Assembly: GCF_009363795.1 (NCBI RefSeq)
Contig: NZ_CP045420.1
Location: 1,779,001-1,843,000 of the forward strand
Source of the DNA: Palleronia sp. THAF1
GTDB lineage: Bacteria; Pseudomonadota; Alphaproteobacteria; Rhodobacterales; Rhodobacteraceae
Direction of reading: 5' to 3'
Length of the DNA stretch: 64,000 nucleotides
The position numbers and the translations under genes are program-made. Shown piece by piece: positions 1 to 64,000 of this stretch (position 1 is the first letter of the stretch; every line of letters begins with the position of its first letter). The notes under the pieces are model-generated. The model saw only the letters and a program-made list of their open reading frames with translations. It searched no databases and had not been told where the DNA came from.

Positions 1-414
1 GACGTAATCCCCGATCGAATACTTGCGCACCGCCGAGTAGATACCGATGGGCAGCGCCAGCGCCCAGGTGAACATCAGCGTAGCGAGGGCAAGCGTGACC
101 GACAGGGCCATACGCTCCCAGATCAACTGGCCGACAGGTTGCTGCCATTCGAACGAGATGCCGAAGTCACCCTGCAGCACGCCCCAGATCCAACGAAAAT
201 ACTGCACTAGGAAGGGTTGATCGAAGCCATAGCGTTCGCGCAGGGCGTCGAGACGGGCTTCGTCCACGATGTCGCCTGACTGGGCCAGCGTGGCGGCGAA
301 GGATGTCAGGTAATCGCCGGGAGGCGCCGTGATCAGCGCGAAGGCGATGAGCGAGACCGCGAACATGAACGGGATCGCCCAGAGGATCCGTCGCGCGATG
401 TAGTAGAGAAGCAT
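1..414 (-). CDS. ABC transporter permease, DppB/OppB type (N-terminal part)
   Basis: This is the first 138 residues of an inner-membrane permease of a family-5 (peptide/nickel/oligosaccharide) ABC importer; the gene runs off the window at base 1. The start MLLYYIARRILWAIPF leads straight into a first membrane segment (about residues 10-31). A periplasmic stretch with QSGDIVDEARLDALRERYG and FDQPFLVQYFRWI follows, as is usual for DppB homologues, and a second membrane segment begins near residue 107. The binding-protein gene lies about 200 bases upstream on the same strand, so the two belong to one transport operon. The neighbouring uronate genes suggest a sugar-acid or oligosaccharide ligand rather than a peptide, but that is inference. 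The family call is secure and the substrate unknown. Confidence 0.85.
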   Translation of the reverse strand, partial: MLLYYIARRILWAIPFMFAVSLIAFALITAPPGDYLTSFAATLAQSGDIVDEARLDALRERYGFDQPFLVQYFRWIWGVLQGDFGISFEWQQPVGQLIWERMALSVTLALATLMFTWALALPIGIYSAVRKYSIGDYV

Positions 415-586
415 CTGTCGGACTCCCGAACATTGCAGTCAACTTGGAGAGCAGGTTGGACCTTGGATACCGGCTGAACGCATCTTTCACGTGTGCCGGT
501 CAGATCGTTTTACCTGCAAGCATTGCCTCTGTGTCGGAGTGCTTTGTCCGGCGTGTGACCGGTGCAGCAAACAGAACAGGTGTGGC

Positions 587-609
587 GGCGCCCCCGGATC
601 GGGGACGCC
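587..609 (-). terminator. Stem-loop after the binding-protein gene
   Basis: GGCG plus CCCC pair with GGGG plus CGCC around a short loop, 12 bases past the stop codon of the binding-protein gene. There is no T-run on the minus strand. It therefore looks more like an mRNA-stabilising or partial-termination hairpin that keeps binding-protein message above permease message than a full terminator. Confidence 0.4.
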
Positions 610-620
610 ACCGCCAAGGG

Positions 621-2573
621 TTACTCTTCAGCCCAGAACCAGCTTTGCGGCAGGGTCGGCGACGGCGTGGCGTAGTACCACGAGCTGACCATGCTCTCGG
701 GGACGTTGTTCAGACCGTTCTTGACGATGCCGTAGGTCGGGATGGATTTGTACACACCCATGACCTCGAACTCCTCGGCCGCGATGTCCGCGATCTCCTG
801 GAACTGCGCGATACGCTCTTCGGGGTCGGTGAGGGTCCGCGCGGTGTCGTAGAGATCGAAACGCGTCTTGATGGTCTCCGGGGGCTCCTCCCCGGCCTCG
901 CCACCGCTCAGGTACCAGTCCTTCCACGCGATGCCGTACCGGCTGTCATGGTGTACGGGAACCAGCATCTGCGGGATCTGGCCGGGCACCCAGCTTTGCG
1001 TCGCGGTCCAGATCGCGGCGTCATGGTCGTTGGAGTTGGAGGTTCGCTCGTAGAAGAACGTCCGCTCCATCGGGTTGATCTCCATGTCGACGCCGATCCT
1101 GGCCCATTGCTGCTCGATGATCTGCAGCGCGTCGACCCATGTGGGTTCGAACGTCGGGATCACGTCGATCTGGAAGCGCAGCGGATCGCCGTTGGCCATG
1201 GTCCGAACGCCGTTGTCGCCCATTTCCAGACCGAGATTGTCCAGCAGCGCATTCGCCTGTTCGGGATCGTAATCGAGATACTGCGAGGCGATCTGCTCGT
1301 GGTAGTAGGGATGATCCTCGAACGGACCATGTTGATAAGGCTCGCTCTGGCCCAGCAGAACCGTGTCGATCACTTCTTGGCGGTCCAGTCCGAGGGACAG
1401 GGCGACGCGGAAGTCCTTCTGGTTGAACAGCTCGCGCTTGGCCGGGTCCTTGTGGGTGAGGTTGAAGCTGATCGACATGTCGGTGCCACCGGTCGCCGTC
1501 GCTTCGAAGAACTTGTAGTCGCCCGCCTCGCGGTTCTGGGCCAGGACCGGACGGTTCGAGGGCGGATCAATGTGGCGGAGGCCGAAGTCGATGTTGCCGC
1601 CGATGACCGACAGGATCAGGCTTTCGACGTCCTGATCGATGGGCGCCACGATCCGGTCGATGTAGGGAAGCTGGTTCCCTTCAGTGTCGATCTGCCAGAA
1701 GTAGGGGTTGCGATCCATCGTGACGCGGGTGGTGCCGCCGACATAGGGATCCGTGACGATCCACGGGTCTAGCGTCGGACGCTCGGGATTGCCCCAACGC
1801 GCCGGAATCTCCAGATCGCCGCATTTCTGGAGGAAGAGGTTCTGCCAGTCGGTAGCCTGAACTTCCGAGATCAGGGTTCCGATGTCGCCATTGTAGGCCG
1901 GCAAGAACTGCGAGCAGTAGTGCTTTGCATGAAGGACCGGATGCTGGCCCAGCGGGCTGGCGAGTTCTGCCAGGAAGTCGCCGTAAGGTTCCGCGAAGGT
2001 GAAACGCACGGTGTAGTCGTCGATGGCCTCGACGGTCATCGGCTCGTCGCCGGACATGTAGCGCGGCGGCGTGGGCGCGAACTCTTCATTCAGCAGAAGA
2101 TCATCGACGTTGAACAGAACGTCCTCTGCGGTGAAGGGCATGCCGTCGGACCACTTCATCCCATCGCGCAGGTTGAAGGTGAAGACGCGGCCGTCTTCGC
2201 TGACCTCGAAGCTTTCGGCAACGTTCGGGACCACTTCACTGTAGTCGGGGTTCCAACGCACGAGGCCCTGCGGCCCGACCACGCGAAGAATGTGGTTGTG
2301 ATCCGAGCTGCCACGCAGACCGATCCGCAGATCACCACCGTAGCTGCCAACCTCGTTCAAAGGCGTAACGGCTTCCGGCTCAGAGCCGACACGCTCCGCC
2401 ACCGGAGGTAGGTTACCGGCCTCTACCATTTCTGCCAGGGCGGGCGCCTCGCCGGATGCGCTTTGCGCAATGGCCGACAGCGATAGAAGCGGCAGCATCG
2501 CGGCGCCGAGCATCAGGCGGGCCGTTGCGCTGCGCGCCCGTCCTGACCTTTCGGTGGCGGTATGTCGTATCAT
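621..2573 (-). CDS. ABC transporter substrate-binding protein, family 5
   Basis: A periplasmic solute-binding protein of 650 residues in the SBP_bac_5 (DppA/OppA) superfamily. I chose the ATG at 2573 because GGGAGGAAG lies just upstream; a longer reading frame exists but lacks such a site. A basic start followed by a hydrophobic segment ending in LSLSAIAQS is a typical signal peptide of about 37 residues. The mature part shows family hallmarks: LRDGMKWSDGMPFTAEDV, a central VTMDRNPYFWQ and a C-terminal FWAEE. At 650 residues it belongs to the long branch often linked to oligosaccharides or unusual peptides. It sits upstream of the permease and divergent from udh. The ligand is not determined by sequence; the uronate context is only suggestive. 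Confidence 0.85.
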   Translation of the reverse strand: MIRHTATERSGRARSATARLMLGAAMLPLLSLSAIAQSASGEAPALAEMVEAGNLPPVAERVGSEPEAVTPLNEVGSYGGDLRIGLRGSSDHNHILRVVGPQGLVRWNPDYSEVVPNVAESFEVSEDGRVFTFNLRDGMKWSDGMPFTAEDVLFNVDDLLLNEEFAPTPPRYMSGDEPMTVEAIDDYTVRFTFAEPYGDFLAELASPLGQHPVLHAKHYCSQFLPAYNGDIGTLISEVQATDWQNLFLQKCGDLEIPARWGNPERPTLDPWIVTDPYVGGTTRVTMDRNPYFWQIDTEGNQLPYIDRIVAPIDQDVESLILSVIGGNIDFGLRHIDPPSNRPVLAQNREAGDYKFFEATATGGTDMSISFNLTHKDPAKRELFNQKDFRVALSLGLDRQEVIDTVLLGQSEPYQHGPFEDHPYYHEQIASQYLDYDPEQANALLDNLGLEMGDNGVRTMANGDPLRFQIDVIPTFEPTWVDALQIIEQQWARIGVDMEINPMERTFFYERTSNSNDHDAAIWTATQSWVPGQIPQMLVPVHHDSRYGIAWKDWYLSGGEAGEEPPETIKTRFDLYDTARTLTDPEERIAQFQEIADIAAEEFEVMGVYKSIPTYGIVKNGLNNVPESMVSSWYYATPSPTLPQSWFWAEE

Positions 2574-2940
2574 GGTCTTCCTCCCGGTTGCGTTCTTGCG
2601 CGGCAACGACAGGCTCCTCCCCTTCGTCAACCGCGATATCCAATACGGCTAGCCGAGCACCATCAGCGGATCAACAAAAATTATACATTATTTTGGAAGT
2701 GGTTTCCTCGATCATTCGCAATGCAGTGCAAGAATCTGAACGTGATACCTGCACTAGAAGGCCTCACTACCAACGGAAGTATCGCTTCCGTATGCACAAT
2801 CATACACTATTTACTCAATGCCCGCCGTCGTCTATCTCGGATCAAATGAACGAGACCGGCTTGATCACCTTGCATTCCAATGCCCACCAAGTGTGGCGAT
2901 GCAGGTGCGGCGCGTGGCCGAACTGGAAGGTGCTGAGCAT
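2574..2940. promoter_or_regulatory. Divergent promoter region between ABC operon and udh
   Basis: This is 367 bases without a convincing gene, AT-richer than its surroundings, with AAATTATACATTATTTT at about 2677-2693. An inverted repeat GTATG-N6-CATAC lies at 2790-2805. Its 5-6-5 geometry resembles the candidate operator in front of uxuA, so it may bind a GntR/FCD-type regulator. No promoter elements are clear enough to assign individually. Confidence 0.4.
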
Positions 2941-3804
2941 ATGACCTTGTCACAGTCGACCTCTGGCAACGCGTCTTCCATTGTGCGCACTGAAAAGCGG
3001 ATCGCGATGACCGGCGGAGCAGGACGGGTCGGCACAGCCCTGCGACAGGCGCTGGCAGGAAAAGTCGGCAGCATACACATCATCGACCGCGCCGACCCCG
3101 GTGACCTTGGCCCGAACGAAACGTGGGACGACATCGACATCTCGGACGCCGCCGCAATGGTGCGGGGTCTTCGGAACGTCGACGGTGTCATCCATTTGGC
3201 AGGCTTCCCGAACGAACGCGACATCGACGATATTCTGAACGTGAACGTGCTTGGCACGCACAACGTCTTCGAGGCCGCGCGCCAGAATGGGATTGAACGG
3301 GTGGTCTATGGATCGTCCAACCATACCGTCGGCTTCTACCCCCGCGACACCCAAATTTCGGAAGACGAGCCCATGCGCCCGGATACGCTGTATGGCCTCA
3401 GCAAATGCTGGGGAGAGCTGGAGGCAGGGCTTTACTTCGACAAGTTCGGCATCCGCACACTGAACATCCGGATCGGCAATGCGGCGGATCGCCCGGCAGA
3501 CGAACGCGCCCGAAAGATCTGGATCAGCGCGCGGGATATGGCGCAGCTCGCTCTGATTGGGCTAGAGCATCCAGACATCACCTGCACCACCGTTTATGGC
3601 ATCTCGAACCAGCGCTCTGGCTGGTGGGACAACGCCACCGCCCATGCGTTGGGGTACGTGCCGCAGGATGACGGCGATACCGTCGCGGGCCCGGATGCTC
3701 ATGATAACGCCACCTCCGCCCTGCCTGAAATCGCAAACCATTTTCAGGGCGGTCGGTTCTGCGCAATCGCGCACGACGGCATCCGAAGGATCAGGGGGGC
3801 GTGA
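2941..3804 (+). CDS. udh: Uronate dehydrogenase
   Basis: An NAD-dependent short-chain (extended SDR) enzyme that oxidises D-glucuronate or D-galacturonate to the aldarolactone, the first step of the oxidative uronate pathway. The 287-residue protein has a Rossmann glycine motif TGGAGRVG near residue 23. The signature stretch SSNHTVGFYP and then YGLSKCWGE carry the catalytic Ser and Tyr-x3-Lys. YFDKFG, RIGN, GWWDN and FQGGRF also line up with Agrobacterium Udh as I remember it. I chose the ATG at 2941 with GGAAGG ten bases upstream; an ATG at 3007 is the alternative. The epimerase gene overlaps its stop, so the two are probably co-translated. Confidence 0.88.
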   Translation: MTLSQSTSGNASSIVRTEKRIAMTGGAGRVGTALRQALAGKVGSIHIIDRADPGDLGPNETWDDIDISDAAAMVRGLRNVDGVIHLAGFPNERDIDDILNVNVLGTHNVFEAARQNGIERVVYGSSNHTVGFYPRDTQISEDEPMRPDTLYGLSKCWGELEAGLYFDKFGIRTLNIRIGNAADRPADERARKIWISARDMAQLALIGLEHPDITCTTVYGISNQRSGWWDNATAHALGYVPQDDGDTVAGPDAHDNATSALPEIANHFQGGRFCAIAHDGIRRIRGA

Positions 3805-4670
3805 TGAACAACGCGGCGAAATCGATCGCGAAAATTCTAGCGTCATCGAGCCGCCGCATCCTGCGCAATGACCATCTGGAAGTTGCATTTCTTCCCGAGG
3901 CGGGTGGACGGATGCAAATGCTACGCCATGTCGATTATGGTGACTTGCTGGTTCCCCTGGTCAGTAGCGTGTCGGACCTGTCACGATGGCCGAAGGCGGG
4001 TGCCTACCCGCTCTTCCCCTTCCACAACCGGCTGACAGGCGCAGTTTTGCGATTACCCGGCGGCACGCATCGCTTGCGTTCCAACGCGACCAACGGATCA
4101 GACGTCATGCACGGCCCCGCGCACCGCCGCCCTTGGCAGGTCACGGATGAGAGCAAGAGCTTCGTCGAGATGACCCTCGCATATACTGCCGACATGGACT
4201 GGCCGATCGACTTCACCGCGACCCAACGGTTTGCACTGACGCCGAACGGCCTGACACTCGACTTGCTCCTGCGCAACGACGGCACCACAAACATGCCCGG
4301 CGGAGTGGGCTGGCATCCCTACTTTGTTGCGCCGCCAGATGTGCGTTTGCAGATTAGGTCCAAAACGTCTGGTGCCGATTGGGAGGAGCGCACCGTTGAT
4401 CTCGACTCCACTGAGGACCTCTCGGACTGGCGTGCAGCGGCGATCCGTATTGGCAAAGCGCAACTGGTTGTATCTTCGGTGTCGGGTTTGAATCATCTGA
4501 CCCTGCACCGGAAACCCAACTACTTATGCGTAGAGCCTGTGTCCCACGCCATCGGAGCATTCGACGCCTTGCCGAACGTGCCCTCAAAGACTGGCCTGCG
4601 TATGCTGCGTCCCGGCGAAATCATGTCGGCGCGGCTGACCGTTGACATTGCGGAAGCGAGCCAAGCTTAG
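3804..4670 (+). CDS. Aldose 1-epimerase (mutarotase) family protein
   Basis: A galactose-mutarotase-fold protein of 288 residues, expected to interconvert alpha and beta anomers of a sugar or sugar acid, or to act on the aldarolactone made by Udh. Supporting motifs are FPFHNRLTGA near residue 70, the substrate-binding GVGWHPYF near residue 170, and the late NYLCVEPVSHAIGAF segment. The ATG at 3804 shares one base with the udh stop (TGATG), and a GTG at 3801 is the alternative start. Such overlap implies translational coupling with udh and a role in presenting the right anomer to it, or in lactone handling. It has no signal peptide and should be cytoplasmic. Confidence 0.82.
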   Translation: MNNAAKSIAKILASSSRRILRNDHLEVAFLPEAGGRMQMLRHVDYGDLLVPLVSSVSDLSRWPKAGAYPLFPFHNRLTGAVLRLPGGTHRLRSNATNGSDVMHGPAHRRPWQVTDESKSFVEMTLAYTADMDWPIDFTATQRFALTPNGLTLDLLLRNDGTTNMPGGVGWHPYFVAPPDVRLQIRSKTSGADWEERTVDLDSTEDLSDWRAAAIRIGKAQLVVSSVSGLNHLTLHRKPNYLCVEPVSHAIGAFDALPNVPSKTGLRMLRPGEIMSARLTVDIAEASQA

Positions 4671-4857
4671 CAGCGCCCATGCTACCACGGATAGGCAGCC
4701 CCATAATAAAAGACGGTAAGACATCGAGATGTAGCGAGCCGTAGAAGTCACTCGTGCTGAAATCGGACGACGAAGGAATGCCTGTTACAGGCATCAGCAG
4801 GATGACGAATAGCCACCGCCTAGCATGACCTAGCGCCGGGCTTACCTACTTTCCGGA

Positions 4858-5463
4858 TCACATTCGTCCCGTTTTTGATATGTCTTCTGCCGGTCTGACG
4901 GGATCGCCCAGCACATGCATCAGTCGGTTGGCGCAACCAAACAGCGACACCGACAAGATCAAGTCAAGGACCTCATTCGAGTCCAAGCCGGCATCGCGCA
5001 GGGCGTCCATATGCGCATCAGTTGCGGCGGGAGGACAGGCGGACAGGGCAACTGCGAAATCGAAGATCGCTCGATCCCGCTGTCCTAGGTCAGCCTGCAC
5101 ACCGTCGCGGAACAGAGCATCCGTCACGTCGGTGGAGTTCTCGATCTGTGTATGACGGTCTGCATGGACCGCCGCGCAATAGACGCAATGGTTGACCATT
5201 GAAGACCCAAGCGCCCCAAGCTCGCGCTCGGCGCGGCGCATCCCTCCCGTGTCGTACATGATCGCGTTGAAGAGCGGCGACCGGACCGCGAGACTTTCCA
5301 CATCATGCGCCAGCGTAAGCACGTAAGCCGACACCTTGGTGTTGGACGGCGTGACCTTGAGAGCGGCAAGCTGTTCGTCGGTCGCCAGCTGCAAATCGAC
5401 CGGGGTGAGGCGCGGGCGCCACTGCGGCACCTTGCGGGTAAACTTCGTCAGCACGTCCGTCAT
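4858..5463 (-). CDS. AhpD/carboxymuconolactone-decarboxylase family peroxidase-like protein
   Basis: A 201-residue all-helical protein with the AhpD redox motif CVYCAAVHAD near residue 93 (Cys-x2-Cys plus His), as in alkylhydroperoxidase-like enzymes that reduce peroxides using a disulfide relay. The late motif LSVSLFGCANRLMHVLGDP is typical of the paired CMD-domain proteins (TIGR04029/TIGR04030 type) that occur as two adjacent genes. The partner indeed lies directly upstream, with its stop overlapping this ATG by four bases (ATGA), but it is cut off by an insertion sequence. The gene has therefore probably lost its normal promoter and first partner. The physiological substrate is unknown. 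Confidence 0.75.
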   Translation of the reverse strand: MTDVLTKFTRKVPQWRPRLTPVDLQLATDEQLAALKVTPSNTKVSAYVLTLAHDVESLAVRSPLFNAIMYDTGGMRRAERELGALGSSMVNHCVYCAAVHADRHTQIENSTDVTDALFRDGVQADLGQRDRAIFDFAVALSACPPAATDAHMDALRDAGLDSNEVLDLILSVSLFGCANRLMHVLGDPVRPAEDISKTGRM

Positions 5464-5626
5464 ATGCGGTCTTTCGTCAGCAATCGGAGGCCTTCGACAA
5501 CGGGGATTTGATAGGCGAGAAAGGCGTTCAATTCGCTCGAACGGACGATATCGGCGTCACCGATGCCCGCGTCCTGCAGGGCTGTGACATCGGCTGCCGC
5601 AGGTGTTTGATCCCACGGTTTGATGG
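5460..5626 (-). pseudogene. CMD-domain partner gene, 3' fragment cut by IS481
   Basis: In the minus-strand frame that ends in a TGA overlapping the AhpD-like start, the sequence reads about 55 residues, including DAGIGDADIVRSSELNAF and LAYQIPVVEGLRLL. This resembles the C-terminus of the CMD-domain proteins normally paired with the downstream gene. The frame stays open up to the insertion-sequence end near 5627, and no start or core domain remains. I infer that the IS insertion or a later deletion removed the 5' part. The family assignment rests on a short C-terminal tail and on gene pairing. Confidence 0.6.
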
Positions 5627-5692
5627 TGTGATCCTTTCGCAGGCTTGGAAGGAAGCATTATGGGACAAGTTCGTCACGGGAGCGCCACGTAC

Positions 5693-5732
5693 TGTTACCC
5701 GGCAATGGTTTGCTCGCAAACCATGAGAGGGC
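5693..5732 (-). repeat. Palindromic insert, GGTTTGC variant, in IS481 transposase
   Basis: This 40-base insert in the N-terminal coding part is best read on the minus strand: GCCCTCTC, a hairpin of ATGGTTTGC and GCAAACCAT (perfect 9-bp stem, 5705-5724, 2-base loop), then TGCCGGGTAACA. The flanks match the other inserts in this window. Its length is not a multiple of three, so it breaks the frame. Confidence 0.65.
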
Positions 5733-6284
5733 ACGCACGCCGTCAGAGCTGCAATACAGCGATCGCAAACTTCACTCGCGCAACTGAGCGAAGAGCTGGG
5801 TATCAACCCCAAGACAGTTGCGAAGTGGCGGAAGCGGCAGACGGTCGAGGACCTTAAGACCGGACCTCGAGAGCCGCGTTCGACCGTTCTGACCGAGGCA
5901 GAGGAAGCGATGGTCGTCGCGTTCCGACGCCATACGCTACTGCCGTTGGATGATTGTCTCTATGCCTTGCAGCCAACAATCCCGCATCTGACCCGGTCAG
6001 CACTGCATCGGTGCCTTCAGCGGCATGGGATCTCGCGACTGCCGGATGTCGGCGGCGACAAACCCAAGCGGCAGAAGTTCAAGCGCTACCCCATCGGCTT
6101 CTTCCATATCGATATTGCCGAGGTTCAGACGGTCGAGGGCAAGCTGTTTCTTTTCGTGGGTACTGACCGGACGAGAAAGTTTGCCGTCACCCAACTCGTG
6201 GATAAGGCGGATCGGAAGACCGCGTGGGAGTTCCTCGAGCTTCTGCTCAAGACGGTTCCCTATCGCATCCACACGATTCTCACC

Positions 6285-6325
6285 CCCTCTCGGGATCATG
6301 CTGCGCATGACCCTGTCGGGCAGTG
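6285..6325 (+). repeat. 41-bp palindromic insert at catalytic Asp of IS481 transposase
   Basis: CCCTCTC is followed by an imperfect hairpin (GGGATCATGC, three-base loop, GCATGACCC), then TGTCGGGCAGTG. It lies exactly between ACC and the GAC codon of DNGIQF, the second catalytic Asp of the DDE triad. The same 41-base unit recurs at 7649-7689 and 17390-17430. Confidence 0.75.
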
Positions 6326-6455
6326 GACAACGGCATCCAGTTCGCCGAGCAACCTCGCAACCGGAACACAGCGTCCTCCAGGCAAATGCGTCTCGACATG
6401 ATCTGCGAGGCGAATGGGATCGAGCATCGACTGACCAAGCCGAACCACCCGTGGA

Positions 6456-6500
6456 GTTCCGAGGGCCAGAAAACAGTCCGGGGGACTGTTTTCCCGAGGG
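6456..6500 (+). repeat. In-frame hairpin insert before catalytic Glu of IS481 transposase
   Basis: A perfect 11-bp stem (GAAAACAGTCC and GGACTGTTTTC, 6469-6493) with a GGG loop, bounded by CCGAGGG on one side and CCCGAGGG on the other. It replaces the usual Thr-Asn between NHPW and GQVE and keeps the frame (45 bases). Its sequence differs from the CCCTCTC family, so it is a second kind of palindromic insert. Confidence 0.65.
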
Positions 6501-6641
6501 ACGGTCAGGTCGAACGAATGAACCGCACGATCAAGGATGCTACCGTCAAACGGTACCACTACGACAGCCACGACCAACTGCGCACGCACCTTGCCGACTT
6601 CATGGCAGCTTACAACTTCGCCCGCCGGCTCAAGACGCTCA

Positions 6642-6742
6642 GTGAATAGCCCCGTGTATCGTGGACGCCTTCTTCGCTAATTTTCAGGCAAGGAGGCCAG
6701 GATGAGTAGCAACAAGTTCAGTAATGGGCGTTGTTGCACGAA
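6642..6742 (+). other. Scrap of further IS DNA between two elements
   Basis: About 100 bases lie between the truncated IS481 copy and the IS3-family left end. They contain AAGGAGG followed by ATGAGTAGCAACAAG at 6702, which looks like the very start of another transposase gene. The last bases, GGGCGTTGTTGCACGAA, resemble an IS5-type terminal repeat. Neither is long enough to name with confidence. Confidence 0.3.
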
Positions 6743-6805
6743 TGACCTGCCACGGGATTTTTCCTCCACTGTCGATTAGAGTCCGCCCCAACTTGAGGAC
6801 GGACA

Positions 6806-7072
6806 ATGAAGCGAACGAGATTCACGGACGAGCAAATCATCGGCTTCCTTGCCGAGCATGAGGCCGGCGCGAAGTGCGCGGACCTGTGCCGCAAGTACGG
6901 CATGTCGGAAGGCACTTTCTACAACTGGAAGGCCAAATTCGGCGGCATGACGGTGTCGGAGGCCAAGCGGCTGAAGGCGCTCGAGGATGAGAACGCCAAG
7001 CTGAAGAAGCTTCTGGCCGAGCAGATGCTGGATCTGGCTGCGATGAAGGATCTGGTTTCAAAAAAGTGGTAG
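6806..7072 (+). CDS. IS3-family transposase OrfA
   Basis: An 88-residue helix-turn-helix protein that binds the element ends. MKRTRFTDEQIIGFLAEHEA at the start and CRKYGMSEGTFYNWKAKFGG give the DNA-binding part (residues about 10-48). They are followed by a leucine-zipper-like coiled coil from LKALEDENAKLKKLL to LAAMKDL. The frame is intact and ends in TGGTAG. Near its end the sequence AAAAAAG (7060-7066) can support the programmed -1 frameshift that makes the OrfAB transposase. Because orfB is broken by two inserts, only OrfA could still be made; free OrfA often acts as a regulator or inhibitor in this family. Confidence 0.8.
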   Translation: MKRTRFTDEQIIGFLAEHEAGAKCADLCRKYGMSEGTFYNWKAKFGGMTVSEAKRLKALEDENAKLKKLLAEQMLDLAAMKDLVSKKW

Positions 7073-7422
7073 GGCCCGCCGTGAAGCGTGAAGCGGTTGC
7101 GTATCTTCGGGCCGAGCATGGCCTGTCTGAACGGCGGGCCTGCCATATCGTCGGCGCGGATCGAACGATGATCCGCTATCGCTCTCGGCGTGCCCCGGAT
7201 ACGGTGCTGCGCGGTCGGTTGCGGGACCTGGCCAACGAGCGCCGGCGGTTCGGCTACCGGCGCCTGTTCGTCCTGCTGCGCCGCGAGGGTGAACCCTCGG
7301 GGATCAACCGGATCTATCGGCTCTACCGTGAGGAAGGGCTGACGGTGCGCAAGCGGAAGGCGCGGCGCAAGGCGGTCGGAACGCGGGCACCGATCCTGGT
7401 CGAGGCACGGGCCAATGCACGC

Positions 7423-7462
7423 CCCCTCTCGCGGTTTGCATGCAAACCGCTGCCGGGCAGCG
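7423..7462 (+). repeat. Palindromic insert, GGTTTGC variant, in IS3 orfB
   Basis: CCCTCTC, then a perfect 20-bp palindrome of GCGGTTTGCA and TGCAAACCGC (7431-7450), then TGCCGGGCAGCG. It disrupts the codons before SLDFV, and the usual Trp codon there reads GGA, so one or two bases were altered at the junction. The core resembles the 5693-5732 insert and the flanks match all members. Confidence 0.7.
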
Positions 7463-7648
7463 GGATCGCTGGATTTCGTCCATGATCAATTCGCCAACGG
7501 CCAGCGCTTCCGGGTGCTCAACGTTGTAGACGACGTCACCCGGGAGTGCCTGGCCGCGATCCCGGACACCTCGATCTCGGGGCGCCGTGTGGCGCGTGAA
7601 CTGACGGCCCTGATCGAGCGCCGCGGGACGCCTGGCATGACTGTCAGC

Positions 7649-7689
7649 CCCTCTCGGGATCATGCTACGCATGACCCTGCCGGGCAGTG
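7649..7689 (+). repeat. 41-bp palindromic insert at catalytic Asp of IS3 transposase
   Basis: Two differences from the copy at 6285-6325 (loop TAC for TGC, and TGCCGGG for TGTCGGG). It sits exactly between AGC and the GAC codon of DNGTEL, the second Asp of the DDE triad. Its length of 41 breaks the frame. Confidence 0.75.
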
Positions 7690-8137
7690 GACAACGGGAC
7701 CGAACTGACCAGTAACGCCATCCTGCGGTGGTGTTCCGAGCACCGGGTCGAATGGCACTACATCGCGCCGGGCAAGCCGATGCAGAACGGCTTCGTTGAG
7801 AGTTTCAATGGCAGGATGCGCGATGAGCTGCTCAACGAGACCATGTTCCAGAACCTGGCCCATGCACGGGTCGTGATCGCAGCATGGGCTGCCGACTACA
7901 ACACCGAACGCCCACACTCGGCTTTGGACTACCAGACCCCGGTCGACTACGCGCGGACCCTGAACACCGCAATCGCCCGCCCCGCTGCGCGAGATGAAAG
8001 CTCCGCGCGTCGGGCGATTGCTCAACCTGCGCCAATCGGCGTAAACACCAAACGGGCTCCGGTCGCGGCTGGATGAAAGTTCAGTGGCAGGTCACAGGAC
8101 CATCGCGCAGGTCGTCACCCCGCATGAGTTGTATTAA

Positions 8138-8368
8138 AGAGCCGAAGACCTTCAACCGAGGTCCCACGGCGAAGGCATATTGGATGCCGCGGTCGAAGTG
8201 GTCGGATACCTTGGCGCTGACAGCTTTCTCATTCTCGGCACGGAAGAGGCAGGCAAGATCACCCTGCGCGCCGACGGCAACACCTCGGCGATGGTGGGTG
8301 ATAAAATCGGTCTGGCCTTGTCCGGAAAGCTGCACGCTTTCACCGAATCCAGGGCGGCCATCAGCTAG
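8138..8368 (+). pseudogene. Sugar ABC transporter ATPase (UgpC/MalK type), C-terminal remnant
   Basis: Only the end of the gene survives beside the IS3 element. The frame reads AEDLQPRSHGEG and then a TOBE-type domain (EVVGYLGADSFLILGTEE, ITLRADGNTSAMVGDKIG, KLHAFTESRAAIS) before TAG. This matches the regulatory C-terminal domain of MalK/UgpC ATPases; the Walker and signature motifs are gone. An in-frame TAA at 8135-8137 marks the break. It implies that a sugar ABC transporter once stood here and was lost with the IS activity. The remnant is probably not expressed. Confidence 0.65.
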
Positions 8369-8395
8369 GGACCGGACCAATTTCCGTCGCGGGTT

Positions 8396-9409
8396 TTACC
8401 CCGCCAAAGAGACAACTTCCCGCCAGATATCGTCGTCCACGAGGATGCCGTTCTTCTGCTGATCCATACGTGCGGCCACGGTGTTTTGGCCGGGATGGGT
8501 CACAGCGCGATTCGGGTCGGCGGGCTGTGATCCGTTCACATAGTCTACCATTCCGTTGACCGCCTGCTGCAGATGCTCGGACGTGCCAAGACGGTCGGGA
8601 TCGAACGCGATGAAGATCTGCGAACAGCCGGTGCAACTACCCTGATCAATGCCGTCGATCTGGTGCGTCGCCGACCCTTCGGACAAGGCCGCCGCCAGTA
8701 TGTCCAGCATGATGGCCAGCCCCGATCCCTTCCAGAACCCGGTAGGAAGGATCCGGCGCGACTCCTCGATCGCAACGGGATCGGTCGTCAGATTGCCGTC
8801 GACATCGAAGCCACCGGCGTAGGGCAGCTGTTCGCCCTTCAGCCGGGTCGTCTGAAGCTTGCCGTAAGAATATTGCGACATCGCCATATCCAGAACGACG
8901 GGCCCCTCTTTGCGCGGAACAGCCATGACGAACGGGTTGTTCCCCAACCGCGTGTCTTTCGCGCCCCATGCGGGCATGCAGGATTCGGTATTGGTCCAAG
9001 CGATCAGGATCTTGCCCTGCTCTGCCGCGCGCCACCCGTAAGCACCGCCGCGCATCCAGTGCGTCGTGTTGCGCAGCGCCACAATCGCCAGACCATGTTG
9101 TGCCGCCAGTTCAAGCGTCCGGTCCGTCGCCGTCAGCGCGTTCAGGATGCCGGGGCCGCGCTGGCCGTCGTAGACCTCCATCGGGCCCATGTCGCGCAGC
9201 AGAGTTGGCTCGGCGTCGGCATCGACCCACCCTTTCTGCAGATACTCCACGAAACGGGGCACCCGGTTGAGGCCGTGCGAGTAGACTGCATCCAAGCTGG
9301 ATTCGGTATGAACGCGCGCGGATCGAAGGGCCTTATCCTCTGACATGCCGGCGTTGACGAACGCCCGCGTGACCGTGCTGCACATTTCGTCGAATGCGAT
9401 CCTGCCCAT
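8396..9409 (-). CDS. dlgD: 2,3-diketo-L-gulonate reductase-like dehydrogenase (Ldh2/MDH2 family)
   Basis: An NAD(P)H-dependent reductase of 337 residues in the Ldh2/YiaK family, which reduces 2,3-diketo-L-gulonate to 3-keto-L-gulonate in E. coli. Recognisable blocks are TESSLDAVYSHGLNRVPRF (residues about 36-54), ALRNTTHWMRGGAYGW, WTNTESCMPAWGAKDTRLG and GFWKGSGLAIMLDILAA. They run parallel to E. coli YiaK as I recall it, more closely than to malate or ureidoglycolate dehydrogenases. The start at 9409 has AGGAGAAG upstream. It is the last gene of a minus-strand series with the idonate-type dehydrogenase and TRAP genes, suggesting a shared sugar-acid inducer. The exact substrate could be another 2-keto sugar acid. 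Confidence 0.75.
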   Translation of the reverse strand: MGRIAFDEMCSTVTRAFVNAGMSEDKALRSARVHTESSLDAVYSHGLNRVPRFVEYLQKGWVDADAEPTLLRDMGPMEVYDGQRGPGILNALTATDRTLELAAQHGLAIVALRNTTHWMRGGAYGWRAAEQGKILIAWTNTESCMPAWGAKDTRLGNNPFVMAVPRKEGPVVLDMAMSQYSYGKLQTTRLKGEQLPYAGGFDVDGNLTTDPVAIEESRRILPTGFWKGSGLAIMLDILAAALSEGSATHQIDGIDQGSCTGCSQIFIAFDPDRLGTSEHLQQAVNGMVDYVNGSQPADPNRAVTHPGQNTVAARMDQQKNGILVDDDIWREVVSLAG

Positions 9410-9483
9410 GATCTTCTCCTGCTTTTGTGGGTGTTATGGTTATCGAAGCCTCCTACCCATCCGACAGAGGGTCGGTGTTTTCT

Positions 9484-10533
9484 TCAATCGAAGGTCAGAT
9501 GGACCTTCACGGATTGGGTTCGGTCTGAGGCGCTGGCGAAAGCGGCCTCTGCCTGCTCAACCGGCCATGATCCGGTAATCGCAGGTCGCACGTCGACACG
9601 GCGGGCTGCAATGGCGTCGACGGCTGCGGCGAACTCTACCTCGTCGAAGCGGAAAGAGCCGAGGAATGCGAGTTCCTTGCCGACCAGCAGGTTCAGCGGA
9701 ACGGCTGTCGGCCCGGCCGAGCCGACTTGGATGAACCGTCCGCGCGGGCGCAAGCATTCGACGGCCTGAGCAATGGCGGGCGCGGCGGCGGAGCACTCGA
9801 ACACCAGATCGAACTGGCCCTTGTCGTCTTTCCACAGTTCAAGGCCCACCGGATCGGACACCGCGTTGACGACAGCCGTCGCGCCCATCTTGCGCGCCAC
9901 GTCCAGAGGCAAGTCTTGCAAGTCCGTCGTCACGATTTCCGATGCGCCCTTCGAGGCCACGACCGCCGTCATCAGCGCGCCGATGGGCCCTGCGCCCGTG
10001 ATAAGCACGCGCTTGCCGTCGATCTCCCCGGCGACACCTGCTGCGTGCAGACACACGGCCAAGGGTTCGGCACAGGCCGCTTCGGCCAAGGTCACATCGC
10101 CATTTACCCTGTGGCACTGCTTGGCCCCCACGGTGACGCGGTCACGGAACAAGCCCTGCGCGTGGGGCAGATACATGGCCGAGCCCAGAAACCGCATATT
10201 CGCACATTGGTTCGGCAGACCGCGATTGCAGAAGGTGCAATCGCCGCATGGGTGGCTGGGATTGACCGAGACCAGATCGCCGACCGACAGACCGCTGACG
10301 CCCTCACCCAGCGCGGCGACGAGGCCTGCCGCCTCATGCCCCAGAATGATCGGTTCCTGCACACGGATCGTGCCGATGCCGCCGTCGTGCCAGTAATGCA
10401 TGTCCGATCCGCAGATGCCGCCTGCGCCGATGGCGACGGACACCTGACCGGGGCCGGGAGCGGTCGGGGCTTCGGTTTCGACACGCAGATCGCCCTTGGC
10501 GTGCAAGCGGCAGATACGGATTTCGTCGGTCAT
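9484..10533 (-). CDS. idnD: Zinc alcohol dehydrogenase, L-idonate/L-gulonate 5-dehydrogenase type
   Basis: A medium-chain zinc dehydrogenase of 349 residues. The catalytic-zinc ligands are in GICGSDMHYWHDGG (residues about 38-51) and LGHEAAG. The structural-zinc lobe CGDCTFCNRGLPNQC has its four Cys, and the Rossmann motif ITGAGPIG lies near residue 175. The DMHYWHDGG stretch is typical of L-idonate 5-dehydrogenases. Related enzymes oxidise L-gulonate to D-fructuronate, which would feed directly into UxuB and UxuA encoded nearby, so that role is plausible here. The start at 10533 was chosen by family length. It stands 16 bases after the end of dctM, so it is co-transcribed with the TRAP genes. 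Confidence 0.7.
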   Translation of the reverse strand: MTDEIRICRLHAKGDLRVETEAPTAPGPGQVSVAIGAGGICGSDMHYWHDGGIGTIRVQEPIILGHEAAGLVAALGEGVSGLSVGDLVSVNPSHPCGDCTFCNRGLPNQCANMRFLGSAMYLPHAQGLFRDRVTVGAKQCHRVNGDVTLAEAACAEPLAVCLHAAGVAGEIDGKRVLITGAGPIGALMTAVVASKGASEIVTTDLQDLPLDVARKMGATAVVNAVSDPVGLELWKDDKGQFDLVFECSAAAPAIAQAVECLRPRGRFIQVGSAGPTAVPLNLLVGKELAFLGSFRFDEVEFAAAVDAIAARRVDVRPAITGSWPVEQAEAAFASASDRTQSVKVHLTFD

Positions 10534-10549
10534 CGCTGGACTTTCTGGA

Positions 10550-11827
10550 TCAGTTGGCCACGAGGCGCGGCAGCCAGGTGGACAGCGCGGGAATGTAGCT
10601 GACCGCCAGCAGGACCAGGATGTTGGTCGCAAGGAACGGCAGGATGGCCTTCACCACCGGCGTCAGAGGCAACTGCGCGATGCCCGCGCAGACGAACAAG
10701 CAGACCCCCACTGGCGGCGTGGTCAGACCGATCATCAGGTTCAGCACTGCGAAGGTGGCGAAGTGGATCGGATCGATGCCAACGGCGAACGCCAGCTGCG
10801 ACAGCGGGACGAACAGGATGATGAGCGCGGCAATGGTCTCCATGAACATACCCACGAACAGCAGCAGCAGGTTGATGATCAGGATTACGTAGAACGGGTT
10901 GGACGAGATCGACAGCACGCCATCTGCAATCGCCTGCGGAATACGCTCGGACACGAGGATCCAGCCGAAGACGTTGGCAAACCCAACCAGCGCCAGAATA
11001 CCGGCGGAGGCGATGGCACTGTCGATGACAATGCCGGGCACGGCGCGCCATGGCAGCTCTCGGTAGATCAGGCCGCCAACCAGCAACGCATAGACCGATG
11101 CCACGATGGCGGTTTCGGTCGGTGTGGCAAGGCCGGACAGCAGGCCGTAGATGATCAGGCCGGTCATCGCCAACGCCCATGATGCCGATCCGAAGGCACG
11201 TGCGACCTCTCCCCAGCCCTGCCAGCTTTGACGCGGGAAATTCTTGCGGCGTGCGATGATGTAGGCCGTCACCATCATGGCCAGCCCCATCAGGATACCG
11301 GGGATCGCGCCCGCGACGAACATCTGCCCGACCGAGATCCCGGCCAGAGAGCCGACGATGATCATCGGAACAGAAGGCGGGATGATCGGACCCACGGTGG
11401 ACGACGCTGCCGTAACCGCCGCCGAGAAGTCAGCCGGATAGCCTGCCTTTTTCATGCCGGGGATCATTACGCCCCCGATGGACGCCGCATCGGCCACGGC
11501 GGTGCCGGTGATACCACCGAACAGCATGGAGGCCGCGATATTGGTCAGCCCCAAGCCACCGCGAATCCAGCCAACGAGGGCAGACGCAAAGCGGATGATG
11601 CGATTGGTGATCCCGCCGCGGTTCATCAGGTTGCCCGCAAGGATGAAGCCCGGAATGGACAGCAGCACGAAGACGTCCATCCCCGCATACATCTTCTGCG
11701 GGATCGCCACCGGGTTCAGTCCGGTCGTCAGGATGTAGGCCAGCGAGGCCAGTCCCAGCGTCACCGCCACGGGCACGCCGATGATCAGGCCTATGATGAA
11801 GACCGAGAACAGGATCGTCACGTCCAT
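10550..11827 (-). CDS. dctM: TRAP transporter large permease (DctM)
   Basis: The 425-residue, roughly 12-helix membrane subunit that carries out Na+-driven uptake of the ligand delivered by DctP. Typical sequence includes the start MDVTILFSVFIIGLIIGVPV, GFILAGNLMNRGGITNRI, SSTVGPIIPPSVPMIIVGS and, late in the protein, NLMIGLTTPPVGVCLFV. It begins four bases after dctQ and precedes idnD, forming a dctP-dctQ-dctM-idnD-dlgD order. The length is normal for the family. The substrate is inferred from the cluster to be a hexuronate or related sugar acid. Confidence 0.92.
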   Translation of the reverse strand: MDVTILFSVFIIGLIIGVPVAVTLGLASLAYILTTGLNPVAIPQKMYAGMDVFVLLSIPGFILAGNLMNRGGITNRIIRFASALVGWIRGGLGLTNIAASMLFGGITGTAVADAASIGGVMIPGMKKAGYPADFSAAVTAASSTVGPIIPPSVPMIIVGSLAGISVGQMFVAGAIPGILMGLAMMVTAYIIARRKNFPRQSWQGWGEVARAFGSASWALAMTGLIIYGLLSGLATPTETAIVASVYALLVGGLIYRELPWRAVPGIVIDSAIASAGILALVGFANVFGWILVSERIPQAIADGVLSISSNPFYVILIINLLLLFVGMFMETIAALIILFVPLSQLAFAVGIDPIHFATFAVLNLMIGLTTPPVGVCLFVCAGIAQLPLTPVVKAILPFLATNILVLLAVSYIPALSTWLPRLVAN

Positions 11828-11831
11828 CGCA

Positions 11832-12359
11832 TCAGTCCTCTTGCCACGTGTTCAGGTTATCGGGCCGACCGTTGTTCGTACCCGCGATCATGCCAACGAC
11901 GCGCAACAGGGCGAAGAACGCGAGCAGCGCCAGCATCAGGAAAATGGTGAAATGCACGTAGGCCATCTGCCAGCCCAGCGCTGGGGACGTCTGGAAGAAG
12001 CCGATCTCGGTATAGCGCCAAGCCATCGGAAGCAGGTAAAGCCCAAGCCCGGCGACCAGAACGGCAGACACGAAGCGCATCCACCATGCGATACGCTCCG
12101 GCATCGCCTCGGATACGATATCGACATTCACAAGATCGCCCGTCCGCATCGACAGGCCAGCGCCGATGGCCGCCAGATACAGCAGAGCAAAGCGCGTCAG
12201 TTCCTCTGTCCAGACCCGCGAGTTTCCGGTCAGGCGTCCAGTCACCTGGATCAGCACGGCAACGATGAGGACAAGGAAGGCAACGCCCACAAGGGCGCGA
12301 AAAACGATGAGCACGTAACGCTCGATCAGGTGAAGGAACCGCATGGCAATCCGATCCAA
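11832..12359 (-). CDS. dctQ: TRAP transporter small permease (DctQ)
   Basis: A 175-residue, four-helix membrane subunit that pairs with DctM. The motif RVWTEELTRFALLYLAAIGA near residue 48 is the conserved amphipathic DctQ signature, followed by SMRTGDLVNVDIV. Membrane segments lie near residues 15-38, 55-72, 92-112 and 130-155. Two starts are possible (12359, or an ATG five codons later). It sits between the hairpin downstream of dctP and dctM. Confidence 0.88.
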   Translation of the reverse strand: MDRIAMRFLHLIERYVLIVFRALVGVAFLVLIVAVLIQVTGRLTGNSRVWTEELTRFALLYLAAIGAGLSMRTGDLVNVDIVSEAMPERIAWWMRFVSAVLVAGLGLYLLPMAWRYTEIGFFQTSPALGWQMAYVHFTIFLMLALLAFFALLRVVGMIAGTNNGRPDNLNTWQED

Positions 12360-12375
12360 CGGGATAAAGCACTGC

Positions 12376-12406
12376 GGGCCGCCAGACGTATCTGCGCTGG
12401 CGGCCC
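12376..12406 (-). promoter_or_regulatory. Intercistronic hairpin between dctP and dctQ
   Basis: GGGCCGCCAG and CTGGCGGCCC form a perfect 10-bp stem with an 11-base loop in the 65-base gap after dctP. A T-run occurs only on the plus-strand side. For the minus-strand operon it is therefore more likely an RNA-stabilising or partial-termination structure, which would raise DctP over the membrane subunits. Confidence 0.5.
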
Positions 12407-12424
12407 TTTCTTTTCAGACCGACG

Positions 12425-13399
12425 TTACTCGGCTTGGGCTGCGAACAGCTCTTCCACCGTCGGGCGGATCTCTTCGGCGACGTTGGACAGAACCGCTTCC
12501 TTGGCCGCTGCCGCGAAGGCCGCGTTGTCGACTTCGACGAAGGTCATGCCCTGCTCTTCCAGGTAGGCACGGTCTGCGGCTAGGCTCTCTTCGAACAGCC
12601 CACGCTCGTACTCCTGCGCGATGTCAGCCGCTTCCTGAAGCGCCTGCTTATCTTCGTCGGACAGCTGGCTCCAGGTCTGCTCGGCGATCGCCAGGTAGAT
12701 CCACGACCGCACGTGGTCGGTCAGGTTCACATGGCTCTGCACTTCCGCGAAGCTGGCCGACCGGATCAGCGCCAGCGGGTTTTCCTGTGCGTCGATGGTG
12801 CCGTTCTGCAGCGAGGTGAAGACCTCTGAGAAGGCCATCGGCGTCGGCTGAGCGCCCAGTGCGGCCCAAGTGTCGACGAAGAGCGGCACGTTCGGCACGC
12901 GCATCTTCAGGCCTTCCAGGTCGTCAAGGCTTTCGATGGCGCGGTTCGACGTCAGTTCACGCGGACCACGGGCGAAGTAGGCCAAGGGGCGCACCTGTGC
13001 GCGCTCGATGATCTGCTGCTCGATCTCGTCGCCGGTCTCGCCGCCCGCGACTTCGTCCATCTGCTCCAGCGAGCCATAGGCGTAGGGAATGGCCAGCAGG
13101 GCAGCCATCGGCGCCCAGTTCTGCAGGCTTTCGCCGGTGATCGTCATGTCAACAGTGCCAAGCTGCATCCCGTTGATCAGGTCGATTTCTTTGCCCAGCG
13201 ACTCGTTGGGGAACACTTCGACGGCAATGCGGCCTTCGGTCAGACGCTCGACCTCTTCGGCGAATTTGACGGACGCAAGGTGCCAGGAATTGTCCTCATT
13301 CGCGAGGTGTCCAAGCTGCAGCGTGCGCTCTTGGGCAGAAAGCGGACCGGCCAGCAGGGCCAGCGTCGCCACGGTTGCGAGTTTCTTCATAATAGCCAT
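12425..13399 (-). CDS. dctP: TRAP transporter substrate-binding protein (DctP)
   Basis: A periplasmic binding protein of 324 residues. A signal peptide of about 22 residues (MKKLATVATLALLAGPLSA) is followed by RTLQLGHLANEDNSWHLA. The family core is present: GRIAVEVFPNESLGKEIDLI, LKMRVPNVPLFVDTWAALGA with the arginine that usually pairs with the ligand carboxylate, and FTSLQNGTIDAQENPL. That arginine fits an acidic sugar ligand. The start at 13399 is preceded by GGAGGAG. The gene begins inside the end of the regulator gene, overlapping it by 13 bases, so regulator and transporter are one transcription unit. Confidence 0.92.
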   Translation of the reverse strand: MAIMKKLATVATLALLAGPLSAQERTLQLGHLANEDNSWHLASVKFAEEVERLTEGRIAVEVFPNESLGKEIDLINGMQLGTVDMTITGESLQNWAPMAALLAIPYAYGSLEQMDEVAGGETGDEIEQQIIERAQVRPLAYFARGPRELTSNRAIESLDDLEGLKMRVPNVPLFVDTWAALGAQPTPMAFSEVFTSLQNGTIDAQENPLALIRSASFAEVQSHVNLTDHVRSWIYLAIAEQTWSQLSDEDKQALQEAADIAQEYERGLFEESLAADRAYLEEQGMTFVEVDNAAFAAAAKEAVLSNVAEEIRPTVEELFAAQAE

Positions 13400-14142
13400 T
13401 CTGTCTCTCCTCCATGAAGTATGACCACCCGATCCTCCGCCCCATCTGGGATGGCGTCGAAAAAGTCGGGATTTCGGTGTGCGATCAGCGGCAGGTCGGC
13501 CAAGACCTCTCGCAGATGCGTGCGAAGTGCAGCCTCGGCAGCGCCAAGGTCGCCTTTCGAGATTCCGTCGACGATATCCGCATGCTGTTCGACCAACTTG
13601 GCGATCGGAAACTGTTCCAGAGACAGGAAACGAACGCGGTCCATCTGTGTCTTCAGGCCGTGCAGCTTGCGCCAGATCCCGAACTTCGCGGCAGAGTTCG
13701 CCAGCTCGCGGTGGAACGCCTCGTCAGCCACCATGAAAGCGACCGGATCGCCCGCGTCGATGCGGTTTTGTTGATCCACCAGATCGCGCAGTTTGGCGAC
13801 TGTGGCCGCATCCGATGACTGCGCCAGTACCTGCACGATGTCGGACTCCACCGACTCGCGGATGAAGCGGGCTTCGCGCACCTCGGCGATATCGATCCGG
13901 CGGATGCGCGTCGCGCGCTGCGGCAAGATCGACAGTAGGCCGTCGTCGGCAAGGCGGATGAAAGCCTCGCGTACCGGTTGGCGACTAACGCCGAACTGCG
14001 CGGCAATCTCGGATTCGGAAATCTTCTGATCAGGTTTCAAGAGGTTTCGAACGATGCGGCGACGCAGGATAGACCGCAATTGCGGCGCGATGGGCCGCGC
14101 CAGATCAATCTCGGCACCAGAGCTGTCGCGCTCTTTCAACAT
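13387..14142 (-). CDS. GntR-family (FCD) transcriptional regulator, UxuR-like
   Basis: A 251-residue regulator. The N-terminal winged helix-turn-helix covers residues about 18-85, with ISESEIAAQFGVSRQPVREA as the recognition region. The FCD effector domain (residues about 90-225) shows the metal-binding pattern in VADEAFHREL and HADIVDGI plus HLREVL. UxuR and ExuR of this class respond to fructuronate or uronates. The gene is divergent from uxuA across a 120-base gap containing a palindrome and overlaps dctP downstream, so it likely represses both directions and itself. The inducer is not known. Confidence 0.82.
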   Translation of the reverse strand: MLKERDSSGAEIDLARPIAPQLRSILRRRIVRNLLKPDQKISESEIAAQFGVSRQPVREAFIRLADDGLLSILPQRATRIRRIDIAEVREARFIRESVESDIVQVLAQSSDAATVAKLRDLVDQQNRIDAGDPVAFMVADEAFHRELANSAAKFGIWRKLHGLKTQMDRVRFLSLEQFPIAKLVEQHADIVDGISKGDLGAAEAALRTHLREVLADLPLIAHRNPDFFDAIPDGAEDRVVILHGGETEWLL

Positions 14143-14173
14143 CGATTCGTCCTCCCCTGCGGACTTGCTACCA

Positions 14174-14189
14174 TACTGCCATACCAGTA
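14174..14189. promoter_or_regulatory. Candidate operator of the GntR regulator
   Basis: The inverted repeat TACTG-CCATAC-CAGTA lies midway in the 120-base divergent gap between the regulator and uxuA. Spacing and position suit a dimeric GntR/FCD repressor. This is pattern evidence only. Confidence 0.4.
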
Positions 14190-14262
14190 CACAAGATATG
14201 TGGAATCGCTTAGCGGCGCCGATGGTTTGCGGTCGCCAATACGGGCTTTACGGGAGGATGAG

Positions 14263-15474
14263 ATGCGCGAGACTTGGAGATGGTTCGGACTGCAGGACCT
14301 TGTGTCGATAGAAGACGTCCGCGAGGCCGGGGCCAGCGGGATCGTCACGGCGCTTCATCACATCCCGACCGGGCAGGTCTGGTCGCGCGCCGAGATCGCG
14401 AAACGCAAAGCCGAGATTTCCAAACGCCGCGACGGTCGTCCCTCCGGCCTGCATTGGGACGTCGTGGAAAGCTTGCCGGTGTCGGAGTCGATCAAGATGC
14501 GCTCTGGCGCGTGGCGCGCGCACATTGACGGCTACATCGAGAGCATGCACAACCTGTCGGCAGAGGGCATAGAGACGATCTGCTACAACTTCATGCCCGT
14601 GCTGGACTGGACGCGCACGAATCTGGCGCATGAGGTCGAAAGCGGCGCGACCTGTATGCGCTTCGACCTTATCGATTTCGCCGCCTTCGACCTGTTCATC
14701 CTAGAACGCGACGGAGCTACGTCCGACTTCGACGCCGCATTGACCGCAAAAGCGCAGCGCCGGTTCGACGCAATGACGCCTGACGATCAGGAGGCCATGG
14801 CGCGTAATGTAGTGTTCGGGTTGCCAGGCGCTGCCGAATCCTTCTCTTTGGATGACGTGCGCGCGCTGTTGGCCGACTACGCCCAGATCGGCCCGGACAC
14901 TTTGCGCGGGAACCTTATCGAGTTCCTGAACGAAATTGCGCCCGTCGCGGAAGAACTGGGGATACGCCTCTGCTGCCACCCCGATGACCCACCCTTCCCG
15001 CTTCTGGGCCTGCCCCGCATCATGTCGACCGAAGCCGATTACGCCAAACTGATGACAGCCGTGCCCAGCGCCGCCTCTGGCATCACTCTCTGCACCGGAT
15101 CGCTGGGCGCGCGGGGGGATAACGACCTGCCCGGCATGATCGACCGGTTGGGCGATCGCATCCATTTCCTACATCTGCGCAACGTCACGCGCGAAAGTAC
15201 CGAGATCCGCGGCTCGTTCCACGAAGCAGAGCATCTGGGCGGAGACACCGATATGGTCGCCGTCATCGCCGCCGTCCTGCGCGAAGAGGTGCGGCGGCGC
15301 GACGCGGGGCGCGCAGATGCGTCCATCCCGTTCAGACCCGATCACGGGCAGGACATTCTGGATGACAAGTCCCGCAAGGCGCAGCCGGGCTATCCGGCCA
15401 TTGGACGCCTTAAGGGGCTGGCGGAACTGCGGGGCGTCATCGCGGCCCTTAGCCATGAAAGTGTATCGTTGTGA
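14263..15474 (+). CDS. uxuA: Mannonate dehydratase
   Basis: Dehydrates D-mannonate to 2-keto-3-deoxy-D-gluconate, the last cluster-encoded step of the isomerase-type uronate pathway. The 403-residue protein shows MRETWRWFGLQD, ASGIVTALHHIP, GIETICYNFMPVLDWTRT (residues about 100-120), LCCHPDDPP and FLHLRNVTRE with FHEAEHLGGDTD. The His/Cys/Asp metal ligands lie in the last three blocks. The start at 14263 follows GGGAGG; a much longer open frame upstream is not the gene. Its stop overlaps the GTG start of uxuB, so the two are translationally coupled. The length is normal for the family. Confidence 0.93.
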   Translation: MRETWRWFGLQDLVSIEDVREAGASGIVTALHHIPTGQVWSRAEIAKRKAEISKRRDGRPSGLHWDVVESLPVSESIKMRSGAWRAHIDGYIESMHNLSAEGIETICYNFMPVLDWTRTNLAHEVESGATCMRFDLIDFAAFDLFILERDGATSDFDAALTAKAQRRFDAMTPDDQEAMARNVVFGLPGAAESFSLDDVRALLADYAQIGPDTLRGNLIEFLNEIAPVAEELGIRLCCHPDDPPFPLLGLPRIMSTEADYAKLMTAVPSAASGITLCTGSLGARGDNDLPGMIDRLGDRIHFLHLRNVTRESTEIRGSFHEAEHLGGDTDMVAVIAAVLREEVRRRDAGRADASIPFRPDHGQDILDDKSRKAQPGYPAIGRLKGLAELRGVIAALSHESVSL

Positions 15475-16955
15475 GCAGACTGAAAACCATCGACGACATC
15501 CCGAGCGGCGTGCAGATTCCCGCCTACGACCGCGATGCCCACGGTACAGGCATCGTTCATCTTGGCCTTGGCGCGTTCCACAAGGCGCATCAAGCCGTCT
15601 ATACCGACGACGCACTCGCAGCCGAAGGCGGCGACTGGCGCATCACGGGCGTCAGCCTGCGCTCGGCCGATGCAGTTGAGGAGCTGCGTCCTCAGAACGG
15701 CCTCTTCACCGTTATCGCGGCAGGGGCAGACGGCACGTCGGCGCGTGTGATCGGGTCCGTTGCACAGACGCTGGCCCACGCTCATGGCGACGCCGGCCGC
15801 GTTCGCGCCGCCCTGGCCAGCCCCGCGACACGGATCGTGACGATCACGGTGACAGAAAAGGGCTATGGCCTTGACCGCGCCACCGGCGGCATCGATCCGG
15901 CGCATCCGGCCATTGCCCACGATCTGGAACACCCGGACGCACCTGCCGGGGTTGCGGGCCTTCTGGTTCAGGCTTTGGCTACACGTCGTGCCGCAGGTAA
16001 TAAGCCCTTCACCATCCTGAGCTGCGATAATCTACCTAACAACGGAAAACTGACGCGCGGCTTGATCCTCGATTTTGCCGCGTGCTTCGATCCGGAGCTG
16101 CGGGATTGGATCGCCGAGAATGTCGCCTTCCCTTCTTCCATGGTCGATCGCATCACACCGGCAGCAGCTGCTGATCTCCCGGCAAAGGTCCGCGGTATCT
16201 TTGGCCGCGACGATCACGCTGCGATCGAAACTGAAACGTTTTCCCAATGGGTCATCGAGGATCACTTCCCCACCGGTCGCCCCGCTTGGGAAGCGGGTGG
16301 CGCGCTGTTCGTGGATGATGTTGCGCCCTACGAAATGATGAAGCTACGGATGCTGAACGGCACGCACTCCATGCTGGCCTATGCCGGCTTCCTGTCCGGG
16401 CATCGTTATGTGCGAGACGTCATGCAAGATCCTGACTTGGCGGCGCTGGTGCGAAGGCATCTGGCTTCTGCGGCGAAAACCTTGCCACCGCTGAACGGAA
16501 TAGACTTTGACGTCTATGCCGCCGATCTGATCCGCCGGTTCGAGAACCCCAACCTTGACCACGAAACCTACCAGATCGCCATGGACGGCACCGAAAAGCT
16601 GCCCCAGCGTATCTTCGCCCCCGCTATGGATGCATCGCGCGCGGGTCAGAAAACGGGTGCCTTCGCATTCGCGACCGCCGCCTGGATGCGGTACTGTAAA
16701 GGTAATCGTGACAATGGCTACGACCACGCGCTACGCGACCCACGGGAGGACGAGATTGCAAACCGGATTGCAAATCTGATCGACGCATCCGCTATTGCGC
16801 AGGCTCTTTTCACCCTCCCGAGCTTTGTGCCAGAAGCGTTGAAATTTGATGCGCCTTTCCGCGAACAGGTGACCGAAATTTTGTTCGAAATGCTGTCAGC
16901 CTCAACTTCGAATTGCATCGCCCAAGAAGTTCTAACAATTGAAAGTAATCTGTGA
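15471..16955 (+). CDS. uxuB: Fructuronate reductase / mannitol dehydrogenase family
   Basis: NAD-dependent reduction of D-fructuronate to D-mannonate, which UxuA then dehydrates. This is a long-chain polyol dehydrogenase of 494 residues: the dinucleotide site IVHLGLGAFHKAHQAVY is at residues about 28-44, and the catalytic Lys and His are in MMKLRMLNGTHSMLAY near residue 290. It starts at GTG 15471, overlapping the uxuA stop by four bases. The C-terminus (QEVLTIESNL) ends only three bases before the IS903-type element. The last residues could therefore have been altered by the insertion, although the overall length is normal. Mannitol or arabinitol dehydrogenase activity is less likely given the partner gene. 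Confidence 0.88.
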   Translation: MSRLKTIDDIPSGVQIPAYDRDAHGTGIVHLGLGAFHKAHQAVYTDDALAAEGGDWRITGVSLRSADAVEELRPQNGLFTVIAAGADGTSARVIGSVAQTLAHAHGDAGRVRAALASPATRIVTITVTEKGYGLDRATGGIDPAHPAIAHDLEHPDAPAGVAGLLVQALATRRAAGNKPFTILSCDNLPNNGKLTRGLILDFAACFDPELRDWIAENVAFPSSMVDRITPAAAADLPAKVRGIFGRDDHAAIETETFSQWVIEDHFPTGRPAWEAGGALFVDDVAPYEMMKLRMLNGTHSMLAYAGFLSGHRYVRDVMQDPDLAALVRRHLASAAKTLPPLNGIDFDVYAADLIRRFENPNLDHETYQIAMDGTEKLPQRIFAPAMDASRAGQKTGAFAFATAAWMRYCKGNRDNGYDHALRDPREDEIANRIANLIDASAIAQALFTLPSFVPEALKFDAPFREQVTEILFEMLSASTSNCIAQEVLTIESNL

Positions 16956-17021
16956 AATGGCTCTGTTGCGCAAATCGGGTTGGAAATTCGTCTCGTGAAT
17001 CCAGCGTGATAGCTGGCGATT

Positions 17022-18003
17022 ATGAGCAGACCGACACCCCCGAGCTACAAGATCAAGAACTGGGCGGCCTATAACGAAGCGCTCAAGCGCATCGCTTCGC
17101 GACCTCGCTGACGATCTGGTTTGATCCCGAGATGACATGGGAGGCGACTCCGACGGGCAAGCGCGGCCGGCAGCGGACGTATAGCGATCGTGCTATCCAG
17201 ACCTGCCTGACGATTACAGTGCTGTTCGACTTGGCCCTCCGGCAGACAACCGGCTTTGTCGAAAGCCTCCTGCAACTGAGCGGGCTGGACTGGACGGTGC
17301 CGGATTTCAGCACGCTGTCCCGCCGTCAGAAGACACTGGACGTGAGCATACCTTATCGTGGGTCGGAGGGACCGCTGCACCTTCTGATCCCCTCTCGGGA
17401 TCATACTTCGCATGACCCTGCCGGGCAGCGGACAGCACCGGGATCAAGGTCGAGGGCGAAGGGGAATGGAATGCCCGCAAGCATGGCGGCGCCAAACGCC
17501 GTGTGTAGCGCAAGGTTCACCTCGGGATTAACGAGAAAGCTCTGGAAATTCGGGCAGTCGAGTTCACCAGCAGCGACATCGGCGATGCGCCCATGCTGCC
17601 CGAATTGCTCAACCAGATCCCGCCCGACCAGGAGATCGGCAGCGTCACTGCGGACGGCGCCTACGACACCCGAAAGTGCCACAATGCCATCGCCGACCGG
17701 GGCGCTGCCGCTGTCATTCCGCCCCGCAAGAACGCCAAACCCTGGAAGCCGGACACGGCTGGCGCGATTGCGCGCAACGAGGCCCTCCGCGCATCGAAAT
17801 ACCTCGGCCGAGCGCTCTGGCGGAAATGGAGTGGCTACCACCGCCGAAGTCGCGTCGAGACGAAGATGCACGGCATGAAGCTGCTGGGCCCACGGCTGAT
17901 GGCACGTGACCCAGACCGTCAGGTCGCCGAGCTTCAGGTTCGTATCGCCGTCATGAACGGTTTCACCGCGCTCGGCATACCCATCACACAGGTCGTGGGA
18001 TAA
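17022..18003 (+). pseudogene. IS903-group transposase, multiply broken
   Basis: Compared with the intact 310-residue copies at 20786 and 26707, the frame is lost three ways. An 8-base expansion after GCGCTCAAGCGC (about 17091-17107) shifts the frame. The 41-base palindromic insert (17390-17430) sits directly before the catalytic DSTG motif. A TGG codon has become TAG near 17505, where intact copies read RRVWRKIHIG. The downstream part still shows VTADGAYDTRK (second Asp) and SRVETKMHGMKLLG (Glu). It also differs from the intact copies at many silent sites, so it is an older or separate lineage. Confidence 0.8.
17390..17430 (+). repeat. 41-bp palindromic insert at catalytic Asp of IS903-type transposase
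   Basis: CCCTCTC, the imperfect hairpin GGGATCATAC / GCATGACCC with a short loop, then TGCCGGGCAGCG. It lies exactly between ATC and the GAC codon of the DSTG motif, the first Asp of this family's DDE triad. The two intact copies of the same element in this window give the empty-site sequence, so the boundaries are directly visible. Confidence 0.85.
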
Positions 18004-18057
18004 GCGCGTCCGGGGAAAGGGGAAGCTTGCCCATCAGTCGATTTGCGCAACAGAGTC

Positions 18058-18600
18058 ACACTGAGCCAAAAGTAGAATTACAACAAGTGCTCCGTCAGCC
18101 AGCCCTACATTTTCAACATAGTGATGTAACCGCCTTGGGGTGCAGGGGCATTCCTGCATCCTCCAACTGGCTCGTAAGCCATACTTCAGGGAGGACCACT
18201 TTTCAGGGGGCAGACCAACTCGCAGCACACATTGCGAAGCGCACTCCCTACCACATGACAGAATTGCCATCGCAACTCTTCAGATCACCCGGAAGGTGGG
18301 GCACAGACGGCGCTTACGATCAACGCCCTCGTCGAAGGTGGGCAACACCAGCTATGCCTCTTTTAGCTACTTCGCCTTGGCCCGTGCCGCCGCGGCGCCG
18401 GTCGCCGCCGTCTTCGACAGCTCGACTAGATGCAGAACATCGCGTGGCTGGGCGGTGCCGAAGCCGGTGGCCGCACCGGCCGCGCCCCAGTTCACGAAGC
18501 AGTGGTAAATCTGCGTTTCGAAGCCCACCAGGTCGAAAGCATCAAATCACCTGTAGCCCGGGATCAAACATCTATTTAGAACGAGATTCCCGTTATCTAA
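18058..18600. other. Island margin, no intact gene
   Basis: 543 bases between the dead IS copy and the integrase. On the minus strand, 18367-18546 reads 59 residues open at both conserved-looking ends (VNWGAAGAATGFGTAQPRD, HLVELSKTAATGAAAARAKAK then TAG) with no start codon. It looks like the 3' end of an unrecognised gene. The remainder shows nothing I can name. Confidence 0.35.
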
Positions 18601-19790
18601 TCAATTGTACTGTACTACGCCCCTTTGTCCTGTCATAGAGATGGGAAACGACAGAAGTTCGATTGCGCGTCTCAATTCCTCAATTGGCGTCGCTTCTCCG
18701 TAAGCGCTATCATGAACATCGCTTGCCTCATGGCCAAGAATGTCACGCCGAGTTTTTCCTGTCACCGATGGCTGCCCATCCAACTGCTGTTTAACGTAGT
18801 GGCGGAACGAATGCAGGGACAGTTTCCGAGGATTCCCATCGAGTGCAATCTTGAGAGCGTTCGAGAAATTATAGTAGAGCTTCCTTCCAAAGGGATCCTT
18901 AGAATTCTGCGGACAGAGTTCTGGGAAGAGGTTTTCCTGCCCCTTGTTTTTGATTGATTTGACGTAATCGAGGAACCCGTGCGCGATCAGCCCGGTATGA
19001 ATCGGCACCTTCCTACGAGAGGAAGCGGTCTTCACCCGCCGGTTCAAATTATCGTCCAGATCGAAAAACCAGACGCCATTCTCCTGCTTGATGTCGCGCA
19101 CCATGAGGGCGGCGATCTCCTCGCGCCGGGCCCCACTCATGACTGCGACCAACGGCACCCATTAGAGACCATCGCGGATAACGAGGCGACCCGGCTTGTT
19201 TCGCCTCTTGCGACCAGCACACCCGTTCCAGATCGTGTGCCTGAAAAGTCGACCGATCTCCTTCTCGCTGAAAGTCGAACGACGATCCCTTGGCCGGCGC
19301 TTTTCCGTGTTCTTCAGGCCCTTGAACTCCAGCCGGTGCGGCAGGTCGATTCCATCCAGACGCGCGCGTACAATCAAGCGCTCAAGTCTTGTCAGGTGTC
19401 CATTCATCGTGGAGACCGAAAGCCCAATCTCTGACATCGGCAACGGCTTCGCCCTGGCAAGGATCGTTTCGAGATCGAGATCTCCATCGCCTTCGCGCTT
19501 TCCCAGGGATTTCGGGATTGCCGCCATCAGGTCCACAAAACGTGAAAGGTGGACCTGCCGTATCTCGCGGATATCGGTAACACCGACCAACTGTCTAAAA
19601 AGTCGGACGGTCGCCGCATACTGCTTCAGCGTAGCCTTCCTGAATCCCTTTTGCTGCCCCGCACTCGTTAGCCTTTCCAGAACTTCCGTCATGGCCGATC
19701 CGTATCGAACTACACAGGCGTCGAATTCCGTGTTGAGGCTTGTGTCTGCCTTTTCATGAGTTACAGCCCCCTCACCCAATTGCGACTTCT

Positions 19791-19799
19791 CCTTCCCGA
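19791..19799. repeat. Target-site duplication, left copy
   Basis: CCTTCCCGA abuts the left end of IS903-type copy 2 and is repeated identically at 20850-20858 beyond the right end. Nine bases is the duplication length known for the IS903 group, so this is a simple recent transposition. Confidence 0.9.
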
Positions 19800-20849
19800 G
19801 GCTCTGTTGCACAAATCCACTGCTGAGCGGCCTTCCCCTTTCCCCGGACGGGCTCATTCTACGGCTTCAGTGACAGGAATGCCGAGCGCGGTGAAGCCGT
19901 TCAGGACGGCCACACGGACTTGGAACTCCGCAACCTGCCGGTCGAAGTCGCGCGCCATGAGGCGCTGACCCAGCAGTTTGACACAGTGCATCTTTGTCTC
20001 GACGCGGCTTCGGCGGTGGTAGCCGCTCCATCGTCGCCAGATGGTTCGGCCGAAGCGTTTCGATGCGCGTAGGGCTTCGTTGCGGGCGGCCGCCCCGGGG
20101 CTGTCGGGCTTCCAGGGCTTGCCATTCCTCCGAGGCGGAATGATCGCAGCAGCGCCACGAGCAGCGATGGCATCGTGGCACTTGCGGGTGTCGAAGGCTC
20201 CGTCAGCGGTGACGCTGGCGATCTCCTGATCAGGCGGTATCTGGTCGAGTAGCTCGGGCAGCATGGGCGCATCGCCCACAACGCTTGTGGTGAACTCGGC
20301 GGCGCGGATTTCCAGTGTTTGCTCGTCAATACCGATGTGGATCTTGCGCCAGACCCGACGCTTCGTGCCACCGTGCTTGCGTGCATTCCACTCCCCTTCG
20401 CCCTCGACCTTGATCCCGGTGCTGTCGATCAAGAGGTGCAGCGGCCCTTGTGAGCCACGATAGGGTATGTTGACCTTCAGGGACCTCTGGCGCCGCGACA
20501 GCGTGCTGAAGTTGGGCACCGCCCAGTTAAGGTCGATCAGCCGCAGGAGGCTTTCGACGAACCCTGTCGTTTGCCGCAGCGCCATGCCGAACAGCACCTT
20601 CATGGTCAGGCAGGTCTGGATCGCGGCATCGCTATAGTCAGGCTGTCGACCGCGTTTGCCGGTCGGCGCAGCCTCCCAGATCATGGCTGGATCGAACCAG
20701 ATCGTCAGCGAGCCGCGGCGCTTGAGCGCTGCGTTATAGGAAGGCCAGTTCTTGGTCTTGTAGGCGGGGGGTGTGGGTCTGCTCATGCCCTCGGGCTACC
20801 ACGCTGGATTCACAAGATGAATCCCTCACCGGATTTGTGCAACAGAGCC
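19800..20849 (-). mobile_element. IS5-family (IS903-group) element, copy 2, intact
   Basis: 1050 bases with perfect 19-bp terminal repeats (GGCTCTGTTGCACAAATCC inward from each end) and a 9-bp target duplication. It carries one full transposase gene. It interrupts the integrase reading frame and is apparently identical to copy 3 at 26644-27693 in the opposite orientation. Confidence 0.93.
19854..20786 (-). CDS. IS903-group transposase (copy 2)
   Basis: A DDE transposase of 310 residues. It starts MSRPTPPAYKTKNWPSYN, and the DDE_Tnp_1 core carries LLIDSTGIKVEGEGEW (first Asp near residue 120), SVTADGAFDTRKCHD (second Asp near 193) and SRVETKMHCVKLLG (Glu near 260). All three acidic residues are present and the frame is unbroken, so this copy could be active. 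The length matches IS903 transposases. The protein is identical to that of copy 3. Confidence 0.93.
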   Translation of the reverse strand: MSRPTPPAYKTKNWPSYNAALKRRGSLTIWFDPAMIWEAAPTGKRGRQPDYSDAAIQTCLTMKVLFGMALRQTTGFVESLLRLIDLNWAVPNFSTLSRRQRSLKVNIPYRGSQGPLHLLIDSTGIKVEGEGEWNARKHGGTKRRVWRKIHIGIDEQTLEIRAAEFTTSVVGDAPMLPELLDQIPPDQEIASVTADGAFDTRKCHDAIAARGAAAIIPPRRNGKPWKPDSPGAAARNEALRASKRFGRTIWRRWSGYHRRSRVETKMHCVKLLGQRLMARDFDRQVAEFQVRVAVLNGFTALGIPVTEAVE

Positions 20850-20858
20850 CCTTCCCGA
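20850..20858. repeat. Target-site duplication, right copy
   Basis: The second copy of CCTTCCCGA, directly beyond the right end of IS903-type copy 2; together with 19791-19799 it defines the insertion point in the integrase gene. Confidence 0.9.
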
Positions 20859-21765
20859 CAATCGCGGATTCCTCCGCCTCACGGAAATCGTTACTTTTTT
20901 CCACCTCTGGGGAGTCGATTGCCGCGATGCACGGCAGATCAGTTAATGAGGGGCCGAGTGCCTTCGCCACAGCGTCCTGAACTTCCTCAATGTTCCGCGC
21001 ATTCAGAGCAGCCGGGATCTCCATGGAGGCTTGCCAAGCGATCGCTCTCGCGCGGTGAACACCTTCGAAAACCTTCATCTGTGCAAGAGGCGCTTCAGGT
21101 CGCTTCCCGGTTATCTGTTCAAAAGCAGCGCACTGCTTGTTTCTCCAGCCTTCGTTGACCGTTTCAGCAGCGAAGAGCGCGAGCATTCGATCCACGGAAG
21201 CTCGGAAGTCGGCATCGTTTCCGTCCCCGCCAAGATCGGATACGATCTGATCGCTGACTTGGGCGCCCAGGCCATCGCGCGCAATCAGTTGTGCGGCAAT
21301 CGTCGTGGCGAGCTCACCGCGACGATATGCGATCGGATCTTCCGCGAAATTGCGCGCGACCACCCGCTTGTCCTCGATCATCCTCAGTAGATCGTCGCGC
21401 TTCCTTTGGATGAACACGCGCATCTCTTTCGAGGTCGGGGCGCAGGTCGAGGCGGTTTCCAGCATGTCGTCGAACTCAGAGCTCAATATTCGTGCCATCT
21501 TACGCGCGAGATGGAGATCTGTCGTTCCTAAGGACACCTGGACGGAGCAGAAACCTGTGGATTGAGCCGGCAGCCGTCGCCGCCAGGTCCAGACGGCCCC
21601 GCGCCTGAACATATGAGTTTGTATTGTCATCTCGCGCCTCCTTGAGACGCGGTCCGGACACCTGTCGACCCACTGGCGTGCGACACCAATGTGCGACACG
21701 CCTGTGCTACATGAGCGAAGCTACGAAAGTAGTTTCACTAATAAAACAATGACTTGCTGCTGTAT

Positions 21766-21783
21766 TTGGCTCCGGCGGTAGGG
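21766..21783. repeat. att-like copy of the tRNA-Asn 3' end
   Basis: TTGGCTCCGGCGGTAGGG is identical to the 18 bases at 28339-28356, which form the 3' end of tRNA-Asn including CCA. It lies about 135 bases upstream of the integrase start, the usual position of an attachment site. It probably marks one end of an island integrated at tRNA-Asn, or the joint between tandem islands. Confidence 0.7.
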
Positions 21784-22080
21784 GCCGGAGCGCGCAGCTC
21801 AACGCACTGAAATCGCGACACTTTTCGGGAGCGACTCCTGTCCGACTCCGCAGTGTGACTGCGTTTGTGCCGTAACCTGTGCCAGCTGGCAAGCGACCTT
21901 CGCTTCGAATAAGAATCGTGGATGGTCCGATGAACATGCCGTGCCGAGCGGCAGCGCGACGACCACCCGAGTCTCGGGCGCAGCAACCCAGGCACGTTCC
22001 TGATCAGAACCTCGGAACGATCCAAGGCGACGAGCGCGACCCTATGTTCGTCTCGACACTTTCCGGTCCGGACAGGCCGG
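21784..22080. other. Non-coding island DNA
   Basis: About 300 bases past the att-like repeat. I see no gene on either strand, only short shadow frames; no promoter or repeat stands out. Confidence 0.4.
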
Positions 22081-22213
22081 GTGGCCTGGGTGCATCAACG
22101 CTTCGGATCGATCAACTCGGCCCATGGCTTTCGTCAACTCAACGCCCCCTTCACCCGCGCCAAAAGCAAGATCGTGACCTTCATCTCGCTCAAACCAACA
22201 GAACGCCCCATGT
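22081..22213 (+). pseudogene. Superfamily-1 helicase C-terminal scrap (DUF4011/DUF3320-like)
   Basis: The frame reads VHQRFGSINSAHGFRQLNAP and FTRAKSKIVTFISLKP. This resembles the helicase motif region LNFGPINxxxGxRRLNVxFTRAK(x)xVVxFSS of large superfamily-1 helicases linked to phage defence and DNA repair. No Walker motif or other domain remains and no stop or start is coherent. It suggests that a helicase gene was largely deleted here. The match is short, so the call is tentative. Confidence 0.45.
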
Positions 22214-22314
22214 TCTGGAGCAGGAGGAAACCGAGCCGGAGCCGGCGCACTCGACACCACTGTGACGCTTGGGCGACGCGCCGAGTTCGGCGCGTCTTTG
22301 GCTGCACCCCCGGA

Positions 22315-24156
22315 TCAGGCTGGTTCAACCTCCTTGGCCGCCAGGAGCCGGTCCGGAGACCAAATGTGGTCGGCCAGTGCGCAATAGAGCGCGGAGCGGG
22401 CCTTGAGATTCGAAGGTTCGAACTCCGGCATCGGCACGAAGGCCAGACCGGTCCGCTTGAGCGCAGCCCGTACGCCGGGATTATTTTCGTAGAATGCCTC
22501 GTGGAGCGATTGCGCCAGTGGATTCTGTTTGACGTAATGGGGCCGCTTCTCTGCATAGGTCTTATCGCTCAGGCTTGCATTGACCTTGTGCGGCAGCAGG
22601 ATCAGGCCGCCGATCTCGTTGCGCGACCGGTCGAAATCGGACTTCTAAAGAAAGGAGGTCGCGAACCGGTCGTGATGGTTCGCCCAGATATGCTCCACCT
22701 CGTAGGCATGCTTCCCCGAGCGCACGACGTAATCCTCGTAGCGGCCGGGCTCGCCGGCTTGGCGTTCCAGCCAGTCGGTGAAGCGAGCGAGCTGGCGATG
22801 CACGGCTTTGCCGGTGAACTGGTTGAGGTGAACCGGTGTCGAGAAGTCGAGTTCCTTGCGCTCCTCAAGTAGCCTCGCGTGCAGGATCGCGCGGACGCCC
22901 TCGAGGCTCTCGCCGCGGATTTCTCGCATGACCAAGAAGGCAGCATACTGCATCGAGGAGTAGCTGTTTGACTTGTAGTTCCAGAGGCGCAGGTTGAGCC
23001 AGCAGTCGATGAAGTCGGCAACGACGCCAGCTTTCTGCTCCGCAAGCTCGCGGCTATCTTCGGGCGTGATCGGAGCGATGAGCATTTGGTGCTGCAAGGT
23101 GAAGCCTGCATCGGCATTGTAGCGAATGCTTTCGAGACCCGGGGTCCGGACACGCGCGGCCTCGAGCAGCCGCACGTAAAGATCGGCGTAGTAGCGCATA
23201 TCGCGCAGCACAAAGCGCGCGTAGTCGGGCGATGCGACCAGGCCGATCCTGGCGGCGTGGTTGCGTACCCAACGGTGATACTCGGTGCCGATCAGGTCGT
23301 AATCCTCGGGGCGGGCGTCCTTGTGGCGCGCACGGATCGACTTGGCGTATTGCGAGCGGACCCAGGCCTTGAAGAACTCGGGGGCGGTATCCTTGCCGTA
23401 ATCGGTGAGGCGGCTGATCTTGTCGCGCATCACGACATTGGCTTCGTGCCGCTTGTCCGGCTCCTCGATGTTGGCGAGGAGATAACCTTTCAGCATGTCC
23501 GTGGGGGTGAGCGAAAGCCCGCGGTCGTTCATGGTCTCGAAGATCGTGTAGGCGTCGCCCTCGGCATAAGCGGTGATCTCGATCACCTTCACCTTGCGAA
23601 GGAGCCAGTAGATGAAGAGCGGCAGGGCATCACCCCGGAGCTCCTCTGGAAAGATTTCGGGCAGCTCACGGAAGCGGGCAACGAGGTTGTAGACCGAATC
23701 CGAGTGTCCCACGGGGTTGAAGTCGTCGCCTTGGAAGAGGGCTTCCATGCAGGCGTTCCGGTTCGGCACGTCGAGCTTGAATTTCTTTTGCCCGAAGTCA
23801 TCGTCGTAGATGAGCTGCGCGACCGAGACCTTGTCCTGGCGATCCTGCTGCATGTGGTTGAGGAAGATCAGCAGGAGTGTCAGCGACGTCAGGCGCTGCT
23901 GCCCGTCAACGATATGGCGGATCTCCCCGCTCTGGCTAACGACGATCGAGCCCAGGAAGTAGTGGCCGTAATTGGCAACCTCGGCAGCCGTGGCGCCGGG
24001 CTGGTAATGCTCAAGGAAGCTGCTGGCCAGATCATCGACCAGCGCGCGCATTTGTTCTGTCTGCCAGCGGTATTCTCGCTGGTAATAGTCGATCCCGAAG
24101 CTCCCGCGGGAAAACAGTTGTTGAACAGAAAGATCGTAGCCTTTGATATCGTGCAC
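22315..24156 (-). pseudogene. DUF262-DUF1524 (GmrSD-type) nuclease with in-frame amber codon
   Basis: A single-chain GmrSD-like type IV restriction protein, a family that cleaves modified phage DNA using an NTPase-like DUF262 domain and an HNH-like DUF1524 domain. From GTG 24156 (GGAG six bases upstream) it reads HDIKGYDLSVQQLFSRG, DYYQREYRW and the DUF262 hallmark HIVDGQQRLTSL near residue 90. Next come AYTIFETMNDRGLSLTPTD and, near 490, YEVEHIWANHHDRF. Codon 504 (22647-22645) is TAG. The same frame then continues with KSDFDRSRNEIGGLILLPHK, DKTYAEKRPHYVKQNPL and 110 residues in all before TGA at 22317-22315. The stop thus falls inside the nuclease motif, between its His and Asn parts. A truncated product lacking nuclease is expected unless the amber codon is suppressed. 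Confidence 0.82.
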
Positions 24157-24528
24157 GGGTAACTCCGGATTGGCAGTGAACGGCAGCCTTCGTGCGATGA
24201 TAATGACGCCAAGGCGGTGCACGCAATCGCAGCGTAGAGTGCCCCAATCGGCCATGTTTGTAGCAAATTCACCAGCGCACGGAGTGGTCGGTATTGCTCC
24301 TGCCGCTCCAGCGCTCGCGCCTTGTTCCAAGGCGCCGGTTGCTGGAGTTGGTGCCAAGCTTGCTGGTGCCGCCCGGGCGGATATGTTCAAGCGCTGTGGG
24401 AACCAGAGGCGACCCCTTAATTGAAGTCCATCAGCGGCGGCGCCAGTGCAAACCAGTGGTACGGTATCCTCCAAGCGCTTTCGATACGGACAACAAGATC
24501 CCGTCGTCCGGTGTGCAGCGCGACACTG
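24157..24528. other. Non-coding island DNA upstream of the DUF262 gene
   Basis: About 370 bases; only open frames without start signals or recognisable motifs. The RBS of the DUF262 gene lies at its left edge. Confidence 0.35.
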
Positions 24529-24633
24529 TCACCCCAATAGATGCGTCGACGAGCAAACCACCAACTTCCTGGAGCCCCTCGTCATCGCCACATAGAGGTT
24601 TTTCCTGTTCTTCTCTGCATTACGATCAAAGAG
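24529..24633 (-). pseudogene. UvrD-type helicase C-terminal scrap
   Basis: The minus strand reads LFDRNAEKNRKNLYVAMTRG then SRKLVVCSSTHLLG and stop. NLYVAMTRGSxxL is the motif VI region of UvrD/REP-type helicases, and the frame ends where such proteins usually do. Nothing upstream fits, so only the last 34 residues remain. With the helicase scrap at 22081 and the broken DUF262 gene it points to a decayed defence or repair module. Confidence 0.45.
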
Positions 24634-24672
24634 GTGAACTCCGTGCGAGAAAGCTTTGGCGTAGAACGGGAA

Positions 24673-24694
24673 ACGGCCGCCTGACGGCGGCCGT
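24673..24694 (-). terminator. GC-rich stem-loop downstream of the KfrA-like gene
   Basis: ACGGCCGCC and GGCGGCCGT form a perfect 9-bp stem with a 4-base loop, about 40 bases after the gene's stop. On the minus strand it is followed by TTTCCCG. A probable terminator, though the T-run is short. Confidence 0.5.
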
Positions 24695-24736
24695 GTTCTG
24701 AACGCGTTCTTGCGTGTCGTGGGGTGACCGGCTGGA

Positions 24737-25411
24737 TCAGGATGGCCGCGCTTCCTGAACGGACGTGGCAACAACCTCAGCCAGAAGCGCTCGGATCACG
24801 TCCTGGTTCGCAGGATCTCGCACCTCGGTCAGTAGACGGTCCACGGCACCGGTCTCGCGTTCCCGCTGTTCAATCTCCTTGAGTGCGGCGTCCCGCTCCT
24901 CGATGAGTTCATCTACGCGTGCAAGGGCCTCGTCCCGCTCCTGCTCAATTGCGGATAGTTGCGCTGAACGCTCTTGCAAGTCCGCCTCGAGCTGCGCGAT
25001 CCGCCAGTTGGCGTTCCGCTTGTCCGCGCGCAGGACCTCGCATTCCGCGTCCGCTGCATTTTTGCAGGCCGCGTTCTGCCGGGCAACCAGGAGCATAAGC
25101 TCGCGGCCGGCGGCGGCCATGGCGTCGTCGACGGCCAGTGAGACGTGGTCCGGGAGAGATGTCAGAAGAGACCGACGCTCTTCCTCAGAGATTTCCGCGA
25201 TAGTTGCTTCGACCAGCTCCTGAAGTGGTTCCGGCCGGATCTGTTTGCTTACGCCATGGTGCTGGCAGAGTTGGGCCTTCACCATGGCAGCGTCGATGTC
25301 GGCGGGAGTGGCGCCGCCCTCGATGAATTCGAGGACGATGTTGCGCACGAGGTCCGGCGAGTAGCTCTTCGAGCGCCCACCGAGGTTCGTCTTTGCGGCT
25401 TGTTTTGTCAT
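24737..25411 (-). CDS. KfrA-like DNA-binding coiled-coil protein
   Basis: A 224-residue protein with an N-terminal KfrA_N-type DNA-binding segment (SYSPDLVRNIVLEFIEGGAT, PADIDAAMVKAQL) followed from about residue 85 by a long Arg/Glu-rich coiled coil (RIAQLEADLQERSAQL, EERDAALKEIEQRERE). KfrA proteins are plasmid- or island-borne, bind palindromes in their own promoter and form filaments that aid segregation. Two palindromic CAAACC/GGTTTG boxes lie 24-49 bases upstream of the start, which fits autoregulation. Its presence supports a plasmid or conjugative origin of part of this island. No role beyond DNA binding can be assigned. Confidence 0.65.
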   Translation of the reverse strand: MTKQAAKTNLGGRSKSYSPDLVRNIVLEFIEGGATPADIDAAMVKAQLCQHHGVSKQIRPEPLQELVEATIAEISEEERRSLLTSLPDHVSLAVDDAMAAAGRELMLLVARQNAACKNAADAECEVLRADKRNANWRIAQLEADLQERSAQLSAIEQERDEALARVDELIEERDAALKEIEQRERETGAVDRLLTEVRDPANQDVIRALLAEVVATSVQEARPS

Positions 25412-25434
25412 TCGATGTTTGTCTTTCGGTTTCT

Positions 25435-25460
25435 CAAACCAGGTTTGTCAAACCCGGTTC
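25435..25460. promoter_or_regulatory. Tandem palindromic boxes upstream of the KfrA-like gene
   Basis: CAAACC-A-GGTTTG at 25435-25447 is followed at once by CAAACCCGGTTC at 25449-25460, a second, imperfect copy. Position just upstream of the gene suggests an autoregulatory operator. Confidence 0.5.
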
Positions 25461-25775
25461 TGTTGCGTTCGTGAGAAGAAGATTGGTCCGTTTGCCGATT
25501 GGCGAAATTTTCGCCCGATCGCTGGTCGGGCCCGTCAGTGGGGGCGATAGACTGGAGGCATCAATCCTGCGCGGTCTTCGCCACCGGTCGCAGATGCCAA
25601 CCAGTTGGTTCTTGGTCATTTACACTCACTGGCCTATGCTGTCTGGCTGACACCCGGAGGCGACTTTGCCATCCGAACCGACAGCAACGGGGCACCGCGC
25701 TCGGTTACTCGAAGCTGATCGAGAAGGCGTTTGAAGCATCGAAAAAGCTTCTCCTTACCGCCGGAGCAAAGACAG
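25461..25775. other. Intergenic DNA between KfrA-like and kptA genes
   Basis: 315 bases probably holding the divergent promoters. A 7-1-7 palindrome GGCGAAA-T-TTTCGCC lies at 25502-25516. A plus-strand frame ending LIEKAFEASKKLLLTAGAKT overlaps the kptA start but has no recognisable start or family. Confidence 0.35.
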
Positions 25776-26315
25776 ATGAGCCGACCCAGTAAATTCCTCG
25801 CCAAGGTCCTGCGACACGAGCCGGACCTGATCGACATTCAGCTCGACCGACATGGATGGGTTCAGGTCGATGAGCTCCTGCGCAAACTCAAGAAAGTAGG
25901 TCACGGCCTGAGCAAGGATGAGCTCCGCCACATTGTGGAAACAAACGACAAGAAAAGGTTCTCGATCAGCGAGGACGGCAGGCGCATACGGGCTGCTCAG
26001 GGACATTCCATTGAAGTCGATCTTGGGCTGCCTGCCACACGGCCACCCGAAACGCTCTATCATGGGACGGCGTCTCAGAATCTCGACAAGATCTTCGAGG
26101 GTGGCCTGGACCCTGGCCGTCGGCGCCAAGTGCATCTTTCCCCTGATCCAGAGACCGCGACCCGCGTCGGACGCCGACATGGCAAACCCATTGTTCTTCG
26201 CGTCGACGCACGAAGAATGCACGCGGATGGGTGGACATTCTTTTGTTCTGACAACGGGGTGTGGCTAACCGACGCCGTTCCAGCAGAATACCTGGGTTTT
26301 GGCGTGACGCAGTGA
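25776..26315 (+). CDS. kptA: RNA 2'-phosphotransferase, Tpt1/KptA family
   Basis: Transfers an RNA 2'-phosphate to NAD+ giving ADP-ribose 1'',2''-cyclic phosphate; in fungi this completes tRNA splicing, and in bacteria the role is uncertain. The 179-residue protein has SKFLAKVLRHEPDLIDIQLD, GWVQVDELLRKL, RFSISEDGRRIRAAQGHS, PETLYHGTA, QVHLSPDPETA and the final LTDAVPAEYLGF. It therefore keeps the catalytic Arg-His-Arg-Arg set (in RHEP, the IRAAQGHS loop, and near GRRHGKP). The start at 25776 has CCGGAG upstream. It is transcribed away from the kfrA-like gene, inside the island. No RNA-ligase or nuclease partner is visible. Confidence 0.88.
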   Translation: MSRPSKFLAKVLRHEPDLIDIQLDRHGWVQVDELLRKLKKVGHGLSKDELRHIVETNDKKRFSISEDGRRIRAAQGHSIEVDLGLPATRPPETLYHGTASQNLDKIFEGGLDPGRRRQVHLSPDPETATRVGRRHGKPIVLRVDARRMHADGWTFFCSDNGVWLTDAVPAEYLGFGVTQ

Positions 26316-26386
26316 CACCAGTTGGCATCCGCCCTCTAAAAGCCAAAAATTCCGTTCGCGAAATGCGCGGAGCGCATCCGGAGATT

Positions 26387-26641
26387 TCATGGCCGCCGCG
26401 AGTTGGCTTCATCTCGACTTAGTTGATCGTCGGCAGGAAGCTGACCGCGATATTTCTGCATTCCGTCGAGGGCTTCTTCCAAACTCTTTTTGCGCCGCAC
26501 GATGGCGATCAACCTATCAACTGCCTCAGGGTCATGTGGCCGATCACGTACACTCGTCCTGACTACGAACGCTACGAAGGCGAGACCCAGAACAGCCGAC
26601 GTGATATAAACAGAAACAAAAATGATTTCGAATGACGTCAT
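26387..26641 (-). CDS. Small single-pass membrane protein
   Basis: An 84-residue frame starting MTSFEIIFVSVYITSAVLGL with one membrane helix (residues about 5-27), then a charged tail with AVDRLIAIVRRKKSLEEALD. I do not recognise a family. Its ATG lies two bases from the end of IS903-type copy 3, so its ribosome-binding site and promoter have been replaced by IS sequence and expression is doubtful. The composition is coding-like and the membrane helix is clear. Confidence 0.5.
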   Translation of the reverse strand: MTSFEIIFVSVYITSAVLGLAFVAFVVRTSVRDRPHDPEAVDRLIAIVRRKKSLEEALDGMQKYRGQLPADDQLSRDEANSRRP

Positions 26642-26643
26642 GA

Positions 26644-27693
26644 GGCTCTGTTGCACAAATCCGGTGAGGGATTCATCTTGTGAATCCAGCGTGGTAGCCC
26701 GAGGGCATGAGCAGACCCACACCCCCCGCCTACAAGACCAAGAACTGGCCTTCCTATAACGCAGCGCTCAAGCGCCGCGGCTCGCTGACGATCTGGTTCG
26801 ATCCAGCCATGATCTGGGAGGCTGCGCCGACCGGCAAACGCGGTCGACAGCCTGACTATAGCGATGCCGCGATCCAGACCTGCCTGACCATGAAGGTGCT
26901 GTTCGGCATGGCGCTGCGGCAAACGACAGGGTTCGTCGAAAGCCTCCTGCGGCTGATCGACCTTAACTGGGCGGTGCCCAACTTCAGCACGCTGTCGCGG
27001 CGCCAGAGGTCCCTGAAGGTCAACATACCCTATCGTGGCTCACAAGGGCCGCTGCACCTCTTGATCGACAGCACCGGGATCAAGGTCGAGGGCGAAGGGG
27101 AGTGGAATGCACGCAAGCACGGTGGCACGAAGCGTCGGGTCTGGCGCAAGATCCACATCGGTATTGACGAGCAAACACTGGAAATCCGCGCCGCCGAGTT
27201 CACCACAAGCGTTGTGGGCGATGCGCCCATGCTGCCCGAGCTACTCGACCAGATACCGCCTGATCAGGAGATCGCCAGCGTCACCGCTGACGGAGCCTTC
27301 GACACCCGCAAGTGCCACGATGCCATCGCTGCTCGTGGCGCTGCTGCGATCATTCCGCCTCGGAGGAATGGCAAGCCCTGGAAGCCCGACAGCCCCGGGG
27401 CGGCCGCCCGCAACGAAGCCCTACGCGCATCGAAACGCTTCGGCCGAACCATCTGGCGACGATGGAGCGGCTACCACCGCCGAAGCCGCGTCGAGACAAA
27501 GATGCACTGTGTCAAACTGCTGGGTCAGCGCCTCATGGCGCGCGACTTCGACCGGCAGGTTGCGGAGTTCCAAGTCCGTGTGGCCGTCCTGAACGGCTTC
27601 ACCGCGCTCGGCATTCCTGTCACTGAAGCCGTAGAATGAGCCCGTCCGGGGAAAGGGGAAGGCCGCTCAGCAGTGGATTTGTGCAACAGAGCC
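26644..27693 (+). mobile_element. IS5-family (IS903-group) element, copy 3, intact
   Basis: 1050 bases with the same perfect terminal repeats as copy 2 and the opposite orientation. The flanks (ACGTCATGA left, CTTTTTCGG right) do not match, so the 9-bp duplication expected for simple transposition is absent. The junction probably arose by recombination between copies, with loss or inversion of the intervening DNA. Confidence 0.9.
26707..27639 (+). CDS. IS903-group transposase (copy 3)
   Basis: A full-length 310-residue DDE transposase identical in protein sequence to copy 2. The catalytic motifs DSTGIKVEGEGEW, TADGAFDTRK and SRVETKMH are all present. Because the copies are identical and inverted they can recombine and invert the 5.8 kb between them. 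The copy is intact and potentially active, and lies between the small membrane-protein gene and the second integrase fragment. Confidence 0.93.
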   Translation: MSRPTPPAYKTKNWPSYNAALKRRGSLTIWFDPAMIWEAAPTGKRGRQPDYSDAAIQTCLTMKVLFGMALRQTTGFVESLLRLIDLNWAVPNFSTLSRRQRSLKVNIPYRGSQGPLHLLIDSTGIKVEGEGEWNARKHGGTKRRVWRKIHIGIDEQTLEIRAAEFTTSVVGDAPMLPELLDQIPPDQEIASVTADGAFDTRKCHDAIAARGAAAIIPPRRNGKPWKPDSPGAAARNEALRASKRFGRTIWRRWSGYHRRSRVETKMHCVKLLGQRLMARDFDRQVAEFQVRVAVLNGFTALGIPVTEAVE

Positions 27694-28222
27694 CTTTTTC
27701 GGCGTCCAGCATGACCCGGAGCGCTCGGAATGCCAGTCGCTGCCAATCCGGATCGGTCTCGTCGAGCGGGACGCCAAGGCGCTCGGCGACCTGGCGGAGC
27801 GGGGCGCGTGCCGCCTCGCGGTCCCGCATGGTGATCGCTTGCCGAAGCGTCTCGACGGCCGCATTCGCGCAGGCAAGTTCGTAGGCCGCGACTTCGGGCG
27901 TCCGTACGGGCGCGTTCTCGCGTACAACATCGGCCGCTTCGATCAGGAAGCGGCAGAGCTCCACGAGAAGCCTGTCCATGATGTCGGGCGCGATCGCCAT
28001 CGTTCTCTCCGTCACTCCGGCGAAGGCGATGTCGCTCAGAAGCGTAAGCTTCTGAGCGAGCACCTTCGCGTCGGGGAGGACGTGGGAGCGGAGGGAAAAC
28101 AGAAGTGCGCTTTTTGCGCTTGGGGTACAGCGCCTCAGAACCCGGCGCGGCCAGCGCCGTCGCCAGTGGTAGCCCGAAGGACGGTATTCGAGGTGCGACT
28201 GTGTCGAGACCCGTCCGGGCAT
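27694..28222 (-). pseudogene. Second integrase, N-terminal fragment
   Basis: From ATG 28222 the frame reads MPGRVSTQSHLEYRPSGYHW then RRRWPRRV, the DUF6538-like N-terminus seen in this integrase group. It continues through LRSHVLPDAKVLAQKLTLLS and EVAAYELACANAAVETLRQA, and is cut at LDAEK by IS903-type copy 3. No catalytic domain remains. The start lies about 120 bases from tRNA-Asn, the classic place for an island integrase. It differs in sequence from the 21630 integrase, so at least two integration events used this tRNA. Confidence 0.72.
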
Positions 28223-28338
28223 GTCTTCGACTCCTGTGCCAGCGTTTGTGCCAAGCGCGGTCACAGGAATCGTGCCATGCCGGGTAGTCTGCGACCCTTA
28301 TCGCAAATTACCCAATGATCTCAGTGATTTGAGGAAGA

Positions 28339-28356
28339 TTGGCTCCGGCGGTAGGG
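28339..28356. repeat. att site within tRNA-Asn 3' end
   Basis: TTGGCTCCGGCGGTAGGG covers the last part of the T-arm, the acceptor strand and CCA of tRNA-Asn, and is repeated exactly at 21766-21783. Confidence 0.7.
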
Positions 28357-28414
28357 ATCGAACCTACGACCAATTGATTAACAGTCAACTGCTCTACCGC
28401 TGAGCTACGCCGGA
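28340..28414 (-). tRNA. tRNA-Asn (GTT)
   Basis: A 75-base tRNA on the minus strand with acceptor stem TCCGGCG/CGCCGGA, D-arm GCTCAGCGGTAGAGC, anticodon loop CTGTTAA giving GTT, T-arm GTAGG-TTCGATC-CCTAC and an encoded CCA. Its 3' end is the island attachment site and remains intact. Confidence 0.95.
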
Positions 28415-28472
28415 CCACGAGGGGGCGTATAGCAAGGGGGTTTGGGGGCTTCAAGGGTGGGAATGGGAAATC

Positions 28473-29348
28473 TCACCTGCGGTGGAAAATGGCTGTCGGG
28501 GAGACGGCTCCATCCACAAAAATTTCTTCGCGATCAACAAGATCGACAAGATGGGCAAGGACGTTTCGCGTGGCGGCCGGCCACATGCGAGGGTCCACAT
28601 CGGTGTACACGCGTTCCGTTAGCGTTGCCGGACTGGCGGGACCGCTCTGCAGTGCGGCGAGGATCTGGTCCTCTCGTGCGTCGCGATGGGCGAGAAGCCA
28701 GTCGATGCGCACCCTTGGATCGGCCACGGGATCACCGTGACCTGAGTAAAGGACACGTGGTGCCCGGTCTCGCAGCGCACGGCAAGAGGCGCGGAAGTCG
28801 GTCAGGTCGCCGTCCGGGGGCGACACGAAGGTCGAGGCCCAGCCCATGACCAGGTCGCCAGAGAATGCGGCGCCGCGCCACAAAAAGCTTAAGTGGTTTC
28901 CGAAATGACCTGGCGTCCACAGGGCGGTTATGGGGCCGACCTCTGTCTCGACCACCGCGCCATCGGCAAGGGTTCGGTCGGGGGCAAACCCATGGTCGAC
29001 ACCTTCTCCGCCGCCGAGATCATTCAACGATGCCATCCGGTCAGACCGTCCGGCGGTTGCGTCACCGAAGGCCAGCACCGGAGCGCCGGTCCGGTCCGAT
29101 AGCCAGCGCGCCAGCGGCGAATGATCCAGATGCGCGTGCGTCACGAGGATTTGCGCCACACGCCCCTGCCCCACATCGTCCAATATGGCTTGCCCATGCG
29201 GCTCGCTGAGTGGCCCTGGATCGATGACGGTAACGTCCGACTCACCCAGAAGATAGGTGTTCGTGCCACGCTCGGTCATCGGCGACGGGTTCGGCGCGAT
29301 CAATCGGCGCAAGTCGGGCTCTGGCGTGTTGAAGGGCGTGTCTGTCAT
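28473..29348 (-). CDS. MBL-fold metallo-hydrolase (LACTB2-like)
   Basis: A cytoplasmic hydrolase of 291 residues with the metal-binding motif THAHLDHS near residue 75, later ligands in TPGHFGNH and FSGDLVMG, and YSGHGDP. A C-terminal winged-helix-like part (residues about 220-290) is shared with LACTB2-type proteins. The early motif GTNTYLLGESDVTVIDPGP is typical of this branch. The start at 29348 has AAGGAA upstream. It is divergent from the sensor kinase by 38 bases, so the two share a promoter region. The substrate is unknown; ester, thioester or RNA hydrolysis are all known in the superfamily. Confidence 0.82.
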   Translation of the reverse strand: MTDTPFNTPEPDLRRLIAPNPSPMTERGTNTYLLGESDVTVIDPGPLSEPHGQAILDDVGQGRVAQILVTHAHLDHSPLARWLSDRTGAPVLAFGDATAGRSDRMASLNDLGGGEGVDHGFAPDRTLADGAVVETEVGPITALWTPGHFGNHLSFLWRGAAFSGDLVMGWASTFVSPPDGDLTDFRASCRALRDRAPRVLYSGHGDPVADPRVRIDWLLAHRDAREDQILAALQSGPASPATLTERVYTDVDPRMWPAATRNVLAHLVDLVDREEIFVDGAVSPTAIFHRR

Positions 29349-29386
29349 GGCTTCCTTGGGCGCACTTGGGGGCCTAGGGTGCCACC

Positions 29387-30703
29387 ATGACATTCGAGCC
29401 GATGAAACGCTATGTGCCACGGTCCCTGTACGGCCGCGCAGCGCTGATCCTGCTGTTGCCGGTGGTGACGCTGCAACTGGTGGTCGGAGTGGTTTTCGTT
29501 CAGCGGCTGTTCGAAGATGTTACCCGCCAGATGACAGGTAATGTCGCCTACGAGTTGCGGTACGTTCTGGATCAGGTGGCAGGCGAAGCCGATGCCGACA
29601 GTGCGCGCGCGACGTTGGAAGCCCTCTCCGACACCTTCGCCCTGACGGCGCGCCTGCCCGACCCCGCCCCCATCACGCAGGACAGTCGGCTGATCTACGA
29701 CTTGTCTGGCCGGCTGGTTCTGCCGACCCTGCGGGAAGAGATCGAGGGGATCGACGGCATCGATCTGGCCAGCGACGACAACCGCGTCGCGCTGACGGTT
29801 GCGACACGGCACGGTCCGTTGCGCCTTGGGTTCGCGCGCAATCGGGTGTCGGCGTCGAACCCGCATCAGTTGCTGGTCATCATGGTCTTTACCGCACTTC
29901 TGATGACCTTGGTGTCCTACCTGTTCCTCAAGAACCAGCTGCGCCCGATCAAACGGCTGGCGCAGGCGGCGACGGCCTTCGGGCGCGGTCGGTCGGAGCC
30001 TTATTCGCCGGGCGGTGCAAGCGAAGTGCGGATGGCGGGATCAGCATTTCTGGACATGCGCGCGCGGATCGAGCGGCAGATCGAACAGCGCACGATGATG
30101 CTGTCGGGAATCAGCCACGACCTGCGCACGCCGCTGACGCGCATGAACCTGGGGTTGGAGATGATCGACGACCCCGAAGCCCGTGCGTTGCAGGGTGACG
30201 TGGCCGAGATGCGGCGCATGGTGGATGCGTTTCTGGACTTCGCGCGGGAAGGCTCTGTCGGGCTACCGCAAGACACCGATGCCGCAACGCTGCTACGCAC
30301 TGTCGTCGAAAATGCGCGACGCTCGGGGGGAGAGGTCGAAGCCGGCGTTTGCCCCGACACCGCCATAGCCATCATCCAGCCGGTCGCCGTGACCCGCGCG
30401 CTGGAGAACCTGGTCATGAATGCCCTGCGCTACGGCACGCGGGCCAGGGTGTCGCTGCACACCTTCGACCGTGCACTGGTGTTCAGCGTCGAAGATGACG
30501 GGCCGGGCATCCCAGAGGCCGAGCGTGACCAAGCCATGCGCGCCTTTTCTCGACTGGACGATGCGCGCAACCAGGATCACGGCGGCGGCGTCGGTTTGGG
30601 GCTGGCCATCGCGCAGGATGTGGCACGCCAGCATGGCGGAGTGCTGCGGCTGGATACGTCCGAAATGGGCGGCCTGCGCGCCGATCTGGTGCTGGGACGT
30701 TAG
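29387..30703 (+). CDS. EnvZ-type sensor histidine kinase
   Basis: A membrane-bound kinase of 438 residues. The first membrane helix is at about 18-40 and the second at about 163-185, enclosing a periplasmic sensor of about 120 residues. A HAMP segment (QLRPIKRLAQAATAFGRG) follows, then the dimerisation domain with the phospho-accepting His in GISHDLRTPLTRM near 245, the N box NLVMNALRYGT, and the G boxes VEDDGPGIP and GGGVGLGLAIAQDV. It resembles EnvZ-like osmosensors, but no response regulator is next to it, so its partner must be elsewhere. A hairpin follows its stop. Confidence 0.87.
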   Translation: MTFEPMKRYVPRSLYGRAALILLLPVVTLQLVVGVVFVQRLFEDVTRQMTGNVAYELRYVLDQVAGEADADSARATLEALSDTFALTARLPDPAPITQDSRLIYDLSGRLVLPTLREEIEGIDGIDLASDDNRVALTVATRHGPLRLGFARNRVSASNPHQLLVIMVFTALLMTLVSYLFLKNQLRPIKRLAQAATAFGRGRSEPYSPGGASEVRMAGSAFLDMRARIERQIEQRTMMLSGISHDLRTPLTRMNLGLEMIDDPEARALQGDVAEMRRMVDAFLDFAREGSVGLPQDTDAATLLRTVVENARRSGGEVEAGVCPDTAIAIIQPVAVTRALENLVMNALRYGTRARVSLHTFDRALVFSVEDDGPGIPEAERDQAMRAFSRLDDARNQDHGGGVGLGLAIAQDVARQHGGVLRLDTSEMGGLRADLVLGR

Positions 30704-30710
30704 GGTATGT

Positions 30711-30769
30711 CGAGGGGGCGCTGCCCCCGCCTTCGGCTCCCCCGAGGTATTTTCTGGAACGATGAAGAA
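30711..30769 (+). terminator. Hairpin plus Rhodobacterales-type intergenic repeat
   Basis: GGGGGC-GCT-GCCCCC (30714-30728) is followed by CCCCCGAGGTATTTT and then GAACGATGAAG. The same arrangement occurs after the creatinase gene at 41784-41828. It is likely the terminator of the sensor-kinase gene and a member of a dispersed repeat family. Confidence 0.6.
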
Positions 30770-30875
30770 CGCTCGGCCTGCTCTTTCCTCGCGCAATGCC
30801 CCGGCAGACGGCGACATGGAGCGGGCGTTAGGAACATGTGCCGTCGTTCATCGCCAAGGTTTCGGCAGAAGCGCG

Positions 30876-31577
30876 CTAGCCCCGAAACCCCTGCGCCACC
30901 ACGAACTTCTCGGACGAGTCGGACCGCGACGCGCTCGGTTTCACGTTCGCCACCTTCTCGAACCGGCGTTTTAACTCGGATTGCAAACTGTCTTCCGCGC
31001 CGCCCTGTAGCACCTTGGCGACGAAGGTGCCGCCCGGTGTCAGCACGTCGAAGGCCAGGTAGGCCGCCGCTTCGCACAGGGCGACGATGCGCAGGTGGTC
31101 GGTCTGCTTGTGGCCCGATGACGAGGCCGCCATATCCGACATGACGACGTCCGCCGACCCACCCAGCCAGTCCTTCACCTGATCGTCCGCGCCGTCTTCC
31201 ATGAAGTCGAGCTGGTGAATCTCTGCCCCCGGTATCGGCTCGACCTCTTGCAAATCAAGGCCGACGATACGGCCCACGGGCTTGCCGCCCGTTTGTCCCA
31301 GCGCGTTGATGCGCGGCACGGCGACTTGCAGCCAACCACCGGGTGCGCAGCCCAGATCGACGACCCGCGCACCGGGGACAAGGAAGTGATACTTGTCATC
31401 CAATTCCATGATCTTGAACGCCGCACGACCGCGAAAGCCCTCGGCCTTGGCGCGCTGGACGTAGGGATCGTTCAACTGCCGTTGCAGCCAGCGCGTTGAG
31501 GACAGCGTGCGCCCGCGCGCCGTCTTCACCCGCACCGTCAGATCGCGCAGTCCGCGCCCGCTGGACTTCTTGACCAT
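30876..31577 (-). CDS. rlmE: 23S rRNA (uridine-2552-2'-O)-methyltransferase
   Basis: SAM-dependent 2'-O-methylation of U2552 in the ribosomal A-loop, a late step in large-subunit assembly. The 233-residue protein has a basic N-terminus, [18 protein letters not shown] (catalytic Lys) and the SAM site [15 protein letters not shown] near residue 68. [13 protein letters not shown] (Asp), [15 protein letters not shown] (Lys) and [11 protein letters not shown] (Glu) complete the K-D-K-E tetrad. The length is slightly above E. coli RlmE. The phosphatase ppx/gppA lies on the same strand beyond a small inserted gene. Confidence 0.93.
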
Positions 31578-31690
31578 CCCGGCCCCCTATTCGCTGTCCT
31601 GCTCACATAGGCGTTCCGGGCAGTCGGGAAAAGCGGACTCCTTGAGCGCAGGACGTGGTATGCTGCTTCACCGCACAGAAAGGACTCGCC

Positions 31691-32038
31691 ATGGCCTACA
31701 CCGACCTGTTCATCGCACCGATCTCGGCTGCGAAGAAAGACGACTACACTGCCTTCTGTATGGAGACGCAGAAGATGATCCTTGGGTACGGGGCGCTCGC
31801 CTGCTCGGACTTTTGGCCCGACGATGTGCCCGACGGAAAGCTCACATCACTGCCACTGGCCGTAATGCTTGAAGACGGAGAGGCCGTGACCGTGGGACTT
31901 GTCGTCTGGCCCGACAAGGCGACACGCGATGCCGGCTGGGAAAAGATGATGTCGGATGCATCTAATATGGAGATGCCGTTTGATGGCAAGCGCCTGATCT
32001 TCGGAGGCTTCACCACGATAGCAGAGACCCGCGCTTAG
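31691..32038 (+). CDS. DUF1428 domain protein
   Basis: A 115-residue dimeric alpha/beta-barrel-type protein. The family pattern is visible: MAYTDLFIAPISAAKKDDY, LACSDFWPDDVPDGKLTS, VVWPDKATRDAGWEKMM and MPFDGKRLIFGGF. No enzymatic role is established for the family. It is transcribed opposite to both neighbours, between rlmE and ppx/gppA, and overlaps the end of ppx/gppA by four bases. It may have entered between two genes that are often adjacent. AGAAAGGA precedes the start. Confidence 0.85.
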   Translation: MAYTDLFIAPISAAKKDDYTAFCMETQKMILGYGALACSDFWPDDVPDGKLTSLPLAVMLEDGEAVTVGLVVWPDKATRDAGWEKMMSDASNMEMPFDGKRLIFGGFTTIAETRA

Positions 32039-33150
32039 TAGGGCCCGTCGTCCAGCACGCCATCGGCGCTCATCTGCGCATACAGCAGGCCCTCGCGCAG
32101 ACCCCGATCGGCGACGGATAGCCGATCCGTTGGCCAGACGCGCAGCAACGCTTGCAGGATCGCGGCGCCGGACATGATCAGCGCCTGCCGGTCCCGCCCG
32201 ATGCGCGGATCGGCGCGGCGGCCCGATGGGCCCAGCGTAAGGTAGCCACGAATGACAGCATCGATCTGGTCGGAGGTCATGCGCAGACCGTCCACGCGGT
32301 TGCGGTCGTATCGCTTCAGGCCAAGATGGCTGGCCGCGACGGTCGTTACCGTGCCGCTGGTGCCGATGATCTGGAAGCCGTCGCGTGCCTGCTCCTTTGC
32401 GTAGGGCGCGAAGCTTTCCAGCTGCTCTTCGAAGAACCAGCTCATCAGCGCGAAGCGGGCCGCGTCGTTCTTCACGTCGTCGAATTGCTCGCGCAGGGTC
32501 GCGACGCCAAGCGGCACGCTGATCCAGTCCACCACACGGGCGGCGGGGAACGGCGATCCGTCGGCGGGTTTGAAGCCCGCGTGCAGCCGCATGATCGCGC
32601 GAGGCCGATCATGGCGGGGCACGCGGGTCAGGTCGATCCAGACAAGCTCGGTCGAGCCGCCGCCGATGTCGACGACCAGCAGCTGTTCGGTCTTGGTGGA
32701 GACCAAAGGCGCGCAAGATATAACGGCAAGCCGCGCCTCTTCTTCCGGCGCGATGATCTCCAGTTTCAGCCCGGCCTCCCGCTCGACCCGCTTGATGAAG
32801 CTAGCACCGTTGACCGCGCGGCGGCAGGCTTCGGTCGCGACCAGGCGCATGCGGCTGACCTGCCGACGGTCGATTTTCGAGCGGCAGATCTTCAGTGCGT
32901 GAACCGTGCGGTCCATCGACATGCGCGACAGGCGGCCCGTGACCTCTAGCCCCTGCCCCAGCTGGACGGACTTCGAAAAGCTGTCCACGACATGAAACTG
33001 GTTGCCCTTGGGTTGGGCAATCAGCATGCGGCACGAGTTCGTGCCGAGATCCAGCGCCGCATACAGCGAGGCGGGATCGGGTTGTCGGGTGCGCGGCGGC
33101 TCGACCGGCTTCGGGAACGCGCCCGCACCATCGGGACGCCTGGGCGCCAT
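32035..33150 (-). CDS. Ppx/GppA family exopolyphosphatase / pppGpp phosphatase
   Basis: An ASKHA-fold phosphatase of 371 residues that hydrolyses polyphosphate or pppGpp. The phosphate-binding motifs are YAALDLGTNSCRMLIAQ near residue 30, LLVVDIGGGSTELVWID near 155 and IIGTSGTVTTVAA near 255. The protein has only the two ASKHA subdomains and lacks the HD-like C-terminal part of E. coli Ppx and GppA, which is common in alphaproteobacteria. Whether polyphosphate or pppGpp is the main substrate cannot be told. It converges with the DUF1428 gene. Confidence 0.87.
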   Translation of the reverse strand: MAPRRPDGAGAFPKPVEPPRTRQPDPASLYAALDLGTNSCRMLIAQPKGNQFHVVDSFSKSVQLGQGLEVTGRLSRMSMDRTVHALKICRSKIDRRQVSRMRLVATEACRRAVNGASFIKRVEREAGLKLEIIAPEEEARLAVISCAPLVSTKTEQLLVVDIGGGSTELVWIDLTRVPRHDRPRAIMRLHAGFKPADGSPFPAARVVDWISVPLGVATLREQFDDVKNDAARFALMSWFFEEQLESFAPYAKEQARDGFQIIGTSGTVTTVAASHLGLKRYDRNRVDGLRMTSDQIDAVIRGYLTLGPSGRRADPRIGRDRQALIMSGAAILQALLRVWPTDRLSVADRGLREGLLYAQMSADGVLDDGPY

Positions 33151-33374
33151 GGTGTCGCCCTCTCATTGGTTGAGACAAGGCTACGCCCGACCCCGCCTTA
33201 TGGCAAGCCTAGCGCTCATCAAGAACATGAACGATTCTAGGGGTTGGTGCTGTGGTAGCCCCTGAGGTGTCGCGATAGGAATGCGGCGTCGCGCTTGCGC
33301 GCCAGAATGTCGAAATCCGGCGTCGGGTGCGCGGCTGGCAGGATAACAGAGAGCGGGAAACGCAAGGGGAACCC

Positions 33375-33671
33375 ATGGCCGAGATCACCATCGTATACTG
33401 GCGCGACATACCCGCGCAGGTGATCGCCGGTAAGGGTCGCCGGGGGGTGAAGATCCCCCTGCCCGAGCGGTTCGAGCAGGCGATCGACCGGGCCGCGATG
33501 AAATCGGGTGCCGCCGGGACCGACGACTATTTGGCCGAATGGCGCAAGGCGTCCCCGGTCACGGTCGAGGGGTCGGATCAGGAGGCGGCGCAAGCCACCG
33601 CGGATCGGATCGACGCCGAATATGATCAAGAGCGTCTCAAGGCGCTTATCGCCAATGGTGGCCGGGCCTGA
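33375..33671 (+). CDS. Virulence-factor-family small protein of the one-carbon operon
   Basis: 98 residues: MAEITIVYWRDIPAQVIAGK, GRRGVKIPLPERFEQAIDRA, DDYLAEWRK. This matches the short Pfam 'virulence factor' family (PF13769), whose name reflects an early screen rather than a function. It starts at 33375 after AAGGGGA and is followed within 35 bases by the methylenetetrahydrofolate reductase. It opens an operon that runs through the corrinoid methyltransferase and its activator, so a role in folate or corrinoid chemistry is more plausible than virulence. Confidence 0.72.
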   Translation: MAEITIVYWRDIPAQVIAGKGRRGVKIPLPERFEQAIDRAAMKSGAAGTDDYLAEWRKASPVTVEGSDQEAAQATADRIDAEYDQERLKALIANGGRA

Positions 33672-33704
33672 ATGGGCACCGTTTCCCGCAGTCTGGAGGC
33701 TTTG

Positions 33705-34622
33705 ATGTCGATCCTGTCGTTCCGCAGCAATAAACCCGCGCCCGCACCGGTCGCGACATCTGATTTCGTCGCTGGCTATTCTATCGAGGTGATGCCCCGC
33801 ACCGCCGAGAAGGTCGAAAGCTTCGCCGAGATCCTGCCCGTCGGCACGCGCGTCTACATCGCCCATATCGACGGCACGCCCATCGAAGAGATGGTCGCCA
33901 CCGCCAAGCGGATCGCGGCGGAAGGCTTCGAGGTCATGCCCCACTTCCCCGCCCGCATCATCGACGATGCGGCGACGCTGGAAGACTGGATCGCCCGCTA
34001 TCAAGGAGAGGCCGACGTGCGCAGCGCCCTGCTGCTGGCCGGTGGCGTAGCGGAACCGAAGGGCGCCTTCGACAACTCGATGCAGCTGATGGACACGGGG
34101 CTTTTCGACAAGGCCGGGTTCACGCGCCTCCATGTCGCTGGTCATCCCGAGGGCAACCGCGACATCGACGTTGACGGCTCTGACGCCAACGTGTCCGAGG
34201 CGCTTCGCTGGAAGCAGGCGTTTTCCGAGCGCACGGACGCGCAAATGGCCATCGCGACCCAATTCTGCTTCGAGGCACAGCCGGTCATCGAATGGGCCGA
34301 AGCCCTGCGCGCGAACGGCATCGACCTGCCCGTCCATATCGGTATCGCTGGTCCCGGCAAGCTGCAGACGCTGATCAAGTTCGCCATCGCCTGCGGCGTC
34401 GGCCCCTCCCTGCGTGTTCTGCAAAAGCGCGCCATGGACGTCACCAAGCTGGTGCTGCCCTACACGCCCGACGACGTGGTGAACGAACTGGCCGCGCATA
34501 AGGCTGCGAACCCCGATTTCGCCATCGAGCAGATCCACATCTTCCCGCTGGGCGGCATCAAGACCAGCGCGGAATGGGCCAACGCCGCCGCAACGCAAGC
34601 CAAGGTTTCCGCCGCGCGATGA
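33705..34622 (+). CDS. Methylenetetrahydrofolate reductase family protein
   Basis: A 305-residue TIM-barrel flavoprotein of the MetF superfamily, expected to reduce 5,10-methylene- to 5-methyl-tetrahydrofolate. Visible features are SIEVMPRTAEKVESF near the start, HFPARIIDD, LLLAGGVAEP near 110, LHVAGHPEGNRDIDVDG near 150, ATQFCFEAQPVIEWAE, and the C-terminal IHIFPLGGIKTSAEW. The ATG at 33705 with TGGAGG is preferred over the upstream ATG at 33672. It is a divergent MetF, as in corrinoid-dependent methyl-transfer operons, and overlaps the HAD gene by four bases. It supplies the methyl donor for the methyltransferase two genes on. Confidence 0.8.
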   Translation: MSILSFRSNKPAPAPVATSDFVAGYSIEVMPRTAEKVESFAEILPVGTRVYIAHIDGTPIEEMVATAKRIAAEGFEVMPHFPARIIDDAATLEDWIARYQGEADVRSALLLAGGVAEPKGAFDNSMQLMDTGLFDKAGFTRLHVAGHPEGNRDIDVDGSDANVSEALRWKQAFSERTDAQMAIATQFCFEAQPVIEWAEALRANGIDLPVHIGIAGPGKLQTLIKFAIACGVGPSLRVLQKRAMDVTKLVLPYTPDDVVNELAAHKAANPDFAIEQIHIFPLGGIKTSAEWANAAATQAKVSAAR

Positions 34623-35278
34623 CTCTCGCCCTGCTCTTCGATCTGGACGGCACGCTGATCCATTCAGACCCGATTCACGCGGCCGTGTTCATCGAGCTAT
34701 TCGCCGAGTACGGTCGCGAGATCGACGAGCGCTACTACTACGACAACATCCACGGCCGCCGGAACGAGGCGATCTTCGGCGATGCCTTCCCGGACAGCGA
34801 CCCGCAGGCCATGGCAGACGAGAAGGAAGCCCGCTTCCGCGATCGTCTGGGCGATAGCGCAGAGCCCATGGCCGGCCTGATGCCTCTGCTGGATCGCGCC
34901 GCATGCAACGGTTGGCCCTGCGCCATCGTCACCAATGCACCCCGCGCCAACGCCGACGCGATGCTGGCAGCCATCGGCCTTAACAGCCGTTTTGATCCGG
35001 TGGTGATCGGCGACGAACTGCCCCGCGGCAAGCCCGATCCCCTACCCTATCAGACCGCGTTGGACCGGCTGGGCATTGATGCGGGCGGCGCGCTCGCGCT
35101 TGACGACAGCCCGTCCGGCGTCGCCTCTGCCTCCGCTGCCAGGGTGGCCACGCTGGGCGTGCGCTCTTCTCTCCCCCATGACGCGCTGATCCAGGCGGGC
35201 GCGCATGACACCATCGCCGATTTCACCGATCCGGTCCTCGACCATTGGATCGCGCAACTGACCAAGGACCGACCATGA
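34619..35278 (+). CDS. HAD-superfamily phosphatase
   Basis: A haloacid-dehalogenase-type hydrolase of 219 residues, likely a small-molecule phosphatase. The motifs are LLFDLDGTLIHSDPIH (nucleophile Asp near residue 8), VTNAPRANA (motif II), the Lys in RGKPDPLPY and LALDDSPSGV (motif IV). A helical cap at residues about 15-85 makes it subfamily I. ATGA overlaps couple it to the reductase before it and the methyltransferase after it. That tight placement suggests it removes a phosphorylated by-product of the pathway, but no substrate is indicated. Confidence 0.83.
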   Translation: MTLALLFDLDGTLIHSDPIHAAVFIELFAEYGREIDERYYYDNIHGRRNEAIFGDAFPDSDPQAMADEKEARFRDRLGDSAEPMAGLMPLLDRAACNGWPCAIVTNAPRANADAMLAAIGLNSRFDPVVIGDELPRGKPDPLPYQTALDRLGIDAGGALALDDSPSGVASASAARVATLGVRSSLPHDALIQAGAHDTIADFTDPVLDHWIAQLTKDRP

Positions 35279-36264
35279 CCCGCACCGTCATCGAATCGAA
35301 AACCAAGACCGTCACCATCGGCTTCGACGAGCCGTTCTGCGTCATCGGCGAACGCATCAACCCCACCGGTCGCAAGAAGCTGGCCGCCGAGCTGGAGATG
35401 GACGATTTCTCGACCGTCGAGCGCGACGCGCTGGAGCAAGTTGCGTGCGGTGCCATGGTGCTGGACATCAACTCCGGCGCCGTCTTCACCAACAAGATGG
35501 CCGACGATCCACGCTACGCCGACAACAACTTCGTCGAGCCGATGCTGATGCCCGAACTCGTCAAGCGCGTGCAGGCGTTGGTCGACGTACCTCTGTGCAT
35601 CGACAGCTCGGTCCCCGGCGCGTTGGAGGCCGGATTGGAAGCCTGTGAGGGCCGCCCCCTTCTGAACTCGGTGACTGGCGAAGAGGATCGACTGGAACTC
35701 GTGCTGCCGCTGGTCAAGAAATACAATGTGCCGGTCGTCGCGATCTCCAACGATGACACCGGGATTTCCGAAGACCCCGAAGTTCGCTTCGCCGTCGCCA
35801 AGAAGATCGTCGAGCGTGCCGCCGATTTCGGCATCCCTGCCCATGACATCGTCGTCGATCCGCTGGTCATGCCCGTGGGTGCGATGGCGAGCGCGGGCCA
35901 ACAGGTCTTCGCGCTGGTCCGTCGTCTGCGGGACGAACTGGGCGTGAACACCACCTGCGGCGCTTCGAACGTGTCCTTCGGCTTGCCCCACCGCCACGGC
36001 ATCAACGCCGCCTTCCTGCCCATGGCCATTGGCGCGGGCATGACCAGCGCCATCATGAACCCCGTCCGCGCCGTCGAGATGGAAGCGATCCGGGCGGCGA
36101 ACTTCCTGATGAACCACGATCCCAACGGCCAAGCATGGATCGAATTCAGCCGCGTGCTCGACGCGGTTGAGGCCGGAACGCCCTTCCCCGAGGCTGCGAA
36201 AGCCTCCATGGATGGCGGCGGCGGCCGCGGTGGCCGATCCGGCGGGCGCCGCCGTCGGGGCTAA
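35275..36264 (+). CDS. Methyltetrahydrofolate:corrinoid methyltransferase (MtrH/AcsE/MetH-domain type)
   Basis: A pterin-binding TIM-barrel protein of 329 residues that moves the methyl group of methyl-tetrahydrofolate to a corrinoid protein. The hallmark FCVIGERINPTGRKKLAAEL near residue 22 is shared with the folate domain of MetH. CGAMVLDINSGAV, PLCIDSSVPGALEAGL, LLNSVTGEED and VVDPLVMPVGAM follow. The C-terminus is a Gly/Arg tail (GGGGRGGRSGGRRRRG) not usual for the family. Roseobacters are known to use a split methionine synthase with such a separate folate domain, which is the likely role here. The homocysteine- and B12-binding parts are not in this window. Confidence 0.85.
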   Translation: MTRTVIESKTKTVTIGFDEPFCVIGERINPTGRKKLAAELEMDDFSTVERDALEQVACGAMVLDINSGAVFTNKMADDPRYADNNFVEPMLMPELVKRVQALVDVPLCIDSSVPGALEAGLEACEGRPLLNSVTGEEDRLELVLPLVKKYNVPVVAISNDDTGISEDPEVRFAVAKKIVERAADFGIPAHDIVVDPLVMPVGAMASAGQQVFALVRRLRDELGVNTTCGASNVSFGLPHRHGINAAFLPMAIGAGMTSAIMNPVRAVEMEAIRAANFLMNHDPNGQAWIEFSRVLDAVEAGTPFPEAAKASMDGGGGRGGRSGGRRRRG

Positions 36265-36300
36265 GACGCAGCCCTTTCTTTATCCCAAGACGGAATACAG

Positions 36301-38310
36301 ATGTCCGACCAAGATCCGCTCGTTATCTTCACGCCTTCCGGCAAGCGCGCCCGCGTGCCTGCCGGAACCACGGTGCTGTCTGCAGCACGCCGGATGGGCG
36401 TCGATCTTGATTCCGTGTGCGGCGGCCGGGGCATCTGTTCGAAGTGCCAGGTTTCTCCGCAGTTCGGCCAACACTCCAAGCATGGCGTCACCGTCGCAAC
36501 GGATGCCCTGTCCGACTGGAACGCGGTCGAGGCGCGATACGACGAAAAGCGCGGCCTGAAGCCCGGTCGCCGTCTTGGCTGCCAGGCCGAAATCTGCGGT
36601 GACGTGGTGCTCGATGTGCCGCCGGACAGTCAGGTTCACCGGCAGGTCGTGCGTAAACGGGCCGAAGCGCGCGATATCGTTCTGGACCCCGCGACTCGCC
36701 TGTATTTCGTCGACGTTGACCAGCCCGACATGCACGAACCCACAGGCGATCTTGAACGCCTGAACCGGGCGCTTCAGACGCAGTGGAAGATCGGTCCCGT
36801 CGCCGCGCCGCTGACCGTTCTGTCCCGCCTGCAAACCACGCTGCGCAAGGGTAACTTTCAGGTCACCATCGCTGTCCATCACGATCATGCCGGGTCGCCA
36901 CGCCTGATCGACATCTGGCCGGGCCTTTACGAAGGTGGCCTTTACGGTCTTGCGATCGACCTTGGCTCTACCACCGTCGCTGCGCACCTTTGCGACCTGT
37001 CATCCGGCGAAGTACGCGCATCGTCCGGCGTGATGAATCCGCAGATCCGCTTCGGCGAAGACCTAATGAGCCGCGTGTCCTACGTGATGATGAACCCCGG
37101 CGGCGACGCAGAGATGACGGCGGCCGTGCGCGCCGCCATGTCGGACCTGTTCGCCGAAATTGCGGCAGAAGCAGGCGTCGACGCGCGCGCCATCGTGGAA
37201 ACGGTCATCGTCTGCAATCCGGTCATGCACCATCTTCTGCTGGGCATCGACCCGGTTGAATTGGGGCAGGCCCCCTTCGCACTGGCCACGTCGGACGCTG
37301 TGCATTGCTGGGCGTCAGAGTTGGACCTGACCGGCCTGAACCCCGCCGCGCGCACCTACCTGCTGCCCTGCATCGCGGGCCATGTGGGCGCGGATGCAGC
37401 TGCCGTCGCGCTATCCGAAGCGCCCGGCCAGCAGGACGATCTGACGCTGATCATCGACGTGGGCACGAATGCGGAAATCCTGTTGGGTGACCGCAACGGT
37501 GTGCTCGCCTGCTCTTCCCCTACCGGCCCCGCGTTCGAAGGCGCGCAGATCAGTTCCGGTCAGCGCGCCGCCCCGGGCGCGATAGAAGCGATCCGGATCG
37601 ACCCCATCACCAAGGAACCGCGCTTCCGAGTCATCGGTGACGAGCGTTGGTCCGATGAACCGGGCTTCGATGCCGACGTGACCGGCATCTGCGGATCTGG
37701 CATTATCGAGGCCGTTGCAGAGATGCGCATGGCTGGGTTGGTCGACGCGAAGGGCCTGATCGGCTCGGCTGAGCAGACGGGATCGGAGCGGCTGGTCGCC
37801 GAAGGCCGCACACATGCCTACGTGATCTTCGAGTCCTTGGAGCGGCGCATTACCGTGACGCAAGGCGATATACGCGCGATTCAGCTCGCAAAATCAGCCC
37901 TATACGCAGGGGCGCGGCTGTTGATGGACGAACGCGGTGCCGAGACGGTGGACCGCGTGGTTCTGGCCGGAGCCTTCGGCGCGCATATCAGTCCGCTGCA
38001 TGCAATGGTGCTGGGCATGATCCCGGACGTGTTGCTGGAAAAAGTTACAAGTGCAGGCAACGCGGCTGGCACCGGAGCGCGGATCGCGCTGCTGAACCGT
38101 GCCGCGCGCGCAGAAATCGAAACGACGGTGCGCCGTATCCACAAGGTCGAAACGGCCATCGAACCGCGCTTTCAGGAGCATTTCGTGGCCGCGAACGCAC
38201 TGCCCCACGCGACCGATCCGTTCCCGGAACTGCGCAAGATCGCGCAGCTACCGGACGTCTCGTTCAATCAGGGTGACGGTGGCCGCCCCCGCAGACGCGG
38301 GCGGCGGTAA
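36301..38310 (+). CDS. RamA/ASKHA-type corrinoid-activating ferredoxin protein
   Basis: 669 residues. An N-terminal [2Fe-2S] domain carries CGGRGICSKC near residue 40, with a further Cys at GCQAEIC. After a linker, the large ASKHA domain (DUF4445) carries YGLAIDLGSTTVAAHL near 215, LIIDVGTNAEILLG near 380, GTGARIALLN and a late Cys-poor end. Such proteins reduce Co(II) corrinoid to Co(I) in an ATP-dependent way to rescue inactivated methyltransferase partners, and a homologue is needed for the split methionine synthase of roseobacters. It lies 36 bases after the methyltransferase and, like it, ends in a basic Arg/Gly tail (GGRPRRRGRR). Confidence 0.87.
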   Translation: MSDQDPLVIFTPSGKRARVPAGTTVLSAARRMGVDLDSVCGGRGICSKCQVSPQFGQHSKHGVTVATDALSDWNAVEARYDEKRGLKPGRRLGCQAEICGDVVLDVPPDSQVHRQVVRKRAEARDIVLDPATRLYFVDVDQPDMHEPTGDLERLNRALQTQWKIGPVAAPLTVLSRLQTTLRKGNFQVTIAVHHDHAGSPRLIDIWPGLYEGGLYGLAIDLGSTTVAAHLCDLSSGEVRASSGVMNPQIRFGEDLMSRVSYVMMNPGGDAEMTAAVRAAMSDLFAEIAAEAGVDARAIVETVIVCNPVMHHLLLGIDPVELGQAPFALATSDAVHCWASELDLTGLNPAARTYLLPCIAGHVGADAAAVALSEAPGQQDDLTLIIDVGTNAEILLGDRNGVLACSSPTGPAFEGAQISSGQRAAPGAIEAIRIDPITKEPRFRVIGDERWSDEPGFDADVTGICGSGIIEAVAEMRMAGLVDAKGLIGSAEQTGSERLVAEGRTHAYVIFESLERRITVTQGDIRAIQLAKSALYAGARLLMDERGAETVDRVVLAGAFGAHISPLHAMVLGMIPDVLLEKVTSAGNAAGTGARIALLNRAARAEIETTVRRIHKVETAIEPRFQEHFVAANALPHATDPFPELRKIAQLPDVSFNQGDGGRPRRRGRR

Positions 38311-38311
38311 A

Positions 38312-38737
38312 TCAGACCAAGCAGGCCTTGTGCATATCGCGGGCGTAGATCCACAGCAGCACCGTGATCAGCGCGGCGATCCAGATGCCCGCAAGTCCCG
38401 GCCATCCGGCCAGTTCCATCACCGTCGGGTTCGCGAAGACACTGATCCATATTGCCAGAACCACCGACGCCAGCATCGAGATCGACAGCACCAGCGGCGT
38501 CAGCGACATGCGCACGGCCAGCATCAAGGCCCCCAAAAGACCGGTCCAGACCGACAGCGCCCACGCGGCATCGACCCATGCGGGCATCGTTTGAGCAAAT
38601 TGCTCCTGCGGACCGGTTGCGAAGACCAGCCAAGGTGCCCAATCATACTGGATGGCAGTGTAGTCGAATGCGCCGAAGCCGTGCCAGAGTATGGCTATCG
38701 TGACGATGATCCAGAAGTGCCAGGGTGTGTCGGTCAT
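38312..38737 (-). CDS. Four-helix inner-membrane protein, unknown function
   Basis: A 141-residue protein starting MTDTPWHFWIIVTIAILWHG. Its four membrane helices lie near residues 6-24, 50-75, 80-98 and 108-130, and a WNxxGAxDY-like motif (WHGFGAFDYTAIQYDW) follows the first helix. Proteins of this shape are common in alphaproteobacteria but have no assigned function that I can name. The start at 38737 has GGGAGGA upstream. The stop is one base from the end of the RamA-like gene, with which it converges. Confidence 0.65.
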   Translation of the reverse strand: MTDTPWHFWIIVTIAILWHGFGAFDYTAIQYDWAPWLVFATGPQEQFAQTMPAWVDAAWALSVWTGLLGALMLAVRMSLTPLVLSISMLASVVLAIWISVFANPTVMELAGWPGLAGIWIAALITVLLWIYARDMHKACLV

Positions 38738-38803
38738 GGGGTCCTCCCGGAAGGGTGCGTCGATCCGAGCCAATTAGACCGACGCATCCCTTCCGGCAAG
38801 GCC

Positions 38804-39349
38804 TCACCCCGCGAGCTGCGCCTCGATACGGCTCAGCACCCGACGATGCGACGGCGCGGCAACCCCACCGGCCAGTCGCATCGGCTCGCCTTCCGACCAA
38901 ACCCCTTCGGTCAGAACCATGTCACCGGAAGTGAGTGCAAGCGACACCCACCCCAGCGCGGGGGCCGGCACGCGGGTGATCCCCGGCCGTCCCACCAGAT
39001 CGCCGGCGGCGACAAGCGCCTCTCCGACGTTGAACAAAAGCATCATCTTGTCGCTTGTCAGCAGCACGCGGTGCGTGTCGGCGACCGTAATGTCACGCAC
39101 AGGGCAACCATCGCCCAGCGCACCGGCGGCGATACGAACAGCCGTGCGCTCTTTGCCACCGATCTCGTGGGCGACGGACGCGATCCGCACCGGGCCGGAG
39201 TCGCGGGTAAAGACCGTCATGCCAACGGCAAGACGCTCGACCGCGACTTCGCCGGCCATCGTGGCAACCATGGTGCCGGCGGCCAGACCCGTCAGACGCG
39301 CCTCGGTGCGGGCGGGTTGTTTGGCAGATGTGAGCGCATCGAATGTCAT
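38804..39349 (-). CDS. Hint-domain protein
   Basis: A 181-residue protein with one Hedgehog/intein-type (Hint) fold domain: GLAAGTMVATMAGEVAVERL and AVGMTVFTRDSGPVRI near residues 20-58, then TVADTHRVLL, a Hint-type block with its conserved His. The first residue of the domain is Gly-Thr rather than Cys or Ser, so self-splicing is not expected. In Rhodobacterales such short Hint proteins are often seen on their own or at the ends of calcium-binding exoproteins. There is no signal peptide. ATG 39349 has AGGA eight bases upstream. Function unknown. Confidence 0.72.
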   Translation of the reverse strand: MTFDALTSAKQPARTEARLTGLAAGTMVATMAGEVAVERLAVGMTVFTRDSGPVRIASVAHEIGGKERTAVRIAAGALGDGCPVRDITVADTHRVLLTSDKMMLLFNVGEALVAAGDLVGRPGITRVPAPALGWVSLALTSGDMVLTEGVWSEGEPMRLAGGVAAPSHRRVLSRIEAQLAG

Positions 39350-39796
39350 CAAATTGATCCTTGCAAGATGGATGCGCTGCCCCTGCGGCTCATCCGTCAG
39401 CTTCGATTACAGTCTTAGCGAATGTGCCAAAGCCGATCCACAAAAACGGCAGGAAAGGGGCGTGGACCCGACGATGGGGCCGTGATTGGGGCGAGATAGG
39501 CCCTGATTGTCGCCCCGGGCAGGATCAATCGGCTGCAATTGCGGAAAACTGTTGGGTTTCCAAGGCGAATTCAAAGGATTCTGACGTGAACAGTCGCGGT
39601 CGGGTGAACCACATTGTTTCGCATGTTGCGCGCGGCCACGACCGTCACGCATGGAATTGGGCATGATTGCGGCACGGAGTGGGACGCAGGGCGATTCGCG
39701 GCAGATGGGACCGGAAAAAGCTCCCACCGTTTTTTCGGAAACCGGCCGCCGCTCGCGATGTGCAGACACGCGTCGCCGGTTGCTGAGCAAACGGCT
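39350..39796. other. Intergenic DNA upstream of the Hint gene and downstream of tRNA-Leu
   Basis: About 447 bases. I see no gene, no clear terminator for the tRNA and no repeat; all frames are short and non-coding in appearance. Confidence 0.4.
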
Positions 39797-39881
39797 TGGT
39801 GCGGGCGGGGGGACTCGAACCCCCACGGGCGATGCCCTAGGGATTTTAAGTCCCCTATGTCTACCATTCCATCACGCCCGC
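39797..39881 (-). tRNA. tRNA-Leu (TAA)
   Basis: An 85-base class II tRNA with acceptor GCGGGCG/CGCCCGC, anticodon loop CTTAAAA giving TAA, a long variable arm, T-arm GGGGG-TTCGAGT-CCCCC and encoded CCA. Confidence 0.95.
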
Positions 39882-39906
39882 GATGGTGCCGCTGGGGCAA
39901 GTTCGG

Positions 39907-39992
39907 TGGTACCCGCGGTCGGACTCGAACCGACAAGACCGTTAAGTCGGGGGATTTTGAATCCCCTGCGTCTACCATTCCGCCACGCGGGC
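39907..39992 (-). tRNA. tRNA-Leu (CAA)
   Basis: An 86-base class II tRNA with acceptor GCCCGCG/CGCGGGT, anticodon loop ATTCAAAA giving CAA, a long variable arm and encoded CCA. It lies 25 bases upstream of tRNA-Leu(TAA) on the same strand, so the two are probably one transcript. Confidence 0.95.
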
Positions 39993-40066
39993 CCTTGCGG
40001 CACAGGGCTTTGGTTCCACCGTGGCCGCGTTCCTAATGCCAAACAGGACCAAAGGGAAAGAGCCAA

Positions 40067-40459
40067 ATGACACCGATCGCAGGAGCCGCCGCAGTCACCG
40101 TGCACGAAGGCCACGTCTTGCTGGTTCAGCGCCGCAATACGCCCGATGCCGGACTGTGGGGCTACCCCGGTGGGCACGTGGAGACGGGCGAGACGGACGC
40201 ACAGGCCGCCACGCGGGAATTGCGGGAAGAGACCAGCGTGATCGCCCTGCCCCGTCGGACGCTGGCGGTACTGCATGTCGGCGATGACTCGCGCCGGTTC
40301 AGGCTGACCATGGTCGCCTGCGACTACCTTTCGGGAGAGCCGCGCGCGGATGACGACGCTATGGCCGCAGAGTGGGTGGCCTTTGCGCAGGTCTTCACCC
40401 CGGATCGCGCCTACAGCGACCGCGTCGCCGATGTGTTGCGCATGGCGTTGAGGGATTGA
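40067..40459 (+). CDS. NUDIX hydrolase
   Basis: A 130-residue pyrophosphohydrolase with a full Nudix box: [20 protein letters not shown] followed by ET (residues about 40-62). An N-terminal strand pattern [20 protein letters not shown] is typical of the ADP-ribose/NADH or MutT-like group. No extra domain. The substrate is undetermined. It begins after the tRNA pair on the opposite strand and ends about 110 bases before creatinase. Confidence 0.87.
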
Positions 40460-40567
40460 CCGGCCCGCGCGGTTTGCCATGATCGCGGTTGTCGCACGAT
40501 GGCGTCGTGCGTGTCGATCCCCTTTCCCGTCCTGCACGCCCGGACACGTCCCGCAAGGAGCGTGACC

Positions 40568-41776
40568 ATGACCGATCGTCTGGAATTCTTCACCCTGCAC
40601 AACGGCGAAAGAGCCGCCCTGCCCTTCGCCACATCCGAGTACGAGGCACGGCTGTCGGGCCTACGTTCAACGATGGAAGCGCGCGGACTGAAAGCCGTGC
40701 TTCTGACCTCGATGCAAAATATCGCCTATTATTCAGGGTTCCTTTATTGCAGCTTTGGGCGGCCCTACGGCTGCGTCGTCACGGCGGACACTTGCGTCAC
40801 CATCAGCGCCAACATCGACGGGGGCCAGCCGTGGCGGCGTTCTGTCGGTGAGAACGTCATCTATACCGACTGGCAGCGCGATAACTTCTGGCGCGCGGCG
40901 CGGCAAGTTCTGGGCGGTGTGCGCAGTGTCGGGATCGAAGCTGATCATCTCACCCTTCAGATGCACGACAAGGCCGCCGCTTTCCTTGGCGCGGAACTCG
41001 TCGACATCAGCGCAGAGACGATGACGCAGCGCATGGTGAAATCGAAAGCCGAGATCGCACTGATCACCGACGGCGCGCGCATCTGCGACCTGGGTGGTGC
41101 TGCGATTCGCGACGCGATCCGCGTCGGCGCGCGAGAGATCGACGTGGCAATGGCCGGGCGTGATGCTATGGAAGCAGAAATCGCCCGCGCCCACCCCGGA
41201 AGCGAGTTGCGCGATACCTGGGTCTGGTTTCAATCGGGGCTGAACACCGACGGCGCGCACAATCCCGTAACCACACGTGCGCTGCAATCGGGCGATCTGC
41301 TGTCGCTCAATACCTTTCCGATGATCCACGGCTACTACACGGCTTTGGAACGCACACTGTTTCTGGGCGAGCCCGATGCCGAGACGCTGCGCCTGTGGCG
41401 CGCGAACGTCGCCGCGCATGAGCTGGGCCTGTCGCTGATCCGCCCCGGCGCGCGTTGCTCTGACATCTGCGCGCAGATCAATGACGCGATGGCGCAGATG
41501 GACGTGCTGCACTACCGCTCTTTCGGCTACGGCCATTCGTTCGGCATCCTGTCTCATTACTATGGACGCGAGGCCGGGCTGGAGTTGCGCGAAGACATCG
41601 ACACGGTGCTGGAACCGGGTCACGTCATCTCTATCGAGCCGATGCTATGGGTGCCCGAAGGCACAGCGGGTGCAGGTGGCTACCGCGAGCACGACATTCT
41701 TGTCGTGACCGAGGATGGGGCCACCAACATCACCGGGTTCCCCTACGGCCCGGAGGCCAATGTGATCGCTGGATAA
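40568..41776 (+). CDS. Creatinase (creatine amidinohydrolase)
   Basis: Hydrolyses creatine to sarcosine and urea. The 402-residue protein has the two-domain 'pita-bread' fold of the M24 superfamily but matches creatinases rather than metallopeptidases. It has FLYCSFGRPYGCVVT, SANIDGGQPWRRSVG and WVWFQSGLNTDGAHNPVTT, with the catalytic His at 231 (232 in Pseudomonas). FGYGHSFGILSHYYGREAG and YREHDILVV complete the pattern. The metal ligands of aminopeptidases are replaced, as in known creatinases. The start at 40568 has AAGGAG seven bases upstream. No sarcosine oxidase, urease or creatininase gene is adjacent. Confidence 0.9.
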   Translation: MTDRLEFFTLHNGERAALPFATSEYEARLSGLRSTMEARGLKAVLLTSMQNIAYYSGFLYCSFGRPYGCVVTADTCVTISANIDGGQPWRRSVGENVIYTDWQRDNFWRAARQVLGGVRSVGIEADHLTLQMHDKAAAFLGAELVDISAETMTQRMVKSKAEIALITDGARICDLGGAAIRDAIRVGAREIDVAMAGRDAMEAEIARAHPGSELRDTWVWFQSGLNTDGAHNPVTTRALQSGDLLSLNTFPMIHGYYTALERTLFLGEPDAETLRLWRANVAAHELGLSLIRPGARCSDICAQINDAMAQMDVLHYRSFGYGHSFGILSHYYGREAGLELREDIDTVLEPGHVISIEPMLWVPEGTAGAGGYREHDILVVTEDGATNITGFPYGPEANVIAG

Positions 41777-41783
41777 GCAACGG

Positions 41784-41828
41784 CTGGGGCGCTGCCCCAG
41801 ACCCCGAGGTATTTGGCGAACGATGAAG
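41784..41828 (+). terminator. Hairpin plus Rhodobacterales-type intergenic repeat
   Basis: CTGGGGC-GCT-GCCCCAG followed by CCCCGAGGTATTTGG and GAACGATGAAG, right after the creatinase stop. The same family as 30711-30769; likely the creatinase terminator. Confidence 0.6.
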
Positions 41829-41842
41829 CAGGCGCGTCGGCC

Positions 41843-43473
<1,631 letters not shown>

Positions 43474-43597
43474 TCGGCGATCCACTGCCGAATTGCTCCG
43501 AAGGGATGACAGATGCGGTGCCGATAGGTAACACTGTGGCAGAGCGGTCGGGAACAAGGCCGCCGAACAAGGCATCGGCAGTTAAAAGGGACACCCC

Positions 43598-44161
43598 ATG
43601 ACCACGATCACCCGGCGCGCAGCGCTTTCGGGCATGCTCGCCGCCACGGCTGGGCTGGCGGCAGGCTGCGGCAACGGCGTCGGCTCTCCCGGCGCGTCCG
43701 TCATCGATGCGCGCGTCGCGTCGACCATGAACTTCTTGTACTCGAACTACCCTGCGACGACGCAATTGCGCGACAAATCGACTGGCATCCTGGTCATGCC
43801 CGTGATGACCAAGGCAGCGCTCGGCGCCGGCGGTTCGTTCGGACGCGGCTCGCTTTTGGTGAACGGCCAGCCCATCGACTACTATTCGGCAGCGCAGGCT
43901 TCGCTTGGCTTCCAGCTGGGCGCGCAGCAATACGCGCAGGTCCTGTTCTTTATGACCAATGATGCGCTCTTCCGCTTCCGCTCCAGCCCCGGTTGGGAAG
44001 CGGGCGGCGATATCGAGTATGCGCTGAACGATCAGGGCGCGAACCTGTCGGCCACGACCACTACATCCACCAGCCCGGTCGTGGGCGTCATCTTCGGGCA
44101 AGCCGGTCTGATGGCGGGCGCATCGATCGAGGGGACGAAGTACACGCGCATCATCCCTTGA
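43598..44161 (+). CDS. YSC84/SYLF-like lipid-binding (lipo)protein with Tat-type leader
   Basis: A 187-residue exported protein. The leader MTTITRRAALSGMLAATAGL then AAGC combines a twin-arginine-like motif with a lipobox Cys near residue 24. The mature part shows the YSC84/SYLF pattern: AKG-like KSTGILVMPVMTKAALGAGG, a central GVGxG-type region (GQPIDYYSAAQASLGFQLGA), and a glycine-rich end (SPVVGVIFGQAGLMAGASIE, GTKYTRI). These domains bind lipids. It probably sits in the outer or inner membrane facing the periplasm. The role is unknown. Confidence 0.75.
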   Translation: MTTITRRAALSGMLAATAGLAAGCGNGVGSPGASVIDARVASTMNFLYSNYPATTQLRDKSTGILVMPVMTKAALGAGGSFGRGSLLVNGQPIDYYSAAQASLGFQLGAQQYAQVLFFMTNDALFRFRSSPGWEAGGDIEYALNDQGANLSATTTTSTSPVVGVIFGQAGLMAGASIEGTKYTRIIP

Positions 44162-44218
44162 GGCGCGTTCCTCCATCGCCTACACCGCCGCGACAGTCTT
44201 GAGACGTAGGAGCGGCGG

Positions 44219-46084
44219 ATGGCCAAGGACAAGAAGAACCCGATCGCCAAGGGGCTGGTCTGGATCATCCTTCTGTTGCTGATCGTCGGCCTTGCCGGGT
44301 TCGGCGCGACTAACTTCGGCGGCTCGACACGTGTGGTGGCCACCGTCGGCGACACGGAAATAGATGTCGACCGCTACGCCCGTGCCCTGCAGAACGAATT
44401 GCGGCGGCTGGAACAGCAAACGGGTCGGCGCATCCCGATGTCCGAGGCGCGTCAGGCCGGCATTAACACCATTGTCCTGCAACGCCTGATCGCCACGGCC
44501 GCGCTGGAAGACGAGGCGGCCGCGCTTGGCCTGTCGGTCGGGGACGCGGAAGTCGCGCGCTCGGTTCAGGATATGGCCGCGTTTCAGGGAATCGACGGCA
44601 GCTTCGACCGAGAAGCCTATCGTTTCGCATTGCAGAATGCGGGCCTGTCCATCGCAGAGTTCGAGGAACAGCTTCGCGGCGAAACCTCTCGCGCGATCCT
44701 GCAGGGCGCGCTGGTCGCCGGGATCGCCCCGCCGGACACCTTCGTGGATACGCTCTACGACTACGCCCGAGAACAGCGCGACCTAACGCTGGTGCGCTTC
44801 ACCGAAGACGATCTGGATGGCGAACTGGCAGAGCCGACTGACGCCGATCTGCAGGCCTACTACGACGCAAACCCTGACGCCTTCACGCTGCCCGAGCGCA
44901 AGGCGGTTACCTATGCATGGCTCTCGCCAGAGATGATGACGGACACGGTCGACGTGCCGGAAGACGATGTGCGCGCCCTGTATGACGCCCGGTCCGACGA
45001 CTACGATCGCCCCGAACGTCGGTTGGTCGAACGGCTTGTCTTCCCGAACGAAGAGGCCGCGCAAACGGCTGCGGATGCCATCGAAGCGGGCGACACCACA
45101 TTCGACGCTTTGGTCGAAGAGCGCGGTCTGTCTTTGTCGGACATCGATCTGGGCGATGTCGCGCAAAGCGATCTGTCGACCGCCGCCGCCGAAGCGGTCT
45201 TCGCGCTCGATGATCCGGGCATAGCGGGCCCCGCGCAGTCTTCGCTCGGGCCGGCTCTGTACCGCGTCAACGCGATCCTGTCGGCACAGCAAACCCCGTT
45301 CGAAGATGTGCGCGAAGAGTTACGCGTGGAGGCCGCTATCGCCGCCGCCCGCCGCGCGACGGAGAACCAGCTTGACCCGGCAGAGGACCTTCTGGCGGGC
45401 GGCGCCACCTTGGAAGACCTTGCCGCCGAAACCGAGTTCGAGTTGGGCAAAACGGTATGGGCCGCCGACGAAGCCGGAGAAGACGACGGCGCGATCGACG
45501 CCTACACCGCCTTCCGCGATCTCGCGGCCTCCACCGAACCGGGTGATTTTCCCGAGCTTGCCGAACTCGCCGACGGCGGCCTTGTCGCGCTGCGGGTGGA
45601 CGAAGTCTTGGCCCCTGAACTGCAACCGCTGGACGCGGTGCGCGATCAGGTCGTCGAAGGGTGGCGCGCTCAAGCCTTGCGCGATGCTTTGACCACGCAG
45701 GCAGAGGCCGCGCTGGAAGACCTGCAGTCCGGTACGGCTGTGAGTGAGCTGGCCGGAACAGTCTCGACCGAGACCGAGATCACCCGCGACGCCTTTCTGG
45801 AAGACACGCCCGACGCACTGGTGACGGAAGCCTTTGCTTTGGAAGAAGGCGCGGCGACTGTGCTGACCGGCGATGCTGCCGCGCTGCTGGTGCGCGTGGA
45901 TGCCATCACCGTTCCCAGCGGCGTCTCCGACGAGGCGCAAGCCATCAAGGAAGGTGTGCGCACCGCCGCCGGACAGGGCATCGCCGCTGACATCACATCC
46001 GCCTTCACCGCGTCCATCGAGACGCAAAAGGGGATTTCGATCAATCAGGCGGCCGTTAACGCCGTGATGTCGCAGTTCCAGTGA
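44219..46084 (+). CDS. ppiD: Periplasmic peptidyl-prolyl isomerase / folding factor, PpiD-like
   Basis: A 621-residue membrane-anchored chaperone. One N-terminal helix (GLVWIILLLLIVGLAGFGA) is followed by a SurA/PpiD N-domain (VDRYARALQNELRRLEQQTG, INTIVLQRLIATAALEDEA) and a degenerate parvulin domain (about residues 235-370, with DDYDRPERRLVERLVF and ALVEERGLSLSDIDLGDV). A long acidic C-terminal region ends FTASIETQKGISINQAAVNA. It is strongly acidic, as in marine bacteria. Its stop overlaps the trpE start (TGATG). Confidence 0.85.
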   Translation: MAKDKKNPIAKGLVWIILLLLIVGLAGFGATNFGGSTRVVATVGDTEIDVDRYARALQNELRRLEQQTGRRIPMSEARQAGINTIVLQRLIATAALEDEAAALGLSVGDAEVARSVQDMAAFQGIDGSFDREAYRFALQNAGLSIAEFEEQLRGETSRAILQGALVAGIAPPDTFVDTLYDYAREQRDLTLVRFTEDDLDGELAEPTDADLQAYYDANPDAFTLPERKAVTYAWLSPEMMTDTVDVPEDDVRALYDARSDDYDRPERRLVERLVFPNEEAAQTAADAIEAGDTTFDALVEERGLSLSDIDLGDVAQSDLSTAAAEAVFALDDPGIAGPAQSSLGPALYRVNAILSAQQTPFEDVREELRVEAAIAAARRATENQLDPAEDLLAGGATLEDLAAETEFELGKTVWAADEAGEDDGAIDAYTAFRDLAASTEPGDFPELAELADGGLVALRVDEVLAPELQPLDAVRDQVVEGWRAQALRDALTTQAEAALEDLQSGTAVSELAGTVSTETEITRDAFLEDTPDALVTEAFALEEGAATVLTGDAAALLVRVDAITVPSGVSDEAQAIKEGVRTAAGQGIAADITSAFTASIETQKGISINQAAVNAVMSQFQ

Positions 46085-47589
46085 TGCAACTGACCCCCGA
46101 CTTCGACGCCTTCGCCGCCGGTTACAACGCTGGCGAGAATCAGATCGTCTACGCCCGGATCGCCGCCGATCTGGACACGCCCGTGTCACTGATGCTGAAG
46201 TTGGGGCAAGGCGGTCGCGACACTTTCATGCTGGAATCCGTCACGGGCGGAGAAGTGCGCGGGCGCTATTCGATCATCGGCCTGAAGTCCGATCTAATCT
46301 GGGAATGCCACGGCACGACCAGCCGTGTGAACCGGCAGGCCCGCTTCGACGACACGGCGTTCGAGCAAATGGTCGAGCCGCCACTGGACGCGCTTCGCGC
46401 TGTTCTGGCGGAAAGCCGCATTGCGTTGCCCACCGATCTACCCGCCGCCGCGGCTGGCCTGTTCGGGTATCTCGGCTACGACATGATCCGCCTGGTCGAG
46501 CATCTGCCAAACGTGAACCCCGACCCGCTGGGCCTACCCGACGCCCGGATGATGCGTCCCTCTGTCGTTGCCGTGCTGGACGGCGTGAAGGGAGAGGTCA
46601 CGGTTGTCGCTCCGGCGTGGGTCGGGTCAGGGCAGACCGCCCGCGCCGCCTATGCGCAGGCCGCCGAACGGGTGATGGACGCCTTGCGCGATCTGGATCG
46701 CCCCACCCCCGACGCCCGCGATATCGGCGATGCAGGGCCCCTACCAGCCGCCACATCGAACTTCGCCAAGGCCGACTACCTAAAGGCGGTCGAGACGGCG
46801 AAGGACTACATACGCGCGGGCGACATTTTCCAGGTCGTGCCCTCGCAACGCTGGACCCAGCCCTTCGCGCTGCCGCCTTTCGCCCTCTACCGTTCTCTGC
46901 GGCGCACCAACCCGTCGCCCTTCATGTTCTTCTTCGATTTCGGCGGCTACCAGATCGTCGGCGCCTCGCCCGAAATCCTCGTCCGCGTCATGGACGGCGA
47001 AGTCACCCTGCGCCCCATCGCGGGCACCCGCCCCCGCGGTGCGACCCCGGCTCAGGATCAGGCGCTGGAAGAAGATCTGCTGGCCGACGCCAAGGAACGC
47101 GCCGAGCATCTGATGCTGCTTGATCTTGGCCGAAACGACGTCGGTCGCGTCGCCAAGATCGGCACGGTACGCCCCACCGAAGAGTTCATCATCGAACGCT
47201 ACAGCCACGTGATGCACATCGTCTCGAACGTGGTCGGCGAGTTGCGCGACGACCAAGACGCCCTGTCGGCCCTACTCGCAGGTCTGCCCGCAGGCACCGT
47301 ATCCGGCGCGCCGAAGGTCCGCGCGATGGAGATCATCGACGAGCTGGAACCCGAAAAACGCGGCATCTACGGCGGCGGCTTGGGCTATTTCAGCGCGGGC
47401 GGCGATATGGACATGTGCATCGCCCTGCGTACCGGCGTCGTGAAAGATGGTAACCTATATATCCAGGCCGGTGGCGGCGTTGTGTTCGACAGCGACCCCG
47501 AGGCAGAGTTCCAGGAAACCGTGAACAAAGCCCGCGCTTTAAGCCGAGCGGCAGAGGATGCCGGGCGCTTCACGCGCGGCAATGGCTAA
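46084..47589 (+). CDS. trpE: Anthranilate synthase component I
   Basis: Makes anthranilate from chorismate with TrpG-supplied ammonia, the first step of tryptophan synthesis. The 501-residue protein has the N-terminal LMLKLGQGGRDTFMLESVTG feedback region and a chorismate-binding core with PSPFMFFFDFGGYQIVGASP, RPIAGTRPRGATPAQD, RAEHLMLLDLGRNDVGRVAK, SHVMHIVSNVVGEL and FPTVSGAP-like LPAGTVSGAPKVRAMEI. ATG 46084 overlaps the ppiD stop. trpG is not in this window; the gene is single-function, not a TrpE-TrpG fusion. Confidence 0.95.
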   Translation: MQLTPDFDAFAAGYNAGENQIVYARIAADLDTPVSLMLKLGQGGRDTFMLESVTGGEVRGRYSIIGLKSDLIWECHGTTSRVNRQARFDDTAFEQMVEPPLDALRAVLAESRIALPTDLPAAAAGLFGYLGYDMIRLVEHLPNVNPDPLGLPDARMMRPSVVAVLDGVKGEVTVVAPAWVGSGQTARAAYAQAAERVMDALRDLDRPTPDARDIGDAGPLPAATSNFAKADYLKAVETAKDYIRAGDIFQVVPSQRWTQPFALPPFALYRSLRRTNPSPFMFFFDFGGYQIVGASPEILVRVMDGEVTLRPIAGTRPRGATPAQDQALEEDLLADAKERAEHLMLLDLGRNDVGRVAKIGTVRPTEEFIIERYSHVMHIVSNVVGELRDDQDALSALLAGLPAGTVSGAPKVRAMEIIDELEPEKRGIYGGGLGYFSAGGDMDMCIALRTGVVKDGNLYIQAGGGVVFDSDPEAEFQETVNKARALSRAAEDAGRFTRGNG

Positions 47590-47716
47590 GGGCCATCCAT
47601 CCGAGCGGTTTCGCTTGGATACTTATGAAGGGGAGACTCCGATTGCCCCCCATATCCATGTGCTGATATAGTGGACTTCACAAAATCTGGGACCGACCGA
47701 GCAGAAAGGCGACCCC

Positions 47717-50485
47717 TTGAGCGACACGCCCGAACCCCCTGAGAACATGGACGACAACGCACCCGAGGGTCCGCGTCACGACGGTCCGACGATCAACATC
47801 GCCGACGAGATGAAGGCGTCTTTTCTCGACTATGCGATGTCCGTCATCGTCAGCCGCGCCATTCCCGATCTGCGCGACGGGCTTAAGCCCGTCCACCGCC
47901 GCATCCTGTTCGCCATGCACGAGGCCGGGAACAGCCACGACAAGGCATATCGCAAGTCCGCCCGCCCGGTCGGCGACGTTATGGGTCAGTATCACCCGCA
48001 TGGTGACAGCGCGATCTACGAGGCGCTGGTGCGTATGGCGCAGGACTTCTCCATGTCGCTGCCGTTGCTGGATGGTCAGGGCAACTTTGGCTCAATGGAT
48101 GGTGATAACCCCGCCGCCATGCGCTACACAGAAGTCCGCATGGACAAGCCCGCGCGCGCGCTGCTCGACGATATCGAGAAAGATACCGTCGACTTCCAGG
48201 ACAACTATGACGGCAAGCAGCAGGAACCCACGGTTCTACCCGCCCGCTTCCCGAATATGCTGGTCAACGGCGCAGGCGGCATCGCGGTGGGCATGGCGAC
48301 GAACATTCCGCCCCACAATCTGGGCGAAGTGATCGACGGGACGCTGGCCTTGATCGAGAATCCGGACCTGTCGTCCGAGGCATTGATGGACATCATTCCC
48401 GCCCCCGATTTCCCCACCGGCGCGCAGATTCTGGGCCGTTCGGGCGCGCGCAAGGCTTATCTCGAAGGTCGCGGTAGCGTCATCATCCGCGCGAAGACCC
48501 ATGTGGAAGAGGTCTCGAAAGGCCGCGAGGCCATCGTCATCGACGAGATTCCCTATCAGGTGAACAAGGCGCGACTGGTCGAACAGATCGCCGATCTGGT
48601 CCGCGAAAAGCGGCTAGAAGGCATCTCTGCGGTCCAAGACGAATCCGACCGTGTCGGCGTGCGCGTCGTCGTCGAGCTGAAGCGTGATGCGACCGCCGAT
48701 GTGGTGCTGAACCAGCTGTACCGTTTCACCACGCTGCAGACCTCTTTCGGGTGCAACATGTTGGCGTTGCATGGCGGTCGGCCCGAGCAACTGACGTTGC
48801 GCGATTTCCTGACGCACTTCATCGCATTCCGCGAAGACGTCGTTGCGCGCCGCACCGCGTTCGAACTGCGCAAGGCGCGTGAGCGTGCGCATGTTCTGTG
48901 CGGTCTGGCCGTCGCGGTGTCGAACGTGGATGAGGTCGTCGCGACCATCCGCGCATCGGCAGACGCACCTGAAGCGCGCGTCAAGCTGATGGAGCGTCGC
49001 TGGCCCGCTGCAGAGATCGCGCCTTTCATCCGCCTGATCGACGACCCGTCGCATACGATGAACGACGACGGGACGTATAACCTGTCCGAAGCGCAGGCCC
49101 GCGCAATCCTGGAGCTCCGATTGCAACGCCTGACCCAACTTGGCGTCAAGGAAGTCACGGACGAGCTGGAAGAGCTAGCGGGCAAAATCAAGGACTACCT
49201 TGATATCCTGCGCTCGCGCGAGCGGATCATGCAGATCATATCTGACGAGCTGCACGAGGTCCGAACCCAGTTCGCCGTGCCGCGTCGGTCCGAGATCATC
49301 GACTGGTCCGGCGACATGGAAGACGAAGACCTGATCGAGCGCGAAGACATGGTCGTCACGGTTACCGCCGGCGGCTACATCAAGCGCACGCCGCTGGCTG
49401 ATTTCCGCTCGCAGCGCCGTGGTGGCAAAGGGCTTTCCGGGGCTGGGCTGAAAGAAGAGGACGTGGTCACCACCCTCTTCGTGGCCAACACGCACACCCC
49501 CCTTCTGGTCTTCACCACTACTGGGATGGTCTACAAGCTGAAGACGTGGCGCTTGCCGCTGGCGTCCCGCACCGGGCGCGGTAAAGCCATGGTTAACATC
49601 CTTCCCATCGATCCCGGGACGTCGATCGCAGCCATTATGCCAGTGGATCGCGCGGAAGAGGATTGGGACGAACTGCAGATCGTCTTCGCGACGTCTTCCG
49701 GCGATGTGCGGCGCAACGCACTGTCGGACTTCACCAATGTCATGCGCAACGGCAAGATCGCGATGAAGCTGCCAGAAGCGGTCGAAGGCAAACCGGAAGT
49801 CACCCTGGTGAACGCGCGCATCGCCTCTGAAGCTGACGATGTGATGCTGGTCACCGCGCTTGGACGCGCGATCCGGTTCCCGACAACGGCGGTCCGTGTC
49901 TTCAAGGGGCGCGACTCCACTGGCGTGCGCGGTATCCGCTTGGCCGACGGCGACAGCGTGGTCTCCATGGCCGTGATCCGTCACTTCGAGGCATCCGCGC
50001 AGGAACGTGCAACCTACCTGAAGATGCGCCGCGCCATGGCCGGACTGGTCGAAGAGCCCGAAGCCGACGACGACGAGGAACCAGGCGTCGAAGCCGCTGA
50101 CTTCAGCCAGGAACGCTATGCCGAGATGTCCGCAGCAGAGGATCTCATCCTGACGATCACCTCACAGGGCTCGGGCAAGCTATCCTCCAGTCACGATTAC
50201 CCCGTGCGCGGACGCGGCGGTCAGGGTGTCATGGCGATGGACAAGGCGATGCGTGGCGGCCCTCTGGTAGCATCTTTCCCGGTGGATATGGACGATCAAA
50301 TCATGTTGGCCACCTCCAAGGGTCAGTCGATCCGCGTGCCGATCGAGGGAATTTCGTTCCGCAGCCGCGGTGCAGGCGGCGTGAAGGTATTCAACACCGG
50401 AAATGATGAAGAAGTCGTTAGCGTGGCGTGGATTGCCGATCAGCCCGATGACGAAGCCGATCCCGACGCGCCGTTGGACGCTTGA
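47717..50485 (+). CDS. gyrA: DNA gyrase subunit A
   Basis: The breakage-reunion subunit of gyrase (introduces negative supercoils), 922 residues. It starts at TTG 47717. The Tyr that forms the DNA link is in [11 protein letters not shown] near residue 136. The quinolone region reads [18 protein letters not shown], with Ser at the position of E. coli Ser83 and Glu instead of Asp87. The GyrA box SQRRGGKG appears near residue 565, followed by the C-terminal beta-pinwheel repeats. An acidic insertion ([16 protein letters not shown]) and tail are usual in alphaproteobacteria. Confidence 0.96.
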
Positions 50486-50512
50486 TCAGATTTCTTGCGG
50501 AGTAGTTTTTAG

Positions 50513-51859
50513 ATGAGTGTTCTCAACATCATAGGCGGCGGCATGGCCGGATCCGAGGCCGCGTGGCAGGCTGCCAACATGGGCGTGGACGTCGTTATCC
50601 ACGAGATGCGACCAAATGTCGGGACATTCGCGCACCGCACCGGAAACCTTGCTGAAATGGTGTGTTCAAACTCTTTCCGGTCCGACGATTCGGAGCAGAA
50701 CGCCGTCGGGCTGCTGCACTGGGAAATGCGGGCGGCGGGCGGGCTGATCATGGAAATGGCAGACGCCCATCGTCTTCCCGCCGGTGGTGCTTTGGCCGTG
50801 GACCGTGATCCCTTTGCAGAAGCGGTCACGGAGAAACTGAAGTCCCATGGCAAGATCACGATACAGCCATCTGAAGTTACTTCTCTTTCCGGAGATGGAA
50901 ACTGGATCGTCGCGACTGGACCACTAACATCAGGCGCGCTGGCCGAAGCGATCCGTGCAGAAACCGGTGCAGACCAGCTTGCCTTCTTCGACGCGATCGC
51001 CCCGATCGTGCACGCCGACTCGATCGACATGTCGAAGGCGTGGATGCAGTCCCGCTACGACAAGGGCGAGACCGAGGAAGAGCGGACCGCATACTTGAAT
51101 TGTCCAATGGATAAAGAGACTTATGACGCACTCATTGATGCTCTCTTGGCATCTGACAAGACGGAGTTCCACGAAGGTGAAACGGCTGGCTACTTCGACG
51201 GATGCTTGCCAATTGAAGTGATGGCCGAGCGCGGTCGAGAAACGCTGCGCCACGGTCCGATGAAGCCGGTCGGTCTGACCAATCCGCACATGCCCGACGT
51301 GAAGGCACATGCGGTCGTGCAGCTGCGTCGGGACAACAAGCTAGGCACGTTGTTCAACATCGTCGGCTTTCAAACAAAGATGAAGTATGGCGCCCAAGCC
51401 TCTGTTTTACGTATGATTCCCGGATTGGAGGAGGCACGGTTCGCGCGTCTCGGCGGCATCCATCGGAATACGTTCCTCAATTCTCCGACCTTGCTCGACT
51501 CTCAACTGCGCCTGCGCCGAAAGCCGAACGTGCGGTTCGCTGGGCAGATTACCGGGGTCGAGGGATACGTGGAATCAGCCGCGATGGGACTGCTTGCGGG
51601 CCGCCTTGCCGCGGCAGAAATCCAGGGCCATGCGGTGCCGGACGTGCCCGAGACGACGGCGACCGGCGCGCTGGTCACCCACATCACCGGCGGGGCCGAC
51701 GCTAAGACGTTCCAGCCGATGAACGTGAACTTCGGCCTTTTTCCACCGGTCGATCTGAAGGGGGGGCGCCGCAACCGACCTGCGCGCCACAAAGCCTACA
51801 CCGACCGCGCCAAAGCAGATTGGACGACGTGGCTGGAGACAGCGCGCGAACCTGCGTGA
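50513..51859 (+). CDS. trmFO: tRNA m5U54 methyltransferase, folate/FAD-dependent
   Basis: Methylates U54 of the T-loop using methylenetetrahydrofolate and FADH2. 448 residues with the FAD-binding start [20 protein letters not shown] and [20 protein letters not shown], the Cys in [51 protein letters not shown] (catalytic Cys), [19 protein letters not shown] and the late [12 protein letters not shown]. The length is normal. Its stop overlaps the gluQ start. Confidence 0.95.
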
Positions 51860-52674
51860 TAACGCGCTTTGCTCCTTCTCCGACGGGCCCGTTACATCTT
51901 GGGCACGCCTTTTCGGCTATGACCGCCTTCGATCTGGCAAAGGCTGCCGCGGGAACGTTTCATTTACGAATCGAGGATATAGATCAATGCCGATCCCGCC
52001 CGGAATGGGAGGATCAAATCTACGAAGATCTTCATTGGTTGGGGCTAAAATGGCCCGTCCCGGTCGTGCGGCAGTCTGAACGACTGCCTGAGTACCAGTC
52101 TGCCTTGCAAAAATTGCAGGGCCTTGGGCTGACCTTCGCGTGCACCTGTTCACGGCGCGATGTGGCAGAAGCTGCGTCCGCACCACAGGAAGGAGCAAGG
52201 ATCGGTCCCGATGGCACGATCTATCCGGGGACCTGCAAGCACGCAGATCGCGCAACCGAAGGTGCAGCTATTCGGTTGCACATGGACCGCGCTATGGCTT
52301 TGACGGGCGCGATAGAATGGAAGGAAGGCGATCGAAGCGAAACACGCTCGACTGAAGAAATGATTAACGACATCGGCGACATCGTTTTAGCCCGCCGCGA
52401 TTTGGGAACGAGCTATCATCTGTCTGTGGTGATTGACGATGGATTTCAGAATATCAGAGACGTTGTGCGCGGTAAGGACCTGCAGGACGCGACGCCGATC
52501 CACGTGTTGCTGCAACGGCTGCTGGACCTGCCGACACCCGTCTACTGTCACCATCGCCTGATCCGAGACGAAAACGGAAAGCGGTTGGCCAAGCGAGACG
52601 ACGCGCGCGCGATCGCCACCTACCGGGCCGATGGTGCGACGCCGGAAGATATACGGCGCATGGTCGGCCTTTAG
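51856..52674 (+). CDS. gluQ: Glutamyl-Q tRNA(Asp) synthetase
   Basis: Adds glutamate to the queuosine base of tRNA-Asp. 272 residues, lacking the anticodon domain of full GluRS. It has [20 protein letters not shown] (HIGH-type motif), [20 protein letters not shown], the zinc-like cluster [11 protein letters not shown] with a later Cys in YPGTCKHAD, and [12 protein letters not shown] (KMSKS-like). I chose GTG 51856, sharing GTGA with the trmFO stop; a TTG at 51820 would add twelve residues without homology. It forms a tRNA-modification pair with trmFO. Confidence 0.9.
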
Positions 52675-53024
52675 ATCGGCTTGGCAATTTCGACGTTTTC
52701 ACCGTCTCGTACCGCAGTGTAGAAACACGAGCGTCGACCTGTGTGGCAGGCTGGCCCCTCTTGGCGGACAAGCACCAGAACACAGTCGCGGTCGCAATCG
52801 ACACGCAGATCTACCAAGTGCTGCACGTTCCCGCTTGTTTCGCCCTTGATCCAGAATGCTTTGCGCGAACGGCTCCAGTAGGTGACGCGCCCGGTCGAAA
52901 GAGTCTTGGCGACCGCTTCCGCGTTCATCCAGGCCATCATCAGGACATCTCCGGTTTCGGCGTCCTGCGCTATGGCCGGAAGCAAACCGCGATCGTCGAA
53001 ACGCAGGGTGGTCGGATCGAACAT
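52671..53024 (-). CDS. hisI: Phosphoribosyl-AMP cyclohydrolase
   Basis: Third step of histidine synthesis, opening the purine ring of phosphoribosyl-AMP. 117 residues: [55 protein letters not shown] with zinc-binding Cys and Asp, and [14 protein letters not shown] with the other Cys ligand. It lacks the HisE domain, as is usual in alphaproteobacteria. Convergent with gluQ, overlapping it by four bases. Confidence 0.95.
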
Positions 53025-53099
53025 GACATGCGCCTTTTTGCGACTTTGCGGAAATGAGCGAAGCGCTTATCTAGTCTCACAACTGGACGAGGGAAAGCC

Positions 53100-53552
53100 A
53101 TGGCCGACAGCGATATGATCAAGCTCTACTCGGGCCGCATTTTGGAATTGGCGGCGAGTATTCCGTTGACGACCCGTTTGACCGATCCGGATGCGACCGT
53201 GAGGAAGCGGTCTCCACTATGCGGATCGACGGTGACCGTTGATATGACGGTGCAAGGTGGCGTGGTCGCGGCGTTCGGGCAGGATGTGAAAGCCTGTGCG
53301 CTGGGTCAGGCGGCGGCTGCCGTTGTGGGTGGAAACATCGTCGGTCGATCCGAGCAAGAGGTTCGTAACGCCCAACAACAGTTGCGCGCGATGCTCAAGG
53401 ATGCCGGTCCTGTTCCGGAAGCGCCATTCGACGGATTCGAAGTCCTTGAACCGGCGCGGGACTACAAGAACCGCCATGCCTCTATCATGCTGACTTTGGA
53501 TGCTGCGGTCGAAGCTTTCGCCCAGGTTCGCGCCACACAAGACGCCCAATAA
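53100..53552 (+). CDS. IscU/NifU-N-like Fe-S scaffold protein, third Cys absent
   Basis: A 150-residue IscU-fold protein. The first two cluster ligands are visible in RKRSPLCGSTVTVDM (residue about 41) and DVKACALGQAAAA (about 67). Where IscU has its third Cys, this protein reads ARDYKNRHASIMLTLDA, with no Cys. Such IscU-like proteins are common in alphaproteobacteria that use the SUF system. They may bind Fe or clusters differently, or act as accessory factors. It is divergent from hisI. Confidence 0.78.
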   Translation: MADSDMIKLYSGRILELAASIPLTTRLTDPDATVRKRSPLCGSTVTVDMTVQGGVVAAFGQDVKACALGQAAAAVVGGNIVGRSEQEVRNAQQQLRAMLKDAGPVPEAPFDGFEVLEPARDYKNRHASIMLTLDAAVEAFAQVRATQDAQ

Positions 53553-53587
53553 AAAACCGCCGCACCTTCAGTTACGAAGGGCGGCGG
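53551..53587 (-). terminator. Terminator of the small minus-strand gene
   Basis: CCGCCGC-A-CCTTC and GAAGG-G-CGGCGG form a long stem, and on the minus strand it is followed by TTTTTT. It lies between the convergent Fe-S scaffold gene and the 38-residue gene and could also slow plus-strand transcription. Confidence 0.7.
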
Positions 53588-53706
53588 CGAAGTAGCGTAT
53601 CGGATCGGTCGGATCGAGGCAGATCCAGCTGAGGGGTCAGACGCGGCACCAGATGGGACAAGAGTGCGGCGTGGAACCGATCACATCGAAACGCAGGCAG
53701 AAACGG

Positions 53707-53823
53707 TCACAGCAAGGGCAGATGCAGGCCCGCGAACAGCAACACGGCCAAGGCGACGCATCCGGCGATATCCTCGATCAAGGTGTCCGAGCGGCGGATG
53801 GTGCGGCTGATGTCACGAAGCAT
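53707..53823 (-). CDS. 38-residue membrane protein
   Basis: ATG 53823 is preceded by GGAGG six bases upstream, an excellent ribosome-binding site. The product is MLRDISRTIRRSDTLIEDIA followed by GCVALAVLLFAGLHLPLL: a basic amphipathic first half and one membrane helix. A strong terminator lies about 120 bases downstream. These two signals make it a real gene despite its size. I recall similar short proteins in related genomes, without a known role. It stands alone, upstream of nothing obvious. Confidence 0.7.
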   Translation of the reverse strand: MLRDISRTIRRSDTLIEDIAGCVALAVLLFAGLHLPLL

Positions 53824-53909
53824 GTCATTCCTCCTTCTGTTGACGGTTTGTTCTCATATTCACGCCAGTATGGCAAGAACTTTTTGAGAACATACGTGAA
53901 CAATAGATG

Positions 53910-58219
<4,310 letters not shown>

Positions 58220-58939
58220 TCAGCCGGCTTGACGCTCTCGTTCGAGCTCGCTTCGCGAAGCGACCTCTGGATCGCGTAGCACGTAGCCCCTGCCCCAGAC
58301 CGTTTCGATATAATTCTCTCCGCCGCATGAGGTGCTTAGCTTCTTACGCAGTTTGCAGATGAAGACGTCGATGATCTTCAGTTCCGGCTCATCCATTCCG
58401 CCATAAAGGTGGTTCAGGAACATTTCCTTGGTGAGCGTCGTGCCTTTGCGCAGCGAAAGCAATTCGAGCATCTGGTATTCCTTGCCCGTCAGATGCACCA
58501 CATTGCCGCCCACTTCGACCGACTTCGCGTCAAGGTTGACCGTGATCTTGCCGGTTCGGATGACAGACTGCGAATGTCCCTTCGAGCGGCGGATGATGGC
58601 GTGAATACGGGCCACGAGCTCTTCACGGTGGAACGGCTTGGTCAGATAATCATCGGCACCAAAGCCGAAGCCCTTGATCTTGGTTTCCGTATCGTCCGAC
58701 CCGGTAAGGATCAGGATCGGCGTGTCGATGCGCGCCAGACGCAATTGGCGCAGGACTTCATGCCCGTGCATATCGGGCAGATTCAGATCAAGAAGGATCA
58801 GGTCGTAGTCATACAGCTTGGCAAGATCGATCCCCTCTTCGCCCATGTCGGTGCAATAGACATTCAGGTTCGCGTGGCTCAGCATCATTTCGATACTGCG
58901 CGAGGTCGTCGGATCGTCTTCCACAAGCAAGATGCGCAT
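58220..58939 (-). CDS. ctrA: Cell-cycle response regulator CtrA
   Basis: An OmpR-type regulator, 239 residues. The receiver domain has the phospho-acceptor Asp51 in [17 protein letters not shown]. The winged helix shows [20 protein letters not shown] and [20 protein letters not shown] then [10 protein letters not shown], essentially the Caulobacter CtrA recognition helix. In Rhodobacterales CtrA controls motility, gene transfer agents and c-di-GMP/quorum circuits and is often not essential. A CtrA-like box lies about 50 bases upstream. SciP, its antagonist, is encoded directly upstream on the same strand. Confidence 0.96.
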
Positions 58940-58987
58940 CGTACTTTTCCCTTACGCTTTGATCATCTTCACTGTGGGCGATGAAAG

Positions 58988-59008
58988 TTAACCATGGGTT
59001 ACTTAACC
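58988..59008. promoter_or_regulatory. Candidate CtrA-binding box upstream of ctrA
   Basis: TTAA-CCATGGG-TTAC (58988-59002) matches the CtrA consensus TTAA-N7-TTAA at seven of eight fixed bases, and a second TTAACC half-site begins at 59003. The position is consistent with autoregulation. Confidence 0.5.
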
Positions 59009-59040
59009 GAACAAAAGCCCTGCTTTGCAAGAAATGCACG

Positions 59041-59319
59041 CTAAAGTTGTCTAAATTGTTGCACCCGCGTTGCTTTCAATGCCTTTTCGCCGTGCCGGGC
59101 AACCGCGCGCGACCAGCTTTGCAGCTCCTCCTCTGACAAATCATAGATTTCGCAGGCTTCCTTGAAGCTCATCAGACCCGAATCGACCGCGCGCACGACC
59201 GCTGCCTTGCGGCTGGCGACCCATCTGCGGCAATCCGCGTCCGGTAGGTCTGCGCGCGTCATCGTGCGCCCATCTGGTAACGTCACCGCCCGCGGGCCAT
59301 TCACTTTCTTCAAATACAT
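59041..59319 (-). CDS. sciP: SciP-like CtrA inhibitor (DUF1153)
   Basis: 92 residues: MYLKKVNGPRAVTLPDGRTM, ADCRRWVASRKAAVVRAVDS and ACEIYDLSEEELQSWSRAV. This is the small helix-turn-helix protein that in Caulobacter binds CtrA and DNA to block CtrA-dependent activation in G1. The length and the RRWVASRKAAVVRAV core are diagnostic. It lies about 100 bases upstream of ctrA in the same direction, so the pair may be co-transcribed as well as separately controlled from the box between them. Confidence 0.9.
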   Translation of the reverse strand: MYLKKVNGPRAVTLPDGRTMTRADLPDADCRRWVASRKAAVVRAVDSGLMSFKEACEIYDLSEEELQSWSRAVARHGEKALKATRVQQFRQL

Positions 59320-59449
59320 CGGTCCATCCTGCCTGTTTGAGCCTGTGAAAATGGCGCAAATCGCTTAACGGGCCGTGAAGTCGTGCCTTGAGAATAGGCA
59401 GGATTTTCGTATATCTGTCGTGCTTCCGCCCAAACCCGAGGACCGTGCC

Positions 59450-60586
59450 ATGGCACTGGACGCGCAATTGAACTCGCTTGGTTTCGCCAAGGCCCCCGCC
59501 GACACACGCGTGATCGTCGCGATGTCGGGCGGCGTGGATTCGTCAGTCGTCGCTGCCGAATTGGCGGCCGAGGGATACGATGTGGTGGGCATCACGCTGC
59601 AACTTTACGACCACGGCGCGGCTCTGGCCAAGAAAGGCGCTTGCTGTGCGGGACGCGACATCCATGATGCACGGCGCGTGGCGGAAACGATGGGCTTTCC
59701 CCACTACGTGCTGGACTATGAAAACACCTTCCGCGAGGCGGTGATCGATGAATTCGCCGATAGCTATCTGGCCGGCGCTACCCCCGTTCCCTGCATCCGC
59801 TGCAACGAGCGTGTGAAGTTCCGCGATCTGTTGGCAACGGCAAAGGATCTGGACGCAGACTGCATGGCCACGGGCCACTATATCAGACGAGCCGCAGGTG
59901 CTGCCGGACCGGAGTTGCATCAGGCCGCCGACCCTGCGCGGGATCAAAGCTATTTCCTGTTTTCGACGACCTCCGAGCAACTTGATTACCTGCGGTTTCC
60001 GCTAGGTGGACTGGCGACGAAAGCCGAGACGCGGGCGTTGGCGGCCAAACATGGCCTGTCGGTCGCCGACAAGCCCGACAGTCAGGACATCTGCTTCGTG
60101 CCCAATGGCGACTATGCCAGCGTCATCGAAAAGCTGCGCCCCGGTGCTGCCGATCCGGGCGAGATCGTCCATGCGGATGGCCAGGTTCTGGGGACGCATC
60201 GCGGCGTGATCCACTACACCGTCGGACAGCGCAGGGGCCTTGGGATCGGCGGACTGGAAGAGCCATTGTACGTGGTCAAGCTGGACGTCGAGACGCGGCG
60301 CGTGGTCGTCGGCCCGAAGGAGATGCTGTCGACGCGGATCGTTCCCGTACGTGAAATCAACTGGCTGGGCGATGCGCCCTTCACGTCGCAGGATGAATGG
60401 CATTTGGGCGTAAAAGTTCGCTCTACCCGCCCGCCGCGTGAGGCGGTGATCCGTCCAGTGTCGGAGACCGAGGCCGAGGTGGAGTTGGTCGTGGCCGAGG
60501 AAGGTGTCTCGCCGGGGCAAGCCTGCGTGTTCTACGCGCCCGAAGGGCCTCGCGTGTTCGGTGGTGGGTGGATTCACCGCGGGTGA
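59450..60586 (+). CDS. mnmA: tRNA-specific 2-thiouridylase
   Basis: Puts sulfur on U34 of tRNA-Lys, -Glu and -Gln. 378 residues: PP-loop [20 protein letters not shown] near residue 25, first catalytic Cys in [18 protein letters not shown], second Cys in [20 protein letters not shown], and the central [17 protein letters not shown]. The ATG at 59450 with GAGGA is preferred over the longer frame from 59375. The C-terminal beta-barrel ends VFGGGWI. Convergent with lpxB. Confidence 0.95.
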
Positions 60587-60619
60587 TGCGCCTGCATCGG
60601 GCGGTCCGCCAGTGAGTAT

Positions 60620-61771
60620 TTAGGAAAACAAAGAAGCTGGAAAGCCATCCAGAACGGCTTGGGCGGCGCGTAGTCCGGGAGGTGTGCCGCCTTCGCCGAG
60701 TGCTGTCATCGTCCGCCTGAGAGCTGGACGCTGGGCGTCAGGATCGGACAGAAGGTCATCCAGCGCTGCGGCGATGGGACCGGGCTGACAGGCGGGGCCT
60801 AGGAATTCCGGAACGATGTTCCGGCCTTCGATCAGGTTCACAAGCGTCACCGTGTCGATCAGGGCGGCGCGGGACATGATCTGCCAGCTGAGCCAACTCA
60901 TATCGTAGGCGATGACCATAGGGGTGTCGGCGGCGGCGAGTTCCAGACTGACGGTACCGGACGCGGCGAGGGCCGCGTCGGCGGCGGCGAAGGCGGCGAT
61001 CTTCTGGGTCTTGGTCGGGTTTTCGAGCCGCAACGTGGATGGCCAGTGCGCCGTCAATTCACGAGCGGACTGTTCCAATCCGGTCGCGACGGGCAGGACG
61101 AAGGTCAAGTCGGGCCGCCGCGCGGAAAGGTCATGCAGCGCTGCTCCAAATGGCGCGGCGAGACGTTTCAGCTCAGAGGCGCGAGATCCCGGTAAGACCA
61201 GCAGGATCGGAGCGTCGCCCAGATCGTGCTGCGCGCGGAAAGCAGCAATGTCGGTATCTGTCGCACGCGGCTCGGACACGACCGGATGACCGACGAAATC
61301 GCAGCGCATACCGGCGGCCTCCATGTAGGGCGGCTCGAACGGCAGAAGCGCCAGCACCTGATCGACGTGCCGCGCCATCTTCGCCGCGCGGCCCGGACGC
61401 CAGGCCCAGACGCTGGGAGCGACGTAATGGACCGTGCGGATCGAGGGATCGGCGGCGCGAACACGAGCGGCAACCCGTAGGCCGAAATCGGGGCTGTCGA
61501 TGGTGATCAGGACGTCCGGTTTCGCAGCAAGGCAGGCATCGGCGGTCTGGATCATCCGGCGCCGCAGATGGCGATATTTCGGCAGAACCTCTACGATGCC
61601 CATGACGCTGAGTTCATGCATGGGGAACAGGCTGGACAAGCCATGCTCGGCCATCAACGGGCCACCGACGCCTTGGAAGGTGGTGTTCGGCGCAAGCTGC
61701 GTCAGACCCTCCATCAACGCGCCGCCAAGGCGGTCGCCGGAGGCCTCTCCCGCGACCAGGAACGCCTTCAC
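60620..61771 (-). CDS. lpxB: Lipid-A-disaccharide synthase
   Basis: Joins UDP-diacylglucosamine and lipid X to make the lipid A disaccharide. 383 residues: MKAFLVAGEASGDRLGGALM at the start, GVGGPLMAEHGL, DSPDFGLRVAARV, HYVAPSVWAWRPGRAAKMAR, ILLVLPGSRASELKRL and AASGTVSLELAAADTPMVIA. The length is normal. Last gene of the lipid A operon, overlapping lpxI by four bases. A worn copy of the GTATTT intergenic repeat follows its stop. Confidence 0.95.
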   Translation of the reverse strand: MKAFLVAGEASGDRLGGALMEGLTQLAPNTTFQGVGGPLMAEHGLSSLFPMHELSVMGIVEVLPKYRHLRRRMIQTADACLAAKPDVLITIDSPDFGLRVAARVRAADPSIRTVHYVAPSVWAWRPGRAAKMARHVDQVLALLPFEPPYMEAAGMRCDFVGHPVVSEPRATDTDIAAFRAQHDLGDAPILLVLPGSRASELKRLAAPFGAALHDLSARRPDLTFVLPVATGLEQSARELTAHWPSTLRLENPTKTQKIAAFAAADAALAASGTVSLELAAADTPMVIAYDMSWLSWQIMSRAALIDTVTLVNLIEGRNIVPEFLGPACQPGPIAAALDDLLSDPDAQRPALRRTMTALGEGGTPPGLRAAQAVLDGFPASLFS

Positions 61772-62571
61772 GGCACTACGCTCAGGAACAGCTCCGCATC
61801 GTCGGCGGCGGCGACAGTCTCGGCACGGTCGAGGATCATCACGCCGCCGGCTTCGATCGCGATGCCGTGCAAGCCAGCAGCGGCGGCGCGGCGCACCGTA
61901 TCAGGGCCTATAACGGGCAAATCGATCCGGCGGTCCTGACCCGGCTTCGGTCGTTTCATCAACAGACCGCCAACAGGCACTGGTCGGGCCAGCGGACCGT
62001 CGCCGCGCAATGCAGCGACGCTCTCCAGCATCCAATCGGTGCCCGGCAGCGCCTCTAGCGCGAGCACCTGCCCGGATGCGACGACGACCCCCTGACCCAG
62101 ATCGGCAGGGCCAGTTGCGCGCAACAATGCCGTCGCTCGGTCGGCGTCGCCTTGGGCATCGCTGTCCGGCTCCGCGCGCGTCAGGACACCCTGTGCAGGC
62201 AAAAGATCCGGGATCAGATCGGTTGGCCCGATGACGGAAAGCCCGGCCTCTTCGAAGACAGAGATGACGGCGCGCAGCAACGCATCGTCACCCTGCCGCA
62301 TGGCCATCGCGAGCCGGGGCACGAGTGGCGCGGTCGCCGCGTCGATGGCGGTCGGGTCGATGGACGGGCGCCGGAGTGATCCGGCGAAGACGATGCGCTT
62401 GGTGCCGCGCGCGCGAAGACCTGCAAGAAAGGACCCAAGGTGCTCGAGACGGAAGCTTTCCGCGCCATCCGGGGCGAAACCCTGTAGCCCGGCGACATGC
62501 GCCTGCGGGTCAGCCTGCATCAGAAGGCCGGGCAAACGGCCCTGCCCCGCGATGATCGCAAGATCGCTCAC
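61768..62571 (-). CDS. lpxI: UDP-2,3-diacylglucosamine pyrophosphatase LpxI
   Basis: Cleaves UDP-2,3-diacylglucosamine to lipid X by attack on the alpha phosphate; it replaces LpxH in alphaproteobacteria. 267 residues (DUF1009): [90 protein letters not shown] and GLHGIAIEAGGVMILDR. It sits between lpxA and lpxB with 4-base overlaps at both ends, confirming its role. Confidence 0.94.
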   Translation of the reverse strand: MSDLAIIAGQGRLPGLLMQADPQAHVAGLQGFAPDGAESFRLEHLGSFLAGLRARGTKRIVFAGSLRRPSIDPTAIDAATAPLVPRLAMAMRQGDDALLRAVISVFEEAGLSVIGPTDLIPDLLPAQGVLTRAEPDSDAQGDADRATALLRATGPADLGQGVVVASGQVLALEALPGTDWMLESVAALRGDGPLARPVPVGGLLMKRPKPGQDRRIDLPVIGPDTVRRAAAAGLHGIAIEAGGVMILDRAETVAAADDAELFLSVVP

Positions 62572-63365
62572 GGCGTGAGGAAACCGCGGTCGCTGTCAGC
62601 CAGAACGAACTCGACAATCTGGCGGACGTAATCGCTGTCGGTGTCGTCGCGCAGCCTGCGGGCGCGATCCTGGAACGCGCCTTCGCCTTGCTTGAGCATC
62701 TGCAACGCCGCGCGCAGGGCCGTGATGTCGGACCGGGCCACGCCTTTGCGCTTGAGGCCCACAAGGTTCAGCCCGTCAAGCACGCCGCGCGGCCCCTGCA
62801 CCAAGGCATGCGGAATCACATCTGCCGTGACCATGGTGACCGCGCCGATGATCGCGCCCTCGCCCACGCGCACGAATTGGTGCACTCCGGACAGACCGCC
62901 GATGATCGCGCCGTTGCCGATCTGACAGTGGCCGGCCAAGGCGGCGTTGTTTACGAGAATGACATGATCGCCGACCATACAGTCGTGCGCCACGTGACAT
63001 CCGGCCATGAACAGCCCGTCATCACCCACCCTCGTCACGCCACCGCCACCGGCCGTACCGGGGTTCATGGTGACGTGTTCGCGGATGCGGCAGCGCGCGC
63101 CGATCTCCAGTCGGGTCTTTTCGCCGCCGAACTTCAGGTCCTGCGGGATGCCGCCCAGCACGGCAAAGGGATGCACCTGCGTGTTCGCGCCGATGCTCGT
63201 TTGGCCCGAAACGACCACATGGCTGTCCAGACGCACGCCCGCGTCCAGCACGACCTCTGCGCCGACGACGCAGAACGGGCCGATGTGGCAGTCCGGGCCG
63301 ATGCGCGCACCGTCCTCTATGACCGCCTGCGGGTGGATCGTTGCAGAGGCGTGGATAGTGCTCAC
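62568..63365 (-). CDS. lpxA: UDP-N-acetylglucosamine acyltransferase
   Basis: First step of lipid A synthesis. 265 residues built of hexapeptide repeats giving a left-handed beta-helix: [35 protein letters not shown], the catalytic His in VGCH-like [18 protein letters not shown], and [18 protein letters not shown], with a C-terminal helical part. GTG 63365 overlaps the fabZ stop (GTGA); a longer frame to 63446 is not used. Confidence 0.95.
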
Positions 63366-63814
63366 TTCGGCATGTCCATCATCGCGGTGAACTCTGCCTC
63401 GCAGGCGAGCTCTCCGTCGACAGTCGCGCGGCCCGCGAACTTCCAAACCTTGCCGCCACCACGCTTGGTAGTGACCGACATTTCCAGCACGTCGCCAGGG
63501 ACCACCTTGCGGCGGAATTTGCAGGACTCGATGCCCATGAAATAAACTAGGAAGTCCTTGTCGGCCAAGTCTTGCGCAACGCCCACCATCACGGCGGCGG
63601 TCTGGGCCATCGCTTCGACGATGGTGACGCCGGGCATAATCGGTGCGCCGGGAAAATGGCCTTGGAAATGGGGCTCGTTGAAGGTGACGTTCTTGATCCC
63701 CACGGCGGACTGTGTGCCGTCGATGTCGCGGACCCGGTCTACCAGAAGGAAAGGATATCGGTGCGGAATGATCCGTTGGATCAGGTCGATATCGGCGGTC
63801 TGCAGGTCGGACAT
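63362..63814 (-). CDS. fabZ: 3-hydroxyacyl-ACP dehydratase
   Basis: Dehydrates hydroxyacyl-ACP in fatty-acid synthesis and controls the supply for lipid A. 150 residues: [39 protein letters not shown] with the catalytic His, and [12 protein letters not shown] with the Glu. ATG 63814 (MSDLQTAD) is chosen by family length; the upstream frame has no homology. Part of skp-fabZ-lpxA-lpxI-lpxB. Confidence 0.95.
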
Positions 63815-63889
63815 GGGGCCCCCGTTCGTGATACTCGGCGTTTCAACCGGCTTAGCCGTTGGTCGGTCGAGGGGCAAGGAAGCGGTGGC

Positions 63890-64000
63890 CTAGTCCTGCG
63901 CCTCGATCTCTGCGTCAATGCGGGCGATCGCGCGGTCGGTGATGTCGGCGTCTGGAGCGGTGGCTAGAACAACACGTCGATCCAGAAGAACGGCGGCACC
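63890..64000 (-). CDS. Skp/OmpH-family periplasmic chaperone (C-terminal part)
   Basis: The last 36 codons before [23 protein letters not shown] then [16 protein letters not shown]. This is the typical end of alphaproteobacterial OmpH/Skp proteins (VLDRRxVLxAxxxxDITDxAIxRID), and its place directly upstream of fabZ-lpxA is the expected one. Skp escorts outer-membrane proteins to BamA. The rest of the gene is beyond the window. Confidence 0.85.

Follow-up and report, generated by a model that had tools for sequence, protein, structure and literature searches.

A putative REP-like hairpin mini-element of Rhodobacterales located mostly within insertion sequences

Elements of the IS200/IS605 family carry a hairpin and unlike ends, insert without target duplication and use a short one-sided motif. 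The small dispersed repeats of cyanobacteria are very small, hairpin-forming and mobile, and bacterial group II introns are often located inside other mobile elements. Part of PMC8266576 describes how IS200/IS605 and REP systems act on folded single-stranded hairpins, and presents a guide model for the IS200/IS605 cleavage site and a bulge in the stem of the E. coli REP. For REP/REPIN sequences, part of PMC3733652 gives a GTAG (or CGTC) tetranucleotide tag at the foot of the palindrome.

Analysis of a 64,000-nucleotide stretch of Palleronia sp. THAF1 DNA (the window, by which the whole stretch is meant) and of further genomes revealed a repeated unit composed of CCCTCTC, a hairpin of variable sequence and TGYCGGGCAGYG. 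No published description of this unit was found in a literature search of titles and abstracts. The unit resembles the REP/TnpA-REP (RAYT) palindromes, which are mobile and measure tens of bases, and shares with them an irregular stem: in the class with 22-nt hairpins, 63 of 66 copies have an unpaired A at stem position 4. Its hairpin has a conserved structure, as in REP/REPIN. However, the arms contain no GTAG tag, as this is given in the cited part of PMC3733652; at least 108 of 194 unit copies lie inside insertion sequence (IS) genes, whereas REP/REPIN are extragenic; and no Y1 match was obtained in the Palleronia genome, whereas REP/REPIN have a cognate Y1 gene flanked by repeats. With no tag, no extragenic location and no cognate gene, the unit was not filed under REP. 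The hairpin, the unlike ends, the lack of target duplication and an adjoining short motif, here a weak one, are reminiscent of IS200/IS605, but the unit has a single hairpin and no cognate enzyme was found in the searches reported below. Like a MITE it is small, non-autonomous and repeated; unlike a MITE it has neither terminal inverted repeats nor target duplication. The cyanobacterial repeats, as generally described, differ in sequence and host. Against a group II intron speak the size of the unit, which falls far short of an intron RNA, and its insertion in either orientation. We consider it somewhat more probable than not that the units are a non-autonomous, REP-like hairpin mini-element of Rhodobacterales, located mostly in ISs and mobilised in trans, probably as single-stranded DNA.

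A total of 187 distinct matches was gathered, 141 of which had a foldable hairpin between the arms; many of the other 46 were unrelated chance matches and some were weaker units. The hairpin is 15-26 nt long and the whole unit 34-45 nt, with lengths falling in all three reading frames. The two ends are unlike and are not inverted repeats. In five length classes 91-98% of the pair cells were paired, versus 66-73% after shuffling, figures that are somewhat inflated by the prior hairpin and folding filter. Compensatory exchanges were observed in the stem, for example G-C, C-G and T-A at one position.

The pattern search of the window yielded five matches versus 0.01 expected in shuffled sequence, which excludes chance. 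A sequence-only reading of the window had reported three units, at 6285-6325, 7649-7689 and 17390-17430; these positions are exact, each unit is 41 nt long and, as had been stated, each is preceded by a codon with a final C, is followed by a GAC codon and breaks the frame. Two further units, at 5693-5731 (minus strand) and 7424-7462, had been overlooked, and its statement that the units directly precede the catalytic Asp is true of the first three but not of these two. Pfam analysis of the gene pieces located all five inside transposase genes.

The broken IS481-type transposase region (5640-6649, plus strand) was delimited by alignment with a Pseudosulfitobacter relative, and only the last of its three pieces gave a Pfam hit (rve_3). 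It contains the antisense unit 5693-5731, with a 20-nt hairpin, near the gene start (pattern match 5696-5731), which is a gap in the relative, and the plus-strand unit 6285-6325, with a 22-nt hairpin, between ACC and GAC (ILT^DNGIQF), which is a clean 41-nt insertion relative to the same sequence. The IS3 orfB (7066-8076, plus strand; HTH_21, rve, rve_2 and rve_3 in its pieces) is broken by two plus-strand units. That at 7649-7689, with a 22-nt hairpin between AGC and GAC (VS^DNGTEL), corresponds to a clean 41-nt gap at VS^DNG in the annotated IS3 family transposase of a plasmid of Sagittula sp. P11. That at 7424-7462, with a 20-nt hairpin at the Trp codon of W-S-L-D, is also absent from the Sagittula relative; the flanking bases differ between the two, and that end is less clear.

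The fifth unit (17390-17430, plus strand, 22-nt hairpin) lies between ATC and GAC (LLI^DSTGIK) in an IS5-type element with exact IS ends (16959-18057, plus strand; DDE_Tnp_1_5 and DDE_Tnp_1 in its pieces), and is a clean 41-nt insertion when compared with ISPko1 and with the unit-free element at 26629-27693 (plus strand; L198), which was used as the empty site. Another unit-free relative, at 19800-20864 (minus strand; L199), has an open frame of 313 aa. The sequence-only reading had called these two elements intact copies of the interrupted one: they are free of the unit, but at about 78-82% identity they are relatives and represent a different IS. Besides the unit, the interrupted element has a stop codon at 17506-17508 and, close to where it starts, a small insertion (about 17091-17104). 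A second copy of it with 99% identity and exact IS ends is present at G000:C1:1742937-.

Comparison with intact homologues showed that insertion is mostly clean and block-wise, in either orientation and without loss or duplication of the target, although altered flanking bases were seen at some junctions. When flanking frames were compared with homologous open frames, the net insertion equalled the unit length in 59 of 223 comparisons and was off by one in 20, some units being counted on both strands; the remainder were mostly matches to the unit-bearing frame itself. Sites at Trp and Lys/Asn codons had suggested that the unit replaces three bases; such codon replacement was dropped in view of exact insertion in most of the informative comparisons.

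The 183 sites differing in their 20-nt flanks were reduced at 75% flank identity to 154 non-redundant sites, from which a target motif C^GATGG of about 3.7 bits in all was derived. When all positions up to 250 bases away, on either strand, were ranked by motif score, the actual site had a median rank of 0.021, and in 17 of 34 cases the rank was at or below 0.02. Targeting encoded in the hairpin was discarded, as hairpins and flanks showed no excess of shared or complementary k-mers; guide pairing with the cleavage site was inspected by eye only, and this k-mer test gave no signal for it. Folding of the target did not differ from background or surroundings at 137 sites.

The same site was found to be used again with different hairpins. 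A Leisingera plasmid IS carries a unit with another hairpin at the identical IS5-type Asp codon. In IS110-type loci with common surroundings (L031, L038, L188 and L094, the last with its twin L216) a single site holds four different hairpins; in L038, L188 and L094/L216 the unit lies 141-143 bases beyond an IS110-type frame, which is open in L188. Locus L062 is the unit-free counterpart of this site; going by match length, an IS110 match in Salipiger is shorter by 39 bases. No Rfam family was detected at threshold in four IS110-type loci. Descent of the inserts from one or a few recombination events among IS copies could account for some divergent ISs that carry a near-identical hairpin at the same site (L043, L076 and L152). 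We regard this explanation as scarcely credible, given the unrelated IS families, the divergent junction flanks, the different hairpins at one site and the 154 non-redundant sites; the sequence-only reading had named a single recombination event as an outcome that would overturn it, and this does not fit so many distinct sites.

The relation of the units to catalytic codons was analysed for those non-redundant sites, 34 in number, where a catalytic codon could be recognised no more than 250 bases away, using catalytic motifs that we take to be correct. A catalytic codon was touched by 7 of the 34 sites, compared with 2.9 expected from the target motif, which was derived from the same sites, and 1.4 under a uniform distribution (z 2.6). 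Sense sites accounted for 6 of 25 (2.2 expected) and antisense sites for 1 of 9 (0.7 expected), while 27 of the 34 lay away from catalytic codons. The coincidence is thus partly real, but the link is modest and largely a by-product of the landing motif: in one of its two orientations C^GAY encodes Asp, and this is the main source of the match to Asp codons. Of the two possibilities put forward by the sequence-only reading, the one in which the preferred target of a mini-element happens to overlap conserved active-site codons is largely right, C^GATGG being often an Asp codon in the sense of the gene; the enrichment beyond the motif for which it had proposed a test does exist, at the modest level given above.

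In the Palleronia sp. THAF1 genome the pattern matched 15 times, versus none for the reversed pattern, and a stricter pattern matched 11 times. Of 394 genomes from the family, 93 contained the strict pattern, and four contained the reversed pattern once each. Carriers among the matches listed were Ruegeria, Sulfitobacter, Leisingera, Salipiger, Sagittula and Jannaschia and, outside the order, Vreelandella neptunia; plasmids listed as carriers included those of Dinoroseobacter shibae, Phaeobacter and Pseudosulfitobacter. For the 60 listed plasmid matches, 53 had no listed gene beneath them, a figure that does not decide the question of the host since the plasmid gene table omits pseudogenes; 4 lay over a transposase, 1 over a hypothetical protein and 2 in unannotated records.

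Host genes were examined for 194 copies, namely the 141 above and 53 from 40 stretches of two unit-rich genomes, the second of which was sampled in part. Frames homologous to Pfam-confirmed references (transposase or IstB) contained 108 copies, which is the strict IS count. For nine copies the matching reference was of IS481 type and gave no more than a helix-turn-helix hit below threshold; eight copies matched reference frames outside the Pfam-checked set, two lay in a C5 methylase and 67 matched no reference frame. Pfam analysis of 131 of the 261 peptides listed for this last group gave mainly HTH_Tnp_1, DUF4096, Y2_Tnp, Transposase_mut, rve_3 and other transposase families, with a few non-IS hosts (RelE, phage capsid E, methylase, TraG-type, Rhs and RNase H). 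Ten stretches from loci that were doubtful or had no assigned host were analysed individually, and no family was detected in nine of them. The IS share, judged by eye, is about 85-90% of copies, and some IS genes hold three to five units. What is preferred is the IS itself, down to the non-coding end of IS110-type elements, which goes beyond what the sequence-only reading had seen; the scatter through ordinary genes and intergenic DNA that it had named as evidence against itself was not observed.

The 3.7-bit motif cannot account for the IS preference. Neither are ISs sufficient by themselves, as two unit-free genomes are rich in them (26 rve matches in G045 and 21 in G046). The preference may come from IS transposition intermediates, from tolerance of damage in ISs or from both.

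Of the 141 copies, 108 could be assigned an orientation relative to the host gene, 61 sense and 47 antisense (47 and 30 when clear cases only were considered). These counts bear on the other possibility raised by the sequence-only reading, a dedicated mechanism by which the host silences transposons through hairpins placed in transposase genes. The IS preference, the 7 of 34 sites at catalytic codons where 2.9 were expected, and a second hairpin family likewise seen at transposases, where two copies lie at the codon of the catalytic Glu, are consistent with silencing. On the other hand, 27 of the 34 testable sites are off catalytic codons, three to five units in one IS are more than silencing would need, C5 methylases and other genes are also struck, and the antisense copies do not fit. 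In addition, six of the nine full-length IS5-type copies in the Palleronia genome are unit-free with open frames. Silencing is therefore improbable in our judgement.

The antisense share, 47 of the 108 assigned copies, also speaks against a tiny intron, or a segment bypassed in translation, that would leave the host transposases active and would be expected in the sense orientation only. Such an intron could explain amplified ISs whose full-length copies, among those listed, all carry units, and the low dN/dS obtained when ISs that share a unit site are compared. This dN/dS signal can predate the insertion, and it is no proof that the unit is tolerated. Unit lengths in all three frames and the independent stop codons described below add to the objections, and we consider an intron or bypass very improbable.

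Several unit-bearing ISs have been amplified: two copies of the IS5-type element over exact IS ends in Palleronia sp. THAF1, six IS copies with two or three units each in genome G013, and four IS copies with two units each in genome G055. In G013 no other full-length match was found among the matches listed (40 of 60 candidates scored). Both IS5-type copies share the stop codon and the small insertion, and a stop codon is common to all four G055 copies; since these lesions are independent of the unit, the amplified ISs here and in G055 were probably spread by a transposase acting in trans, as far as the sequences indicate. This check of shared lesions covered the IS5-type pair and G055, the amplification in G013 being known from the copies alone.

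Amplification of this kind could also account for the hosts if insertion occurred anywhere, with copies in useful genes being lost and copies in ISs persisting, because ISs are dispensable, multiplied and transferred, with the units hitchhiking. The two, six and four amplified copies support such an explanation, and the remaining hosts (methylase, RelE, capsid, TraG and Rhs) are likewise accessory genes. Yet 154 of 183 sites are non-redundant, so that the IS share does not result from the copying of a few events; intergenic copies should be tolerated but are few among copies with a determined host; and several units occur within one IS gene. Insertion without targeting is unlikely on this evidence, though it deserves serious weight. 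Integration directed to ISs as such, for instance through single-stranded or circular IS intermediates, is a possibility that we put forward tentatively; the unit would then be a transposon parasite, propagated along with the copies that it inactivates.

The hairpin, the unlike ends, the lack of target duplication and the one-sided motif fit single-strand transposition. For the mini-element mobilised in trans, we propose that the hairpin and the arms would be recognised, probably in single-stranded form as with the IS200/IS605 and REP (TnpA-REP) systems, by an enzyme that would cut next to the target, which reads CCATC on the complementary strand, and would then insert the unit. The insertion breaks the host IS gene, and the broken IS would be multiplied by a transposase in trans, carrying its units along. 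The likeliest cause of the IS excess would be insertion into single-stranded or circular transposition intermediates together with the tolerance of damage there.

The sequence-only reading had suggested looking for a Y1/HUH transposase in unit-carrying genomes. Y1_Tnp (PF01797) gave no match in the Palleronia sp. THAF1 genome and was present in 6 of 27 unit-rich versus 1 of 27 unit-free genomes, while Y2_Tnp was present in 10 of 27 versus 2 of 27. The IS load of the two sets differs as well (median rve matches 8 versus 4). With an association so weak and confounded by IS load, Y1 and Y2 transposases were discarded as the mobilising enzyme. Eight Y1 loci were inspected; at one of them (L216) a unit lies in an IS110-type flank at a distance of about 450 bases. 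An autonomous version with an internal gene was also rejected, the single match among the loci searched being two neighbouring units. By eye, no candidate for a mobilising gene was seen near the units in 108 loci, where the recurring genes were transposases and some ordinary genes; the Y1, Y2, internal-gene and neighbour-gene searches thus did not find the mobilising enzyme.

If the IS preference holds, the unit represents a further layer of parasitism, in which elements of about 40 bases sit inside transposons, inactivate them and are carried by the dead copies. It would also make it possible to study, in a natural setting, how insertion can be directed to transposons. The unit explains one class of transposase genes in Rhodobacterales that carry frameshifts.

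A second hairpin family, GAAAACAGTCC NNN GGACTGTTTTC, was found in the IS481-type gene of the window next to its catalytic Glu region, as an insert at 6456-6501 (plus strand; core 6469-6493) before NGQVER. It occurs in 8 of 120 genomes and, if integration is directed to ISs, would represent a separate instance of such a way of life. Inspected by eye, its contexts in L324, L326 and L329 look intergenic or otherwise non-IS, that in L327 falls clearly in neither group, and those in the window and in L151, L320, L321, L322, L325 and L328 are transposase genes; in L321 and L328 the hairpin lies at the Glu codon of an IS3.

A second family of hairpin inserts, unrelated to the unit and with the sequence GAAAACAGTCC NNN GGACTGTTTTC, was found mostly in transposase genes. 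Its members are window 6456-6501 (+), which lies within a broken IS481-type transposase gene, and loci L151 and L320-L332; the family was present in 8 of 120 genomes, and in two cases the insertion point was the catalytic Glu codon of IS3.

The unit itself was observed repeatedly at or near common sites with differing hairpins. In three phage-like contigs (L165, L174 and L181) units are located at or near one site in C5 cytosine methylase genes, and their hairpins differ between contigs. One non-coding site beyond the IS110-type transposase gene is occupied by units with different hairpins (L188:5958-5994; L094:1983-2023; L038:1501-1537; L031:1501-1537); this region is possibly that of the guide RNA of these elements.

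An IS3-type sequence (L150:3700-4643) carries five units in approximately 950 bases, one of which is oriented opposite to the other four. In an IS5-type gene (L003, minus strand, near 1219) the hairpin and right arm of the unit are partially duplicated in tandem. Both genome copies of the unit-bearing IS5-type element share a small insertion of hairpin-like sequence close to the gene start (window 17085-17110), possibly the armless remnant of a unit.
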